Of a stretch of DNA of 49,463 nt, positions 1-49,463 are shown piece by piece. The position numbers were made by a program, and so were the translations under genes. The DNA comes from Mollicutes bacterium (lineage in GTDB: Bacteria > Bacillota_I > Bacilli_A > Izemoplasmatales > Izemoplasmataceae). Location: contig PWYL01000070.1 of assembly GCA_003568315.1 (NCBI GenBank), forward strand, positions 79,266 through 128,728. The letters are read 5' to 3'. The notes under the pieces were generated by a model that saw only the letters and a list, made by a program, of their open reading frames with translations, made no database searches and was not told the origin of the DNA. Every line of letters begins with the position of its first letter. Position 1 is the stretch's first letter.

Positions 1-453
1 TACATCATCGTGTTGACAGCGAAGACGACGCTTGAAAGCAAACTCGAACTGCTCGGGAAAGGGGCGGACGATTATCTGTACAAACCTTTTTCCATAGACG
101 AACTGCTGCTCAAACTGAAAAACATCGAATCTCGCATCAAAGCCGAACATGTGCTTGCGCTAAAGGCCCCGCCGGGAAGACTCACCATCAAGGAAAAGAC
201 GAACAGGGTGCTACTCGATGGCGAACGCGTCTCGCTCAATAACACCGAATACCGCATTCTCCGCCACATGGCCCGCCATGCGGAGCAAATTCTCTCACGG
301 AACCAGATCATCGAAGCATGTCTACGGGATAGCGAAGCCTTCGACCGCATCATCGACGTGTATGTCAAGAATCTGCGCAAAAAAATCGGCCCGGACCTCA
401 TCGAGACCGTCTACGGCGCGGGCTATCGCCTCAGAGGTGAGAAACATGGATAA
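1..453 (+). CDS. OmpR-family response regulator, C-terminal part (5' end outside window)
   Basis: The reading frame is already open at base 1, so the gene is partial. The visible protein begins in the last part of the receiver domain: a VLTAK strand, then GADDYLYKPF with the conserved Lys-Pro-Phe. A winged-helix DNA-binding domain of the OmpR/PhoB type follows (NNTEYRILRHMARH, then DVYVKNLRKKIG and the YGAGYRL wing). The phosphoacceptor Asp lies upstream of the window. The gene ends ATGGATAA-style, overlapping the start of the histidine kinase by 8 bases, so the two form a two-component pair. The next genes encode a small membrane protein and a copper-binding CueP, so a metal or envelope-stress stimulus is plausible. 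The stimulus itself is inferred from context only. Confidence 0.93.
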   Translation, partial: YIIVLTAKTTLESKLELLGKGADDYLYKPFSIDELLLKLKNIESRIKAEHVLALKAPPGRLTIKEKTNRVLLDGERVSLNNTEYRILRHMARHAEQILSRNQIIEACLRDSEAFDRIIDVYVKNLRKKIGPDLIETVYGAGYRLRGEKHG

Positions 454-1672
454 GCTGTCGCACTATTTTCGTACACATTTTTCCAAGGCTTTCAAGGTGG
501 CCTTCACCGTCGTTTTCATTCTCGTGAACGTCACGGTAGTCCTCGTGAACACCATCCACATCCGCAACCAGATGCGCATGCAGAACGATTCGCTCGTCGA
601 GATGGTCGAGCATTTGAGCACCGTAGAGGACGAAGAGACGGTGATCACCTATCTGACCCATTATGGACACACGCACCGGGTATTTCTCCGCTATGCGACC
701 ATAGACGGACAATACTCGTATGAAACCGCGGTAGCACCGGAAGACTACGAAATGTATACCGTCATGGTGGGAGGAGAAGAAGTCGCAGAGCTTTCCGTGG
801 ACAACGCCCAATCCGACATCCTGATGGCGAACGCCACCTATCTCACCACTCTGAACGTGGTGCTTGTCGCGATCTATGCCGGAGGGATGCTCTATTTCCA
901 CAGAAGGAACAAGCGATTGAACGCGGTCGTCTTGGAGGACCTTTCCGCCGTGCAGCGCCGGATTGAAGGAAGACATTCGGCCCACGCTTTCCGCATCGAG
1001 GATTTCCAAGCGATCGATAACGCCCTCGAAGAGGCGTTCGAGCGGCTGCAAAAGCTACAAGAATCCCACCGTCGCCACATCCGCACCCTCGCACACGACA
1101 TCCGCACCCCCCTCACCATTCTCAAAGGGACCCTGGAAGGAATCCGGGAGGGTCGTTTGCAGGACCAGGACGAGGCTTTCGATTCGGCGGCGGAAGGGGC
1201 CGTCCGCATCGATGGCCTCATCGAGCGCATCATGTACACCGACGAAAGACAATCGCCGGGGAACGCCTCGCTCTCACGAATCATTCTGGAGCGTCTGCAG
1301 GCACACCGTGCGCTTTTTGAGAGGAAAGGCCTCTCGCTCCGGCACGACATCGCCGAAGGTGTCACCCTCGGAGTTTCCGGCGAAGAGGCCAAACGCCTTA
1401 TCGAGCATCTGCTTTTGAACGCCTACAACCATACCCCCGAAGGCGGTCTTGTGAAAGTCGTCCTCACGAGAGATCCCACCATCCTGACCGTTACCGATGA
1501 TGGAGAGGGCATGGACGAGAAGACCCGACGCACCCTCTTCGATGGGGACCGGCCCCAACGCGGCATCGGTATGTTGATTGTCAAGGATATCGTGGACCGG
1601 ACGGACGGCGAAATCGAGATTGAAAGCCGGGTCAATGAAGGGACCGAAATCCGCATCCGTCTCGGTTCATAA
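446..1672 (+). CDS. Sensor histidine kinase
   Basis: 408-residue membrane kinase, partner of the response regulator it overlaps. An N-terminal membrane helix (about residues 17-37) and a second (about 133-152) bracket an extracytoplasmic sensor loop of about 95 residues. The HisKA box LAHDIRTPLT puts the phosphorylated residue at His217. The N box (LLLNAYNHTPEGG) and G1 box (DDGEGM) of the HATPase domain follow, with RGIGMLIVKDIV near the end. The ATG at 446 was preferred to upstream in-frame codons because it gives the usual 8-base overlap and starts directly before the first helix. The sensor loop has no domain I recognise, so the ligand is unknown. Proximity to cueP makes copper or another thiophilic metal a reasonable guess. 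Confidence 0.93.
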   Translation: MDKLSHYFRTHFSKAFKVAFTVVFILVNVTVVLVNTIHIRNQMRMQNDSLVEMVEHLSTVEDEETVITYLTHYGHTHRVFLRYATIDGQYSYETAVAPEDYEMYTVMVGGEEVAELSVDNAQSDILMANATYLTTLNVVLVAIYAGGMLYFHRRNKRLNAVVLEDLSAVQRRIEGRHSAHAFRIEDFQAIDNALEEAFERLQKLQESHRRHIRTLAHDIRTPLTILKGTLEGIREGRLQDQDEAFDSAAEGAVRIDGLIERIMYTDERQSPGNASLSRIILERLQAHRALFERKGLSLRHDIAEGVTLGVSGEEAKRLIEHLLLNAYNHTPEGGLVKVVLTRDPTILTVTDDGEGMDEKTRRTLFDGDRPQRGIGMLIVKDIVDRTDGEIEIESRVNEGTEIRIRLGS

Positions 1673-1715
1673 TTCGTTCACAGTTTTTGCCTATCCTGTG
1701 GACGGAGGTGGAAAC

Positions 1716-2039
1716 ATGAACGTATTGAAAACCACACTGGCGGCTTTGAGAATCTTCCTTCTCATCGCCGGCGCTGTCACGCTCGGATTCTTTATCTACA
1801 GCGGCTTCTCCCCGGGGACGTTTTATGGCATGATGCACGGCGCATGGTTCCCGTTGCACGCTTTCGGCATGGTGGTATTCTGGGGACTTGTCCTCACGGT
1901 GGTCGTCACCATTTTCAAGACATCGTATGAAAAGACCCCTGAAGACACCACGGAAGTGGCGGAGCGCCGCTACGCCCGGGGCGAGATCGACAAGGAGACA
2001 TATCTCGAGATCAAACGCACACTGGATGAGAGACGGTGA
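1716..2039 (+). CDS. Small membrane protein with C-terminal SHOCT domain
   Basis: 107 residues with two hydrophobic helices (about 9-30 and 45-68) and a C-terminal SHOCT-type segment (AERRYARGEIDKETYLEIKRTL). SHOCT segments are short oligomerisation motifs found at protein ends. The ATG at 1716 follows a clear GGAGGTG ribosome-binding site by five bases. The stop overlaps the GTG start of the cueP-like gene, so the two are translationally coupled. Nothing catalytic is visible. Similar proteins are common beside two-component systems and copper genes, but the function is unknown. Confidence 0.8.
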   Translation: MNVLKTTLAALRIFLLIAGAVTLGFFIYSGFSPGTFYGMMHGAWFPLHAFGMVVFWGLVLTVVVTIFKTSYEKTPEDTTEVAERRYARGEIDKETYLEIKRTLDERR

Positions 2040-2587
2040 AATGGAGCACAATTTTCGGCTTGATGGCGGTTTTTGGTGTCACGATCGTCGCCATCCTTTT
2101 CGCCGCATTTGACCGGTCGACGGAAGATGTGCTTGCAAAACACGGCCTTGACGGCATGGAGATATCCGAGATGGTCGAACACCTCGAAGCGACCACGCTC
2201 GATTCCGAAGAGCTCGTGGCCGCGGTTGACGGAGAGAAACTGTATCTCGTCACGGAAAAAGAGACTATCAAACTCCCAATTGAGAACGACATGTTCTATC
2301 TTTCTTTCGCTCCCTACCGCATTGCTACCCATCCTTGCGCAACACACAATCTCACCACATGCCAAGGTGAATTGACTAACGAACCCTTCGAGGTGCTTGT
2401 GGAGAGCGAGGGCGAAATCCTGTTCGAGGGGACGGTGACCACCCGGGACAACGGCTTCAAGGGCATCTGGCTCGATCGCGACAGGGAAGCCACGATCCAC
2501 GTCTCCCAAGGCGAATACGAGGCGAGTGCGACCATCACCACATATGCCGACTCCCCGACTTGCCTAACGACGCTCCGTCTGGAGTGA
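2036..2587 (+). CDS. cueP: CueP-family copper-binding protein
   Basis: 183 residues. It resembles the copper-binding protein CueP of enterobacteria along most of its length: an HGLDGMEISEMVEHLE-like N-terminal helix region, then FAPYRIATHPCATHNLTTCQGEL, DNGFKGIWL and a terminal CLTTL. The three cysteines used for metal binding in that family are all present (Cys101, Cys109, Cys176). An N-terminal hydrophobic helix (about residues 5-25) without a lipobox implies a membrane-anchored or secreted protein facing outward. The start is a GTG overlapping the stop of the SHOCT gene. The family is known to bind copper and deliver it to periplasmic superoxide dismutase in Salmonella. Its role in a Gram-positive anaerobe is inferred to be copper sequestration. 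Confidence 0.85.
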   Translation: MKWSTIFGLMAVFGVTIVAILFAAFDRSTEDVLAKHGLDGMEISEMVEHLEATTLDSEELVAAVDGEKLYLVTEKETIKLPIENDMFYLSFAPYRIATHPCATHNLTTCQGELTNEPFEVLVESEGEILFEGTVTTRDNGFKGIWLDRDREATIHVSQGEYEASATITTYADSPTCLTTLRLE

Positions 2588-2654
2588 ACGTCCACAATCG
2601 CAAGAATGCAAAAAGAAGAGACCGTGCCCTTCTTTGGCGGCACAGAGAGTCAGA

Positions 2655-2685
2655 GGCGTTTGAGCCCCTTTTCAAGCGCCTTTTT
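2655..2685 (+). terminator. Intrinsic terminator after cueP
   Basis: Stem GGCGTTTGA (2655-2663) pairs with TCAAGCGCC (2672-2680) with one G-U pair and is followed by five T. It lies about 70 bases past the cueP stop and ends the two-component/cueP transcript. Confidence 0.85.
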
Positions 2686-2689
2686 GCAT

Positions 2690-2717
2690 GCGGGACGAGC
2701 AAAAAATCCCGCTTTTT
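2690..2717 (+). terminator. Second, tandem intrinsic terminator
   Basis: Stem GCGGGA (2690-2695) and TCCCGC (2707-2712) with an A-rich loop, followed by TTTTT. It stands four bases after the first terminator's T run. It is probably a back-up that insulates the following operon. Confidence 0.75.
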
Positions 2718-2815
2718 GTCTCATCATGTTCGAAGCATTTTTCAAAGAGAGAGACAGAGACCGAAAACCCCCCGGAACAGCTGGGGAAAAATTTGAAATT
2801 TATCCGCTCCACGTA

Positions 2816-2843
2816 TTGATTTTCACGCAAATCAGCGTATAAT
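2816..2843 (+). promoter_or_regulatory. Promoter of the glutamate fermentation operon
   Basis: TTGATT (2816-2821), 16 bases, then a perfect TATAAT (2838-2843). It is the only strong sigma-A-type promoter in the gap before glmS. Transcription should start near 2850, leaving a leader of about 210 bases. Confidence 0.8.
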
Positions 2844-2851
2844 GAAAATGT

Positions 2852-2865
2852 AGAAAGCGTTTACA
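2852..2865. promoter_or_regulatory. cre site (CcpA operator) at the glutamate operon promoter
   Basis: The minus strand reads TGTAAACGCTTTCT, an exact 14-base match to the cre consensus TGWAARCGYTWNCW. It starts 8 bases after the -10 box and so covers the transcription start, a position where CcpA represses. The CcpA gene itself is outside the window. Confidence 0.75.
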
Positions 2866-3050
2866 AAATGACGGTAAAATCGAGGGTTCCAACGATGAAA
2901 ACGAAGGACTCCAGGACCGTTTCCGTTCATCAAAAAACCGCGTCAGACGGCCTTGTTGCCGTGTTGAGCGTCTTTTATCCACCGTAAAAAAAGGGATGGA
3001 TTCCATCATGAATTTGTCCTTTTTATTGTGTCCGAAAGTTCTTCGAGAGG
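2866..3050 (+). promoter_or_regulatory. Long structured 5' leader of the glm operon, possible attenuator
   Basis: Untranslated leader without a convincing gene. ACGGC (2947-2951) can pair with GCCGT (2958-2962), but also, as part of AGACG (2945-2949), with CGTCT (2969-2973); the two pairings exclude each other. A second hairpin runs from about 2989 to 3024: A-rich arm, GGGA, GATTC, six-base loop, GAATT, TCC, T run. It looks like an intrinsic terminator placed about 35 bases before the glmS start. No B12-box or other riboswitch core that I know was seen. Confidence 0.45.
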
Positions 3051-3059
3051 ATGGTTAGC

Positions 3060-3467
3060 GTGCATACAGTAGTGATTGGTGTCATCGGCGCCGACGTGCA
3101 TGCCGTCGGCAACAAAATCATCGAGCATGTGCTCAAAAAACGTGGCTTCAACGTCGTCAACATCGGTGTGTTGAGTTCGCAGGAGGATTTCATCAACGCC
3201 GCGATCGAGACCGACGCGAAAGCCATCCTCGTCAGCTCACTCTACGGACACGGAGAGATGGACTGCAAGTATATGAAAGAGAATTGTGAAGAGGCCGGAC
3301 TCGGCCATGTGAAACTCTATGTCGGCGGCAACATCGTCGTCGGCAAACAGGATTTCAAGGAGGTAGAGGCTCGCTTCAAGAAGATGGGTTTCGACAGGGT
3401 GTATCCGCCCGGAGCGGACATCGAGGAAGCCGTCGAACAACTCAAGGAGGACCTCGGTAGCCCATGA
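3060..3467 (+). CDS. glmS: Glutamate mutase sigma (small, B12-binding) subunit
   Basis: 135-residue cobalamin-binding subunit (component S) of coenzyme B12-dependent glutamate mutase, which turns L-glutamate into (2S,3S)-3-methylaspartate. The base-off/His-on signature DxHxxG is present as Asp12-Val-His14-Ala-Val-Gly17. Downstream are the family stretches [39 protein letters not shown] and GFDRVYPPG. The GTG at 3060 is preferred because AGAGG lies nine bases upstream. An ATG at 3051 directly touches that ribosome-binding site and would add three residues. The stop overlaps glmL by ATGA. First gene of a nine-gene operon for glutamate fermentation. Confidence 0.96.
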
Positions 3468-4870
3468 GTGTCCACCTGCTTGTCGATTTCGGTTCCACCT
3501 ACACCAAACTCGTGGCCGTCGACCTCGAAAAGGAGGAAATCGTCGGAACCTCACGCTCGATGACGACCGTCAAGACGGATGTGCTCGAGGGTTTCGATCT
3601 GGCTTTGGAAAAACTCGATAAAGCCCACCCCGATATGGCGGAGATTACCGCCATCTCCGCTTGTTCGAGTGCTGCCGGAGGTCTCAAGATGGCTGCCATC
3701 GGTCTTGTCGAGGAACTCACCGCCGAGGCCGCGAAACGGGCCTGCCTCGGAGCGGGAGCGCTTGTGAACCACGTGTATTCGCATCATCTTGCCAAAAAGG
3801 AGATCAAAGAGCTCCAGCAGGCGAATATCGACATCATCCTCTTGGCCGGTGGCACGAACGGCGGGAACAAGGAATGCATCATCCACAATGCCAAGAAACT
3901 CGCCGAGGCAAAACTCGATGTCCCCATCATCGTCGCCGGCAACAAGGACGCCGAGGACGAGATTGACGAAATCCTCTCCGCTTCCGACACGGAATACTAT
4001 ATCGTCGACAACGTGATGCCGAAACTGCGACAATTGAATGTGGAGTCGGCCAAAGAGGTCATCCGCAAGATCTTCATCACGAAGATTATCGAAGGCAAGG
4101 GCATCAAGAAGGCGGAAGAGAAGACCGGTGAGATCATCATGCCCACACCGGAGGCGGTGTTGCAGGCCGCCGAGCTCCTTGCCAAAGGTCATGAGGACGA
4201 GGAAGGACTCGGCGAACTCATGGTGATCGACATCGGCGGCGCCACGACCGACGTCCATACCATCGGGCGGGGGCTTCCCAAACGCACCGAGGTCATCCTG
4301 AAGGGTCTGCAGGAACCTTTCGCCAAACGCACGGTCGAAGGGGATCTCGGTGTCCGTCACAGCGCCAACGCCCTCCTTTCCATCGTCAGTCCCTTCGGTT
4401 TCCGCAAGTATTATCGGGAACCCGATACGATTGATGAAGACGATCTGGACGACGATTTCTTCGAAAGCGGCGTCAAGAAGCGTCAGGAACAAATCGACTA
4501 CCTTCCCGACAGTGACGAGGAGAGAGCCTTCGACCGGGCGCTCGCGAGAATCTGCACCGATTATTCCATGAGCCGGCACGTCGGCTCCGTCGAAGTCGTC
4601 CACACCCCCTTGGGCAACATGTACTATCAGACCGGCAAGGACCTCACGGGCATGAAGTATGTCATCGGAACGGGCGGTGTCCTCATCTTCAACGAGGACC
4701 CGAAAGCCATCCTCCGGGAGGTCCAGCACAAAAGTGACAAGAAGCTCGAACTCCGTCCCACGGACTCGGAGCCCTTGATTGACGAGAAATACATCATGTC
4801 CGCCATGGGACTCTTGGGGCAGAAACATCCGAAACTCGCCTTGAGACTCTTGAAACGCCATTTGAAATAG
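3464..4870 (+). CDS. glmL: Glutamate mutase-associated protein GlmL (MutL)
   Basis: 468-residue ASKHA-fold ATPase that usually lies between the two glutamate mutase subunit genes. It is thought to reactivate or chaperone the B12 enzyme. The N terminus has the phosphate-1 motif [17 protein letters not shown] second ATP-binding segment [15 protein letters not shown] lies near residue 250, and an acidic stretch ([13 protein letters not shown]) near 325. Length and motifs match GlmL. Overlaps glmS by four bases; 20 bases separate it from glmE. It is not the DNA mismatch protein of the same alternative name. Confidence 0.94.
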
Positions 4871-4890
4871 ACTGGACCGGGGAGATAGAT

Positions 4891-6369
4891 ATGGTCAAGA
4901 ACAAGAAGGTTTCCCGCGAGGAATTCGAACGCATACGCCGTGACGTCCGCGAGCAATGGCCGACGGGACTCTCCGAGGATTTGGAGTTTGAACGCTCAAT
5001 CGAGCGTTTGCAATCCATCCCGAGGGAGAAGGATTTTTCAAAGAAGCTCCGCGTCGCGAAAGCGGAAGGCCTCACCCTCACGCAACCCAGGGCCGGGGTC
5101 GCACTCGTGGACGAGCACATCGAACTCTTGAACTTCCTCGCCAAGGAGGGCGAGGCGGACCTTTTGCCCACGACGATCGACTCCTACACCCGCCAGAACC
5201 GTCACAGCAGCGCCGAAGATGCCATAAGACAATCCGAGAAGCAGAAGCGCTCGCTCTTGAACGGTTTTCCCGCCGTGAACCACGGCGTTGAGGCTTGCAA
5301 GCGCGTGCAGGACGAAGTGCCCGTTCCCGTGCAGGCTCGTCACGGCACCCCCGACGCGCGACTCCTATCCGAGATCATCCATGCGGCCGGCTGGACCTCG
5401 AACGAAGGCGGCGGCGTCTCTTACAACATCCCCTACGCCAAGAACATCAGCCTCGAGGACAGCATCCGCTATTGGCAATATGTGGACCGTCTTGTGGGCA
5501 TCTATGCCGAAAACGGCATCGAGATCAACCGCGAGCCCTTCGGCCCCTTGACGGGAACACTCGTTCCGCCTTCCATCACCCACACCGTGGCCATCATCGA
5601 GGCCATCCTCGCCGCCGAGCAGGGAGTCAAAAACATCACAGTGGGCTATGGACAATGCGGTAATGTCGTGCAAGACGTGGCGGCGCTCCGGACCCTTGAT
5701 TCCCTCACGAACTACTATCTCAAGCTCTTCGGCTATGAGGACGTCTTCGTGACGACGGTCTTCCATCAATGGATGGGCGGTTTCCCCGCCGACGAAGCGA
5801 AAGCGATGGGCATCATCTCTTTGGCTTCGGCGGTCGCGGCCTTGGGAGGCGCGACGAAGATGATCACGAAAAGCCCGCATGAGTCACAGGGTATTCCCAC
5901 GAAGGAAGCGAACGCGGAAGGCTTGCGCGCCTCCAAGATCGTCACCCGCCTCTTGAAAGAACAGACCTTCCCCAAAGCGAAGACGCTCGAGACCGAAGAA
6001 GAACTCATCAAGAAGGAGGTCCATTCTCTCCTCTATGCGACCTTGAACATCGGCAAGGGGGATTTCGCCGAAGGCGCGGTGCGTGCCTTCGAGGCCGGAA
6101 TTCTCGATGTCCCCTTCGCCCCGAGCGAGATGAACCGGGGTTTGGTCCTTCCCGCCCGGGACGACCTTGGCAACATCCGTATCCACGAATTCGGTCAGCT
6201 CCCCTTCGGCGACGACATCAAGACCTATCACCGCCAATGCCTCGAGCGGAGAGCGAAGAAGGAGAAGCGTGAAGTCTCCTTCCAGATGACCATCGACGAC
6301 ATCTATGCCGTCAGCAGGGGCAGACTCGTCGGCGGTGAAGAATTGCCGAAAGGATTCGATACCCCATGA
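4891..6369 (+). CDS. glmE: Glutamate mutase epsilon (catalytic) subunit
   Basis: 492-residue component E of glutamate mutase. It forms the TIM barrel in which adenosylcobalamin homolysis drives the glutamate to methylaspartate carbon-skeleton rearrangement. Recognisable family segments include [70 protein letters not shown] and [15 protein letters not shown]. Length agrees with clostridial enzymes (about 483). A GGGGAGATAGAT-like SD precedes the ATG at 4891. Overlaps mal by four bases, so the product is passed directly to the next enzyme of the operon. Confidence 0.96.
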
Positions 6370-7628
6370 AGATTGTTGATGTGATCACCGCCCCGGGGTT
6401 CACCGGCTTCTATTTCGATGACCAGGCCGCAATCAAGGCCGGGGCCGAACAAGACCATTTCACCTATGAAGGGGAGGCCGTGACTCCCCATTTCAAGGCC
6501 ATCCGCCAAGCGGGTGAGGCGCTCTCGATCATGCTCGTGCTCGAAAACGGCATGACCGCTTACGGAGACGCCTGCGCCGTGCAGTATTCCGGTGCCGCGG
6601 GCCGCGACAGGCTTTTTGACGCTCTGGACCAGGAGGCCTATTTCCACGAACACTTGAAAGAACGATTCATAGGCCTCGATGTGGACCATTTCCGCCAGAA
6701 CGCGGAACACTTCGACCGTCTCCTCATCGAGGGGGAACGTATCCACACCGCCCTCCGCTACGGCATAACCCAGGCGCTGCTTGAAGCCACCGCCAAGGCC
6801 AAAGGCCTCACCATGTGCGAGATCGTCCGCAAAGAATACCGGATTGAAGACGACGAATACCGCTTGATCCCCATCTTTGCCCAAAGCGGGGACGACCGCT
6901 ACACGAACGTCGACAAGATGATCATCAAGGAGGTCGAGGTGCTTCCGCACGCCCTCATCAACAGCGTCCGGCACAAACTCGGCCAAAAGGGCGAACTCCT
7001 GAAAGAATACGTCCGCTGGCTCCGCAACCGCATACTGCAGAAACGTCTGCGTGAAGATTACCACCCGATTCTCCATCTCGACGTCTATGGCACGATCGGC
7101 ATGATTTTCGACGAGGACATCGAGGCGAGCTATAGGTACTTGAAGGCGCTTTCCGACACGGCAGAGCCCTTCAGCCTCCGCATCGAAGGCCCCATCGACA
7201 AGGGGAACCGCGAAGATACGATGCTCGCTTTGAAAGCCTTGAAAGAACGCATCGACGCCGATGACGACTGCCATGTCGAGATTGTCGCCGATGAATGGTG
7301 CAACACCTTGGAGGATGTCAAATATTTCGCCGACAACGACGCCGCCCACATGGTGCAGGTGAAAACACCCGACCTCGGCGGCGTGAACAACTCCATCGAG
7401 GCCCTGCGCTATTGTCTGAAAAAGGGTGTGGGCGCCTACAGCGGCGGCTCCTGCAACGAGACGAACATCAGCGCCGAGGTGACGACCTCGATCGCCATGG
7501 CGACCAACGCCAAACAATGTCTCGCCAAACCGGGCATGGGCTCCGATGAGGGCATCATGATCGTGAAGAACCATATGCAGAGGACGCTCGCCCTAATCGA
7601 AAACCGAAGGAAGAAGGGCGGATCATGA
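6366..7628 (+). CDS. mal: Methylaspartate ammonia-lyase
   Basis: 420-residue enolase-superfamily lyase. It removes ammonia from threo-3-methylaspartate to give mesaconate, the second step of the methylaspartate pathway. The N terminus [32 protein letters not shown] is typical. Metal-ligand and barrel segments ([35 protein letters not shown]) follow. The C-terminal [19 protein letters not shown] and KPGMGSDEG are also characteristic. Length matches the clostridial enzyme (413). Overlaps glmE and citD by four bases each. Confidence 0.96.
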
Positions 7629-7891
7629 AAAAAGAGATCATCACCGGCAGTCTGGAATCGAGTGATTGTCTCATCAGGGTATCTCCCGCGGAAAAATTGG
7701 AGATCGAACTCGAGACCGTCGTCCGCGAGGGGTTTTACGAGCACATCAAAAACCTCCTCGAAGAGACCGCGAAAGCCGAAGGAGCAAAGCGAGTCCGTAT
7801 CACATGCAAGGACCAGGGGGCTTTGGACTACACCATCAAGGCCCGTTTGCAAGTGGCGTTGAGAAAATTCAAGGAGGAAGGCCATGGCTAG
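7625..7891 (+). CDS. citD: Citramalate/citrate lyase acyl carrier protein (gamma subunit)
   Basis: 88-residue carrier subunit that bears the phosphoribosyl-dephospho-CoA prosthetic group. The attachment Ser is in GSLESSDCLIRVSP near the N terminus, as in CitD proteins. It carries the acetyl thioester between the alpha and beta subunits. Because it directly follows glutamate mutase and methylaspartate ammonia-lyase, the lyase probably acts on (S)-citramalate, not citrate; that choice is inferred from context. Overlaps mal by four bases and citE by eight. Confidence 0.93.
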   Translation: MKKEIITGSLESSDCLIRVSPAEKLEIELETVVREGFYEHIKNLLEETAKAEGAKRVRITCKDQGALDYTIKARLQVALRKFKEEGHG

Positions 7892-8723
7892 GAGCTATCT
7901 CTTCATCCCGGGCAATGTGCCCAGGATGCTCACGAACGCCGACGTGTTCGAGGCGGATGCGCTCATCATCGATTGGGAGGATGCGATCCATGCGAACGAG
8001 AAGGACGAGGCCCGCGAATTGACAATCGCCTATCTCGAAAGCCACCGTCCCGAGAACACTCGCGTCTATGTGCGCATAAACAGCGATGAAGAACTCATCG
8101 CGAAGGACAGCGAAGCCTTGAAGGGGAAAGACGTCGACGGTATCGTCCTTCCCAAGGCTTCGCGCGCCACGCTTTCCCTTTATGAGAAACTCTTTTCCGA
8201 CAAAGAGCCCTTTCCGGTGATCGCTCTCGTGGAAACCCCCGCCGCTTTCTTCGAACTCGGGGAAATCGCCGCCCATGAACGGGTCCACGCCCTCTTTCTC
8301 GGCGGCGAGGATTTCCGCACCGCCATCGGGGCGGAAAGGACCGAAAACGCCGAAGAGCTCCTCTTCGCGAGGAACATGGTCGTCCTCGCCGCGAAAGCGA
8401 ACGATATCACGGCCATCGACACCCCGTTCACGAGCCTGAAAGAAGCAGGGCTCGAAGAAGACTGCCGAAGAGGGAAGGCCCTCGGTTTCGACGCCAAGAG
8501 CGCGATCCATCCCGACCAGATTGCTTCGATCAACCGGATTTTCTCTCCTGCCAAGAAGGAGATCCGCGAAGCCAAACGAATCCTCAAACGCCATGAGGAG
8601 GAAGGCAGCATGCGCTTCAGCCTTGATGGGAAGATGGTCGACAGACCCATCATCGAACGGGCGAAAAGACTTCTCGAGAAGGCGCGTCTTTACGGCATGA
8701 CGGATTCGGAGGACGACCGATGA
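7884..8723 (+). CDS. citE: Citramalate/citrate lyase beta subunit
   Basis: 279-residue CitE-family protein (HpcH/HpaI fold) that cleaves the acyl-thioester intermediate. With citramalyl-ACP this gives pyruvate and acetyl-ACP; with citryl-ACP, oxaloacetate. Typical segments: RSYLFIPGNVPRML, ALIIDWEDAIHANEKDEAR with the acidic metal/substrate residues, VRINSDEEL, GIVLPKA, ALVETPAAF, LFLGGEDF and GFDAKSAIHPDQI. Aspartate-Trp-Glu replaces the commoner Asp-Leu-Glu in the early acidic motif. Overlaps citD and citF. Confidence 0.94.
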   Translation: MARSYLFIPGNVPRMLTNADVFEADALIIDWEDAIHANEKDEARELTIAYLESHRPENTRVYVRINSDEELIAKDSEALKGKDVDGIVLPKASRATLSLYEKLFSDKEPFPVIALVETPAAFFELGEIAAHERVHALFLGGEDFRTAIGAERTENAEELLFARNMVVLAAKANDITAIDTPFTSLKEAGLEEDCRRGKALGFDAKSAIHPDQIASINRIFSPAKKEIREAKRILKRHEEEGSMRFSLDGKMVDRPIIERAKRLLEKARLYGMTDSEDDR

Positions 8724-10120
8724 GAGAGACTTCGCTTGCCACCCTTCTTGACAAACTCCCCTTGCAAGACGGCCTCACGGTCTCTTTCCACCATCATCTC
8801 CGTGACGGCGATGCCGTCATGAACATGGTGTTGGAAGCCCTCAAGGAAAGAGGCCTCAAAGACATCCATCTTAGCGCCTCGGCCCTCTTTCCCGTCCACA
8901 CCGCGGCGGCGGAAGCGATCAGGGAAGGAAGGATCAAGGATGTCACCACGAACTATATGAACGGTCCCGCGGCGTCCTTGGTATCCAAGGGGTATCTCGC
9001 GGGCGGGATTGTCATGCAGACACACGGCGGCCGGGCGCGAAGCCTCATCAACAAAGAAAGGCCCGTCGACATCGCCTTTCTCGCCGCGAGCGCCATCGAT
9101 CGCGACGGGAACGCCACGGGAAGCTTCGGCAAGAACCCCTTCGGCAGCATGGGCTATGCCGTGGAGGACGCGAAACATGCGGCCGTGACCGTCATCGTGA
9201 CCGACACCGTGCTTGATAAGACCTTGTCCGAACCGGAGATTTCGGCCCAGGATATCGACCATCATCTCGTCGTCGCTGCCATCGGGGATGCGAAAGGCAT
9301 CATGAGCGGGACACTGGAAGTGACGAAGGATCCCGTGGGCAAACGGATCGCCCGCGATGCCGTCCGGCTCCTCGACGCCCTCGGCGTCTTCCAAGACGGC
9401 GTTTCCTTCCAAAGCGGCGCCGGCGGGGTGAGTCTCGCCATCACCGAAGGGTTCAACCGCATACTCGAAGAACGGAAACTCACCGCCTCCTTCTTTTCGG
9501 GCGGCATCACCCGTTATCACGTCGAAGCCTTGGAGAAGGGGCTCGTCGAAAGACTCTACGATGTGCAGTGTTTCGACGATGCGGCGGTAGAAAGTCTCGC
9601 GAAGAATGAGCGCCACATCGCCATCAGCGCGAGCCGCTATGCGAATCCAGAGAACACCGGACGCATCATCAAAGACCTCGATGTCGTCATCCTCGGGGCA
9701 AGCCAGATCGATCGCGACTTCAACGTGAACGTGACGACCGACTCTTATGGAAAAATCATCGGCGGCAGCGGTGGCCACGCCGACACCGCCGAAGACGCGA
9801 AACTCTCCGTCATCGTGGGTCCACTCTTCAGGGGGCGCACCCCGCTCATCGCCGACAGGGTGCGCACGATCACCACGCCGGGAAGAGATGTGGACTGCCT
9901 CGTGACGGAAAGAGGCATCGCCATCCATCCTTCTCGCAAAGACCTCATGGAGATTCTTTGCGAGAAAGGGTTTCCTTTTTATTCCATCGAAGAGTTGCAG
10001 GAAATCTCCCACCGTTTCACGGGACGTCCCGTGGAAGCGGAAAGAAAAGAAAGAATCGGTTATGTGGAAAGCCGGCACAAAGAAGAACTCGACAGCCTCC
10101 ACAAGATCAAGGAGGAATGA
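8720..10120 (+). CDS. citF: Citramalate/citrate lyase alpha subunit (acyl-CoA/ACP transferase)
   Basis: 466-residue alpha subunit that exchanges acetyl-S-ACP with the substrate to form citramalyl- (or citryl-) ACP and release acetate. Seen: VSFHHHLRDGDAVMNMVLEAL near the N terminus, LSASALFPVH, MQTHGGRARSLINKE, SGAGGVSLAI, SASRYANPENTGRIIKDLDVVILGASQIDRDFNVNV and GGSGGHADTAEDAK. These are family landmarks of CitF. It is somewhat shorter than the about 510 residues of enterobacterial CitF. Overlaps citE by four bases. Confidence 0.94.
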   Translation: MRETSLATLLDKLPLQDGLTVSFHHHLRDGDAVMNMVLEALKERGLKDIHLSASALFPVHTAAAEAIREGRIKDVTTNYMNGPAASLVSKGYLAGGIVMQTHGGRARSLINKERPVDIAFLAASAIDRDGNATGSFGKNPFGSMGYAVEDAKHAAVTVIVTDTVLDKTLSEPEISAQDIDHHLVVAAIGDAKGIMSGTLEVTKDPVGKRIARDAVRLLDALGVFQDGVSFQSGAGGVSLAITEGFNRILEERKLTASFFSGGITRYHVEALEKGLVERLYDVQCFDDAAVESLAKNERHIAISASRYANPENTGRIIKDLDVVILGASQIDRDFNVNVTTDSYGKIIGGSGGHADTAEDAKLSVIVGPLFRGRTPLIADRVRTITTPGRDVDCLVTERGIAIHPSRKDLMEILCEKGFPFYSIEELQEISHRFTGRPVEAERKERIGYVESRHKEELDSLHKIKEE

Positions 10121-10122
10121 AG

Positions 10123-11136
10123 ATGGACATCCGGGATGTCATCCTCGAGGAAGAACGCGCCGAGATGGCGCGCTTCCTCAAAAAGTTCCATATCGTTTTC
10201 GAAGAAGACATCGACAAGACCCTCGCCCTCTATGAAGAAGACCGCCTCGTCGCCACGGCTTCCGCGGCGAAAAACATCGTGAAATGTGTCGCCGTGGACC
10301 CCGAGTTCCGGAGCCAAAACCACCTTTCCACCTTGATGAGCGCTTTGATCAAGCGCTTGAACGAGGAAGGGAAACACCATATCTATGTCTATGCCTGGCC
10401 CGAACACGACGAGGTCTTTCAAAACCTCGGCTTCAAGCCCATCGTGCAGACGATGAACATCTCCTTCCTCGAACAAGGCGGCGACATCCAAAGGACGCTC
10501 ACCGCCCTCAAAAAGGAGTATGATCTCGACAACCGCCCCAAAGGCGCCGTTGTCGTGAACGCGAACCCGCTCACGAAAGGACATCTGCATCTTGTCCGGA
10601 AGGCGAAGGAAAACCACGACACCCTCCTTGTTTTCGTTGTGAGCGAGGACCGCTCGTTCTTCCCCTTCGCCGACCGTTTCGCCATCGTCCAAGAGGCGCT
10701 CGCCGCCGACAGGGATGTCGTCGTCCTCCCGACGAAGGACTATCTCGTCAGTTTCGCGACCTTCCCCAAGTACTTCCAAAAACGCGAGGAGAAAATCCGC
10801 GAAGAGCACGCGTTGATCGATGTGTTCACCTTCAAGCAGCACTACATGAAGATCTTCAACATCGTCGCGCGCTATGTGGGTGATGAGCCCTACAGCCCCA
10901 TGACCGACACCTACAACAAGACCATGCGGCACTATCTCGGAAACGATCTGCGAGTCATCGAGCGAAAGACCGTCGACGAGAAACCGATCAGCGCCTCCAC
11001 CGTGCGCACCCTTTTGGAAAAAAGGGATGTTTCCGCCGTGAAGCCCTATGTCCCCGAGGCGACACTCCGCTATCTCGAGAGCGAGAAGGGCCGAAAAATC
11101 CTGAAGACCATCAAAGGCCATGACCAAAGACATTGA
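10123..11136 (+). CDS. citC: [Citrate/citramalate (pro-3S)-lyase] ligase
   Basis: 337-residue activating enzyme that acetylates the thiol of the lyase prosthetic group with ATP and acetate. An N-terminal GNAT-like domain (about residues 1-130, with VDPEFRSQNHLSTLM and NLGFKPI) is followed by a nucleotidyltransferase domain opening with GAVVVNANPLTKGHLHLV. Later come FADRFAIV and ISASTVRTLL. The ATG at 10123 was chosen over 10117 because GGAGGA at 10111-10116 touches the earlier ATG. Overlaps citXG by 17 bases. In the common citrate operons citC stands first; here it follows the structural genes. Confidence 0.93.
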   Translation: MDIRDVILEEERAEMARFLKKFHIVFEEDIDKTLALYEEDRLVATASAAKNIVKCVAVDPEFRSQNHLSTLMSALIKRLNEEGKHHIYVYAWPEHDEVFQNLGFKPIVQTMNISFLEQGGDIQRTLTALKKEYDLDNRPKGAVVVNANPLTKGHLHLVRKAKENHDTLLVFVVSEDRSFFPFADRFAIVQEALAADRDVVVLPTKDYLVSFATFPKYFQKREEKIREEHALIDVFTFKQHYMKIFNIVARYVGDEPYSPMTDTYNKTMRHYLGNDLRVIERKTVDEKPISASTVRTLLEKRDVSAVKPYVPEATLRYLESEKGRKILKTIKGHDQRH

Positions 11137-12406
11137 CCGTATCCTCGCCGCCCGGACGCAGCGGGCGGAATCCCTCGCGCGTCTGGCAAAGACGGAAGGC
11201 GTCGTTTGCGCATTGAAGGCGAATGTACCCGGCCCGATGAAAAACATGGAGGCCGGAGGACTCATACTCAGGCTGTTTGACGGAATCCTCAGCCGGCTTT
11301 TCCCAAAGAAAGGCAAGTTCGTGGCCTCGGCCGATGGCGACCACTACATCTATGTGTCCGAAACGGACGCCGTCCACGTGAAAAGGACAGCTGTCTTTCT
11401 CGAGGAAGAACACCCCTTGGGCCCTTTTGTGGACATCGATGTCCACACAAAAGAAGGGGCCCTTTCCCGTGTGGACCTCGGATTTCCGCCAAGGCCGTGC
11501 TGGCTTTGCGGGGATGAGGCCAAGACGTGTGCGCGGGCGGAGAGACACGGCCGAGAGGAGCTCCTTTCGCGGATGGAAGCGGCCCTCCAAGAAAAGATCC
11601 CCGCGCTTTTGGCCGCAGCGGCCATTGATGCATTGCGGAAGGAGGTCTTCACCTACCCTTCCTTCGGCTTGGTCTCGGCACGCGATTCCGGGTGTCACAC
11701 CGACATGAACATCTCCCATTTTTTGGCCTCTTTGCGCGCGCTCGAGTCCCCCTTCCGTGTCTATGCGCGCCTCGGCGCGCAAAGGGGGAGTATCCGAGAG
11801 CTCAGGGAAGAAGGCCGCGCGGCCGAAAAACGGATGTTTGCGCAAACGGGCGGGGTGAACACCCACAAGGGGGCGAACTACATATTCGGCCTCGTCCTCT
11901 ATCATCAGACCGATGCGCTCTTGCGGGGGAAGAGTTTCGCGGCTTTCCTCGAAGACCTGAAAAAGACCGCCCAAAACATGTGGGACGAGGATTTCCAAGA
12001 CCTCTCCAAAAGAACGCCGCGAACACGGGGGGAGAGAGTCTATCTTTCCACGGGCTTCGGCGGTGTGCGTGAAGAAGCGGCGCAAGGCTTTCCCGCCGTG
12101 ATTGAAGGGCTCTTTGATTCCGCAGCGCATCCTTTGCGGAGACTCGCCCGCATCATGGCGAGAACCCATGACACGACCCTCTATGCGGGTGAGGGAGAAG
12201 ACCTTCGCGCCATCAGGAAGGAAGCGCGGCTGCACGCCGAAAAGGATTTGCAAGAGCTTCGCGAATGGTCTCTTTGTCTGAAAAGACGAGGTGTCTCCCC
12301 GGGCGGGGCGGCCGACCTCTTGGCGCTCTCTTTCTTTTTTGCACGCAGTGTCCATCTTTTTCGCACAGAAAGCGGGGATGACACGGACACGCACGCTTTG
12401 GTATAA
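11120..12406 (+). CDS. citXG: CitX-CitG fusion: prosthetic-group synthesis and transfer to the lyase
   Basis: 428-residue two-domain protein. The N-terminal part (about 1-165) is CitX, the transferase that loads the prosthetic group on the carrier protein, with the hallmark RVDLGFPPRPCWLCGDEAKTC near residues 113-133. The C-terminal part is CitG, which makes triphosphoribosyl-dephospho-CoA from ATP and dephospho-CoA (DSGCHTDMNISHFLASL, FAQTGGVNTHKGANYIFGL). Such fusions are known in other bacteria. It completes the set required for an active lyase: D, E, F, C, X, G. Last gene of the operon; no terminator was seen, and a new promoter overlaps its end. Confidence 0.93.
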   Translation: MTKDIDRILAARTQRAESLARLAKTEGVVCALKANVPGPMKNMEAGGLILRLFDGILSRLFPKKGKFVASADGDHYIYVSETDAVHVKRTAVFLEEEHPLGPFVDIDVHTKEGALSRVDLGFPPRPCWLCGDEAKTCARAERHGREELLSRMEAALQEKIPALLAAAAIDALRKEVFTYPSFGLVSARDSGCHTDMNISHFLASLRALESPFRVYARLGAQRGSIRELREEGRAAEKRMFAQTGGVNTHKGANYIFGLVLYHQTDALLRGKSFAAFLEDLKKTAQNMWDEDFQDLSKRTPRTRGERVYLSTGFGGVREEAAQGFPAVIEGLFDSAAHPLRRLARIMARTHDTTLYAGEGEDLRAIRKEARLHAEKDLQELREWSLCLKRRGVSPGGAADLLALSFFFARSVHLFRTESGDDTDTHALV

Positions 12407-12407
12407 T
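12378..12407 (+). promoter_or_regulatory. Promoter for the CmpB-type membrane protein
   Basis: Extended -10 TGGTATAAT with TATAAT at 12402-12407. ATGACA at 12378-12383 is a possible -35 with an 18-base spacer. It overlaps the last codons of citXG. Confidence 0.65.
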
Positions 12408-12454
12408 GGACTTTGATATGATGGATACGATCGGCATGTCGGGAGGGGTGACCC

Positions 12455-13153
12455 ATGGATTATGTGACGAGAACCGAGACCTCTGTGAGACAGGAAGATA
12501 TCTGTTTCGCCCCGGGAAGATCCTTCTACAAAATGGCCCTCATCTTCATCATCGGCTGTCTCGTGGGTACTTGGTATGAAGAAATCCTCCACTATGTGCG
12601 ACACGGCTTCCACGAAAGCAGAAGCGGGGTCCTCTATGGGCCCTTCAACCCGGTGTATGGCGCCGGGTATCTTTTGATGATTCTTTTTCTTTCCCGTTTT
12701 TCCCGTTGGTATGTGGTCATCGCCGTCGGGGCGGTTTTCGGCGGCATGTTCGAATACATGCTCTCTTTGGGGCAGGAATTCTTCACGGGGCAAATATCAT
12801 GGAACTATCACGGGCGTTTCTTGAACATCCACGGCCGCACGACCATCCCCTACATGATCTTTTGGGGGATTTTGGGCTATGTCATGGTCAAAATCGTCTA
12901 TCCCGTCCTTTCCGACCTCATCGAGAAGATCCCGCCGTATATCGGCAAGGCCGTGACGATGACGCTATTTGTGTTTCTCTGTGTGAACATGGCCATCTCC
13001 TACACGGCGCTTCTCCGCCAGGGCATGCGCCACAGGGGAGTCGAGCCCTTGACCCCGATCGGCGAGTTCTACGACCGTGTCTATGACGACGAGCGGATCT
13101 ATCGCTCGTTTCCGGACATGGAGCCCATAGATGAGCTCGCTGCGGGCGAATGA
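12455..13153 (+). CDS. Putative ABC-transporter type IV (CmpB-like) membrane protein
   Basis: 232 residues. Polytopic protein of the PF06541-type family of Bacillota: an N-terminal helix with IIGCLVGTWYEEIL, then GVLYGPFNPVYGAGYLLMI, an FGGMFEYMLSLGQE segment, SWNYHGRFLNIHGRTTIPYMIFWG, and later helices. About five membrane spans are visible. The acidic C-terminal tail is cytoplasmic or external. Family members are called putative permeases, but no substrate or ATPase partner is known. The gene has its own promoter and a GGAGGGGTG SD and stands alone between the cit operon and a convergent gene. Confidence 0.8.
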   Translation: MDYVTRTETSVRQEDICFAPGRSFYKMALIFIIGCLVGTWYEEILHYVRHGFHESRSGVLYGPFNPVYGAGYLLMILFLSRFSRWYVVIAVGAVFGGMFEYMLSLGQEFFTGQISWNYHGRFLNIHGRTTIPYMIFWGILGYVMVKIVYPVLSDLIEKIPPYIGKAVTMTLFVFLCVNMAISYTALLRQGMRHRGVEPLTPIGEFYDRVYDDERIYRSFPDMEPIDELAAGE

Positions 13154-13264
13154 ATCCCCCTTACCGGTGGACCTTCGCACAAGAGAATGGCAAAAACACC
13201 CGGGAGTTCAAAGCCTTCTTCGCGAAGGCCCCATGAGACGGAAAAAGCAACAATGACGGTATCT

Positions 13265-13296
13265 GAAAAAAACATCGCCCGGCGGCGATGTTTTCA
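13265..13296. terminator. Bidirectional terminator between convergent genes
   Basis: CATCGCC (13273-13279) pairs with GGCGATG (13284-13290), flanked by an A run and a T run, so it works on both strands. It closes the membrane-protein gene on the plus strand and the radical SAM gene on the minus strand. The radical SAM stop codon lies at its edge. Confidence 0.85.
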
Positions 13297-14220
13297 TGTC
13301 GGATACTTTCTTCCCTGCCATGTGTCCTCTTTGCGCATGCGCTTGTCGATCCCGTTCAAGACCACGAACTTCTTCAATGTCCATCTCGGCGCGACGAGGA
13401 GTTCTTTCGGCGCATCCCCCGTGAGGCGATGGATGACGACATCCCAAGGCAAGAGTTCTAACTGCCGCACGACGATGTCGACATACTCGTCCCTCGTGAG
13501 AAGATCGAACGCGCCTTGCTCATGGAGTTTTTCGAGGGGCGTGTTTTGCAAGACGTGGAGCATGTGAATCTTCACACCCCGGATGTCTTTTTTTGCGAGA
13601 TAGCGGGCGGTATCGATCATATCCGCCGCACTTTCGCCGGGAAGGCCGTTGATGATGTGGACGACAGTGTCGATGTCTCTTTTTCGCAAAGCGTGCAAAG
13701 CCGCCTCGAAACAGGCGAGGTCATGGCCGCGGTTGATTCTTTCGGCCGTCTCTTCGTGGATCGTCTGCAAGCCGAGTTCGACTTGGAGACAGGTCTTCTT
13801 GTTCAAGTTTTCCAACAGGTCGAGGGTCTCCTCCTCGAGACAGTCGGGGCGGGTCGCAATGGCGAGGCCCACGATATCGTCATCGAGGGAAAGGGCTTCG
13901 TGATAGAGCCGTTTTAGTCTTTCTGCGGCGGCGTAGGTGTTCGAGTTGGCCTGGAAGTAGGGAATCGTCTTCGCGGTGGGCCATTTTGCGAGGAGTCTCG
14001 CTTTCGTGGCGGCGTATTGTTCTCTCAGGGGGAGGGTTTTGTCGCTGCCGGCGCCGCCGCCCCCTTCGGCGCAATAGATGCAGCCGCCCACGCCTTTCGT
14101 CCCGTCCTTGTTCGGGCAGGTGAAGCGGGCATCCAAGGGCACCTTGAAGACCTTGGAACCGAACTTCTCCTTGAAGAAGGCGTCGAGAGTGTGGTAACGT
14201 TTGTCCTTGAAGTCCGCCAT
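13294..14220 (-). CDS. Radical SAM protein, YhcC/YtqA (TIGR01212-like) family
   Basis: 308-residue radical SAM enzyme of the family with an unusually spaced iron-sulfur motif: Cys35-X11-Cys47-X2-Cys50 in FTCPNKDGTKGVGGCIYC. Further landmarks are YFQANSNTYA, GLAIATRPDCL, QVELGLQTIHE, HIINGLPGE and HMLHVLQNTPL. The start at 14220 follows a GGGAGGGA ribosome-binding site. The family is widespread in Bacillota and a tRNA-modification role has been proposed, but I cannot assign a substrate from sequence. It is the only minus-strand gene in the window and has convergent and divergent neighbours unrelated to it. Confidence 0.88.
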   Translation of the reverse strand: MADFKDKRYHTLDAFFKEKFGSKVFKVPLDARFTCPNKDGTKGVGGCIYCAEGGGGAGSDKTLPLREQYAATKARLLAKWPTAKTIPYFQANSNTYAAAERLKRLYHEALSLDDDIVGLAIATRPDCLEEETLDLLENLNKKTCLQVELGLQTIHEETAERINRGHDLACFEAALHALRKRDIDTVVHIINGLPGESAADMIDTARYLAKKDIRGVKIHMLHVLQNTPLEKLHEQGAFDLLTRDEYVDIVVRQLELLPWDVVIHRLTGDAPKELLVAPRWTLKKFVVLNGIDKRMRKEDTWQGRKYPT

Positions 14221-14274
14221 GAGAATCCCTCCCGCGGTCATTTTACCATAAGTTGGGAAAAATCGTGCCTTTCA

Positions 14275-14283
14275 TGATACAAT
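14275..14283 (+). promoter_or_regulatory. Extended -10 promoter for the DUF1189-like gene
   Basis: TGATACAAT (TACAAT at 14278-14283). Upstream TTGGGA at 14253-14258 would leave a long 19-base spacer, so the extended -10 probably carries recognition. It lies in the gap between the divergent radical SAM gene and the membrane-protein gene. Confidence 0.5.
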
Positions 14284-14315
14284 GTCTCTGTTAGCCTGCC
14301 GGAAAGCGAGTGTAC

Positions 14316-15152
14316 ATGGATATGTTGGAAAAGATCCGCAAATCGATCATCGCCCCGCAACAATTGGTCGCCTACCGGAATGACCGGGTGTTCCCGGTCC
14401 TCCTCTATATGCTGTTTTTCGCTTTGATCTCGGCGACGGGGACCATCATCCAGGTCGCCACTTTCGACGGTCTGCCCCTCGCTTACCGTCAAGAGATAAG
14501 AGAGAACTACCAAAGCCCGCCGGCAGCTTGCGCAATCGAGTCGGAGAGGCTCGTCTGCGATGAAGAGATCAGCCACACCGTCTTCGCCGAAGGGTTTTTC
14601 GCCTTCACGATCGATGCGGCGAACACCGCCGATGAGGCCTATGCCGTCACGAAACCTTTTCATTTCGTGGTGCATGACGACACGTTGCGTGTGGATGTCA
14701 CGAACTTCTTCGGGACCGTCAGTCACGAGATGCCCCTTTCCGAACTCGCGGGCGATCCCGAGAGCCTTTCTTTCACGTTCGATCCGGATGATCGCGATGA
14801 GGAGGACGCTTTCTTCGGCCACCTCTTTTCCGTCATCGACGCCGAAATCGACGCCCAACGCCTTCTTTGGGGAACGCCCTTCATCCTTCTCCGTATCCTG
14901 GGAAGTCTCGCCATCTTTTTTGGTTTCGTTATCATGAACGCTTTCTTGATGACGCTATTCATTCCCAAAGTGCGATTCCGCCAGATGTTCGTGATGATGG
15001 CCTATGCTTCCACCCTCCTCTATGTCGTGATCGTCTTCCACGGGATGCTCGATTTTTCCATGATTTTGCTTTTCGTCCTGCTTTTCCTCGCGTTCCGGCA
15101 GACGAGCCGTCTCGTCATGGAGATCCAGCGCCTCATCCGCGGCGGAGATTGA
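14316..15152 (+). CDS. DUF1189-like membrane protein
   Basis: 278 residues. A short N-terminal amphipathic stretch precedes a first helix (about residues 27-48). A soluble extracytoplasmic domain of about 130 residues follows, then three C-terminal helices (about 192-212, 220-245 and 248-265). The topology and the opening IRKSIIAPQQLVAYRND suggest the DUF1189 family of Bacillota. The assignment is by general resemblance, not a decisive motif. The ATG at 14316 is placed nine bases after GGAAAG. Function unknown; no operon partner, since leuS downstream has its own promoter and T-box. Confidence 0.65.
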   Translation: MDMLEKIRKSIIAPQQLVAYRNDRVFPVLLYMLFFALISATGTIIQVATFDGLPLAYRQEIRENYQSPPAACAIESERLVCDEEISHTVFAEGFFAFTIDAANTADEAYAVTKPFHFVVHDDTLRVDVTNFFGTVSHEMPLSELAGDPESLSFTFDPDDRDEEDAFFGHLFSVIDAEIDAQRLLWGTPFILLRILGSLAIFFGFVIMNAFLMTLFIPKVRFRQMFVMMAYASTLLYVVIVFHGMLDFSMILLFVLLFLAFRQTSRLVMEIQRLIRGGD

Positions 15153-15177
15153 CTTGCCACGGCGGGGATTCTATGGT
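15149..15177 (+). promoter_or_regulatory. Probable promoter of the leuS T-box transcript
   Basis: TTGACT (15149-15154), 17 bases, TATGGT (15172-15177). A shifted reading, TTGCCA then TAACAT, is also possible. The -35 overlaps the stop codon of the preceding gene. Confidence 0.5.
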
Positions 15178-15179
15178 AA

Positions 15180-15403
15180 CATTGATGTCACAAAGGCGAG
15201 GAACCGGAAGCAGTAGCATCGCTCGCGCTTGTTAGAGACCCGGTGGTCGGTGGAAACCGGGAAGCGCACGATGTGAACTCGTCCGGAGAGCCGCGCGGAA
15301 GAAAAGCCGCGACGCCCATCCCGCGTTAAGGGAAAGAGCGCGCACGAACCAAGGTGGTACCGCGGAGATTCTTCGTCCTTGAATCCTTTCAAGGACGTTT
15401 TTT
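15180..15403 (+). promoter_or_regulatory. T-box leader controlling leuS (specifier CUC, leucine)
   Basis: tRNA-sensing leader upstream of leucyl-tRNA synthetase. The specifier codon CTC at 15278-15280 directly follows GTGAA, the usual specifier-loop context, and reads leucine. The T-box core AAGGTGGTACCGCG is at 15351-15364 and is followed by a strong terminator at 15374-15403. Known mechanism: uncharged tRNA-Leu pairs with the specifier and the T-box bulge, forms the antiterminator and lets transcription continue into leuS. Confidence 0.92.
15374..15403 (+). terminator. Regulated terminator of the leuS T-box
   Basis: CGTCCTTGA (15374-15382) pairs with TCAAGGACG (15389-15397) and is followed by a T run. 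It competes with the antiterminator formed by the T-box sequence just upstream. Confidence 0.9.
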
Positions 15404-15431
15404 ATTCCATCACATGAAGGAAGTGATCCCC

Positions 15432-17837
15432 ATGGATTACAATTCCGAGAGAATCGAGAAGAAATGGCAGGACTATTGGTATTCGCGCGATTTCTTCAAG
15501 GCCGAGGATTTCGGCGAAAAGCCCAAATACTACGCCCTGGTGGAGTTTCCCTACCCTTCGGGCACGGGCATGCATGTCGGCCATTTCCGGGCTTACACCT
15601 CGCTCGAGGTCGTCAGCCGCAAACGCCGCATGGAAGGCTACAACGTCCTCTTCCCGATCGGGTTCGACGCGTTCGGCCTCCCCACGGAGAATTACGCGAT
15701 GCAAAGGGGGGTCCATCCCCGCAAGGTCACCGACCAAAACATCGAGATCTTCACCGAGCAGATCAAGCGCACGGGCTTCTCCTTCGATTTCAGCCGCATC
15801 GTCGACACGACCGATCCCGACTATTACAAGTGGACGCAATGGATCTTTTTGAAGATGTTCGAGCACGGCCTCGCCTACCGCGACAAGACGAAGGTCAACT
15901 TCTGTCCCGACTGCCGGGTGGTACTCTCGAACGAAGAGAGCCAAGGCGGCGTGTGCGACCGTTGCGGAAGCACGGTCGAGAAGAAGGAGAAAGACGTGTG
16001 GTTCCTCCGCATCACGAAATACGCCGAGCGGCTCCTCGAAGGACTCGAGGAGCTCGAGACCCTGCCCCGCATCAAGACCGAGCAGGAGAACTGGATCGGC
16101 AAGAGCGAAGGGGCGGAAATCCTCTTTCCCATAGAAGGCGCAAACGACAAGCTGAAGGTCTTCACGACCCGTTCGGACACCTTGTTCGGTGTGACTTTCA
16201 TGGTGGTCGCCCCGGAACACCCCGTGCTCGACAAGCTGGAAGGAAAGATCACCAACATGGATGAAATCCGCTCTTATCGGAAGAAAGCGGAGAAGAAATC
16301 GGAGATGGAACGCGCCGACGAGACGCGCGAGAAAGAAGGCATCCGGATTGAGGGCGTGCAGGCTCTTCATCCCTTCACAAAAGCGAGACTCCCCATATTC
16401 GTGGCCGATTATGTCATGATGGATTACGGCACCGGTGCCATCATGGCCGTGCCGGGCCATGATGAAAGAGACCACGCCTTCGCGAAAAAATACGGTCTCG
16501 GGATCAAAGAGGTCATCGCGGGCGGCGATGTCGACAAGGAGGCCTACACCGACGTCGAGAACGGCACTCTCGTCAACAGCTTTTTTTTAGACGGTCTCTT
16601 TGTGAAACAAGCGATAGAGAAAATGAACGAACGATTAAAGAAAGAGGGCCTCGGCGGTGCCGTTACGAGCTACAAGATGAAAGATTGGGCCTTCAACCGC
16701 CAGCGCTACTGGGGTGAGCCCATCCCCATCGTCCATTGTGAAAAATGCGGCATGGTCGGCGTGAAGGAAGAGGACCTCCCAATCCGCCTTCCCGATCTCG
16801 AACGCTTCGCGCCGAACCGCGAAGGCGAAAGTCCCCTCGCGAACATCGAATCGTTCGTGGAAACGACCTGTCCCTCTTGCGGCGGCAAAGCCCGACGGGA
16901 GACCGACACGATGCCGCAATGGGCGGGAAGCAGCTGGTATTTCCTCCGCTATATCGACCCCGGTAACGATAGCGAGCTCGCCAACTACCACAAGCTCAAA
17001 TACTGGCTCGGGGTTGATTGGTACAACGGCGGCATGGAGCATGTCACCCGCCATGTCATCTACAGCCGTTTTTGGCACCAGTTTCTCTACGACATCGGCG
17101 TGGTCCCCTCGAGAGAGCCCTTCAAGAAACGGACCGCGCAAGGTCTCATCCTCGGTTCCGACGGCGACAAGATGAGCAAGTCCAAAGGCAACGTGGTCGA
17201 TCCCGCCGAGATCATCGACACCTGCGGTGCGGACACACTCCGTCTCTACATCCTCTTCATCGGCGACTACGAGCAGGCCACGCCCTGGAACGAGAACGGA
17301 CTCAAGGGCTGCCGCCGTTTCCTCGACAAGGTCTGGCGCCTGCAGGAAAAAGCGCATGCGAAAAAGGACGACAAAGAGATTGAGACGCTTTTGCACAAGA
17401 CCATCGAAGCTGTCGACACAGACATCGAGGAGACGAAATTCAACACCGCCATCGCCAAGCTCATGACCTTCGCGAACGAGGCGGCGAAAAGCGAGGGCAT
17501 CACGAAAGACACCTTTTTGACGTTTTTGAAACTCCTGAATCCCTTCGCTCCCCACATCGCCGAAGAACTGAACGAGCGTCTGGGCCATCGTGAGCCCCTC
17601 GTGAAAAGCTCCTGGCCCGAGGTCGATGAACGTCTTCTCGAAGAAGAACGGATCACCATCGTCTTCAGCGTGAACGGCAAAGTCCGCGACAAGCGGGAAG
17701 TTCAAAAGGACATCGGCAAGGACGAACTCGAAAAAATGGCTCTCGAGAACGAACGGGTCAAGAAATTCATTGAAGGCAAAACCATCGTCAAGGTGGTGGT
17801 CGTCCCGGGCCGTCTCGTGAACGTCGTCGCCAAGTGA
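15432..17837 (+). CDS. leuS: Leucyl-tRNA synthetase
   Basis: 801-residue class I aminoacyl-tRNA synthetase, the usual length for bacterial LeuRS. The HIGH-type motif is His48-Val-Gly-His51 in YPSGTGMHVGHFRAYT. The editing domain carries TTRSDTLFGVTFMVVAPEHP and YGTGAIMAVPGHDERDHAFA. The KMSKS loop starts at Lys580. The zinc-binding region has CPDCRVVLSNEESQGGVCDRCG and a second pair of CxxC motifs. The ATG at 15432 is chosen because GGAAGTG lies at a proper distance. The ATG at 15414 has no SD and would add only six residues. Controlled by the T-box upstream. Confidence 0.97.
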   Translation: MDYNSERIEKKWQDYWYSRDFFKAEDFGEKPKYYALVEFPYPSGTGMHVGHFRAYTSLEVVSRKRRMEGYNVLFPIGFDAFGLPTENYAMQRGVHPRKVTDQNIEIFTEQIKRTGFSFDFSRIVDTTDPDYYKWTQWIFLKMFEHGLAYRDKTKVNFCPDCRVVLSNEESQGGVCDRCGSTVEKKEKDVWFLRITKYAERLLEGLEELETLPRIKTEQENWIGKSEGAEILFPIEGANDKLKVFTTRSDTLFGVTFMVVAPEHPVLDKLEGKITNMDEIRSYRKKAEKKSEMERADETREKEGIRIEGVQALHPFTKARLPIFVADYVMMDYGTGAIMAVPGHDERDHAFAKKYGLGIKEVIAGGDVDKEAYTDVENGTLVNSFFLDGLFVKQAIEKMNERLKKEGLGGAVTSYKMKDWAFNRQRYWGEPIPIVHCEKCGMVGVKEEDLPIRLPDLERFAPNREGESPLANIESFVETTCPSCGGKARRETDTMPQWAGSSWYFLRYIDPGNDSELANYHKLKYWLGVDWYNGGMEHVTRHVIYSRFWHQFLYDIGVVPSREPFKKRTAQGLILGSDGDKMSKSKGNVVDPAEIIDTCGADTLRLYILFIGDYEQATPWNENGLKGCRRFLDKVWRLQEKAHAKKDDKEIETLLHKTIEAVDTDIEETKFNTAIAKLMTFANEAAKSEGITKDTFLTFLKLLNPFAPHIAEELNERLGHREPLVKSSWPEVDERLLEEERITIVFSVNGKVRDKREVQKDIGKDELEKMALENERVKKFIEGKTIVKVVVVPGRLVNVVAK

Positions 17838-17842
17838 ATCGC

Positions 17843-17880
17843 GCCCTCCGGCAGACACTTCGCCGGAGGGCTTCTTTCGT
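17843..17880 (+). terminator. Intrinsic terminator after leuS
   Basis: Perfect ten-base stem GCCCTCCGGC (17843-17852) and GCCGGAGGGC (17862-17871) with a nine-base loop and a T-rich tail. It ends the leuS transcript five bases past the stop. Confidence 0.93.
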
Positions 17881-17910
17881 TGTTTTCGGCAGGCGGACTC
17901 CCTTTTCATG

Positions 17911-17939
17911 TTGCATCTGTATGACAAACGTGATATAAT
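17911..17939 (+). promoter_or_regulatory. Promoter of the branched-chain amino acid oxidation operon
   Basis: TTGCAT (17911-17916), 17 bases, TATAAT (17934-17939) preceded by TGA to make an extended -10. It serves the operon from leucine dehydrogenase to butyrate kinase. Confidence 0.85.
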
Positions 17940-17947
17940 CCCATGTG

Positions 17948-17961
17948 TAAAAACGCTTACA
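17948..17961. promoter_or_regulatory. cre site (CcpA operator) at the branched-chain operon promoter
   Basis: TAAAAACGCTTACA, one mismatch from TGWAARCGYTWNCW on either strand, within a larger near-palindrome TGTAAAAACGCTTACA (17946-17961). It begins 8 bases after the -10 box, exactly the arrangement seen at the glutamate operon, so repression by CcpA is the likely effect. Confidence 0.7.
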
Positions 17962-18009
17962 TGGCGTTTAAATTTATGCTCGCCAATTCTGAAAAGGAGG
18001 CATTTTTTC

Positions 18010-19080
18010 ATGAAGAAGTTCGACTACATGGAGAAATACGGTTACGAACAATTGGTGTTCTTCCATGACGAGAGCACCGGCCTCAAAGGCATCACCTGCA
18101 TCCACAACACCACGCTCGGGCCCTCTCTCGGCGGCACGAGACTCTGGAACTACGAGACCGAGGAAGAAGCCACCCTCGATGTACTCCGTCTCGCCCGGGG
18201 CATGACCTACAAGGCGGCGGCCTCGGGGTTGAACCTCGGCGGCGGCAAGTCCGTCCTCATCGGCGATCCCGAGAAGGTCAAGAGCGAAGCGTATTTCCGC
18301 GCCTTCGGACGTTATGTCCAGACGTTGGGCGGCCGCTACATCACCGCGCCCGATGTCAACACGAGCGCCAAGGACATGAAATTCATCAACCTGGAGACCG
18401 ATTCGGTCGTCGCCATCCCCGAAAAGAGCGGCAACCCCTCCCCCGCCACCGCCTGGGGCGCGTTCCACGGCATCCGTGCCTCATTGAAAGAGAAGTTCGG
18501 TGACGACGACATCTCCCAATACACCTACGCCGTGCAGGGCGCCGGCCAGACGGGCGACTTCCTGATCGGCTATCTGCGCGAAGCGAACGCGAAGAAGATC
18601 TATTTCACCGAGATCAACGACAAGCACATCGAGAAAATCAAGAAGAAGTATCCCGATGTCGAATTCGTCGACCCCGACGACATCTACGGACTCGAAGTCG
18701 ACGTGTTCGCACCTTGCGCCCTGGGCGCCGTCATCAACGACAAGACCTTGAAAAAGATCAAGGCCCCGATTGTTGCCGGTACGGCGAACAACGTCCTCGA
18801 AGACGAGGACAAACACGGCAAGGCCGTCCAAGATCAAGGCATCCTCTATGCTCCCGACTTCGTCATCAACGCCGGCGGTCTCATCAATGTCAGCCACGAA
18901 CTCACGGGCTATGAGAAAAAGAAAGCCTTCAACGAGATCGAGCAAATCTACGACCGCCTGTTGGAAATCTATCAGGTCGCCAAGGAGGACAAGGTCACCA
19001 CGACCCAAGCGGCGAAAATCTTCGCCGAGCGCCGCATCGAGCGAATCGACAAAATCCATGCCAACTACATCAAGAAGTAG
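18010..19080 (+). CDS. Leucine (branched-chain amino acid) dehydrogenase
   Basis: 356-residue Glu/Leu/Phe/Val dehydrogenase. It deaminates leucine, valine or isoleucine to the 2-oxo acid with NAD. The catalytic Lys80 sits in GLNLGGGKSVLIGDPE. The dehydrogenase Asp is in APDVNTSAKDM, and GNPSPATAWGAFHGIRA is typical. The Rossmann motif is VQGAGQTGDFL, and the C-terminal DFVINAGGLINVSHE is diagnostic. The ATG follows AAGGAGG (17994-18000) by nine bases. The following 2-oxoacid oxidoreductase and butyrate kinase point to a catabolic role. Substrate preference among branched-chain amino acids cannot be read from sequence. Confidence 0.9.
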   Translation: MKKFDYMEKYGYEQLVFFHDESTGLKGITCIHNTTLGPSLGGTRLWNYETEEEATLDVLRLARGMTYKAAASGLNLGGGKSVLIGDPEKVKSEAYFRAFGRYVQTLGGRYITAPDVNTSAKDMKFINLETDSVVAIPEKSGNPSPATAWGAFHGIRASLKEKFGDDDISQYTYAVQGAGQTGDFLIGYLREANAKKIYFTEINDKHIEKIKKKYPDVEFVDPDDIYGLEVDVFAPCALGAVINDKTLKKIKAPIVAGTANNVLEDEDKHGKAVQDQGILYAPDFVINAGGLINVSHELTGYEKKKAFNEIEQIYDRLLEIYQVAKEDKVTTTQAAKIFAERRIERIDKIHANYIKK

Positions 19081-19083
19081 AAG

Positions 19084-19734
19084 ATGAGACGGATCACCTT
19101 CCTTTGCGGGCACTACGGGTCGGGCAAATCGGAGATCGCCGTGAATCTCGCCATCGATTGCGGCATCGACTATCTTGTCGACCTCGATGTCATCAATCCC
19201 TATTTCCGCTCCCGCAGTGTTCACGAACGGTTGGCGGCCGAAGGTGTCACGCTCGTGGAAAGCTCCATCGAGAAAGCGCCAAACAGCGATCTCCCCGTGA
19301 TCAGCGCCAAAGGTGCCGTGCCTTTCCACGACAAGAGCCTTTCCGCGATCTATGATCTTGGCGGCACGAGAGAGGGGGCGAAACTCGTCCAACAATACCG
19401 TCACCTCTTCGCAGCGGACGATGCCGTGGATTTCCTCGTCGTGGTGAACGTTTTCCGTCCCGAAACAACTGACGCCGAGAAAATCCACCACCTCATCGAC
19501 ACCCTTGAGACGGCCGCCGATCTGAAGGCGACCGGCCTCATCAACAACTCGAACCTCATCAAAGAGACCCGCGCGGAACACATCGAGAAGGGCGAAGGCG
19601 TCTTGACCGAAGTGGCCTCCGCGCGGAATATCCCGATCCGTTACACCTTTCACGAGGAAAGTGTCCCCCTCAAGGGGACCTTTTCCGGAGAGACCCGCCT
19701 CTTGCGGCGTTATCTCGCCAAGAAATGGTTATAG
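19084..19734 (+). CDS. P-loop ATP-binding protein of the 2-oxoacid oxidoreductase operon
   Basis: 216 residues. Walker A motif GHYGSGKSE at residues 8-16, DLDVINPYFRSRSV as a switch-like segment, and YDLGG as a Walker B-like strand; later VVVNVFRPET. This resembles SIMIBI-class (CobQ/MinD-like) P-loop proteins. No enzymatic domain beyond the NTPase is seen. It sits between the dehydrogenase (3-base gap) and the ferredoxin subunit (9-base gap), so it is co-transcribed. An assembly or cofactor-insertion role for the oxidoreductase is a guess from position only. Confidence 0.8.
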   Translation: MRRITFLCGHYGSGKSEIAVNLAIDCGIDYLVDLDVINPYFRSRSVHERLAAEGVTLVESSIEKAPNSDLPVISAKGAVPFHDKSLSAIYDLGGTREGAKLVQQYRHLFAADDAVDFLVVVNVFRPETTDAEKIHHLIDTLETAADLKATGLINNSNLIKETRAEHIEKGEGVLTEVASARNIPIRYTFHEESVPLKGTFSGETRLLRRYLAKKWL

Positions 19735-19743
19735 GAGGATTTT

Positions 19744-19968
19744 ATGGCTAAAGGCAGAATCATCATCAACGAGGACAAATGCAAGGGCTGTGATCTCTGT
19801 GTGCATCATTGCCCCGTCGACATCCTCGCTCTCGACACCTCGCGCACCAACAAGAAAGGCTACACCCCCCTCATGGTGACCGACCCCGACAAGTGCATCG
19901 CTTGTGCGTTTTGCGCTATGATCTGTCCGGACAATGTCATCACCGTCGAGAGATTTTCGAAATCCTAA
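19744..19968 (+). CDS. 2-oxoacid:ferredoxin oxidoreductase, ferredoxin (delta) subunit
   Basis: 74-residue 2[4Fe-4S] ferredoxin-like subunit with CKGCDLCVHHCP and CIACAFCAMICP, each a C-x2-C-x2-C-x3-C set. It passes electrons from the thiamine centre to free ferredoxin. It has a TAGGAGG SD and lies 12 bases upstream of the alpha subunit gene. The product is cytoplasmic and works as part of the four-subunit enzyme encoded here. Confidence 0.93.
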   Translation: MAKGRIIINEDKCKGCDLCVHHCPVDILALDTSRTNKKGYTPLMVTDPDKCIACAFCAMICPDNVITVERFSKS

Positions 19969-19980
19969 AGGAGTGAAAAC

Positions 19981-21054
19981 ATGGCAAAAGTCTTGATGAA
20001 GGGTAACGAAGCTATGGCCTTGGCCGCCATCGAGGGCGGTTGTGACGCCTTCTTCGGCTACCCCATCACCCCGCAGAACGAGATTCCCGAATACCTCTCC
20101 CGCCACATGGGGGAGAAAGGACGCGTCTTCGTGCAGGCCGAGAGCGAAGTCGCCGCGATCAACATGGTCTATGGCGCCGCCGGCGCCGGTGCCCGTGCTC
20201 TCACGAGTTCCTCGAGCCCGGGCATCGCCTTGAAACAGGAAGGCATCAGCTATATCGCCGGCAGCGAACTGCCCTGCGTCATCATCAACGTCATGCGGGG
20301 CGGACCCGGTCTCGGCGGCATCCAGCCCTCGCAAGCGGACTACAACCAGGTGACCAAAGGCGGCGGCAACGGCGACTACCATCTTCTCGCCTTCGCCCCG
20401 GAGAATCTGCAAGAGACCGTGAACATCATCAAGGAGAGTTTCGACCTCGCCGATTACTATCGGAACCCGGTCATCATCGCCGTTGACGGACTCCTCGGAC
20501 AGATGATGGAACCCGTCGACCTCGAAGCCGCACCCAAGACTGAAGATGCGAAAGAGAAGAAATGGGCCGCGGACGGCAACTCGGACCGTGAAGGCGGACG
20601 CAATGTCATCACCTCGATCCATCTCGACCCGCTCGAACTCGAGCAACACAACCTCAAGCTGAAGAAGAAATACGACGAGATGAGAGCGAAAGAACAACGC
20701 TACGAGATGATCGAGACCGACGATGCGGACATCGTCTTCGTCGCCTACGGTTCCATGGCCCGCATCGCCAGAAGCGCCGTGAAGACACTCCGCGAAGAGG
20801 GAATCAAGGTCGGCATGATCCGTCCGGTCACCATCTGGCCCTTTCCCGAGAAAGCTTTCGACGAGCTGTCAAAGAGCGTGAAGACCCTGCTCACGCTCGA
20901 GATGAGCCTCGGCCAGATGCATGAAGACGTCCGGGCCGCCAACAACGGCCGTTTCCAACTCGATTTCTACGGTCGGACGGGCGGCGTCGTCCCCGAGCCC
21001 GAGGAAATCATCGACCATGTCAAGCGCATGTTGGAAAAGGAGGGTTCCTCGTGA
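19981..21054 (+). CDS. vorB: 2-oxoacid:ferredoxin oxidoreductase alpha subunit (VorB type)
   Basis: 357 residues. Strongly resembles 3-methyl-2-oxobutanoate dehydrogenase VorB: KVLMKGNEAMALAAIEGGC, FFGYPITPQNEIPEYLS, FVQAESEVAAINMVYGAAGAGAR, TSSSSPGIALKQEGISYIAGSELPC and MRGGPGLGGIQPSQADY. The C-terminal part has VAYGSMARIARSAV and GMIRPVTIWPFP. The enzyme turns branched 2-oxo acids plus CoA into acyl-CoA, CO2 and reduced ferredoxin. Substrate assignment rests on the VorB likeness and on the neighbours leucine dehydrogenase and butyrate kinase. It overlaps the beta subunit gene by four bases. Confidence 0.92.
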   Translation: MAKVLMKGNEAMALAAIEGGCDAFFGYPITPQNEIPEYLSRHMGEKGRVFVQAESEVAAINMVYGAAGAGARALTSSSSPGIALKQEGISYIAGSELPCVIINVMRGGPGLGGIQPSQADYNQVTKGGGNGDYHLLAFAPENLQETVNIIKESFDLADYYRNPVIIAVDGLLGQMMEPVDLEAAPKTEDAKEKKWAADGNSDREGGRNVITSIHLDPLELEQHNLKLKKKYDEMRAKEQRYEMIETDDADIVFVAYGSMARIARSAVKTLREEGIKVGMIRPVTIWPFPEKAFDELSKSVKTLLTLEMSLGQMHEDVRAANNGRFQLDFYGRTGGVVPEPEEIIDHVKRMLEKEGSS

Positions 21055-21812
21055 ACACGAAGACCGTATATGAACCCACGAAAGGCTTGACGGAAAGAGA
21101 ATTCCACTATTGTCCCGGCTGCACCCACGGCATCATCCACAAACTCGTGGCGGAAGTCCTCGTGGAAAAGGGACTGCTGGAAAAATCCGTCGCTGTCGCG
21201 AGTGTCGGCTGCAGCGTCTTCAGCTATGAATATTTCAACTGCGATGCACACCAGGCTCCCCACGGCAGGGCGCCGGCCGTCGCCACGGGGATCAAGCGGG
21301 TCCGTCCCGACAGCGCCGTCTTCACCTATCAGGGTGATGGCGACCTCGCCTCCATCGGCACCGCCGAGATCGTCCATGCGGCGCATCGCGGCGAGAACAT
21401 CACCGTCATTTTCGTCAATAACGCCATCTACGGCATGACCGGCGGCCAGATGGCCCCGACGACCCTCATCGGCCAAAAGACCACCACGTCCCCCTTCGGA
21501 CGCGACAAGACGCTCACCGGTGAACCTTTGCGCATCTCCGAGATGCTCGCCACCATTCCCGGTGCGGCCTATCTCGAACGGGTGAGCGTGCATGACCCGA
21601 AACACATCCGCAAGGCGAAGAAATCCATCGAGAAGGCCTTCGATGTGCAAATGAAAAAACAGGGTTTCTCCATGATCGAGTTCATCTCCACTTGTCCCGT
21701 GAACTGGGGTATGAACCCGATGGAGTCCATCGAATGGGCCAAGGAGAACATGATTCCCTACTATCCCTTGAAAGTCTTCAAGGACAAGACGAAGGGTGAT
21801 AACGATGAATGA
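21051..21812 (+). CDS. 2-oxoacid:ferredoxin oxidoreductase beta (thiamine diphosphate) subunit
   Basis: 253 residues. TPP-binding subunit with FHYCPGCTHGIIHKL at the N terminus, then SVGCSVF, HGRAPAVATGIKRVRPD and the TPP/Mg motif GDGDLASIGTAEIVHAAHRGENITVIFVNNAIYGMTGGQ (shown in parts: GDGD at the start, NN before IYGMTGGQ). The C-terminal TCPVNWGMNPMESIEW is typical. It forms the active-site pair with VorB. GTG start overlapping the alpha gene; end overlaps the gamma subunit gene by eight bases. Confidence 0.93.
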   Translation: MNTKTVYEPTKGLTEREFHYCPGCTHGIIHKLVAEVLVEKGLLEKSVAVASVGCSVFSYEYFNCDAHQAPHGRAPAVATGIKRVRPDSAVFTYQGDGDLASIGTAEIVHAAHRGENITVIFVNNAIYGMTGGQMAPTTLIGQKTTTSPFGRDKTLTGEPLRISEMLATIPGAAYLERVSVHDPKHIRKAKKSIEKAFDVQMKKQGFSMIEFISTCPVNWGMNPMESIEWAKENMIPYYPLKVFKDKTKGDNDE

Positions 21813-22356
21813 GGAAAAAGTCATCATCGCCGGCTTCGGCGGACAGGGCGTCATGCTCATGGGGCAGATCCTCTCCCATGCCGCCACGATCGCCGATCTG
21901 AACACGACCTGGATCCCTTCCTACGGCCCCGAGACCCGGGGCGGCACGGCGAACTGTGCCGTGACCATCGGGAAAGAACGGATCAATTCCCCCGTCGTGA
22001 GTGTTCCCGATTCCTTGGTCGTCATGAACCAGCCCTCACTCGACAAGTTCCAAAAGAAACTGAAAAAGGGCGGCGTCCTCATCGCCAACAAGAGCCAGAT
22101 TCCCGATGCCGACTATCGCGATGACATCAAGGTCTACGAAGTCGACGCCAACAAGAAGGCGCTCGAGATCGGCAATCTGCGCGTGGCGAACATGGTCATG
22201 CTGGGCGCCTATATCGCCGCCACCGGTGTCTTTTCCCAAGACGAGATGTTCGCTGTTTTCGAACAGATCTTCACCGGCAAGAAGAGCGAGCTCATCGACT
22301 TGAACAAACAGGCGCTCGAGGCCGGCATCCAGGCTGTCGGGAACCGGGTTTCTTGA
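21805..22356 (+). CDS. 2-oxoacid:ferredoxin oxidoreductase gamma subunit
   Basis: 183 residues, gamma domain with IIAGFGGQGVMLMGQILSHAA, then WIPSYGPETRGGTANCAVTIG, and NMVMLGAYIAATG in the second half. The ATG at 21805 is favoured by AAGGG eight bases upstream; a GTG at 21796 is the alternative. It completes the delta-alpha-beta-gamma set in the order usual for VOR/KOR operons. Ten bases separate its stop from the first possible butyrate kinase start. Confidence 0.92.
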   Translation: MNEEKVIIAGFGGQGVMLMGQILSHAATIADLNTTWIPSYGPETRGGTANCAVTIGKERINSPVVSVPDSLVVMNQPSLDKFQKKLKKGGVLIANKSQIPDADYRDDIKVYEVDANKKALEIGNLRVANMVMLGAYIAATGVFSQDEMFAVFEQIFTGKKSELIDLNKQALEAGIQAVGNRVS

Positions 22357-22378
22357 CAGACCGAAGGTGGTGATCCGC

Positions 22379-23446
22379 ATGCGGATCCTCGTTATCAACC
22401 CCGGATCCACGAGCACCAAGGTGGCCGTATTCGACAAATGGAGAAAACTCAGACCCTTCGCCAAGACGACCATCCGTCACGAGGGCAGCAACATCTTGAA
22501 GTTGGAGACGCTCGCCGAACAGTTGCCCCGCCGCAAACAACTGGTCTTGGACTTTCTCGAGGAATATGACGTCGAGCTTTCTTCCATCGACGGTTTCATC
22601 GGCCGCGGCGGCCTGCTCCGCCCGTTGGCGAGCGGTTTGTATCGTGTCAACGAAGCCATGATCGAAGAATTGCAGTCGAACATTCACGGTGAACACGCCT
22701 CGAACCTCGGCGGGCTCATCGCTTGCGCCTTGGCCAAGAAAGCCGGCAAAGAGGCCTACATCGCCGATCCCGTCGTCGTCGACGAGATGGACGAGGTCGC
22801 CAAGATGAGCGGTCTGAACGGCATCACCCGCCGGAGTCTCTTTCACGCTCTGAACCACAAGGCCGTGGCCCGGAAATACGCCCGAGAGGTGAAGGTCCCC
22901 TACGAAGAACTCCATCTCATCGTCGCCCATCTCGGCGGCGGCATCAGTGTGGGCTATCACAAACTGGGCCGGGTTGTCGATGTGAACAACGCCCTGGACG
23001 GGGATGGGCCGATGAGTCCCGAACGGACGGGAAGCCTCCCCGTCTCTTCGGTCATCGACATGGCCTACGGCTCCCACACCAAAGAAGAGTTTTTGAAACT
23101 CGTGCGGCATTACGGCGGCATGTTCAGCTACTTGAACACCAAGGACGCCGAGGTCGTGAGCGACATGTTGAACGAGAACCGTGTCGAGGCCGTGAAAGTC
23201 GTCGACGCCATGGTGCACCAGATTGCCAAAGAGATCGGCGCCCTCCACGCCCTCACACAGGGCCAGATGGACGCGATCCTTCTCACGGGCGGTCTCGCCT
23301 ACAACCAAGACATCATCCAGCCTCTTTTGGAGATGATCGACCACTTGGGAGACATCCGCCTCTTCCCCGGGGAGAACGAACTCGAAGCCATGGCTTTCAA
23401 CATGGAAGCCTTGCTCGAAGGAAAGACCGAAGCGAAAGAGTACTGA
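22379..23446 (+). CDS. buk: Butyrate kinase (or branched-chain fatty-acid kinase)
   Basis: 355 residues, the usual butyrate kinase length, of the acetokinase family: ILVINPGSTSTKVAVFD at the N terminus, FIGRGGLLRPL, NIHGEHASNLGGLIA, FHALNHKAVARKYA, LIVAHLGGGISVGYH, DVNNALDGDGPMSPERTGSLP and ILLTGGLAYN. It makes ATP from butyryl or branched acyl phosphate. After leucine dehydrogenase and VOR, isobutyryl- and isovaleryl-phosphate are the likely substrates. The phosphotransacylase (Ptb) needed to make them is not in this operon. The ATG at 22379 follows GAAGGTGG by eight bases. Confidence 0.94.
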   Translation: MRILVINPGSTSTKVAVFDKWRKLRPFAKTTIRHEGSNILKLETLAEQLPRRKQLVLDFLEEYDVELSSIDGFIGRGGLLRPLASGLYRVNEAMIEELQSNIHGEHASNLGGLIACALAKKAGKEAYIADPVVVDEMDEVAKMSGLNGITRRSLFHALNHKAVARKYAREVKVPYEELHLIVAHLGGGISVGYHKLGRVVDVNNALDGDGPMSPERTGSLPVSSVIDMAYGSHTKEEFLKLVRHYGGMFSYLNTKDAEVVSDMLNENRVEAVKVVDAMVHQIAKEIGALHALTQGQMDAILLTGGLAYNQDIIQPLLEMIDHLGDIRLFPGENELEAMAFNMEALLEGKTEAKEY

Positions 23447-23460
23447 CCAAAAAGAAAAAC

Positions 23461-23500
23461 ACACCGCCTGCGCGAACCATACACGTGCAGGCGGTGTTTT
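23461..23500 (+). terminator. Intrinsic terminator after buk
   Basis: Perfect 11-base stem ACACCGCCTGC (23461-23471) and GCAGGCGGTGT (23487-23497) ending in TTTT. It ends the branched-chain operon and lies only two bases before the start codon of the following ComFC-like gene. Confidence 0.92.
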
Positions 23501-23502
23501 CC

Positions 23503-23892
23503 ATGGTTGATTGTCTCTATTGTCAAACGCTCTTTTTTCCGCGTCAGACCTTCGCGGACCTTTTCCGCCTCGACAAGGTCTGTCCTCGTTGCCGGCGTCT
23601 CCAAAACCTCCCCCTGCACAGGGAGGTCTTGCCCCTTTTCGGGAAGGAATGTCATCTTTACAGTTTCCACCAAGACGACCATCCCGTGTTCCGAGCGAGA
23701 GTCTTCGCCCTGATGGCACGCGAAAAGACCCAGATCGTCTTTGTCGAAAAAGGGCTTTTGAAAGACGGTGTGGCGCTTGCGCATCTTGCCGCCCTTTTCA
23801 CGCCGGTGAGCCTGTATCGTGCGGAGTTCTTCACCATGGACGAGATCGGCACACTTCTTGAAGGATTGGATTCCGCCCCCACAAATTTTTAG
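23503..23892 (+). CDS. Short ComFC-like zinc-ribbon protein
   Basis: 129 residues. Two CxxC pairs (Cys4/Cys7 and Cys27/Cys30) in CLYCQTLFF and VCPRCRRL resemble the N-terminal zinc ribbon of ComFC. Position supports this, since comF genes often precede hpf-secA in Bacilli. The rest is too short for the phosphoribosyltransferase domain (ComFC is about 230 residues), and no PRPP-binding DDxxT loop is visible. The ATG at 23503 stands right after the buk terminator, and its only ribosome-binding candidate lies in the hairpin arm. It may be a degenerate comF relic or a minimal derivative. No comFA is present. Confidence 0.6.
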   Translation: MVDCLYCQTLFFPRQTFADLFRLDKVCPRCRRLQNLPLHREVLPLFGKECHLYSFHQDDHPVFRARVFALMAREKTQIVFVEKGLLKDGVALAHLAALFTPVSLYRAEFFTMDEIGTLLEGLDSAPTNF

Positions 23893-23920
23893 CGACCGGG
23901 ATTATGCCTGCCGATAAATA

Positions 23921-23929
23921 TGATATAAT
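23921..23929 (+). promoter_or_regulatory. Extended -10 promoter of hpf
   Basis: TGATATAAT with TATAAT at 23924-23929 and no good -35. It is 30 bases upstream of the hpf start, downstream of the ComFC-like gene. Confidence 0.65.
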
Positions 23930-23959
23930 GTTAGTATCAAAGAGAGGGAGTTGATCGAG

Positions 23960-24499
23960 ATGATCGTCGAGGTACGCGGCAAGAACGGCTTCACCGTGAC
24001 AGAGGCCATCGAGAACTACGCGAAGGAGAAACTCTCGAAACTCGAACGCTACTTCAAGGAGGAACTGGACGCCGTTGTCGTCTGCAAAACTTACAGCGAC
24101 CATCACAAAGTGGAAATCACGATCCCGACCAAACTCTTCACCATGCGCGCCGAGGTCGGAGAAGAAGATATGTACGCGGCGATCGACATCGCCATCGACA
24201 AGCTCGAACGCCAGATCCGCAAGAACAAGACGAAAGTGAACAGAAGCCTCAGAAAACGGGAGGGCGTCAAGGACGTCTTCAACGAGGATGTGGACCTCGA
24301 AGCCCTCGAACGCGAACTCGTCGGCCGCCCCGTCAAGAAGAAGACGCACAAGCTCGAGAAGATGACGACCGACGAAGCCATCACCGCGATGGAGATGCTC
24401 GGACACGACTTCTATATCTACCGCGACGAAGAGACCGACAAGGTGCATGTGCTCTATCTCCGAAAAGACGGCGATTACGCCGTGATCGAGACCGAATGA
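23960..24499 (+). CDS. hpf: Ribosome hibernation-promoting factor, long form
   Basis: 179 residues. The N-terminal S30AE domain (about 1-105: VEVRGKNGFTVTEAIENYAKEKLSKLERYF through AIDIAIDKLERQIRKNKTKV) binds the decoding region. The C-terminal dimerisation domain (about 125-178: EALERELVGRP, KLEKMTTDEAITAMEMLGHDFYIYRDEETDKVHVLYLRKDGDYAVIE, given in parts) makes 100S ribosome dimers. The ATG at 23960 is nine bases after GGGAG; a TTG at 23951 touches the SD and is rejected. The order hpf-secA-prfB is as in Bacillus subtilis. Confidence 0.95.
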   Translation: MIVEVRGKNGFTVTEAIENYAKEKLSKLERYFKEELDAVVVCKTYSDHHKVEITIPTKLFTMRAEVGEEDMYAAIDIAIDKLERQIRKNKTKVNRSLRKREGVKDVFNEDVDLEALERELVGRPVKKKTHKLEKMTTDEAITAMEMLGHDFYIYRDEETDKVHVLYLRKDGDYAVIETE

Positions 24500-24505
24500 C
24501 GGAAA

Positions 24506-24537
24506 GATGCGCGATCGGCCGATCGCGCATCTTTTTT
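24506..24537 (+). terminator. Intrinsic terminator after hpf
   Basis: Perfect 11-base stem GATGCGCGATC (24506-24516) and GATCGCGCATC (24521-24531), four-base loop GGCC, then six T. Confidence 0.95.
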
Positions 24538-24578
24538 GCGTTGCGCCGGGCCCAATCCTTTTTTATGGAAGGCCTTTG

Positions 24579-24587
24579 TGATATGAT
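24579..24587 (+). promoter_or_regulatory. Probable extended -10 promoter of secA
   Basis: TGATATGAT with TATGAT at 24582-24587, after the hpf terminator and 25 bases before the secA start. No clear -35 is seen, so the call is tentative. Confidence 0.5.
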
Positions 24588-24612
24588 ATTCATGATTGAA
24601 TGAGGTGACTGT

Positions 24613-27117
24613 ATGCTGAAAAGATTCTTCGACCCGAGCCGCCGGGCCCAAAAGCGACTTCGCGCTTTCAGCGAGGAAATCATCGCTTTGCATGAGGAGA
24701 AAATCAAACATTTGAGCGATGACGAACTCAAGGCCAAGACCGATGAGTTCAGGAAACGTCTCGAAGATGGTGAGTCCCTCGATGATCTGGAAAAGGAAGC
24801 CTACGCCGTCGTGCGTGAAGCCTCGACCCGCGTGACGGGCCTGACCCCTTTCTTGGTACAGGTCATGGGCGCGAAAGTCATCCACGAAGGCGACATCGCC
24901 GAGATGAAGACGGGGGAAGGTAAAACCCTGACCGCCGTCATGCCGGCTTATTTGAACGCCCTCACGGGCAAAGGTGTGCACATCATCACCGTGAACGATT
25001 ATCTCGCCCGCCGTGAGGCCGAAGGCGAGATCGGCGACATCTTCCGCTTTCTTGGCCTCACCTGCGGCTTGAACCATCGCGATTTGACGCCCGAAGAGAA
25101 GAAAGAGGCCTACAATTCCGATGTGATGTATTCGACCAACAACGAGGTCGGTTTCGACTATCTCCGCGACAACATGGCCATCTACAAGGATTCGATGGTC
25201 CAACGCGATTTGCATTTCGCCATCATCGACGAGGTGGATTCCATCCTCATCGACGAAGCGCGGACCCCCCTCATCATCTCCGGCGGGGCGAAACAGACCG
25301 CGAACCTCTACAAGCAGGCGAACGCCTTCGCGAAGACGCTCGAAGAAGACGACTACTCGATCGACTTGAAGGCCCGCCATGCGACCTTGACAAGTGGGGG
25401 CATGCGGAAGGCCGAGAGGTATTTCGGCATCGACAACCTCTACGACCTCGAGCATGTGACCTTGCTCCACCACATCAACAACGCCGTCGCCGCGAACTTC
25501 ATCATGGAACTCGATGTCGACTATGTCGTCAAAGAGGGCGAAGTGGTGCTCGTCGACCAGTTCACCGGTCGGTTGATGCCGGGACGCCAATACTCGGGCG
25601 GTTTGCATCAAGCATTGGAAGCGAAAGAGGGCGTCGAGATCAAGAAGGAGACGACGACCCTCGCCTCGATCACCTTCCAGAACTTTTTCCGCATGTACAA
25701 CAAACTTTCCGGCATGACCGGCACCGCCAAGACCGAGGAAGAGGAATTCCAAAACATCTACAACATGTTCGTCATCCAGATTCCCACGAACGAGCCCATG
25801 ATCCGCTATGATGACACCGACGCGCTCTATCCCGACATGGAAAGCAAATACAAGGCCTTGGCCGCTGAAATCGCCAAGCGCAACAAGAAGGGCCAGCCCG
25901 TCCTCGTGGGCACGATCTCCATCGAAAGCAGCGAACGCATCTCGAAACTGTTGAAGCAAAAAGGCGTCAAGCATGACGTGTTGAACGCCAAGAACCACGA
26001 ACGGGAAGCGCAGATCATCGAGGACGCGGGGCAGAAGGGCTCCGTCACTATCGCCACCAACATGGCCGGACGCGGTACCGACATCAAACTCGGTGCCGGT
26101 GTCACGGATCTCGGCGGCCTCGCCGTCATCGGCACCGAGCGTCACGAGGCCCGCCGCATCGACGACCAGCTCCGGGGTAGGAGCGGCCGCCAGGGTGACC
26201 CGGGCTATTCCAAGTTCTTCCTCTCGGGCGATGACGACCTCGTGCGCCGTTTCGGCGGCGACCGCTTCCAACAACAACTCGAATACCTCTCCCGCACCCG
26301 GGACAAGAAGGAGAAAAACCCCCTCCAAAGCAAATTCTTCGCCCGCCAGATCAAACGCGCCCAGCGCCAGATCGAAGGCGCGAACTATGATAGAAGAAAG
26401 ACCGTCCTCCAATACGACGAAGTGCTCCGGAAACAACGCGAGATCATCTACGGCCAACGCCGTGACATCCTCCTCAAGGAAGACATCGTCGACATCGTGA
26501 AGCCGATGACCAAACGGCATCTCGACCGTCTTGTCGAGGAACACACGGATCGTGCGAAAAAACCGCCGAGACTGGACAAAGAGAGTTTACTCGATGCCGT
26601 CTATGGCAAGTTGATTCCCGTGGACCGCATCGAGCGTGAGAAAATCAGCGAAGACCCCGAAAAGACCTACGCCCACCTTGAAGAAGTCCTCGATGACGAT
26701 TTTTCGAAGAAGGAAGAACAGTTCAACCGGGAAAAATTCAACGAGTTTTTGAAAGCGGTCGTTTTGCGTGTGGTCGACACCCATTGGGTGCAGCACATCG
26801 ACCAGATGAGCGAACTGCGCCAGAGTGTCGGGCTGCAATCCTACGGCCAGCAGAACCCCCTGCGTGAATACCAGGAGATGGGATTCACCCTCTTCGAGGA
26901 CATGGTCGTCGCCATCGAGCGCGACACGACCCGCTACATCCTCCGTGCCCGTGTGCGCGACAACCTGCAGCGCGTGCAGGTCGCCAAGCCGACCAAGACC
27001 TCCTCGGGCAAAGAGGAAGAGAAAAAGAAGAAACCCGTCCGCCGCAAAAAAATCGGACGCAACGAGCCCTGCCCCTGCGGCAGCGGTAAAAAATACAAAC
27101 ACTGCCACGGCCGTTAG
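24613..27117 (+). CDS. secA: Preprotein translocase ATPase SecA
   Basis: 834-residue motor of the Sec pathway. Walker A-type MKTGEGKTLTA near residue 100, the DEAD-like DEVDSILIDEARTPLIISG, PTNEPMIRYD, TNMAGRGTDIKLG and LRGRSGRQGDPG of the second NTPase half. The C-terminal zinc-binding SEC-C motif PCPCGSGKKYKHCHGR is intact and should bind SecB or phospholipid. The preprotein cross-linking and scaffold regions are of normal length. The start has a GAGGTGACTGT spacing. It is followed 14 bases later by prfB. Confidence 0.97.
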   Translation: MLKRFFDPSRRAQKRLRAFSEEIIALHEEKIKHLSDDELKAKTDEFRKRLEDGESLDDLEKEAYAVVREASTRVTGLTPFLVQVMGAKVIHEGDIAEMKTGEGKTLTAVMPAYLNALTGKGVHIITVNDYLARREAEGEIGDIFRFLGLTCGLNHRDLTPEEKKEAYNSDVMYSTNNEVGFDYLRDNMAIYKDSMVQRDLHFAIIDEVDSILIDEARTPLIISGGAKQTANLYKQANAFAKTLEEDDYSIDLKARHATLTSGGMRKAERYFGIDNLYDLEHVTLLHHINNAVAANFIMELDVDYVVKEGEVVLVDQFTGRLMPGRQYSGGLHQALEAKEGVEIKKETTTLASITFQNFFRMYNKLSGMTGTAKTEEEEFQNIYNMFVIQIPTNEPMIRYDDTDALYPDMESKYKALAAEIAKRNKKGQPVLVGTISIESSERISKLLKQKGVKHDVLNAKNHEREAQIIEDAGQKGSVTIATNMAGRGTDIKLGAGVTDLGGLAVIGTERHEARRIDDQLRGRSGRQGDPGYSKFFLSGDDDLVRRFGGDRFQQQLEYLSRTRDKKEKNPLQSKFFARQIKRAQRQIEGANYDRRKTVLQYDEVLRKQREIIYGQRRDILLKEDIVDIVKPMTKRHLDRLVEEHTDRAKKPPRLDKESLLDAVYGKLIPVDRIEREKISEDPEKTYAHLEEVLDDDFSKKEEQFNREKFNEFLKAVVLRVVDTHWVQHIDQMSELRQSVGLQSYGQQNPLREYQEMGFTLFEDMVVAIERDTTRYILRARVRDNLQRVQVAKPTKTSSGKEEEKKKKPVRRKKIGRNEPCPCGSGKKYKHCHGR

Positions 27118-27131
27118 GCCGAAAACGGGTG

Positions 27132-28256
27132 ATGAAGATGGAAGCCTATGAGATCCGCCAAGCCAAGGAATCCTTCGAGCGTCGTCTCGAAGACATCCAC
27201 AACCTGCTTGATATCGATAGACTCGAGGAATCGATCGAAGAAATCGAGGCCGAGACGTACGAGAACGGTTTCTGGGACGACCACAAGAAGGCCCAGAGCA
27301 TCATCAAGCGCTTGAAAGAGAAGAAGAGCCGGCTCGCAGCCTACCGAAAACTCGAGAGCGGTCTCGAGAACCTCGAGGTCGCGCTCGAACTCATCGAGAT
27401 GGAAGAGTCCGCCGCGGGCGTCGAAGACGACATCGCCTTTCTCGAGCGCGCCTTCGACAAATTGGAGACGATGCTCTTCCTCTCCGAGGAATACGACAAT
27501 GCCCCGGCCATCTTGGAAATCCACCCCGGTGCGGGCGGAACGGAAAGCCACGATTGGGCCATGATGCTCTATAGGATGTATAAGCGCTACGCCGAGAGGC
27601 GGGGCTTTTCTTTCATCGTGAACGACTATCTCGAAGGCGGCGAGGCGGGACTCAAGGCCGCGACCGTCACCATCAAGGGCGAACACGCCTACGGTCTTTT
27701 GAAAAACGAACACGGTGTCCACAGGCTCGTCCGGATTTCGCCTTTCGATTCTTCTTCCCGACGTCACACGAGTTTCGCGGCCGTCACCGTCATCCCCGCG
27801 GTCGAAGACGAGATCGACATCGAGTTGAAGGATGCCGACCTCCGCATCGACACCTACCGTTCGAGCGGCGCCGGCGGCCAACATGTCAACACCACCGATT
27901 CGGCCGTGCGCATAACACACCTTCCCACCGAGGTCACCGTGACTTGCCAGAACGAACGCTCGCAGATCAAAAACCGCGAACAGGCGATGAAAATCTTGAA
28001 GGCGAAAATCTTCCGCCTCGAAAAGGAAAAGAAACAAGAAGAGATCATGCAGATCAAGGGGGAGGGCTTGGCCAACGCTTTCGGCAGCCAAATCCGCTCC
28101 TACGTCCTCCATCCCTACAACATGGTCAAGGACCATCGCACCGAGGTGGAGACCGCCCAGGTGCAGAAAGTCCTCGACGGCGAAATCGACGATTTCATCC
28201 TGGGACATTTGAAACAGGTCTCCAAGGAGCGTGAACGGGATGCGAAAGACGCTTAG
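27132..28256 (+). CDS. prfB: Peptide chain release factor 2, without programmed frameshift
   Basis: 374-residue RF2 that ends translation at UGA and UAA. The GGQ loop is SSGAGGQHVNTTDSAVR, and the RF2 tripeptide region lies in SPFDSSSRRHTSFAAV. Most prfB genes have an in-frame UGA near codon 25 read by +1 frameshift (CTT TGA C). Here the corresponding place reads CTT GAT in frame, with no UGA and no internal SD-like GGGGG upstream, so autoregulation is absent. Several start codons (27129 GTG, 27132 ATG, 27138 ATG) are possible; 27132 is chosen. It overlaps the yitT-like gene by 17 bases. Confidence 0.95.
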   Translation: MKMEAYEIRQAKESFERRLEDIHNLLDIDRLEESIEEIEAETYENGFWDDHKKAQSIIKRLKEKKSRLAAYRKLESGLENLEVALELIEMEESAAGVEDDIAFLERAFDKLETMLFLSEEYDNAPAILEIHPGAGGTESHDWAMMLYRMYKRYAERRGFSFIVNDYLEGGEAGLKAATVTIKGEHAYGLLKNEHGVHRLVRISPFDSSSRRHTSFAAVTVIPAVEDEIDIELKDADLRIDTYRSSGAGGQHVNTTDSAVRITHLPTEVTVTCQNERSQIKNREQAMKILKAKIFRLEKEKKQEEIMQIKGEGLANAFGSQIRSYVLHPYNMVKDHRTEVETAQVQKVLDGEIDDFILGHLKQVSKERERDAKDA

Positions 28257-29118
28257 AAAACTCTCGCTATCAAACCGCTATTTCATGATCACTCTCGGAA
28301 TCTTTCTCATGGTGGCGGGTTTCTATTACTTCATCATGCCCGCGGCCTTGGTCATCGGGGGCGTGAGCGGTGTCGGCGTCCTCTTTTCCGAACTCTTCGC
28401 CATCCGGGTCTCGCTTGTCGTGCTCGTGCTGAATGTGGTGTTGTTGGGGTTCGGATGGCTCTTTCTCGGTTTCAAGAGTTTCGTACGGAGCATCTATGGC
28501 TCTTTGATGTTTCCGCTCATCCTCTTTCTTTTGGAGGAATTCAGCCCTCCACTCGACATGGAACCCGATTTCCTCCTCTATACGACATTCGGCGGGTTTC
28601 TGCTCGGGATCGGCTTCGGCTATGTCATCAAATACGGCGGCACGAGCGGCGGAACGGACATTCCCATCAAGATTCTGCACAAGCGGCTCAAGCTCCCCTT
28701 GAGCTTTTCCATATATTTGGTCGACGGCGCGATCATCCTCTCCGGCGTCATCGCTTTATATGCCGAAAGAGGAGTCACCGCGGGGCTTTATGCCCTCCTC
28801 ACCATGGTCATCAGTGGCCGGGTGGCCGATTTCGTCATCATCGGCTCCAACACATTGAAAGCCGTGCACATCGTCACCGAGAAACCCGACCGCATCAAAC
28901 AGCTCATCTATGAGGCCTTGGAGCGCGGCGTGAGCCTCATCCCGATGAAGGGCGGCTACAGCATGCGCCAAAAGACCATCGTGCTATCCGTCATCACCCG
29001 CGACGAGTACCACCGCATCCGCGACATCATCGCCGCGGTCGACGAAGAGGCGTTCGTCTTCGCGTCCCCGGCTACCGAGATACAAGGCGATTTCACCACC
29101 CATTGGGAGGATGATTGA
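28240..29118 (+). CDS. YitT-family membrane protein
   Basis: 292 residues. N-terminal half with five to six helices of the YitT (DUF161) type, including GIFLMVAGFYYFIMPAALVIGGVSGVGVL (given in outline) and GFLLGIGFGYVIKYGGTSGGTDI. The C-terminal DUF2179 cytoplasmic domain starts near KAVHIVTEKPDRIKQLIYEAL and holds SLIPMKGGYSMRQKTIVLSV. The ATG at 28240 is ten bases after AAGGAG; a GTG at 28231 is too close. Function of the family is not established. It overlaps prfB and is followed three bases later by the protease gene, so they may be co-expressed. Confidence 0.9.
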   Translation: MRKTLRKLSLSNRYFMITLGIFLMVAGFYYFIMPAALVIGGVSGVGVLFSELFAIRVSLVVLVLNVVLLGFGWLFLGFKSFVRSIYGSLMFPLILFLLEEFSPPLDMEPDFLLYTTFGGFLLGIGFGYVIKYGGTSGGTDIPIKILHKRLKLPLSFSIYLVDGAIILSGVIALYAERGVTAGLYALLTMVISGRVADFVIIGSNTLKAVHIVTEKPDRIKQLIYEALERGVSLIPMKGGYSMRQKTIVLSVITRDEYHRIRDIIAAVDEEAFVFASPATEIQGDFTTHWEDD

Positions 29119-29121
29119 ATC

Positions 29122-30540
29122 ATGCGTATTTTCCGTCACATCGCAGCAGGCATTTTTGTGGTTTTCGTGTTCACGCTCTCGGGCTGTGAACTCGCAGAAC
29201 CCTCCGAGAAGGATCCGAACCAGGCCCTCTTCGAAGAGGCCCTGGAAGGCATCGATAGCAACTTCTACAAGGACATCTCTCGCGATGAACTCTATGAGGC
29301 CGCCATCCGCGGGCTTTTCAACGCGTTGGACGACCCCTTCAGCCGCTATATGACAAAAGAGGAGGCCCAACAGTTCCGCGAGGGTCTCGGGGAAGAGTTC
29401 GTCGGCGTCGGGGTGACCGTCGAGAACGTCGACAACAACGTCGTCGTCCGGAAAGTCTGGACGGACTCTCCCGCCGAGGCCGCCGGTATGCGACCCGGTG
29501 ACACCGTGACCCATATCGACGGCGAGGATTTCCGCCACAAATCCTATCTCGACACCATCACCGCCCTCGTCGGCGAAGAAGGGAGCACAATCGAGCTCGG
29601 CGTCCGCCGACCGGGCCTCGAGGAGATCCTCACTTTCACCATGGAAAGGGAGCGGATTCCCAATCCGAGCGTGACCCATGAGATATTCGAAATCGAGAAT
29701 CGCACCATCGGCTATCTGAAAATCAACCAATTCGGCGAAAAGACCGCCGGACTCGTCGAGAGTACGCTTGCCGAATTCGAGGACGAGAAGGGCATCGACG
29801 GTCTCATCATCGACGTCCGCGACAACACCGGCGGCTATCTCACCAGTGTCAAGGAAATCCTCGACATGTTCCTCGCGGAAGGGGAACTGCCGATGTTTTC
29901 CATCGAACAGGTCTTTGCCGGCACGCCGATCAAAGAGGATTATGAAGCGAGCGGCACGGAGACGAAACCCTACGACATCAAGGTTCTCATCAACTCTTAC
30001 AGCGCCAGCGCCGCCGAGGTCTTCGCCATGGCGATGATGGAAAAGGGCGGCTACGATGTCATCGGCACGCCTTCTTACGGCAAGGGCACGATGCAGATTC
30101 CCGTCCATCTCGAAGACGAGAGCCAACTGCACATCTCGGCCGGTCGCTGGTTCACCCCCGAAGGCAACTGGATCCATTTCGACGGCGGCGACATGGAACA
30201 TGTCCAACCGACAATCGAGATCGAACAGAACCCCTACCACTACGCCTACAGCGTCCATCTTACCGAAGGCGAGGTTCTCGAATACGACCTCGTCTCCACG
30301 AAAGTCGCCAACATGCAAAAGATCCTTTCCGCCTACGGTTATGACATCCGTACGGACGGCTATTTCGATTCGGCCACCGAACTCGCCGTCGAGGATTTCC
30401 AAGAAGAGAACGACCTGCCCGTGACGGGCAAGGTCGATGAAGCGACCGCGCTCGCCCTTTCGGAATTCCTGCTCGTCTATCGCACCGACCACGAGACCGA
30501 CACGCAACTTTCCGTCGCCCGCGACGAGTTCCGAGAATGA
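29122..30540 (+). CDS. S41-family C-terminal processing peptidase (lipoprotein) with peptidoglycan-binding domain
   Basis: 472 residues. Signal peptide with lipobox LSGC at about residues 19-22 predicts a lipid-anchored extracellular protein. A PDZ domain spans about 85-165 (GVGVTVENVDNNVVVRKV, SPAEAAGMRPGDTVTHIDG). The S41 catalytic core follows, with Ser296 in YSASAAE and Lys321 in SYGKG, 25 residues apart as in CtpA/CtpB. A C-terminal peptidoglycan-binding helical domain (about 393-450, with YFDSATELAVEDFQ and TGKVDEATALAL) should tether it to the wall. The wall-binding domain argues that the organism has peptidoglycan. It overlaps recX by four bases. Confidence 0.93.
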   Translation: MRIFRHIAAGIFVVFVFTLSGCELAEPSEKDPNQALFEEALEGIDSNFYKDISRDELYEAAIRGLFNALDDPFSRYMTKEEAQQFREGLGEEFVGVGVTVENVDNNVVVRKVWTDSPAEAAGMRPGDTVTHIDGEDFRHKSYLDTITALVGEEGSTIELGVRRPGLEEILTFTMERERIPNPSVTHEIFEIENRTIGYLKINQFGEKTAGLVESTLAEFEDEKGIDGLIIDVRDNTGGYLTSVKEILDMFLAEGELPMFSIEQVFAGTPIKEDYEASGTETKPYDIKVLINSYSASAAEVFAMAMMEKGGYDVIGTPSYGKGTMQIPVHLEDESQLHISAGRWFTPEGNWIHFDGGDMEHVQPTIEIEQNPYHYAYSVHLTEGEVLEYDLVSTKVANMQKILSAYGYDIRTDGYFDSATELAVEDFQEENDLPVTGKVDEATALALSEFLLVYRTDHETDTQLSVARDEFRE

Positions 30541-31316
30541 TGAGGCTGAAAGACATCCGCGCGGCGGGAAAGAAGACCTTCACGGTCGTTCTCGGAAGTG
30601 CTGCCGAAGAGATGACCCTCACACTCCGGGAAGAGACCATCGCCCAACACGGCCTTTTCGGAAAAGAAAGCCTGGACGAAAAAGAACTCGAGACGATCAA
30701 GGCGGATGACGCCTACCACAAAGCCTTGGCGAAAGCCTTCGATTTTCTCTCCCGACGCGACTATTCGGCGGCCTCGCTCGCGCAAAAACTCGCTTCGCAC
30801 GGACACAAGACGGTGCAGCGGGTCCTCGACCATCTGCGAGAGACGAACTATGTCGACGACGAGAAGACGCTACGCATCCATTTCGAGGATGCGCTCGCTT
30901 TCAGCCTGCAGGGTCCGAAGAAGCTGCGCGAGCGTTTCCTGAAGGACGGTTTCCCCAAGGACCTCGTCGACGAGGTCCTCTCCGCCTATGATGAAGCGAC
31001 CCAAAGAAGGAAAGTCCGCGAGCTCTTCGAGAAGACTCTGCGCACCCTGCCGCGCTTGACGCCGAGAAAAGCGGAGGAGAAGCTGCTAGCGACAGCTCTC
31101 CGCCAGGGTTTCGATTATGATGTCTTGAAACCTTTGGCGAGCGAAGCGAGAGTGCGACTCGAAGAAGAGACGGATATCGAGAATCTCCTTCTCGAAAGAA
31201 TCTCCGTCCTGAAAGGGAAATACCTTGGAAAAGACCACAAGACGAAGGACAGATTCATGAAGAAACTCCTCCGGGAAGGTTTTCCCTACGAGCTTGTGCG
31301 AAAACACCTGGATTGA
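30537..31316 (+). CDS. recX: Regulatory protein RecX
   Basis: 259 residues, the long Bacillota form. Three-helix repeats are visible: ALAKAFDFLSRRDYSAASLAQKL, then VLDHLRETNYVDDEKTLRIHFEDAL, KLRERFLKDGFPKDLVDEVL and a final FMKKLLREGFPYELVRKHL. About 55 N-terminal residues precede the repeats, as in other Gram-positive RecX. It modulates RecA filaments. ATGATG start; either ATG is possible. It lies between the protease and glycogen genes without a functional link to either. Confidence 0.9.
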   Translation: MMRLKDIRAAGKKTFTVVLGSAAEEMTLTLREETIAQHGLFGKESLDEKELETIKADDAYHKALAKAFDFLSRRDYSAASLAQKLASHGHKTVQRVLDHLRETNYVDDEKTLRIHFEDALAFSLQGPKKLRERFLKDGFPKDLVDEVLSAYDEATQRRKVRELFEKTLRTLPRLTPRKAEEKLLATALRQGFDYDVLKPLASEARVRLEEETDIENLLLERISVLKGKYLGKDHKTKDRFMKKLLREGFPYELVRKHLD

Positions 31317-31322
31317 GAGGGG

Positions 31323-33176
31323 GTGAGGGCCCTGGAAGAAAAAGTGAAACGACAGTTCCTATCCGGCGGGATGGAAGACGCTTTCCAACATTTCGGCGCC
31401 CATGTCGTAAAAGACGACACGGGCCAAGTCCGTTTTGTCCGTTTCACCGTGTATGCGCCCAATGCCAAAGCCGTCGATATCGTCGGCACCTTCAACGATT
31501 ATGCCCCCCGCACCCATGTGATGCGTCCCCTCGGAGACGGATTTTTCCGCATGGAGATCGAAAAGGACCTGCGCGGTCATCTGTACAAATACCTCATCCA
31601 CACGAAACAGGGAGACATGATCCACAAGAGCGACCCTTTCGCTTTCGCGAGCGCCTTCCGCCCCGACACCCCTTCCCGCGTCACGGATCTTGACACCCAC
31701 GTGTGGCAAGATGGCGACTACATGGAAGAACGGCGCGGAAGAAAGCCCTATGATACGCCCGTCTCCATCTATGAAGTGCATCTCGGAAGCTGGATGCGAA
31801 AGCCCGACGGCGCCTTCCACACCTACAAAGAACTCGCCGAAAGGCTCATACCCCATGTCCAAGAGCTCGGCTTCACCCACATCGAACTCATGCCCGTCTA
31901 CGAACACCCCTTCGACGGCTCCTGGGGTTATCAGGGAACGGGCTACTACAGCATCACCTCCCGTTATGGAGAACCCACGGACTTCATGCGGTTCGTGGAT
32001 GCTTGCCACAAGGAGAAAATCGGCGTCATCTTGGACTGGGTGCCCGGGCATATCGCCAAAGACGGCCACGGACTCTACCGTTTCGACGGCACCCACCTTT
32101 ACGAGTATGCCGATGAAGACATCCGCGAGAACGAAATCTGGGGCACGGCGAATCTCGACTTGGGCAAAGGGGAGACACAGAGTTTCCTCGTCTCGAACGC
32201 AATCTTCTTCTTGGAGAAATATCACATCGACGGCATCCGTGTCGATGCCGTCGCGAACATCATCCATCATCTCGGGGATTCTTCCCGCGGTCTGAACGAG
32301 GGCGGGATCGCCTTTTTGCGAAAGTTCACCCTTTCGGTCTTCGCCCGCCACGAACAAGCGATCCTCGCCGCCGAGGATTCGACCGCCCATCCCCTCGTGA
32401 CCCACCCGGTCGAAAGCGGCGGCCTCGGCTTCAACTACAAATGGAATATGGGCTGGATGAACGACACGCTGAAGTATTTCCAAAGGGACCCCGTCCACAG
32501 AAAACACCACCACGACGAGATCACCTTCTCTTTGATGTATGCTTTCCGCGAGAATTTCATCCTGCCCTTCTCGCATGACGAGGTCGTGCACGGCAAGAAG
32601 ACACTCGTAAAGAAGATGCCCGGGGACTATTGGCAGAAGTTCGCGAACTACCGCGCCCTTCTCGGCTGGCTCTTCACCCATCCGGGCAAGAAACTCCTCT
32701 TCATGGGCCAAGAGTTCGCCCAGATGGACGAATGGAAAGAATGGGACGAACTCGACTGGAATCTTTTGACCTTCCCCATGCACGATTCCATCCGCCGTTA
32801 TGTGAAGGATCTGAACGCGCTCATGCATGATGAGCCCGCTTTGCACGAGGCCGACCATGATGAGGCGGGTTTCGAATGGATCGATGCCGACAACGCGACA
32901 CAAAGCGTGCTCGCCTATCTCCGGAAGGACAAGCGGGGGCGGGCACTCGTCTGCGTCTTGAACTTGACGCCGAAGACGCATGACGACTTCCTTCTCGGTG
33001 TCCCCGAAGCCGGCACCTACAAGGAGATCATGAACAGCGACAAATCGACCTACGGTGGAAGCGGCATCGTGAACACCACACGCAAAACCCTGAAACGACC
33101 ATCACACGGAAGGGACCAGGCTGTCAGGATGAAACTCCCGCCCTTGGCCTTGTCCATTTTGAAACGGGAGGGATGA
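31323..33176 (+). CDS. glgB: 1,4-alpha-glucan branching enzyme
   Basis: 617-residue GH13 branching enzyme that creates alpha-1,6 branches in glycogen. N-terminal CBM48 domain (FTVYAPNAKAVDIVGTFNDY). Catalytic barrel motifs: GVILDWVPGH, nucleophile Asp308 in DGIRVDAV, acid/base Glu351 in LAAEDSTAHP, and LPFSHDEVVHGK. The C-terminal beta domain ends near SILKREG. The GTG at 31323 is six bases after the recX stop in a G-rich SD; the start is less certain than the gene, and a GTG at 31344 is an alternative. First gene of the glycogen operon. Confidence 0.95.
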   Translation: MRALEEKVKRQFLSGGMEDAFQHFGAHVVKDDTGQVRFVRFTVYAPNAKAVDIVGTFNDYAPRTHVMRPLGDGFFRMEIEKDLRGHLYKYLIHTKQGDMIHKSDPFAFASAFRPDTPSRVTDLDTHVWQDGDYMEERRGRKPYDTPVSIYEVHLGSWMRKPDGAFHTYKELAERLIPHVQELGFTHIELMPVYEHPFDGSWGYQGTGYYSITSRYGEPTDFMRFVDACHKEKIGVILDWVPGHIAKDGHGLYRFDGTHLYEYADEDIRENEIWGTANLDLGKGETQSFLVSNAIFFLEKYHIDGIRVDAVANIIHHLGDSSRGLNEGGIAFLRKFTLSVFARHEQAILAAEDSTAHPLVTHPVESGGLGFNYKWNMGWMNDTLKYFQRDPVHRKHHHDEITFSLMYAFRENFILPFSHDEVVHGKKTLVKKMPGDYWQKFANYRALLGWLFTHPGKKLLFMGQEFAQMDEWKEWDELDWNLLTFPMHDSIRRYVKDLNALMHDEPALHEADHDEAGFEWIDADNATQSVLAYLRKDKRGRALVCVLNLTPKTHDDFLLGVPEAGTYKEIMNSDKSTYGGSGIVNTTRKTLKRPSHGRDQAVRMKLPPLALSILKREG

Positions 33177-33177
33177 G

Positions 33178-34311
33178 ATGAAAACGGAGACCATCGCCAT
33201 GGTGCTCGTGGGCGGTAAAGGCAGCCGCCTCCGCCCCATCACCGAAAGGAAGGCCAAACCGGCCGTCACGTTCGCGGGGAAATACCGCCTTGTCGATTTC
33301 GTCTTGAGCAATCTCGCCAACACCATGATCAACACCGTCGGCATCATCACACAGTATGAACCGCACTCGCTCATGGATTACATCGGCCTCGGCAGCAGCT
33401 GGGACCTCGACGTGGCAGAAGGCGGCGTGCATTTTCTCACCCCCTACACGGACATCGACGGAGAGAAGTGGCAGAAGGGCACGGCACACGCCATCCGCCA
33501 GCATCTCCATTTCGTCCGGACGCATGATCCCGCATATGTGCTCGTCCTTTCGGGCGACCACATCTACAAGATGGACTATCGCGATCTCATAAAGACCCAC
33601 GAGAAGAAGGGGGCCGATTTCACGATCGGCATCTTCACCCCGCATGACAGTCTCTCCCGCTACGGGGTGCTCACCCTCGACAAAGAGGGCTTTGTCGAGG
33701 GTTTCGAGGAGAAACCGGACGAGCCGCGAGGTGATTACGCCTCGATGGGCATCTATCTCTTCAACCGGGACACACTGGAAAAGATCCTTGCCAACGGTCT
33801 CGAAGAGGGGTTCGATTTCGGCAGGGACATCATCCCCAAGGCGATTGCGGAAAAATACACCATCGGCGCCCACGAGTTCCAGGGGTATTTCCGGGATGTG
33901 GGGACGATCGAGAGCCTGTATGAAGCGAACATGGACTTGATCGACCACCCCGAGCGTTTGATGTTGAATGATTACAAGAACCTTCCCGTCTTCACCCGTT
34001 CGAGCAACCTCTCGCCCCATCACGTCATCAAAAAGCACGGCATCGCCGACGCTTTGATAAGCGACGGCTGCATGATCGAGGGGAAAATCAGACGCAGTGT
34101 CCTCTCGGGGAGTGTCATCGTCAAGAGCGGCGCCTCGGTCGAGGGAAGCCTCCTTTTCGCGGGCGTCGTTGTCGGCGAGGGCGCGAAAGTGAAGAACGCG
34201 ATCGTCTTGGAAGAGACGGTCATCCTCCCCGATACCGAACTCGTCTTCGAAACCCCCACCGTCATCGACAACGAACGTCTCTGGGACCTCGGGGGGGGTC
34301 GTCGTGCGTGA
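33178..34311 (+). CDS. glgC: Glucose-1-phosphate adenylyltransferase (ADP-glucose pyrophosphorylase), catalytic
   Basis: 377 residues. Makes ADP-glucose from ATP and glucose-1-phosphate. The catalytic motif GGKGSRLRPITERKAKPAV and FAGKYRLVDFVLSN are intact; VLSGDHIYKMDY holds the metal-binding Asp. A left-handed beta-helix follows (LISDGCMIEGKIRRSVLSGSVIVKSGASVEGS, in outline). The ATG is five bases after GGGAGGG. Its end overlaps the glgD-glgA fusion by eight bases across a run of eight G, so the two are translationally coupled; see the separate note on that run. Confidence 0.95.
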   Translation: MKTETIAMVLVGGKGSRLRPITERKAKPAVTFAGKYRLVDFVLSNLANTMINTVGIITQYEPHSLMDYIGLGSSWDLDVAEGGVHFLTPYTDIDGEKWQKGTAHAIRQHLHFVRTHDPAYVLVLSGDHIYKMDYRDLIKTHEKKGADFTIGIFTPHDSLSRYGVLTLDKEGFVEGFEEKPDEPRGDYASMGIYLFNRDTLEKILANGLEEGFDFGRDIIPKAIAEKYTIGAHEFQGYFRDVGTIESLYEANMDLIDHPERLMLNDYKNLPVFTRSSNLSPHHVIKKHGIADALISDGCMIEGKIRRSVLSGSVIVKSGASVEGSLLFAGVVVGEGAKVKNAIVLEETVILPDTELVFETPTVIDNERLWDLGGGRRA

Positions 34312-36709
34312 CCTTTCGCTCGTCATCGACGCCACGAGCCACGGCGCTTTCGAAAAGCTCACCCAGCACAGGATGCCCGGGGCCCTCCCTTTCGCCGGGA
34401 AGTACCGTCTCATCGATTTCGCCCTTTCCAACGCGAAAAACGCCGGCGTGGTGAATGTGGCCATCTTCCCCTGGGGGAACTATCGTTCCCTGCAGGACCA
34501 TATCGGAAGCGGCAAACGGTGGAATCTCGACCGCCGTCGCGACGGCCTTTTCATCCTCCCGCCCAAGAACATGATGTTGCCGACGGAGGATTCGCTCACC
34601 TTCCAGCGCATGCACGAACACATCGAATTCTTTCGCAGAAGCATGCAGAAATATTTCCTCTTCACCCCGGCCTCGATCGTCTGGAACGCCGATCTGGACG
34701 ACATTGTCGAAAAGCACATCGCGAGCCAGGCGGAAGTGAGCGAGGTCCGCACGGAAAGAGGCCGTCTCCAGACCTTCATCATGAGCCGGGATTTCCTCAT
34801 GAGAAGGATCGCGGAATATGACATCATCCCCTACAAGACCATTTCCGACCTTGTCGACAGGGATGAGCGCGTCAAGGTGAAAACCATCTTTCACGAAGGC
34901 TATGCGCGGATGGTCACGAATCCGGCGAACTATCTTGCCGCCAACCTCGACATGTTGAAGTTCGAGATCGGCCGGACCGTCTTCTCGCTCGACACCCCCA
35001 TCGTCAGCAAGGAAAAGACCGCGCCTCCGGCCCGTTACCTCTCGGAGTCCGAAGTCGAGAACACGCTGGTCGCGAGCGGCTGTCTGATTCAGGGGAATAT
35101 CAAAGACAGTGTCGTGAGCCGGGATGTCATCGTCAAGAAAAACGCCCGGATTGAGAGCTCCTTCCTCATGAACAACGTCGTCGTCGAAGAGGGTGCCGTC
35201 ATCAAGCACGCCGTGTTGGACAAAGAGACCGTCGTCAAGAAAAGGACCCTCGTCGAAGGCACCCCGCAACAACCCTATGTGACGGAGAAAAAACAAATCG
35301 TCACCGACCAGAGCGGCTTCTCCGTGCTGCATGTCGCCGCCGAAGCGCATCCTTTCGTGAAGACGGGCGGTCTCGCCGACGTGATCGAAGGCCTCTCGCG
35401 CGCCCAAAGCAAGCAAGGCATCGAGACCGCGGTCGTGCTTCCCCTCTACAAGTCCGTCAAGGACACCTATTCGGAAACCTACCGGTATGTCACGACCGAG
35501 ACGTTCGATTTCCGGGGGGAGAAAGAAAAGATCCGTGTCTATCTCATCCAGCGGGGCAAGGTCAATTTCTTCTTCATCGAGCATTTCCGTTTCTTTGAAC
35601 GCGAAGAAATCTACGGATACGAGGACGATTGTCTCCGTTTCGCCTTTTTCGCCCATGCCGTGGCGACGATCCTGCAAACAATCGGTCCCTTCGACCTCTT
35701 GCATCTGCATGATTGGCACACGGGACTCCTTCCGGGGATATTGCAACAAGAAAAAGACGCCCCGCCCACATTGCTTTCCATCCACAACATCGACTATCAG
35801 GGGGTCTGCACGCGGGATCTCCTCGAAGGCCTCTATCCCCTCTTGGGTCAAAAGTACAACGTGAATTTCCTCGAGGAGGGCATCCAGACGGCGACGAAAC
35901 TCGCCACCGTCTCTCCGACCTATCGCGACGAACTCCGTTACGAATACTACGGAAAGAACCTCACCGACGCCCTTTTGCGGAGGGACAGGGACTTCTATGG
36001 GGTGTTGAACGGCATCTCGAAGAAGTTGAATCCCGCGAACGACGCTTTGATCGCCACCCCTTACGACATCTCGAGTCTCGAGAAGAAGCGGCTGAACAAG
36101 CGCGCCTTGCAGAAGAGGATGCGGCTCTCGCCCGGAGACGACAAGTTCGTCATCGGCATGGTGAGCCGGATCGCCGAACAGAAAGGGTTCCCGATCCTTT
36201 TCGATTGTCTGAAGAGTTTCCTCGCAGAACACCCCGACGTCGAGTTCGTCCTCTTGGGTCAAGGGGATGAAGCATTCATCGCAAGACTCGAAGCCATCGC
36301 GGACACATACCCTCGTCGGATGCGTTTGAACATCGGGTTCGATTCGGCGATCCCGAACGAGATCTATGCCGGCGCCGACGCTTTCCTCATGCCGTCAAGG
36401 GTCGAGCCTTGCGGACTCTCGCAGATGATCGCCATGCGCTATGGCACCGTCCCCATCGTCCGCAAGACCGGCGGTCTCGCCGACAGCGTGACGGATTTCG
36501 ACCCCGTGACCAAGAAGGGCAACGGCTTCACCTTTTTCCATTACGATTCCCGTGTGCTCGAGGAGCGTCTGAAGGACGCGCACCGCATCTTCAAGGAGAG
36601 AAAAGAAGACTGGGAAGCCATCATGAGACAAGCCATGCAGGCCGATTTCAGCCTGGAACGACAAGCCAGGAAGATATTGGAGATCTATCAGAGCATCTTG
36701 TCCGATTGA
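34304..36709 (+). CDS. GlgD-GlgA fusion: regulatory pyrophosphorylase-like domain joined to glycogen synthase
   Basis: 801 residues in one frame. Residues 1 to about 335 are a GlgD-type nucleotidyltransferase: FAGKYRLIDFALSNAKNAG is kept, but the N-terminal GGxGxRL phosphate loop is replaced by DATSHGAFEKLTQ, as in non-catalytic GlgD. A short beta-helix follows. From about residue 340 a full GT5 glycogen synthase begins: VLHVAAEAHPFVKTGGLADV with the ADP-glucose-binding Lys353, LHLHDWHTGLLPG, VSRIAEQKGF, and PSRVEPCGLSQMIAMRYG. Separate glgD and glgA genes are the norm. No other glgA is present. The GTG start has a G-run SD. Confidence 0.93.
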   Translation: MRDLSLVIDATSHGAFEKLTQHRMPGALPFAGKYRLIDFALSNAKNAGVVNVAIFPWGNYRSLQDHIGSGKRWNLDRRRDGLFILPPKNMMLPTEDSLTFQRMHEHIEFFRRSMQKYFLFTPASIVWNADLDDIVEKHIASQAEVSEVRTERGRLQTFIMSRDFLMRRIAEYDIIPYKTISDLVDRDERVKVKTIFHEGYARMVTNPANYLAANLDMLKFEIGRTVFSLDTPIVSKEKTAPPARYLSESEVENTLVASGCLIQGNIKDSVVSRDVIVKKNARIESSFLMNNVVVEEGAVIKHAVLDKETVVKKRTLVEGTPQQPYVTEKKQIVTDQSGFSVLHVAAEAHPFVKTGGLADVIEGLSRAQSKQGIETAVVLPLYKSVKDTYSETYRYVTTETFDFRGEKEKIRVYLIQRGKVNFFFIEHFRFFEREEIYGYEDDCLRFAFFAHAVATILQTIGPFDLLHLHDWHTGLLPGILQQEKDAPPTLLSIHNIDYQGVCTRDLLEGLYPLLGQKYNVNFLEEGIQTATKLATVSPTYRDELRYEYYGKNLTDALLRRDRDFYGVLNGISKKLNPANDALIATPYDISSLEKKRLNKRALQKRMRLSPGDDKFVIGMVSRIAEQKGFPILFDCLKSFLAEHPDVEFVLLGQGDEAFIARLEAIADTYPRRMRLNIGFDSAIPNEIYAGADAFLMPSRVEPCGLSQMIAMRYGTVPIVRKTGGLADSVTDFDPVTKKGNGFTFFHYDSRVLEERLKDAHRIFKERKEDWEAIMRQAMQADFSLERQARKILEIYQSILSD

Positions 36710-36737
36710 AGCGGACGACGAAAGGATGATCCGGAGC

Positions 36738-39158
36738 ATGAACGCCTTCAAAGACAAAGAGACATTCAAAAAACATTTCGAAGACCGCCTGATGAAGCGC
36801 TACGTCGCGAGCTTGGACGAGGCCTCCGAAAGGCAGGCCTACCAGGTCCTCGCCGACCTCTTGAGCGAAGCGTTGAACGTCCAATGGCGGAAGAACCTCG
36901 AAAAGACACAAGAAAAGCCACAAAAAGAAGTGCACTACTTCTCGATGGAGTTCCTCACGGGAAGGCTCATCACCACGAATCTCGCCAACATGGGCCTCCG
37001 CGAGCTCGTCCGCGAGGCTTTCCACGATTTCGGTCTCGACTTGGAAAGGATCGAACGCCAAGAGGTCGACCCCGGTCTCGGAAACGGCGGCCTCGGCCGT
37101 CTTGCCGCCTGTTTTCTCGATTCCCTCGCCTCACTTTCCTACAAAGGGCACGGCAATGGTATCCGCTACCGTTACGGTTTTTTCGAGCAGGCCATCGAGA
37201 ACGGCTATCAGGTCGAGAAACCGGATGATTGGCTGAAAGACCGTTTCGCCTACGAGATCCGCCGGGACGAAGAAGCTCTGGACATCCCTCTCGGCGGGGA
37301 GGTCTTCCATGAAAACGGAAAAGCCCGCTATGAACCGGAAGAAAAGATCCGCGCCACTCCCTACGACATCCCCATCCCCGGCGAGAAGAACGGCATCGTG
37401 AACACGCTCAGGCTTTGGAACGCCGAGCCGAGCGACACCCTGCCGAAAGACAAAGACCCCATCGCCTACAACGAGGAGATCCGCAACATCAGCGCTTTCC
37501 TCTATCCGGACGACACCACCGAGGAGGGCAAGATCCTCCGCATCAAACAACAGTACTTCTTCACCGCCGCCGGTGTCCGAAGCATCCTGAAGAAACATTT
37601 CGAGAGACACCGCACCTTGGAGAACCTTCCCGACTATCATGTCTTCCAGATCAACGACACCCATCCCGCCCTCATCATCCCCGAACTCATGCGCACGCTT
37701 GTGGACGACTACGAGCTTTCTTGGGAGAAAGCCTGGAACATCACGAATGGAGTCTCCGCCTACACCAACCACACGATTCTCGCCGAGGCCTTGGAAAGAT
37801 GGCCCGTGTCCTTCTTCCAACCCACGCTCCCGAGAATCCATCAAATCATCGAAGAGATCAACCGCCGCTATTGCGCGCATCTTTTGGACGAGTTGGGCTA
37901 TGACGAAAAAAAGGTCCGCCGTCTTGCCATCATCAACGACGGCGAGGTCAGGATGGCGCATCTGGCCATCGTGGGCAGTTTCAGCGTCAACGGTGTGGCG
38001 AAGCTGCACACGGAGATTTTGAAAAAACACGAGATGAAGGAATTCTATGCACTCTATCCCGACAAGTTCAACGCCAAGACGAACGGCGTCACGCACCGAC
38101 GTTTCCTGAAACACATCAACCCTGAACTTTCCGCACGCCTCGACGAGGCCGTGCCGGGATGGGACAAGGATCCCATGAAACTCGCAGGGTTCTTGAAGAA
38201 AAAAGACGACAAGAAGATGCGCGCGGAACTCGCCCGCATCAAGAAAGAGAACAAGAAGCGTCTCGCCGAAAGGATAAAGAGAGAACAAGGCATCACACTC
38301 GATCCCGAAAGCATCTTCGATGTGCAAATCAAGCGCCTCCACGAATACAAGCGCCAACTCATGAACGCCCTCCACATCCTCATGGTCTACAACCGGCTGA
38401 AGACGGATATGGCCTTCAAGAAACAATATGTCCCCCACAGTTTCATCTTCGGGGCGAAGGCCGCGGGGGCCTATCATTACGCGAAGAAGATCATCAAACT
38501 CTTGAATTCCATCGCCCGCGTCGTGAACGCGGACGAAGACACCAAAGACCTTTTGCAAGTCGTCTTCGTCGAGAACTACAACGTCACCTACGCCGAAGAC
38601 ATCATCCCCGCCACCGACATCAGCGAGCAGATCTCGACCGCTTCCAAAGAGGCCTCCGGCACCGGCAACATGAAGTTCATGATGAACGGCGCTTTGACCC
38701 TCGGCACGCTCGATGGCGCCAATGTGGAGATCGCCGAGCTTGTGGGCGACGAACACATCGAGATTTTCGGCATGGACGCCGACGAAGTGAACGCCCGTTA
38801 CGAAAAGGGCGATTACGACCCGAGAACGGTCTATGAGAACGACAAGGAGATCAAAAATGTCGTGGACATGTTGACGAGCGGGTTCTTCCCCGGTGTGCGG
38901 AAGGACGAGTTCACAGAGATCCGCGACAAGCTCCTCCGCGAAGACCGCTATTTCCTGTTACAAGACCTCAGAAGCTATGCGAAAGCGCACGAAAGGATGA
39001 ACGAACGCTACAAGGACGCTGAATCCTGGCAGAGGAGCGTTGTCGTCAACATCGCCAAAAGCGGGTATTTCTCGAGCGACAGGACCATCGAGGACTATGT
39101 CAAAGACATCTGGAAGCTGAAGCGTTTTTCTATCGATGATCGCGAGCACATCTTTTGA
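36738..39158 (+). CDS. glgP: Glycogen phosphorylase
   Basis: 806 residues. Releases glucose-1-phosphate from glycogen. FSMEFLTGRLI, DPGLGNGGLGRLAACFLDSLA, GNGIRYRYG, FQINDTHPAL and the pyridoxal-phosphate site EASGTGNMKFMMNGALTLGTLDGANVE (in outline) with Lys646 are all there. The ATG at 36738 lies eleven bases after AAAGGA. The ATG at 36726 overlaps that SD. Last gene of the glycogen operon, so synthesis and breakdown are encoded together. No terminator was found after it. Confidence 0.96.
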   Translation: MNAFKDKETFKKHFEDRLMKRYVASLDEASERQAYQVLADLLSEALNVQWRKNLEKTQEKPQKEVHYFSMEFLTGRLITTNLANMGLRELVREAFHDFGLDLERIERQEVDPGLGNGGLGRLAACFLDSLASLSYKGHGNGIRYRYGFFEQAIENGYQVEKPDDWLKDRFAYEIRRDEEALDIPLGGEVFHENGKARYEPEEKIRATPYDIPIPGEKNGIVNTLRLWNAEPSDTLPKDKDPIAYNEEIRNISAFLYPDDTTEEGKILRIKQQYFFTAAGVRSILKKHFERHRTLENLPDYHVFQINDTHPALIIPELMRTLVDDYELSWEKAWNITNGVSAYTNHTILAEALERWPVSFFQPTLPRIHQIIEEINRRYCAHLLDELGYDEKKVRRLAIINDGEVRMAHLAIVGSFSVNGVAKLHTEILKKHEMKEFYALYPDKFNAKTNGVTHRRFLKHINPELSARLDEAVPGWDKDPMKLAGFLKKKDDKKMRAELARIKKENKKRLAERIKREQGITLDPESIFDVQIKRLHEYKRQLMNALHILMVYNRLKTDMAFKKQYVPHSFIFGAKAAGAYHYAKKIIKLLNSIARVVNADEDTKDLLQVVFVENYNVTYAEDIIPATDISEQISTASKEASGTGNMKFMMNGALTLGTLDGANVEIAELVGDEHIEIFGMDADEVNARYEKGDYDPRTVYENDKEIKNVVDMLTSGFFPGVRKDEFTEIRDKLLREDRYFLLQDLRSYAKAHERMNERYKDAESWQRSVVVNIAKSGYFSSDRTIEDYVKDIWKLKRFSIDDREHIF

Positions 39159-39212
39159 AAAGTGTAGGGTATTCGTTATCTTTGAAGAAGACAATAACCG
39201 GAGGTGCAAAGA

Positions 39213-39806
39213 ATGAAGAAATATGACAATGAGTTCTATGTGACCGGCGCCAAGGTCGGCAGGCAAGCTCCCCGTTTCGAGATGGACGCCGTCATGCCAA
39301 AAGGCGAAGGGAGAGAACGTTTCGGCAGAATCCGCCTTGACGATTTTCTCAATGAGGGGAAATGGGTCGTGCTCTATTTCTATCCCCTCGACTTCACATT
39401 CGTCTGTCCCACAGAGATCCGGCGTTTCGACGAACTGCATGAGGCTTTCGCGGACAAGGGTGCCGCGCTCATCGCCGCCTCGACCGATTCGGTCTTCTCC
39501 CATCTCTCTTGGCAAGAGGTGGGCTCCTTGGGCCGGCTTGGGCACATCCACGCTTCCGACAACAACCACACGGTGAGCGAGGCCTACGGTGTGTTGGACG
39601 AAGAGAAGGGGGTCGCCTGGCGGGGCACCTTCATCATCGCTCCGAACGGCATCCTGAAGAGCGCCCATGTGAACCACGGCGAAGGCGGAAGGAACGTCGA
39701 CGAGGTGCTCAGGACCCTCGAGGTCTTCCAGCATGAAGTCGAAGGGAAACTCGTGCCCTGCAACTGGAAGCCGGGCGAAGGATTCGTCGGCGACGACAAG
39801 GATTGA
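39213..39806 (+). CDS. Peroxiredoxin (AhpC/Prx1 type, 2-Cys)
   Basis: 197 residues. Peroxidatic Cys in DFTFVCPTEI near residue 64; resolving Cys in LVPCNWKPGEGF at the C terminus, so a typical 2-Cys enzyme that reduces H2O2 and organic peroxides. The ATG follows GGAGG (39200-39204) by eight bases; an in-frame GTG at 39204 overlaps the SD. Its reductant (AhpF or a thioredoxin system) is not in the window. It sits between glycogen and phosphoglucomutase genes and ends with its own terminator. The upstream 54-base gap has only a weak promoter candidate (TTGAAA at 39155). Confidence 0.94.
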   Translation: MKKYDNEFYVTGAKVGRQAPRFEMDAVMPKGEGRERFGRIRLDDFLNEGKWVVLYFYPLDFTFVCPTEIRRFDELHEAFADKGAALIAASTDSVFSHLSWQEVGSLGRLGHIHASDNNHTVSEAYGVLDEEKGVAWRGTFIIAPNGILKSAHVNHGEGGRNVDEVLRTLEVFQHEVEGKLVPCNWKPGEGFVGDDKD

Positions 39807-39816
39807 CCCGCAAAAG

Positions 39817-39843
39817 ACGCTTCGGGAAACCGGAGCGTTTTTT
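39817..39843 (+). terminator. Intrinsic terminator after the peroxiredoxin gene
   Basis: ACGCTTCGG (39817-39825) pairs with CCGGAGCGT (39830-39838) around a GAAA loop and is followed by a T run. Confidence 0.9.
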
Positions 39844-39886
39844 ATTTGGACGCTTTCCGGCTTGTTTGGAAAATACCCGGTCGATA

Positions 39887-39915
39887 TTGAAAAATGCCCC
39901 GTGTTAAGTTATAAT
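39887..39915 (+). promoter_or_regulatory. Promoter of pgcA-rnf
   Basis: TTGAAA (39887-39892), exactly 17 bases, TATAAT (39910-39915): the best consensus promoter in the window. With a transcript start near 39922, a GTG at 39920 cannot be the gene start, which supports the TTG at 39956. Confidence 0.88.
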
Positions 39916-39955
39916 ACATGTGTTTGAAAAACGGCACGGAAAGGGGTTGGAGCGA

Positions 39956-41680
39956 TTGAACGAACACTATCGGATATGGCTCGAAGAGCCCTCTTTGGAC
40001 GAAGAGACCCGCCATGAACTGCAGAACATGACAAAAGAGGGGATCGAGGACGCCTTCCGGAAGGACCTCGCCTTCGGCACCGGCGGCATGCGCGGTATCG
40101 TCGGCGCGGGCACCAACCGTTTGAACCGCTACACCGTACGGAAAGCCGTGGCGGGATACGCGGATTTTCTTATGGATAGGGATGAGATGGCCTCGAAGAA
40201 GGGCGTCGTCATCGCCTACGACAACCGCAACAAGTCTTCCGCCTTCGCGGAAACGGCCCTCGGCGTGCTCGCCGAGAAGGGCATAAAGGCCTATGTCTTC
40301 TCCGACATCCGCCCCACCCCCCTGCTCTCTTTCACCGTGCGGCACCTTTCCGCCGCGGGCGGCATCATGGTGACGGCCTCGCACAATCCTCCGGAATACA
40401 ACGGCGTCAAGATGTATGATGAGACGGGCTGTCAGCTCGTGCCCGCTTTGGCCGACGAAGTGATTGGCCGGGTGGAAGCCATCGCGAACCCTTTCGCGAT
40501 CAAGGAGATGGAAAAGTCCGAAGCGAAAGAACAGGGCCTCTTCGAGCCGTTGGGAGAAAATCTCGACGAAGCCTATCTCGAAGCCGTGAAAGACCTTTCC
40601 TTCCGTCCCGGGGAAGAAAAACGCATCAAGCTCGTCTTCTCGCCTTTGCACGGGACGGGAAGAGAAATCATCCCCCGTGTGCTCGAAGAAAGCGGCTTCG
40701 ATGTCGAAGCCGTCGAAGAACAGCTCGTGCCCGACCCCGCCTTCAAGACCGTGGAGAGTCCGAACCCCGAGAACGAAGCGGCCTTCGCGCTCGCGAAAAA
40801 GCTCGGCGAAAAGACCCATGCGGATTTGCTTGTCGCCACGGATCCCGATGGCGACAGGCTGGGCCTCATGTGTCTTCATGAAGGCGAATATGTCTTTTTG
40901 ACCGGAAACCAGACGGGCGCCATGTTCATCGACTACATGCTTTCGGCCATGGAAGAAAAAGGCACGCTCCCCGAAAAAGGCATCGTCTTCAACACGGTCG
41001 TGACGAGCGAGTTCGGCGCGGCCATCGCGAAAGCCCACGGCATGGAAGTGGAAAGCACGCTCACCGGCTTCAAGTTCATCGGCGAGAAGATGCGTCATCT
41101 CGAAGAAGCGGGGAAGACTTTCGTCATGGGCTATGAAGAAAGCTACGGCTATGTGCTGAAAGACATCACCCGCGACAAGGACGGCGTGCAGGCGACCTTG
41201 CTCGCCGCCGAGATGGCGAACCACTGGAAATTGCGAGGAAAGACCCTCATAGACTACCTCGAGGAACTCTACGACCGTTACGGCTACTATCGCGATCGGC
41301 TTTTGAATCTGAAACTCGAAGGCTTACAAGGTGAAAAACATATCCGCCGCATCATGGAGACGTTCCGCTCCTATGAACCAAAAAGCCTTCTCGGCAGGAG
41401 ACTCCTCGCCAAAGAGGACTACCTTGAAGGCATCCGCAGGAGCGAAGCGGGGAAAGAGAGACTGCCCCATCCCTCATCGGACGTCGTCAAGTTCATCTTC
41501 GCGAAGGACCTCTGGTTTGTGCTCCGTCCCAGCGGCACGGAGCCGAAGCTGAAAATCTATCTCAACGTCAAGGGTGACACGAAAGAAGAAGCCGACGGCC
41601 TTTTGGACAAGATGGAAGAAGAAATCTCTGCGATCGTGGAATCCGCCAAAACGAATGATACGGAAGGTGCATCCTTATGA
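39956..41680 (+). CDS. pgcA: Phosphoglucomutase/phosphomannomutase
   Basis: 574 residues of the alpha-D-phosphohexomutase family. Phosphoserine loop VTASHNPPEYNGVKMYDETG, metal loop DPDGDRLG, sugar-binding GYEESYGYVLKD, and phosphate-binding RPSGTEPKLKIYL. Interconverts glucose-6-phosphate and glucose-1-phosphate, feeding GlgC or taking product of GlgP. The TTG at 39956 is nine bases after AAGGGG and downstream of the promoter; the GTG at 39920 is at the transcription start. The gene overlaps rnfC by four bases, which puts a sugar-phosphate enzyme at the head of the Rnf transcript. Confidence 0.93.
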   Translation: MNEHYRIWLEEPSLDEETRHELQNMTKEGIEDAFRKDLAFGTGGMRGIVGAGTNRLNRYTVRKAVAGYADFLMDRDEMASKKGVVIAYDNRNKSSAFAETALGVLAEKGIKAYVFSDIRPTPLLSFTVRHLSAAGGIMVTASHNPPEYNGVKMYDETGCQLVPALADEVIGRVEAIANPFAIKEMEKSEAKEQGLFEPLGENLDEAYLEAVKDLSFRPGEEKRIKLVFSPLHGTGREIIPRVLEESGFDVEAVEEQLVPDPAFKTVESPNPENEAAFALAKKLGEKTHADLLVATDPDGDRLGLMCLHEGEYVFLTGNQTGAMFIDYMLSAMEEKGTLPEKGIVFNTVVTSEFGAAIAKAHGMEVESTLTGFKFIGEKMRHLEEAGKTFVMGYEESYGYVLKDITRDKDGVQATLLAAEMANHWKLRGKTLIDYLEELYDRYGYYRDRLLNLKLEGLQGEKHIRRIMETFRSYEPKSLLGRRLLAKEDYLEGIRRSEAGKERLPHPSSDVVKFIFAKDLWFVLRPSGTEPKLKIYLNVKGDTKEEADGLLDKMEEEISAIVESAKTNDTEGASL

Positions 41681-42981
41681 TCACCGGATCGAGAAGAGTC
41701 AGCGATTACAAACAACTCATGAAAGAACTGCCCACCCTCCGCCATGTCGACCCCGAAAGGGTCTATATCAACCTTCCCGGCGAAAGGTGTCCGAAATACA
41801 CCGTCCATGTGGAAAAGGGCGCCAAGGTCAAACTGGGCGAGATTCTCGGCGAGCGCGACGGGGGCTTTTTCAAACAGCCCATCTATTCGACCGTGAGCGG
41901 CACCGTAGAAGGCACGACCGAAAAGACCGACGCCTCGGGCGAAAAGATCGAGTGTCTCGTCATCAAGAACGATTATCAGGACACCTATCATGAAAGCATC
42001 ACCGACCGCCCCGACAGCGTCATCGCCGACTTCAAGAAGAAGGACTTCGTCGAGATTCTCAAAGACAAGGGTCTCGTGGGACTCGGCGGCGCCGCCTTCC
42101 CCTCCTACATCAAGCTCGACACCGACAAGGACATCCACACCGTCGTCATCAACGCCGTCGAATGCGAACCCTACCTTTCGAGCGACTACCGCCTCATCAA
42201 GGACCAGCCCGAAGACATCTTCAAAGGGCTCTCCTATGTCATGCAGGCAATAGAGGCCGACCGCGGCGTCATCGCCGTCAAGAAGACGAAGCGGGAGCTC
42301 ATCGAGGTCTTGGAGCGTGAACAGGGCCGTTTCGCCGACAAAGATATCCGGATCGCCAAGCTCGACGACTACTATCCGCAAGGTTGGGAGAACGCCACCT
42401 TCGAGAAGGCCATCGGCATCAAGGTCGATGTCGGCACACTCCCCATGGAAAAGGGCATTCTCGGTTTCAACGTCTCCACGTGCGCCGCGATCTACGAGGC
42501 GGTAAAACACAACCTTCCCGTCATCAAGCGGCATCTGACCGTGAACGGCGACGCCGTGAAATTCCCGCAAAACATCCGCGCCCGTGTGGGCACGAGTGTC
42601 AAGGAACTCATCGAGCTCTGCGACGGTTACCGTGCGGACGCAAAAGCGGTCGAGGTCATCCTCGGCGGCCCGATGATGGGGAAAAGCATCCCCGATGACG
42701 ATGCCATCGTCACCCAGACGACGACATCCGTCCTCGTCTTCGAAAGCACGGACCACATCGAGGAACCCTGCGTGCGTTGCGCGTCATGCGTCTACAGCTG
42801 CCCCGTCGATATCCAGCCCGTCTCCATCATGAACGCCGTGAAGCGCAATGACGAAAAGGCCGCCCAAGAACTCCGGGCCGACAGATGTATCGAATGCGGT
42901 CTTTGCGCGTATGTGTGCACCTCCAAGATCCATGTGACCGACTATGTCCGAAAAGGCAAAGCGTTGACAGAAACCAAATGA
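41677..42981 (+). CDS. rnfC: Rnf electron transport complex subunit C
   Basis: 434-residue peripheral subunit that exchanges electrons with NAD. GLVGLGGAAFPSYIKL is the NADH/FMN fold signature near residue 134; AVECEPYLSSDYRL and a SLBB-like segment follow. Two [4Fe-4S] motifs: Cys365, 368, 371, 375 and Cys404, 407, 410, 414. The length is normal for a Gram-positive RnfC. Overlaps pgcA by four bases; 12 bases separate it from rnfD. In this operon RnfC holds the only two-cluster ferredoxin-type domain, since RnfB is truncated. Confidence 0.95.
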   Translation: MITGSRRVSDYKQLMKELPTLRHVDPERVYINLPGERCPKYTVHVEKGAKVKLGEILGERDGGFFKQPIYSTVSGTVEGTTEKTDASGEKIECLVIKNDYQDTYHESITDRPDSVIADFKKKDFVEILKDKGLVGLGGAAFPSYIKLDTDKDIHTVVINAVECEPYLSSDYRLIKDQPEDIFKGLSYVMQAIEADRGVIAVKKTKRELIEVLEREQGRFADKDIRIAKLDDYYPQGWENATFEKAIGIKVDVGTLPMEKGILGFNVSTCAAIYEAVKHNLPVIKRHLTVNGDAVKFPQNIRARVGTSVKELIELCDGYRADAKAVEVILGGPMMGKSIPDDDAIVTQTTTSVLVFESTDHIEEPCVRCASCVYSCPVDIQPVSIMNAVKRNDEKAAQELRADRCIECGLCAYVCTSKIHVTDYVRKGKALTETK

Positions 42982-42993
42982 TAGGGTGATACC

Positions 42994-44256
42994 ATGGAGA
43001 TCGTGACAAAAAGCAGTCCTCATCTGCGCCGGCCCCAGGCCCGTGTGACAAGGATGATGCGTGATGTGAGCATCGCGCTTTTGCCGCTCGTCATCTTCGC
43101 CATTGTCCAACACGGACTCACGGCGCTTTGGATCCTCCTCGCCGCCGTCTTCTCGATGACGGCCACCGAATACATCTTCTATCAGGTCATGGACTTGCTC
43201 GAGAGGATGCGGGAGGCCAAGAGCGAAACGGAAGAAAGCATCCGCGATTTGCGGGCCGAGAAGAAGGAACTCCGCGCCGAAGCGCGAAAGAAGAAGACGG
43301 AAGAAACCAAAGAGGCCTATGAATCCTTCCTTTCCACCTACAAGGAGAAACTCGCGCCCTTGAAGGAGAAACGCAAGGAAGAGAACAAGACGGCCCCGAC
43401 CGAGGAGAACAAGTCCTTCCGTCTTTGGAATAGCGGTTTCACGCTCACCAATTTCAGCGTCGTGACGAGCGGTGTGATCTATGGTCTCACGCTTCCCGAT
43501 GCAATCCCCCTCGCCGTCGTCATGATCGGCGGTGCGGTGGGCCTACTCCTCGCGAAACTCATCTTCGGCGGCATGGGACAGAACATCTTCAACCCCGCCG
43601 CCTTCGCCCGGGTGTTCGTCGTGCTCTCGTTCGGCACTCTCCTTTCCTATGAAGCCTTCGTCGCCGACGGTGCCGCCGGCGCGACCCCGATGACTTTCTT
43701 GAACGAGTACATCTTCGATTCTTCGGTGACGGACCACTACGGCATCTGGACGCTTTTCTCGGGCATCGGACTTCCCGGCAGCCTCGGCGAGACGAGCGCG
43801 TTGCTCATCCTCGTCGGCGGGCTCTATCTCGCTTTACGTCGTTCGTTCGACCCCGTCGTCCCCTTGACCTATATCGGCACCGTGTTCCTGCTTTCCTTGA
43901 CTGTCATGTTTTCTCAGGGACTGGATTTCTGGTTTCCCCTCGTGCACCTTTTCGGGGGCGGCCTCCTCTTCGGTGCCGTCTTCATGGCGACCGATCCCAT
44001 CACGAGTCCCGTGACACGACCCGGGAGAGTCTATTTCGCTTTCGGGCTCGGTGTCGTGACCTTCCTCATCCGCATCTTCGGCAATCTTCCCGAGGGGGTC
44101 GTGTTCGCGATCCTCATCATGAACATGTTCGTTCCCGCCCTGGATTATCCGAGATGGGCGAAAAACCGTTTTTCCGCCCGTGCCGCCGTCATTTTCGCCA
44201 TGGTGGTCGTGGCGGCTGTAATCATTACGAATGTGGGGGTCCATTATGTTGGATAA
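42994..44256 (+). CDS. rnfD: Rnf electron transport complex subunit D with coiled-coil insertion
   Basis: 420 residues, longer than the usual 310-350. Membrane helices typical of RnfD/NqrB, GGMGQNIFNPAAFARV, ATDPITSPVT and a C-terminal helix bundle. Covalent FMN site DGAAGATP with Thr231; the usual Ser/Thr three residues before it is Ala. Between helices 2 and 3 (about residues 66-142) is an added, very charged Lys/Glu-rich helical segment predicted to be coiled coil, absent from RnfD proteins I know. Overlaps rnfG by 11 bases. Confidence 0.93.
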   Translation: MEIVTKSSPHLRRPQARVTRMMRDVSIALLPLVIFAIVQHGLTALWILLAAVFSMTATEYIFYQVMDLLERMREAKSETEESIRDLRAEKKELRAEARKKKTEETKEAYESFLSTYKEKLAPLKEKRKEENKTAPTEENKSFRLWNSGFTLTNFSVVTSGVIYGLTLPDAIPLAVVMIGGAVGLLLAKLIFGGMGQNIFNPAAFARVFVVLSFGTLLSYEAFVADGAAGATPMTFLNEYIFDSSVTDHYGIWTLFSGIGLPGSLGETSALLILVGGLYLALRRSFDPVVPLTYIGTVFLLSLTVMFSQGLDFWFPLVHLFGGGLLFGAVFMATDPITSPVTRPGRVYFAFGLGVVTFLIRIFGNLPEGVVFAILIMNMFVPALDYPRWAKNRFSARAAVIFAMVVVAAVIITNVGVHYVG

Positions 44257-45661
44257 ACTGAGAATGGCCTTGATTCTCTGTATCATCGGGGCCGCGAGCG
44301 GCCTCGGCATCGTGGCGGTGAACTCCTTCACCGAGGACATCATCGAACAAAACCGCATACGGGAGGAACTCGAGATCTATTTCGACCTCTATGGTCTTGA
44401 AAAGCCCGCCAGTTTCGACCGCGACGATGAGCCCAGAGACATCTATTGCCGTTGGGAAGCCGCCGGCTATGATTCCGAGCGGAACCGTATCGGCGAGATT
44501 CACACCTATTGTGTGGATGACGACCGCGTCCACGAACGCGCGGAAATCTTCGACAAGGAAGGGAACTTCCTCGGCAAGGTCTTCCGTGTCGACCACACGA
44601 ACACCTACGGCCTGGTCGTGACGCTTGTCGCTTTGGATGCGGAAAACGAGATTGTCGAAGTCCGCATCGCCCGTCACGAGAACACGCCGAACTATGCGAG
44701 AAGGATCATCGACAACCACCTCGAGCCCTTCCAAGGACAAGACATCAACGATGTCTCCTTCTATGACGGTCGCACCGGCGCCACCTCGACCTACGGCAGT
44801 ATCATCCACGCCGTGAATGCGACCGCGGACAATGTCGTGGACGACAGGGCGCTTACCGACTACCGGGTCTTCTATCCCGAGGCGGAAAGCTACGAAAGGG
44901 TCTTCGATTACACCCTCGGCTGCATCGACGCCCGTATCGCGGTCTATGACGGCGATGACGAGCTTTTGGGTCATGTCTATCCCGCCCGCTACGCAAACGA
45001 CCATGAAGAGATCGCCTTGAACATCGCGATAAGCGAAGGCATCTTCAAAGGCGTGCGCGCGGCAAGACCGGACGACAGGGCTTCGGAAGAGCTCTTGCAG
45101 GCGCTGGAAAAATACGAGGAGTTGGATGGTTCGCCGATCGGCGAAGTCGAAGTCGACTTCGACGAAACGGCCTATGATCCCTCCATCAACCGTCTCGTCA
45201 CCCAGGCGATCATCCGCTGCCAAGAATCCGACCACGAACGCGAGATGCGCGAATTCTTCCTTTGGAGCCATGAACAAGACGAAACGGCCGATATCGACCA
45301 TGACATCCTCCAAAGTTACCAGGCCCACTATGACGAAGAAAACGACCTCATAGGCCATGTCTATTATGGCGAATACGACACCTCGGATCTCACGGACGCC
45401 TATGACGGCGGCATCATGGAAGTCGCCGTGGCCGTTTTCACTGACGGCACGATAAGCAGTGTGCACCTTCTTTCAAGTGAAGAGAGCGATTTCGCCGTGC
45501 GCACATTGGAAGAGAACATCCGCGTCTTCTTCACACGTTCCGAAGACATGGATGAAGATGAACTTGCGGACGCTTTCAGCGGCTCGACCACGAGTGCGAC
45601 CGGTCTGAACGCGATTGTCGAGGCCGCATTGGATTACGAAGATGCAAGGGAGGGTGATTGA
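44246..45661 (+). CDS. rnfG: Rnf electron transport complex subunit G with three FMN-binding-like repeats
   Basis: 471 residues; usual RnfG is about 180-220. An N-terminal helix (about 5-25) anchors an external domain. Three similar units start with LGKVFRV (110), LGHVYPA (241) and IGHVYYG (369). Unit 1 has the flavinylation motif DGRTGAT with acceptor Thr180 and then the helix SIIHAVNA. Unit 3 ends STTSATGLNAIVEAAL with Thr452. Unit 2 lacks the Thr motif. The protein is strongly acidic. The ATG at 44246 is six bases after GGGGG. Confidence 0.9.
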   Translation: MLDKLRMALILCIIGAASGLGIVAVNSFTEDIIEQNRIREELEIYFDLYGLEKPASFDRDDEPRDIYCRWEAAGYDSERNRIGEIHTYCVDDDRVHERAEIFDKEGNFLGKVFRVDHTNTYGLVVTLVALDAENEIVEVRIARHENTPNYARRIIDNHLEPFQGQDINDVSFYDGRTGATSTYGSIIHAVNATADNVVDDRALTDYRVFYPEAESYERVFDYTLGCIDARIAVYDGDDELLGHVYPARYANDHEEIALNIAISEGIFKGVRAARPDDRASEELLQALEKYEELDGSPIGEVEVDFDETAYDPSINRLVTQAIIRCQESDHEREMREFFLWSHEQDETADIDHDILQSYQAHYDEENDLIGHVYYGEYDTSDLTDAYDGGIMEVAVAVFTDGTISSVHLLSSEESDFAVRTLEENIRVFFTRSEDMDEDELADAFSGSTTSATGLNAIVEAALDYEDAREGD

Positions 45662-45663
45662 CC

Positions 45664-46437
45664 ATGGCGCAAAAACAGACCGCCAAGAAGGGCAAGCGCA
45701 AAAAGGATCTGCACGCCCTCGCCGTCTTCACCCGGGGTATCATCCGGGAAAACTCCCTGTTCGTGCTGCTTTTGGGCATGTGTCCCGCCCTCGCCGTCAC
45801 GAGTTCGCTCGAGACGGGGTTCGGCATGGGACTGCTCGTCATCTTCGTCTTGACATTATCGAACATCGTCGTGAGTCTCATCCGCAAGGCCATCCCCGAA
45901 GAGATCCGCATTCCCGCCTACATCGTCGTCATCGCGACCTTCGTGACGATCGTGGGACTCTTGACGGAAGCCTTTGCGCCCGCCCTACATGAATCCTTGG
46001 GCATCTTCATCCCGCTCATCGTCGTGAACTGCCTCATCATGGAGCGCGCGAACAATTTCGCCTCCAAGAACAACGTCGTGCTTAGCGCCATCGACGGCAT
46101 CGGTGTGGCCCTCGGCTTCATGCTGGCCTTGATGCTCATCGGGGGAACGCGGGAGTTCTTGGCGACGGGCGCTCTCGCCTACGGCGTCTATCTCCCCCTC
46201 CCCTTGGAAGGGTCCATCATCAACGCGGGACTCACCCTCTTCCAGATGGAGGTCTTCGTGGGACCCGCCGGCGGTTTCATCGTCATCGGTTTCTGGCTCG
46301 CGGTCTTCAAAGCTTTCGAACTCTACAACAAGCGCAAGAAGAAGGAAGCCCGCGACCGCTGGATCGAGAAGAAGAAAAAAGAGGCGGCGGAAAGAAAACG
46401 CCGCAAAGCCATGGAAAGTGCAGGTGGTAGCGCATGA
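45664..46437 (+). CDS. rnfE: Rnf electron transport complex subunit E
   Basis: 257 residues, longer than the usual about 200 because of a basic N-terminal stretch (QKQTAKKGKRKK) and a Lys/Arg-rich tail of about 40 residues. Six helices. The two conserved half-helix Cys motifs that hold the intramembrane [2Fe-2S] cluster with RnfA are present: LLGMCPALAVTSS and LIVVNCLIMERA. Sits between rnfG (2-base gap) and rnfA (4-base overlap). Confidence 0.94.
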   Translation: MAQKQTAKKGKRKKDLHALAVFTRGIIRENSLFVLLLGMCPALAVTSSLETGFGMGLLVIFVLTLSNIVVSLIRKAIPEEIRIPAYIVVIATFVTIVGLLTEAFAPALHESLGIFIPLIVVNCLIMERANNFASKNNVVLSAIDGIGVALGFMLALMLIGGTREFLATGALAYGVYLPLPLEGSIINAGLTLFQMEVFVGPAGGFIVIGFWLAVFKAFELYNKRKKKEARDRWIEKKKKEAAERKRRKAMESAGGSA

Positions 46438-47039
46438 GTCCGACCGTCTTCTTCGTGGCCATCATCTCGGCCATGCTCATAAACAACGTGGTGTTGTTGC
46501 GATTCCTCGGGGTCTGCCCCTTTTTGGGCGTTTCCAAACGCTCGGAGACCGCCCTCGGCATGGGCGGCGCCGTGACCTTCGTCATGGTCGTGGGAAGTGT
46601 CCTCACCTATCTCATCTACTATTATGTCTTGGAACCCTTCGAGATCACCTACATCTCGACCATCGCCTTCATCCTCGTCATCGCTTCCCTCGTGCAGCTT
46701 GTGGAGATGTTCATCAAGAAAGTGAGCAAGAAACTCTACAAGGCCTTAGGCATCTATCTTCCGCTCATCGTCACGAACTGCGCGATCCTCGGTGTCGCGG
46801 AAACGAACATCCGCGAAGGATACGCCGAAGAGTTCGGCGTCATGAGCGGCCTCGGTGTCGCCGCGGCAAGCGCCTTCGGCGCGGCCCTCGGTTTCACGCT
46901 CGTCATCTTCGCTTTCTCGAGCATCCGCGAGAGGCTTGAAGCCGCCAATGTGCCCGCCGCCTGGAAGGGCATCCCGATCTCCTTGATCGTCGCCGGCATC
47001 ATGGCGCTCGCCTTCCTCGGACTGGAGGGGATCGTCTGA
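46434..47039 (+). CDS. rnfA: Rnf electron transport complex subunit A
   Basis: 201 residues, normal length. Six-helix integral subunit with the two Cys motifs LRFLGVCPFLGVSK and LIVTNCAILGVA that pair with those of RnfE to bind the intramembrane iron-sulfur cluster. Other typical segments are SMLINNVVLLRFLG-like at the N terminus (ISAMLINNVVLL) and IYLPLIVTNC. The stop TGA overlaps the ATG of a small cysteine-rich gene (TGATG), showing tight coupling. Confidence 0.95.
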   Translation: MSPTVFFVAIISAMLINNVVLLRFLGVCPFLGVSKRSETALGMGGAVTFVMVVGSVLTYLIYYYVLEPFEITYISTIAFILVIASLVQLVEMFIKKVSKKLYKALGIYLPLIVTNCAILGVAETNIREGYAEEFGVMSGLGVAAASAFGAALGFTLVIFAFSSIRERLEAANVPAAWKGIPISLIVAGIMALAFLGLEGIV

Positions 47040-47215
47040 TGGTACCGGCAATCGTCGTGACGATGCTTGTCGTCTCTTTGTTCTTCGGAACATACATCAT
47101 GAACAAGCGCACGCCCGAACCTCTGGAGGCCGAAGAGGTCGTCGACAAGGAGTCCTGCACAGCCTGCATGAACTACAGCTGCCGCTATAAAATCGAAGAG
47201 ACAAGGGGGGATTGA
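47039..47215 (+). CDS. Small one-helix protein with Cys-x2-Cys-x4-Cys motif, NqrM-like candidate
   Basis: 58 residues, not recognised as a named family. One hydrophobic helix (about residues 3-21, PAIVVTMLVVSLFFGTYIM), a Glu-rich linker and a C-terminal ESCTACMNYSCRY cluster (Cys40, Cys43, Cys48). It starts on the TGATG overlap with rnfA and ends one base before rnfB, so it is coded as an integral operon member. NqrM, a small one-helix Cys protein, is needed to mature the intramembrane iron-sulfur cluster of the related NQR. This protein has that general layout without clear sequence identity. An alternative is an extra Rnf subunit. Confidence 0.75.
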   Translation: MVPAIVVTMLVVSLFFGTYIMNKRTPEPLEAEEVVDKESCTACMNYSCRYKIEETRGD

Positions 47216-47216
47216 C

Positions 47217-47522
47217 ATGGCCGCCATATTGACACTGGGCATCCTCGGCGCCCTCTTGGGCTTGGGCCTCGCCATCGCGGCGGAAGTCTTGAAGGTCGAG
47301 CCCGACAAACGCGTCCAAGATATCGAGAAACTCCTCCCCGGTGCCAACTGCGGCGCCTGCGGCTATCCGGGCTGCAACGCCTTCGCCGAAGCCATCGTCG
47401 AAGGCGAAGTGAAAAACCTCTCCGTCTGCAAGCCCGCCAATGAGAAGACCTACAAAGAGATCATCAAATATCTCAAAGATCATCCCGACAAAGACGGCAA
47501 CGTCATCAAGGTCGAAAAGTGA
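47217..47522 (+). CDS. rnfB: Truncated Rnf subunit B (membrane anchor plus one cluster)
   Basis: 101 residues. The N-terminal helix (about 2-21) and the PF04060-type four-Cys domain are intact: LLPGANCGACGYPGCNAFAEAI with Cys45, 48, 53 and 71. It then ends after a short charged tail. Ordinary RnfB has 180-330 residues, with two further [4Fe-4S] ferredoxin clusters, here missing. The reading frame ends in TGA followed at once by a strong terminator, and no ferredoxin motif continues in any frame downstream, so this is not a simple frameshift. Electrons would have to enter through another ferredoxin-domain protein. Confidence 0.92.
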   Translation: MAAILTLGILGALLGLGLAIAAEVLKVEPDKRVQDIEKLLPGANCGACGYPGCNAFAEAIVEGEVKNLSVCKPANEKTYKEIIKYLKDHPDKDGNVIKVEK

Positions 47523-47548
47523 GCCCCGGAGGACCGGGGCTTTCCTTT
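47523..47548 (+). terminator. Intrinsic terminator of the rnf operon
   Basis: GCCCCGG (47523-47529) and CCGGGGC (47534-47540), four-base loop, T-rich tail. It begins directly after the rnfB stop. Confidence 0.93.
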
Positions 47549-47561
47549 GAAAGCGTTATCA
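47548..47561. promoter_or_regulatory. cre site (CcpA operator) upstream of ppdK
   Basis: TGAAAGCGTTATCA matches TGWAARCGYTWNCW at all 14 positions. It adjoins the rnf terminator and lies 76 bases upstream of the ppdK -10 box, a position more typical of CcpA activation than of repression. Confidence 0.7.
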
Positions 47562-47634
47562 GTGTTGGAACGCCTATCCAAGCCCTCGCCCCCGCCCGTT
47601 TTTATTGAAAAAGGGTGGTGGGAATGCTATAATG

Positions 47635-47643
47635 TCCTTGCGC
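47635..47643 (+). promoter_or_regulatory. Extended -10 promoter of ppdK
   Basis: TGCTATAAT with TATAAT at 47638-47643, 34 bases before the start codon. There is no good -35 at 17 bases. TTGAAA at 47605-47610 is too far away. Confidence 0.7.
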
Positions 47644-47677
47644 GAATTGAACAAAACCAGAACGGAAGGTGAAGCAT

Positions 47678-49463
47678 ATGAAACGCATCTACATGTTCGG
47701 CGAAGGCCGACAGCACCAAAAGGAACTCCTCGGCGGAAAAGGCGCGAACCTTTCCGAGATGAAACGTCTCGGCATCCCCGTACCCGCCGGGTTCACCATC
47801 ACCACGGAAATGTGCCTCGAGTACTACAAGAACGACCAGAAGAACTCGCCGGAACTCATCGAGGACGTGAAGACTTACGTCCAAAAACTCGAAGAAGAGA
47901 CCGGAAAGGACTTCGGCGACAAGGAAAACCCCCTCCTCGTCAGTGTGCGTTCGGGCGCGAAAGTCTCCATGCCCGGCATGATGGACACCGTCTTGAACCT
48001 CGGCATGAACGACGAGGTCGCCGAAGGCATGGTCGAAAAGACGAAAAACCCCCGTTTCGTCTACGACTCGTATCGCCGACTCATCCAGATGTTCGCCGAT
48101 GTCGTCCTCGGCGTCGACATGAAACCCTTCAACGATTATATCGAGAAACTGCAGGAGAAGAAGGGCTATGCATCCGAAGTGGACATCACCGCGGACGATT
48201 GGCAAGAGATCACCGAAGAATTCAAGAAATTCTACAAGAAGGCTGTCGGCGAAGACTTCCCCACGGACCCCATGAAACAGCTCTACATGTCCATCGATGC
48301 CGTGTTCAGAAGCTGGGACACCCCGAGAGCGAGAGTCTATCGCGAACACAACAAGATTCCCCATGACCTCGGCACCGCGGTGAACGTGCAAGAGATGGTC
48401 TTTGGGAACACGGGCGAAGACTCCGGCACCGGCGTGCTTTTCACCCGTGACCCGAAAACCGGCGCCAACGAGGTGTTCGGCGAATTCCTCTTCAACGCGC
48501 AAGGCGAGGATATCGTCGCCGGCGTCCGCACCCCGCTCGACTTGAAAGAGCTCGACGACAAACGCCCGAAGATCTATGAAGAACTCATCGCCAATCTGAA
48601 CAAGCTCGAAGAACACTACAAGGACATGCAGGATGTCGAATTCACGATCGAAGACGGCAAGCTCTTCATCCTGCAGACCCGTACCGGCAAACGCACGGCC
48701 CACGCCGCCGTGAAGATCGCTGTCGACATGCAAAAAGACGGCATCCTCGACAAGAAGGAAGCTTTGATGCGGGTCGACACCGCCCAGATCGACCAACTCC
48801 TCCATCCCGTCTTCGACGAAGAGGCCCTTAAAAAGGCCGAATTCGTCGCCGAAGGCCTGGCGGCGAGCCCCGGGGCCGCCACGGGAAGGATCGTCTTCAC
48901 GAGTGAGCGCGCCGCAGAGATGGCCGAAGAAGGCGAAAAGGTCCTCCTGGTGCGCCGCGAGACGAGCCCCGAGGACATCGAAGGCATGATCGCCGCCGAA
49001 GGTTTCGTGACCCAGCTTGGCGGTATGACCTCGCACGCGGCCGTTGTGGCCCGCGGCATGGGCAAATCCTGTGTCGCCGGCGCGAGCGCGCTTTCCATCA
49101 AGGAAGCCGAAAAGACCCTCGCCATCGCCGGCAAAACCTACAAGGAAGGCGAATTCTTCAGCATCGACGGTTCCACGGGCAAGGTGTATGCCGGCAAGAT
49201 CGACACCAAGATGCCCGAGTTCAGCGAAGAGTTCGAGACCATCCTCGAATGGGCCAAAGAGATCAAGCGTCTCGGCGTCAAGGCGAACGCCGACAACGAG
49301 AAGGACGCTTCGACCGCGGTCAAGTTCGGGGCCGAAGGCATCGGCCTCGCCCGGACCGAGCACATGTTCTTCGAAGGCGACCGCGTGACGAACGTCCGCG
49401 AAATGATCATCGCCGAAACCAAGGAAGAACGCGAAAAGGCCTTGGCGAAACTCCTGCCGCACC
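47678..49463 (+). CDS. ppdK: Pyruvate, phosphate dikinase, N-terminal two thirds (cut by window end)
   Basis: 595 codons are visible and the frame stays open to the last base. ATP-grasp domain: LLGGKGANLSEMKRLGIPVPAGFTITTE (in outline), VSVRSGAKVSMPGMMDTVLNLG, and FGNTGEDSGTGVLFTRDPKTG. The swivelling domain has the phospho-His453 in GGMTSHAAVVARGMGK. The start of the PEP/pyruvate barrel follows (KANADNEKDA, GAEGIGLARTEHMFF). It interconverts pyruvate, ATP and Pi with PEP, AMP and PPi. In this genome it could make PEP for gluconeogenesis and glycogen from pyruvate derived from glutamate. The start is preceded by GGAAGGTGAAGCAT. Confidence 0.97.
   Translation, partial: MKRIYMFGEGRQHQKELLGGKGANLSEMKRLGIPVPAGFTITTEMCLEYYKNDQKNSPELIEDVKTYVQKLEEETGKDFGDKENPLLVSVRSGAKVSMPGMMDTVLNLGMNDEVAEGMVEKTKNPRFVYDSYRRLIQMFADVVLGVDMKPFNDYIEKLQEKKGYASEVDITADDWQEITEEFKKFYKKAVGEDFPTDPMKQLYMSIDAVFRSWDTPRARVYREHNKIPHDLGTAVNVQEMVFGNTGEDSGTGVLFTRDPKTGANEVFGEFLFNAQGEDIVAGVRTPLDLKELDDKRPKIYEELIANLNKLEEHYKDMQDVEFTIEDGKLFILQTRTGKRTAHAAVKIAVDMQKDGILDKKEALMRVDTAQIDQLLHPVFDEEALKKAEFVAEGLAASPGAATGRIVFTSERAAEMAEEGEKVLLVRRETSPEDIEGMIAAEGFVTQLGGMTSHAAVVARGMGKSCVAGASALSIKEAEKTLAIAGKTYKEGEFFSIDGSTGKVYAGKIDTKMPEFSEEFETILEWAKEIKRLGVKANADNEKDASTAVKFGAEGIGLARTEHMFFEGDRVTNVREMIIAETKEEREKALAKLLPH

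Follow-up and report, generated by a model that had tools for sequence, protein, structure and literature searches.

Electron transfer through Rnf begins with ferredoxin, which reduces the clusters of RnfB, and continues through the RnfB domain termed B8 or FdI to the [2Fe-2S] cluster of RnfA and RnfE, then from the FMN of RnfG to the flavins of RnfD, the clusters of RnfC, FMN and finally NAD (PMC11889175, PMC12174285). In solved Rnf, B8 is the RnfB domain that reduces the RnfA/E cluster and RnfC provides the NAD site, while the clusters of RnfB and RnfC are separated by more than 30 Å and direct transfer between them is not expected (PMC11889175). The RnfB proteins of A. woodii, Clostridium tetanomorphum and Azotobacter vinelandii (9eri, 7zc6 and 8ahx) comprise a membrane helix and FdI/B8 together with two to seven further [4Fe-4S] clusters, their distal domain being the presumed dock for ferredoxin. 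A shorter version is known from Thermotoga maritima, where RnfB has a mass of 10.56 kDa and one predicted [4Fe-4S] cluster, and where the purified complex oxidises C. pasteurianum ferredoxin and transports Na+ (PMC7414866). This protein was described as FdI only in the paper on the C. tetanomorphum structure (PMC9588780). Rnf has been reported earlier in Izemoplasmatales as well, with no remark on RnfB in the consulted portions of those reports (PMC6256511, PMC7301438, PMC8397711, PMC7761423).

The current analysis concerns an rnf operon in a 49,463-nucleotide stretch of DNA, hereafter the window, from a Mollicutes bacterium that is related most closely, among named organisms, to "Mollicutes bacterium" MAGs and Candidatus Izimaplasma/Izemoplasma. 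The genes are closely packed on the + strand in the order rnfC, rnfD, rnfG, rnfE, rnfA, orf58 and rnfB. RnfC (41677-42981; 434 aa; TIGR01945, 348.8 bits) is the NADH/FMN subunit and, by cysteine count, carries the usual two [4Fe-4S] motifs (Cys 365-375 and 404-414) and no more. RnfD (42994-44256; 420 aa; over the TIGR01946 cut-off) has an AGAT flavinylation motif at 228-231, whereas RnfE (45658-46437; 259 aa; PF02508 and NF009070) and RnfA (46434-47039; 201 aa; over the TIGR01943 cut-off) each keep both [2Fe-2S] cysteines (42 and 125, and 28 and 116, respectively). RnfG (44231-45661; 476 aa) matches PF04205 twice, the first of its FMN_bind-like stretches containing a TGATS motif and the second a degenerate flavin motif. 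With this duplicated FMN-binding-like region, it differs in length from the RnfG of orthologous operons in relatives (175-211 aa). Members of family f3 exhibit a further variation, an extra gene of approximately 230-590 aa between rnfD and rnfG (L039:5642-7402, L045:6022-7218 and L047:6087-7268), which in L039, the sole one of the three searched, encodes multiple FMN_bind domains. Thus, all five of the other subunits are found beside rnfB with their cofactor residues kept, and the initial annotation was justified in stating that the operon does not look decayed. The operon contains no gene for NqrF, the reductase subunit with FAD and a [2Fe-2S] cluster that Na+-NQR has instead of RnfB, and its RnfC has clusters, unlike the NqrA of that complex.

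The rnfB gene itself (47217-47522, + strand) encodes only 101 residues, as the initial annotation had recorded from the open reading frame. Its product scores 72.2 bits against the NCBIfam rnfB model TIGR01944 (cut-off 68.7), although the match spans only positions 6-92 of 190. The translation has a computed mass of 10.72 kDa and consists of a membrane helix (residues 2-24), a four-cysteine [4Fe-4S] domain (Cys 45, 48, 53 and 71; Pfam PF04060, E 1e-14) and a conserved C-terminal helix (residues 76-88), which bears out the view that the anchor and the cluster domain are intact. An AlphaFold model (mean pLDDT 91) likewise depicts one long membrane helix, a small four-cysteine fold and a C-terminal helix, and the solved structures that match it best are A. 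woodii RnfB (41% identity to 9eri_B by structural alignment) and the N-terminal [4Fe-4S] domain of the corrinoid iron-sulfur protein (2ycl; rmsd 1.2 Å over 52 columns). The latter shares the small fold, but belongs to a soluble methyl-transfer protein rather than a membrane electron carrier. Beyond the last cysteine, short RnfBs share the pattern Y..I..YL..HP..DG, and the conservation of this C-terminal segment suggests that the end of the protein has been selected rather than broken. Searches with Pfam and NCBIfam profiles found no Fer4 domain in the protein. The initial annotation had therefore been correct that the distal Fer4 region (FdII/III) is absent, but not that a ferredoxin domain is lacking altogether, since the retained four-cysteine domain is FdI/B8, itself a [4Fe-4S] ferredoxin-like domain. 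Nor does this place the protein outside of its family: a distal Fer4 is not universal and is not treated here as defining for RnfB, because the T. maritima protein is without one too.

The likeness to T. maritima, which is based upon published size, cluster count and gene order, extends to the rnfCDGEAB arrangement, an RnfB of approximately 10.6 kDa, one predicted [4Fe-4S] cluster and the lack of a distal ferredoxin domain. The two differ in that orf58 is located between rnfA and rnfB here, and in that the present system belongs to another lineage, the Izemoplasma-type Tenericutes. As this short kind of RnfB was already known and has been biochemically validated in T. maritima (PMC7414866), its occurrence does not by itself imply a new electron feed, and the different electron entry proposed by the initial annotation is not required.

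A supply of ferredoxin is also encoded. The source assembly (1.41 Mb, 96.6% complete) includes a pyruvate:ferredoxin oxidoreductase (PFOR) and two classical small 2[4Fe-4S] ferredoxins on C3. Within the window, a small 2[4Fe-4S] ferredoxin-like protein (19741-19929, + strand; PF12838/PF00037) adjoins 2-oxoacid:ferredoxin oxidoreductase-like genes, to which TIGR02176 matches weakly, and this locus could be a source of reduced ferredoxin. Elsewhere in the window, an 827-aa ORF on the + strand is preceded by a T-box leader (15190-15383; RF00230, 112 bits). A search of the entire assembly, at its 96.6% completeness, detected no second rnfB, and thus no full-length version. Similarly, no orphan RnfB C-terminal domain was identified among the Fer4_21/Fer4_10 matches examined genome-wide, which excludes some matches from individual identification, including C76:16458, C14:14807 and C23:9933. 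Those examined as candidates for the missing part of RnfB proved to be soluble ferredoxins, PFOR, RnfC, hydrogenase and MinD-type ATPases. At G000:C79 (L181), two MinD-type ATPases contain inserted 2[4Fe-4S] ferredoxin modules and are adjoined by small proteins, which are possibly of the NifX/NafY type.

Because the short RnfB of T. maritima is active and this genome encodes both PFOR and ferredoxins, direct reduction by soluble ferredoxin is the most likely mode of entry. We are accordingly confident, if short of certain, that the window encodes an ordinary six-subunit Rnf, a ferredoxin:NAD+ oxidoreductase pumping Na+ or H+, which is equipped with a T. maritima-type RnfB whose four-cysteine domain receives electrons directly from soluble ferredoxin. 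PFOR would produce the reduced soluble ferredoxin, which would meet the one-cluster FdI/B8 domain directly; the flexible domain might then swing to the inner face of RnfA/E to reduce their shared [2Fe-2S] cluster, from which electrons would proceed to the RnfG FMN, the RnfD flavins, the clusters and FMN of RnfC, and NAD+. The retained domain is the final RnfB stop on the electron path and needs mobility in order to reach RnfA/E. With the distal clusters absent, the donor must meet the four-cysteine domain, and ferredoxin presumably docks on this domain of RnfB itself. To our knowledge, no ferredoxin docking site has been mapped on a short RnfB, that of T. maritima included. By analogy, the behavior of T. 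maritima Rnf presumably holds in this organism too. As for the separate ferredoxin-like protein that the initial annotation had offered as a point of entry, the idea survives only in the form of an ordinary soluble ferredoxin, for which no new route is needed.

One further candidate within the operon is orf58 (47039-47215, + strand), which was recognized by its conservation in relatives and encodes 58 residues with one membrane helix and a C-x2-C-x4-C tail. It is found between rnfA and rnfB in approximately 28 genomes of family f1 as well as in another family (G061; in L196, within an operon that joins cytochrome bd genes to rnf). Five of its residues are invariant (N22, P28, C40, C43 and C48), and its substitution rates are dN 0.12 and dS 0.92. 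We take its layout to recall that of NqrM (PF04400), a likeness in architecture only. Both have one membrane helix and a short cysteine-rich tail and are encoded inside an Rnf/Nqr operon, but there is no sequence match between them: none of 18 orf58 members matched any Pfam family, PF04400 included, and a genome-wide PF04400 search for NqrM comparison genes returned no match, as was also the case with the controls. By this analogy, orf58 may be an NqrM-like cluster assembly factor; the [2Fe-2S] cluster of NQR depends on NqrM (PMC12174285).

The conservation of orf58 at this position is one of two observations that would suit a different scenario, in which a dedicated partner (a hydrogenase, PFOR or orf58) replaces the missing clusters and free ferredoxin is not the donor. 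The other is the existence in relatives of paralogous Rnf operons that place a [FeFe]-hydrogenase and a NuoF-type cluster protein beside a short RnfB. However, the operon in the window includes no such enzyme, the three conserved cysteines of orf58 would not suffice to bind a [4Fe-4S] cluster by themselves, and the T. maritima complex works without an added partner (PMC7414866), all of which makes a dedicated partner improbable. Poorer still are the prospects of the proposal, raised in part by the initial annotation, that electrons enter via RnfC, or that the complex runs in the NADH-driven direction only, with RnfB as a structural remnant. The absence of the distal ferredoxin-docking domain would be in keeping with such a role, but the four cluster cysteines are invariant in 26 diverse short RnfBs, RnfC has no clusters beyond its usual pair, and in solved Rnf it forms the NAD site at a distance from the RnfB clusters (PMC11889175). 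In light of these observations and of the T. maritima precedent, we consider this proposal highly unlikely.

Several features of the 3' end of the operon and of its relatives bear upon whether the short RnfB is genuine. A GC-rich hairpin terminator with a 9-bp stem and an AGGA loop (47521-47542, + strand, from folding) overlaps the rnfB stop codon; at -18 kcal/mol, it was equaled in stability by none of 200 shuffles, which agrees with the earlier remark that a terminator follows at once. This hairpin is absent from the list produced by an automatic terminator scan, probably because the extended stem takes up part of the T tail. Downstream, the promoter scan located an extended -10 promoter-like site (TTGAAA-17-TATAAT; 47605-47633, + strand) before the next gene, which encodes pyruvate phosphate dikinase according to its domain matches, and this site makes rnfB the probable last gene of the rnf transcript. 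The interval from the hairpin to the dikinase gene contains no ORF of note that could represent the remainder of rnfB in a shifted frame. A similar short ORF is the best RnfB match in 53 of 61 relatives, covering all three families of the order (Izemoplasma-type Tenericutes). Across the class, in a sample of 247 genomes, 111 of the 120 N-terminal RnfB matches listed, drawn from 97 genomes, fall within stop-to-stop frames of 92-154 aa, and the other nine are longer (183-433 aa) and come mostly from two families; among the matches listed, most Rnf operons of the class thus appear to encode a short RnfB. A family alignment search yielded 80 named loci, 44 of them short (79-108 aa) and 36 long (169-358 aa, the 169-aa protein running off its contig), and the short ones derive from Izemoplasma/Izimaplasma, Acholeplasmatales/Anaeroplasma, Erysipelotrichaceae-type MAGs and one MAG labelled Leptotrichiaceae. 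In a tree of RnfA, RnfE and RnfD (70 rows, 714 columns), 41 short and 29 long forms are split by a single change with a support of 100, a result that describes this sample only, as patterns from short RnfB served to find its rows, which include neither T. maritima nor the class's own long forms. Relative to the nearest species, rnfB has a dN of 0.035 and a dS of 0.56 (dN/dS approximately 0.06; 0.16-0.26 versus others), indicating that the gene is under purifying selection. Metagenome assemblies can contain genes cut short by single-base errors, and it is conceivable in principle that a normal rnfB was sequenced wrongly, frameshifted or recently truncated, yet no result here points that way and the conservation of the short form refutes it: the same length recurs in dozens of independent assemblies, the terminator directly follows the stop codon, and a Fer4 motif occurs in any frame within 900 nt downstream in only one (L141) of the 39 short forms with enough sequence, so that we assign this explanation virtually no weight. 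The short RnfB is not a product of decay, but a real, functional-looking and lineage-wide form.

Relatives also encode paralogous Rnf cores, neither type of which was found in the window's own genome. The first type is associated with hydrogenase (L032:265-8250, L035, L038, L044, L175, L176 and L179) and is ordered as a NuoF-type [4Fe-4S] protein, a group A [FeFe]-hydrogenase, a divergent rnfC, rnfD, a long rnfG, rnfE, rnfA and a short rnfB; a family search identified the hydrogenase in L032, and those of L175, L176 and L179 were recognized by their similarity to it. A rearranged operon of this type also adjoins cydAB (L195:5428-17949, - strand). The second type, cydA-cydB-rnfD-rnfG-rnfE-rnfA-rnfB with a short rnfB and no rnfC, occurs at L033:4285-9839, L034:829-6252, L036:13999-19450 (- strand), L173:3241-8664, L174:1645-7155 and, in another family, L196:1790-7371 (- strand). 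Its CydA is approximately 390 aa in length and can be aligned with E. coli CydA as far as about residue 254 and then from residue 387 onwards, a gap which implies that the quinol loop of roughly 130 residues is missing. RnfD lacks the GAT flavinylation motif in the five family f1 copies, four of which keep the motif in RnfG, whereas the RnfD of L196 does have a GAT. Furthermore, no UbiA-type prenyltransferase was found in eight genomes of the family, whereas all 14 controls have one. Taken together, the missing quinol loop, the missing UbiA and the motif pattern of RnfD and RnfG suggest that these relatives may possess a quinone-free cytochrome bd fed by Rnf. The link between Rnf and cytochrome bd is weakened by L197, in which a CydA without the quinol loop has no rnf neighbor within the stretch read. 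It is possible, though we hold this only tentatively, that in this lineage an exchangeable Rnf core has the short RnfB as its standard input stub and may be combined with RnfC, as in the window, with an [FeFe]-hydrogenase, or, in the absence of any RnfC, with a cytochrome bd devoid of its quinol-binding loop. This last combination would be an oxidase fed by ferredoxin and free of quinone, with the RnfG flavin, which faces outward, reducing heme b558 directly.

The more surprising material therefore lies outside of the window, in the operons of relatives where the Rnf core is joined with either a hydrogenase or a cytochrome bd without its quinol loop. For Rnf itself, the one-cluster RnfB known until now from T. 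maritima proves to be the rule in a large group of Tenericutes and of bacteria resembling Erysipelotrichia, and RnfB can dispense with its distal ferredoxin domain over deep evolutionary time.
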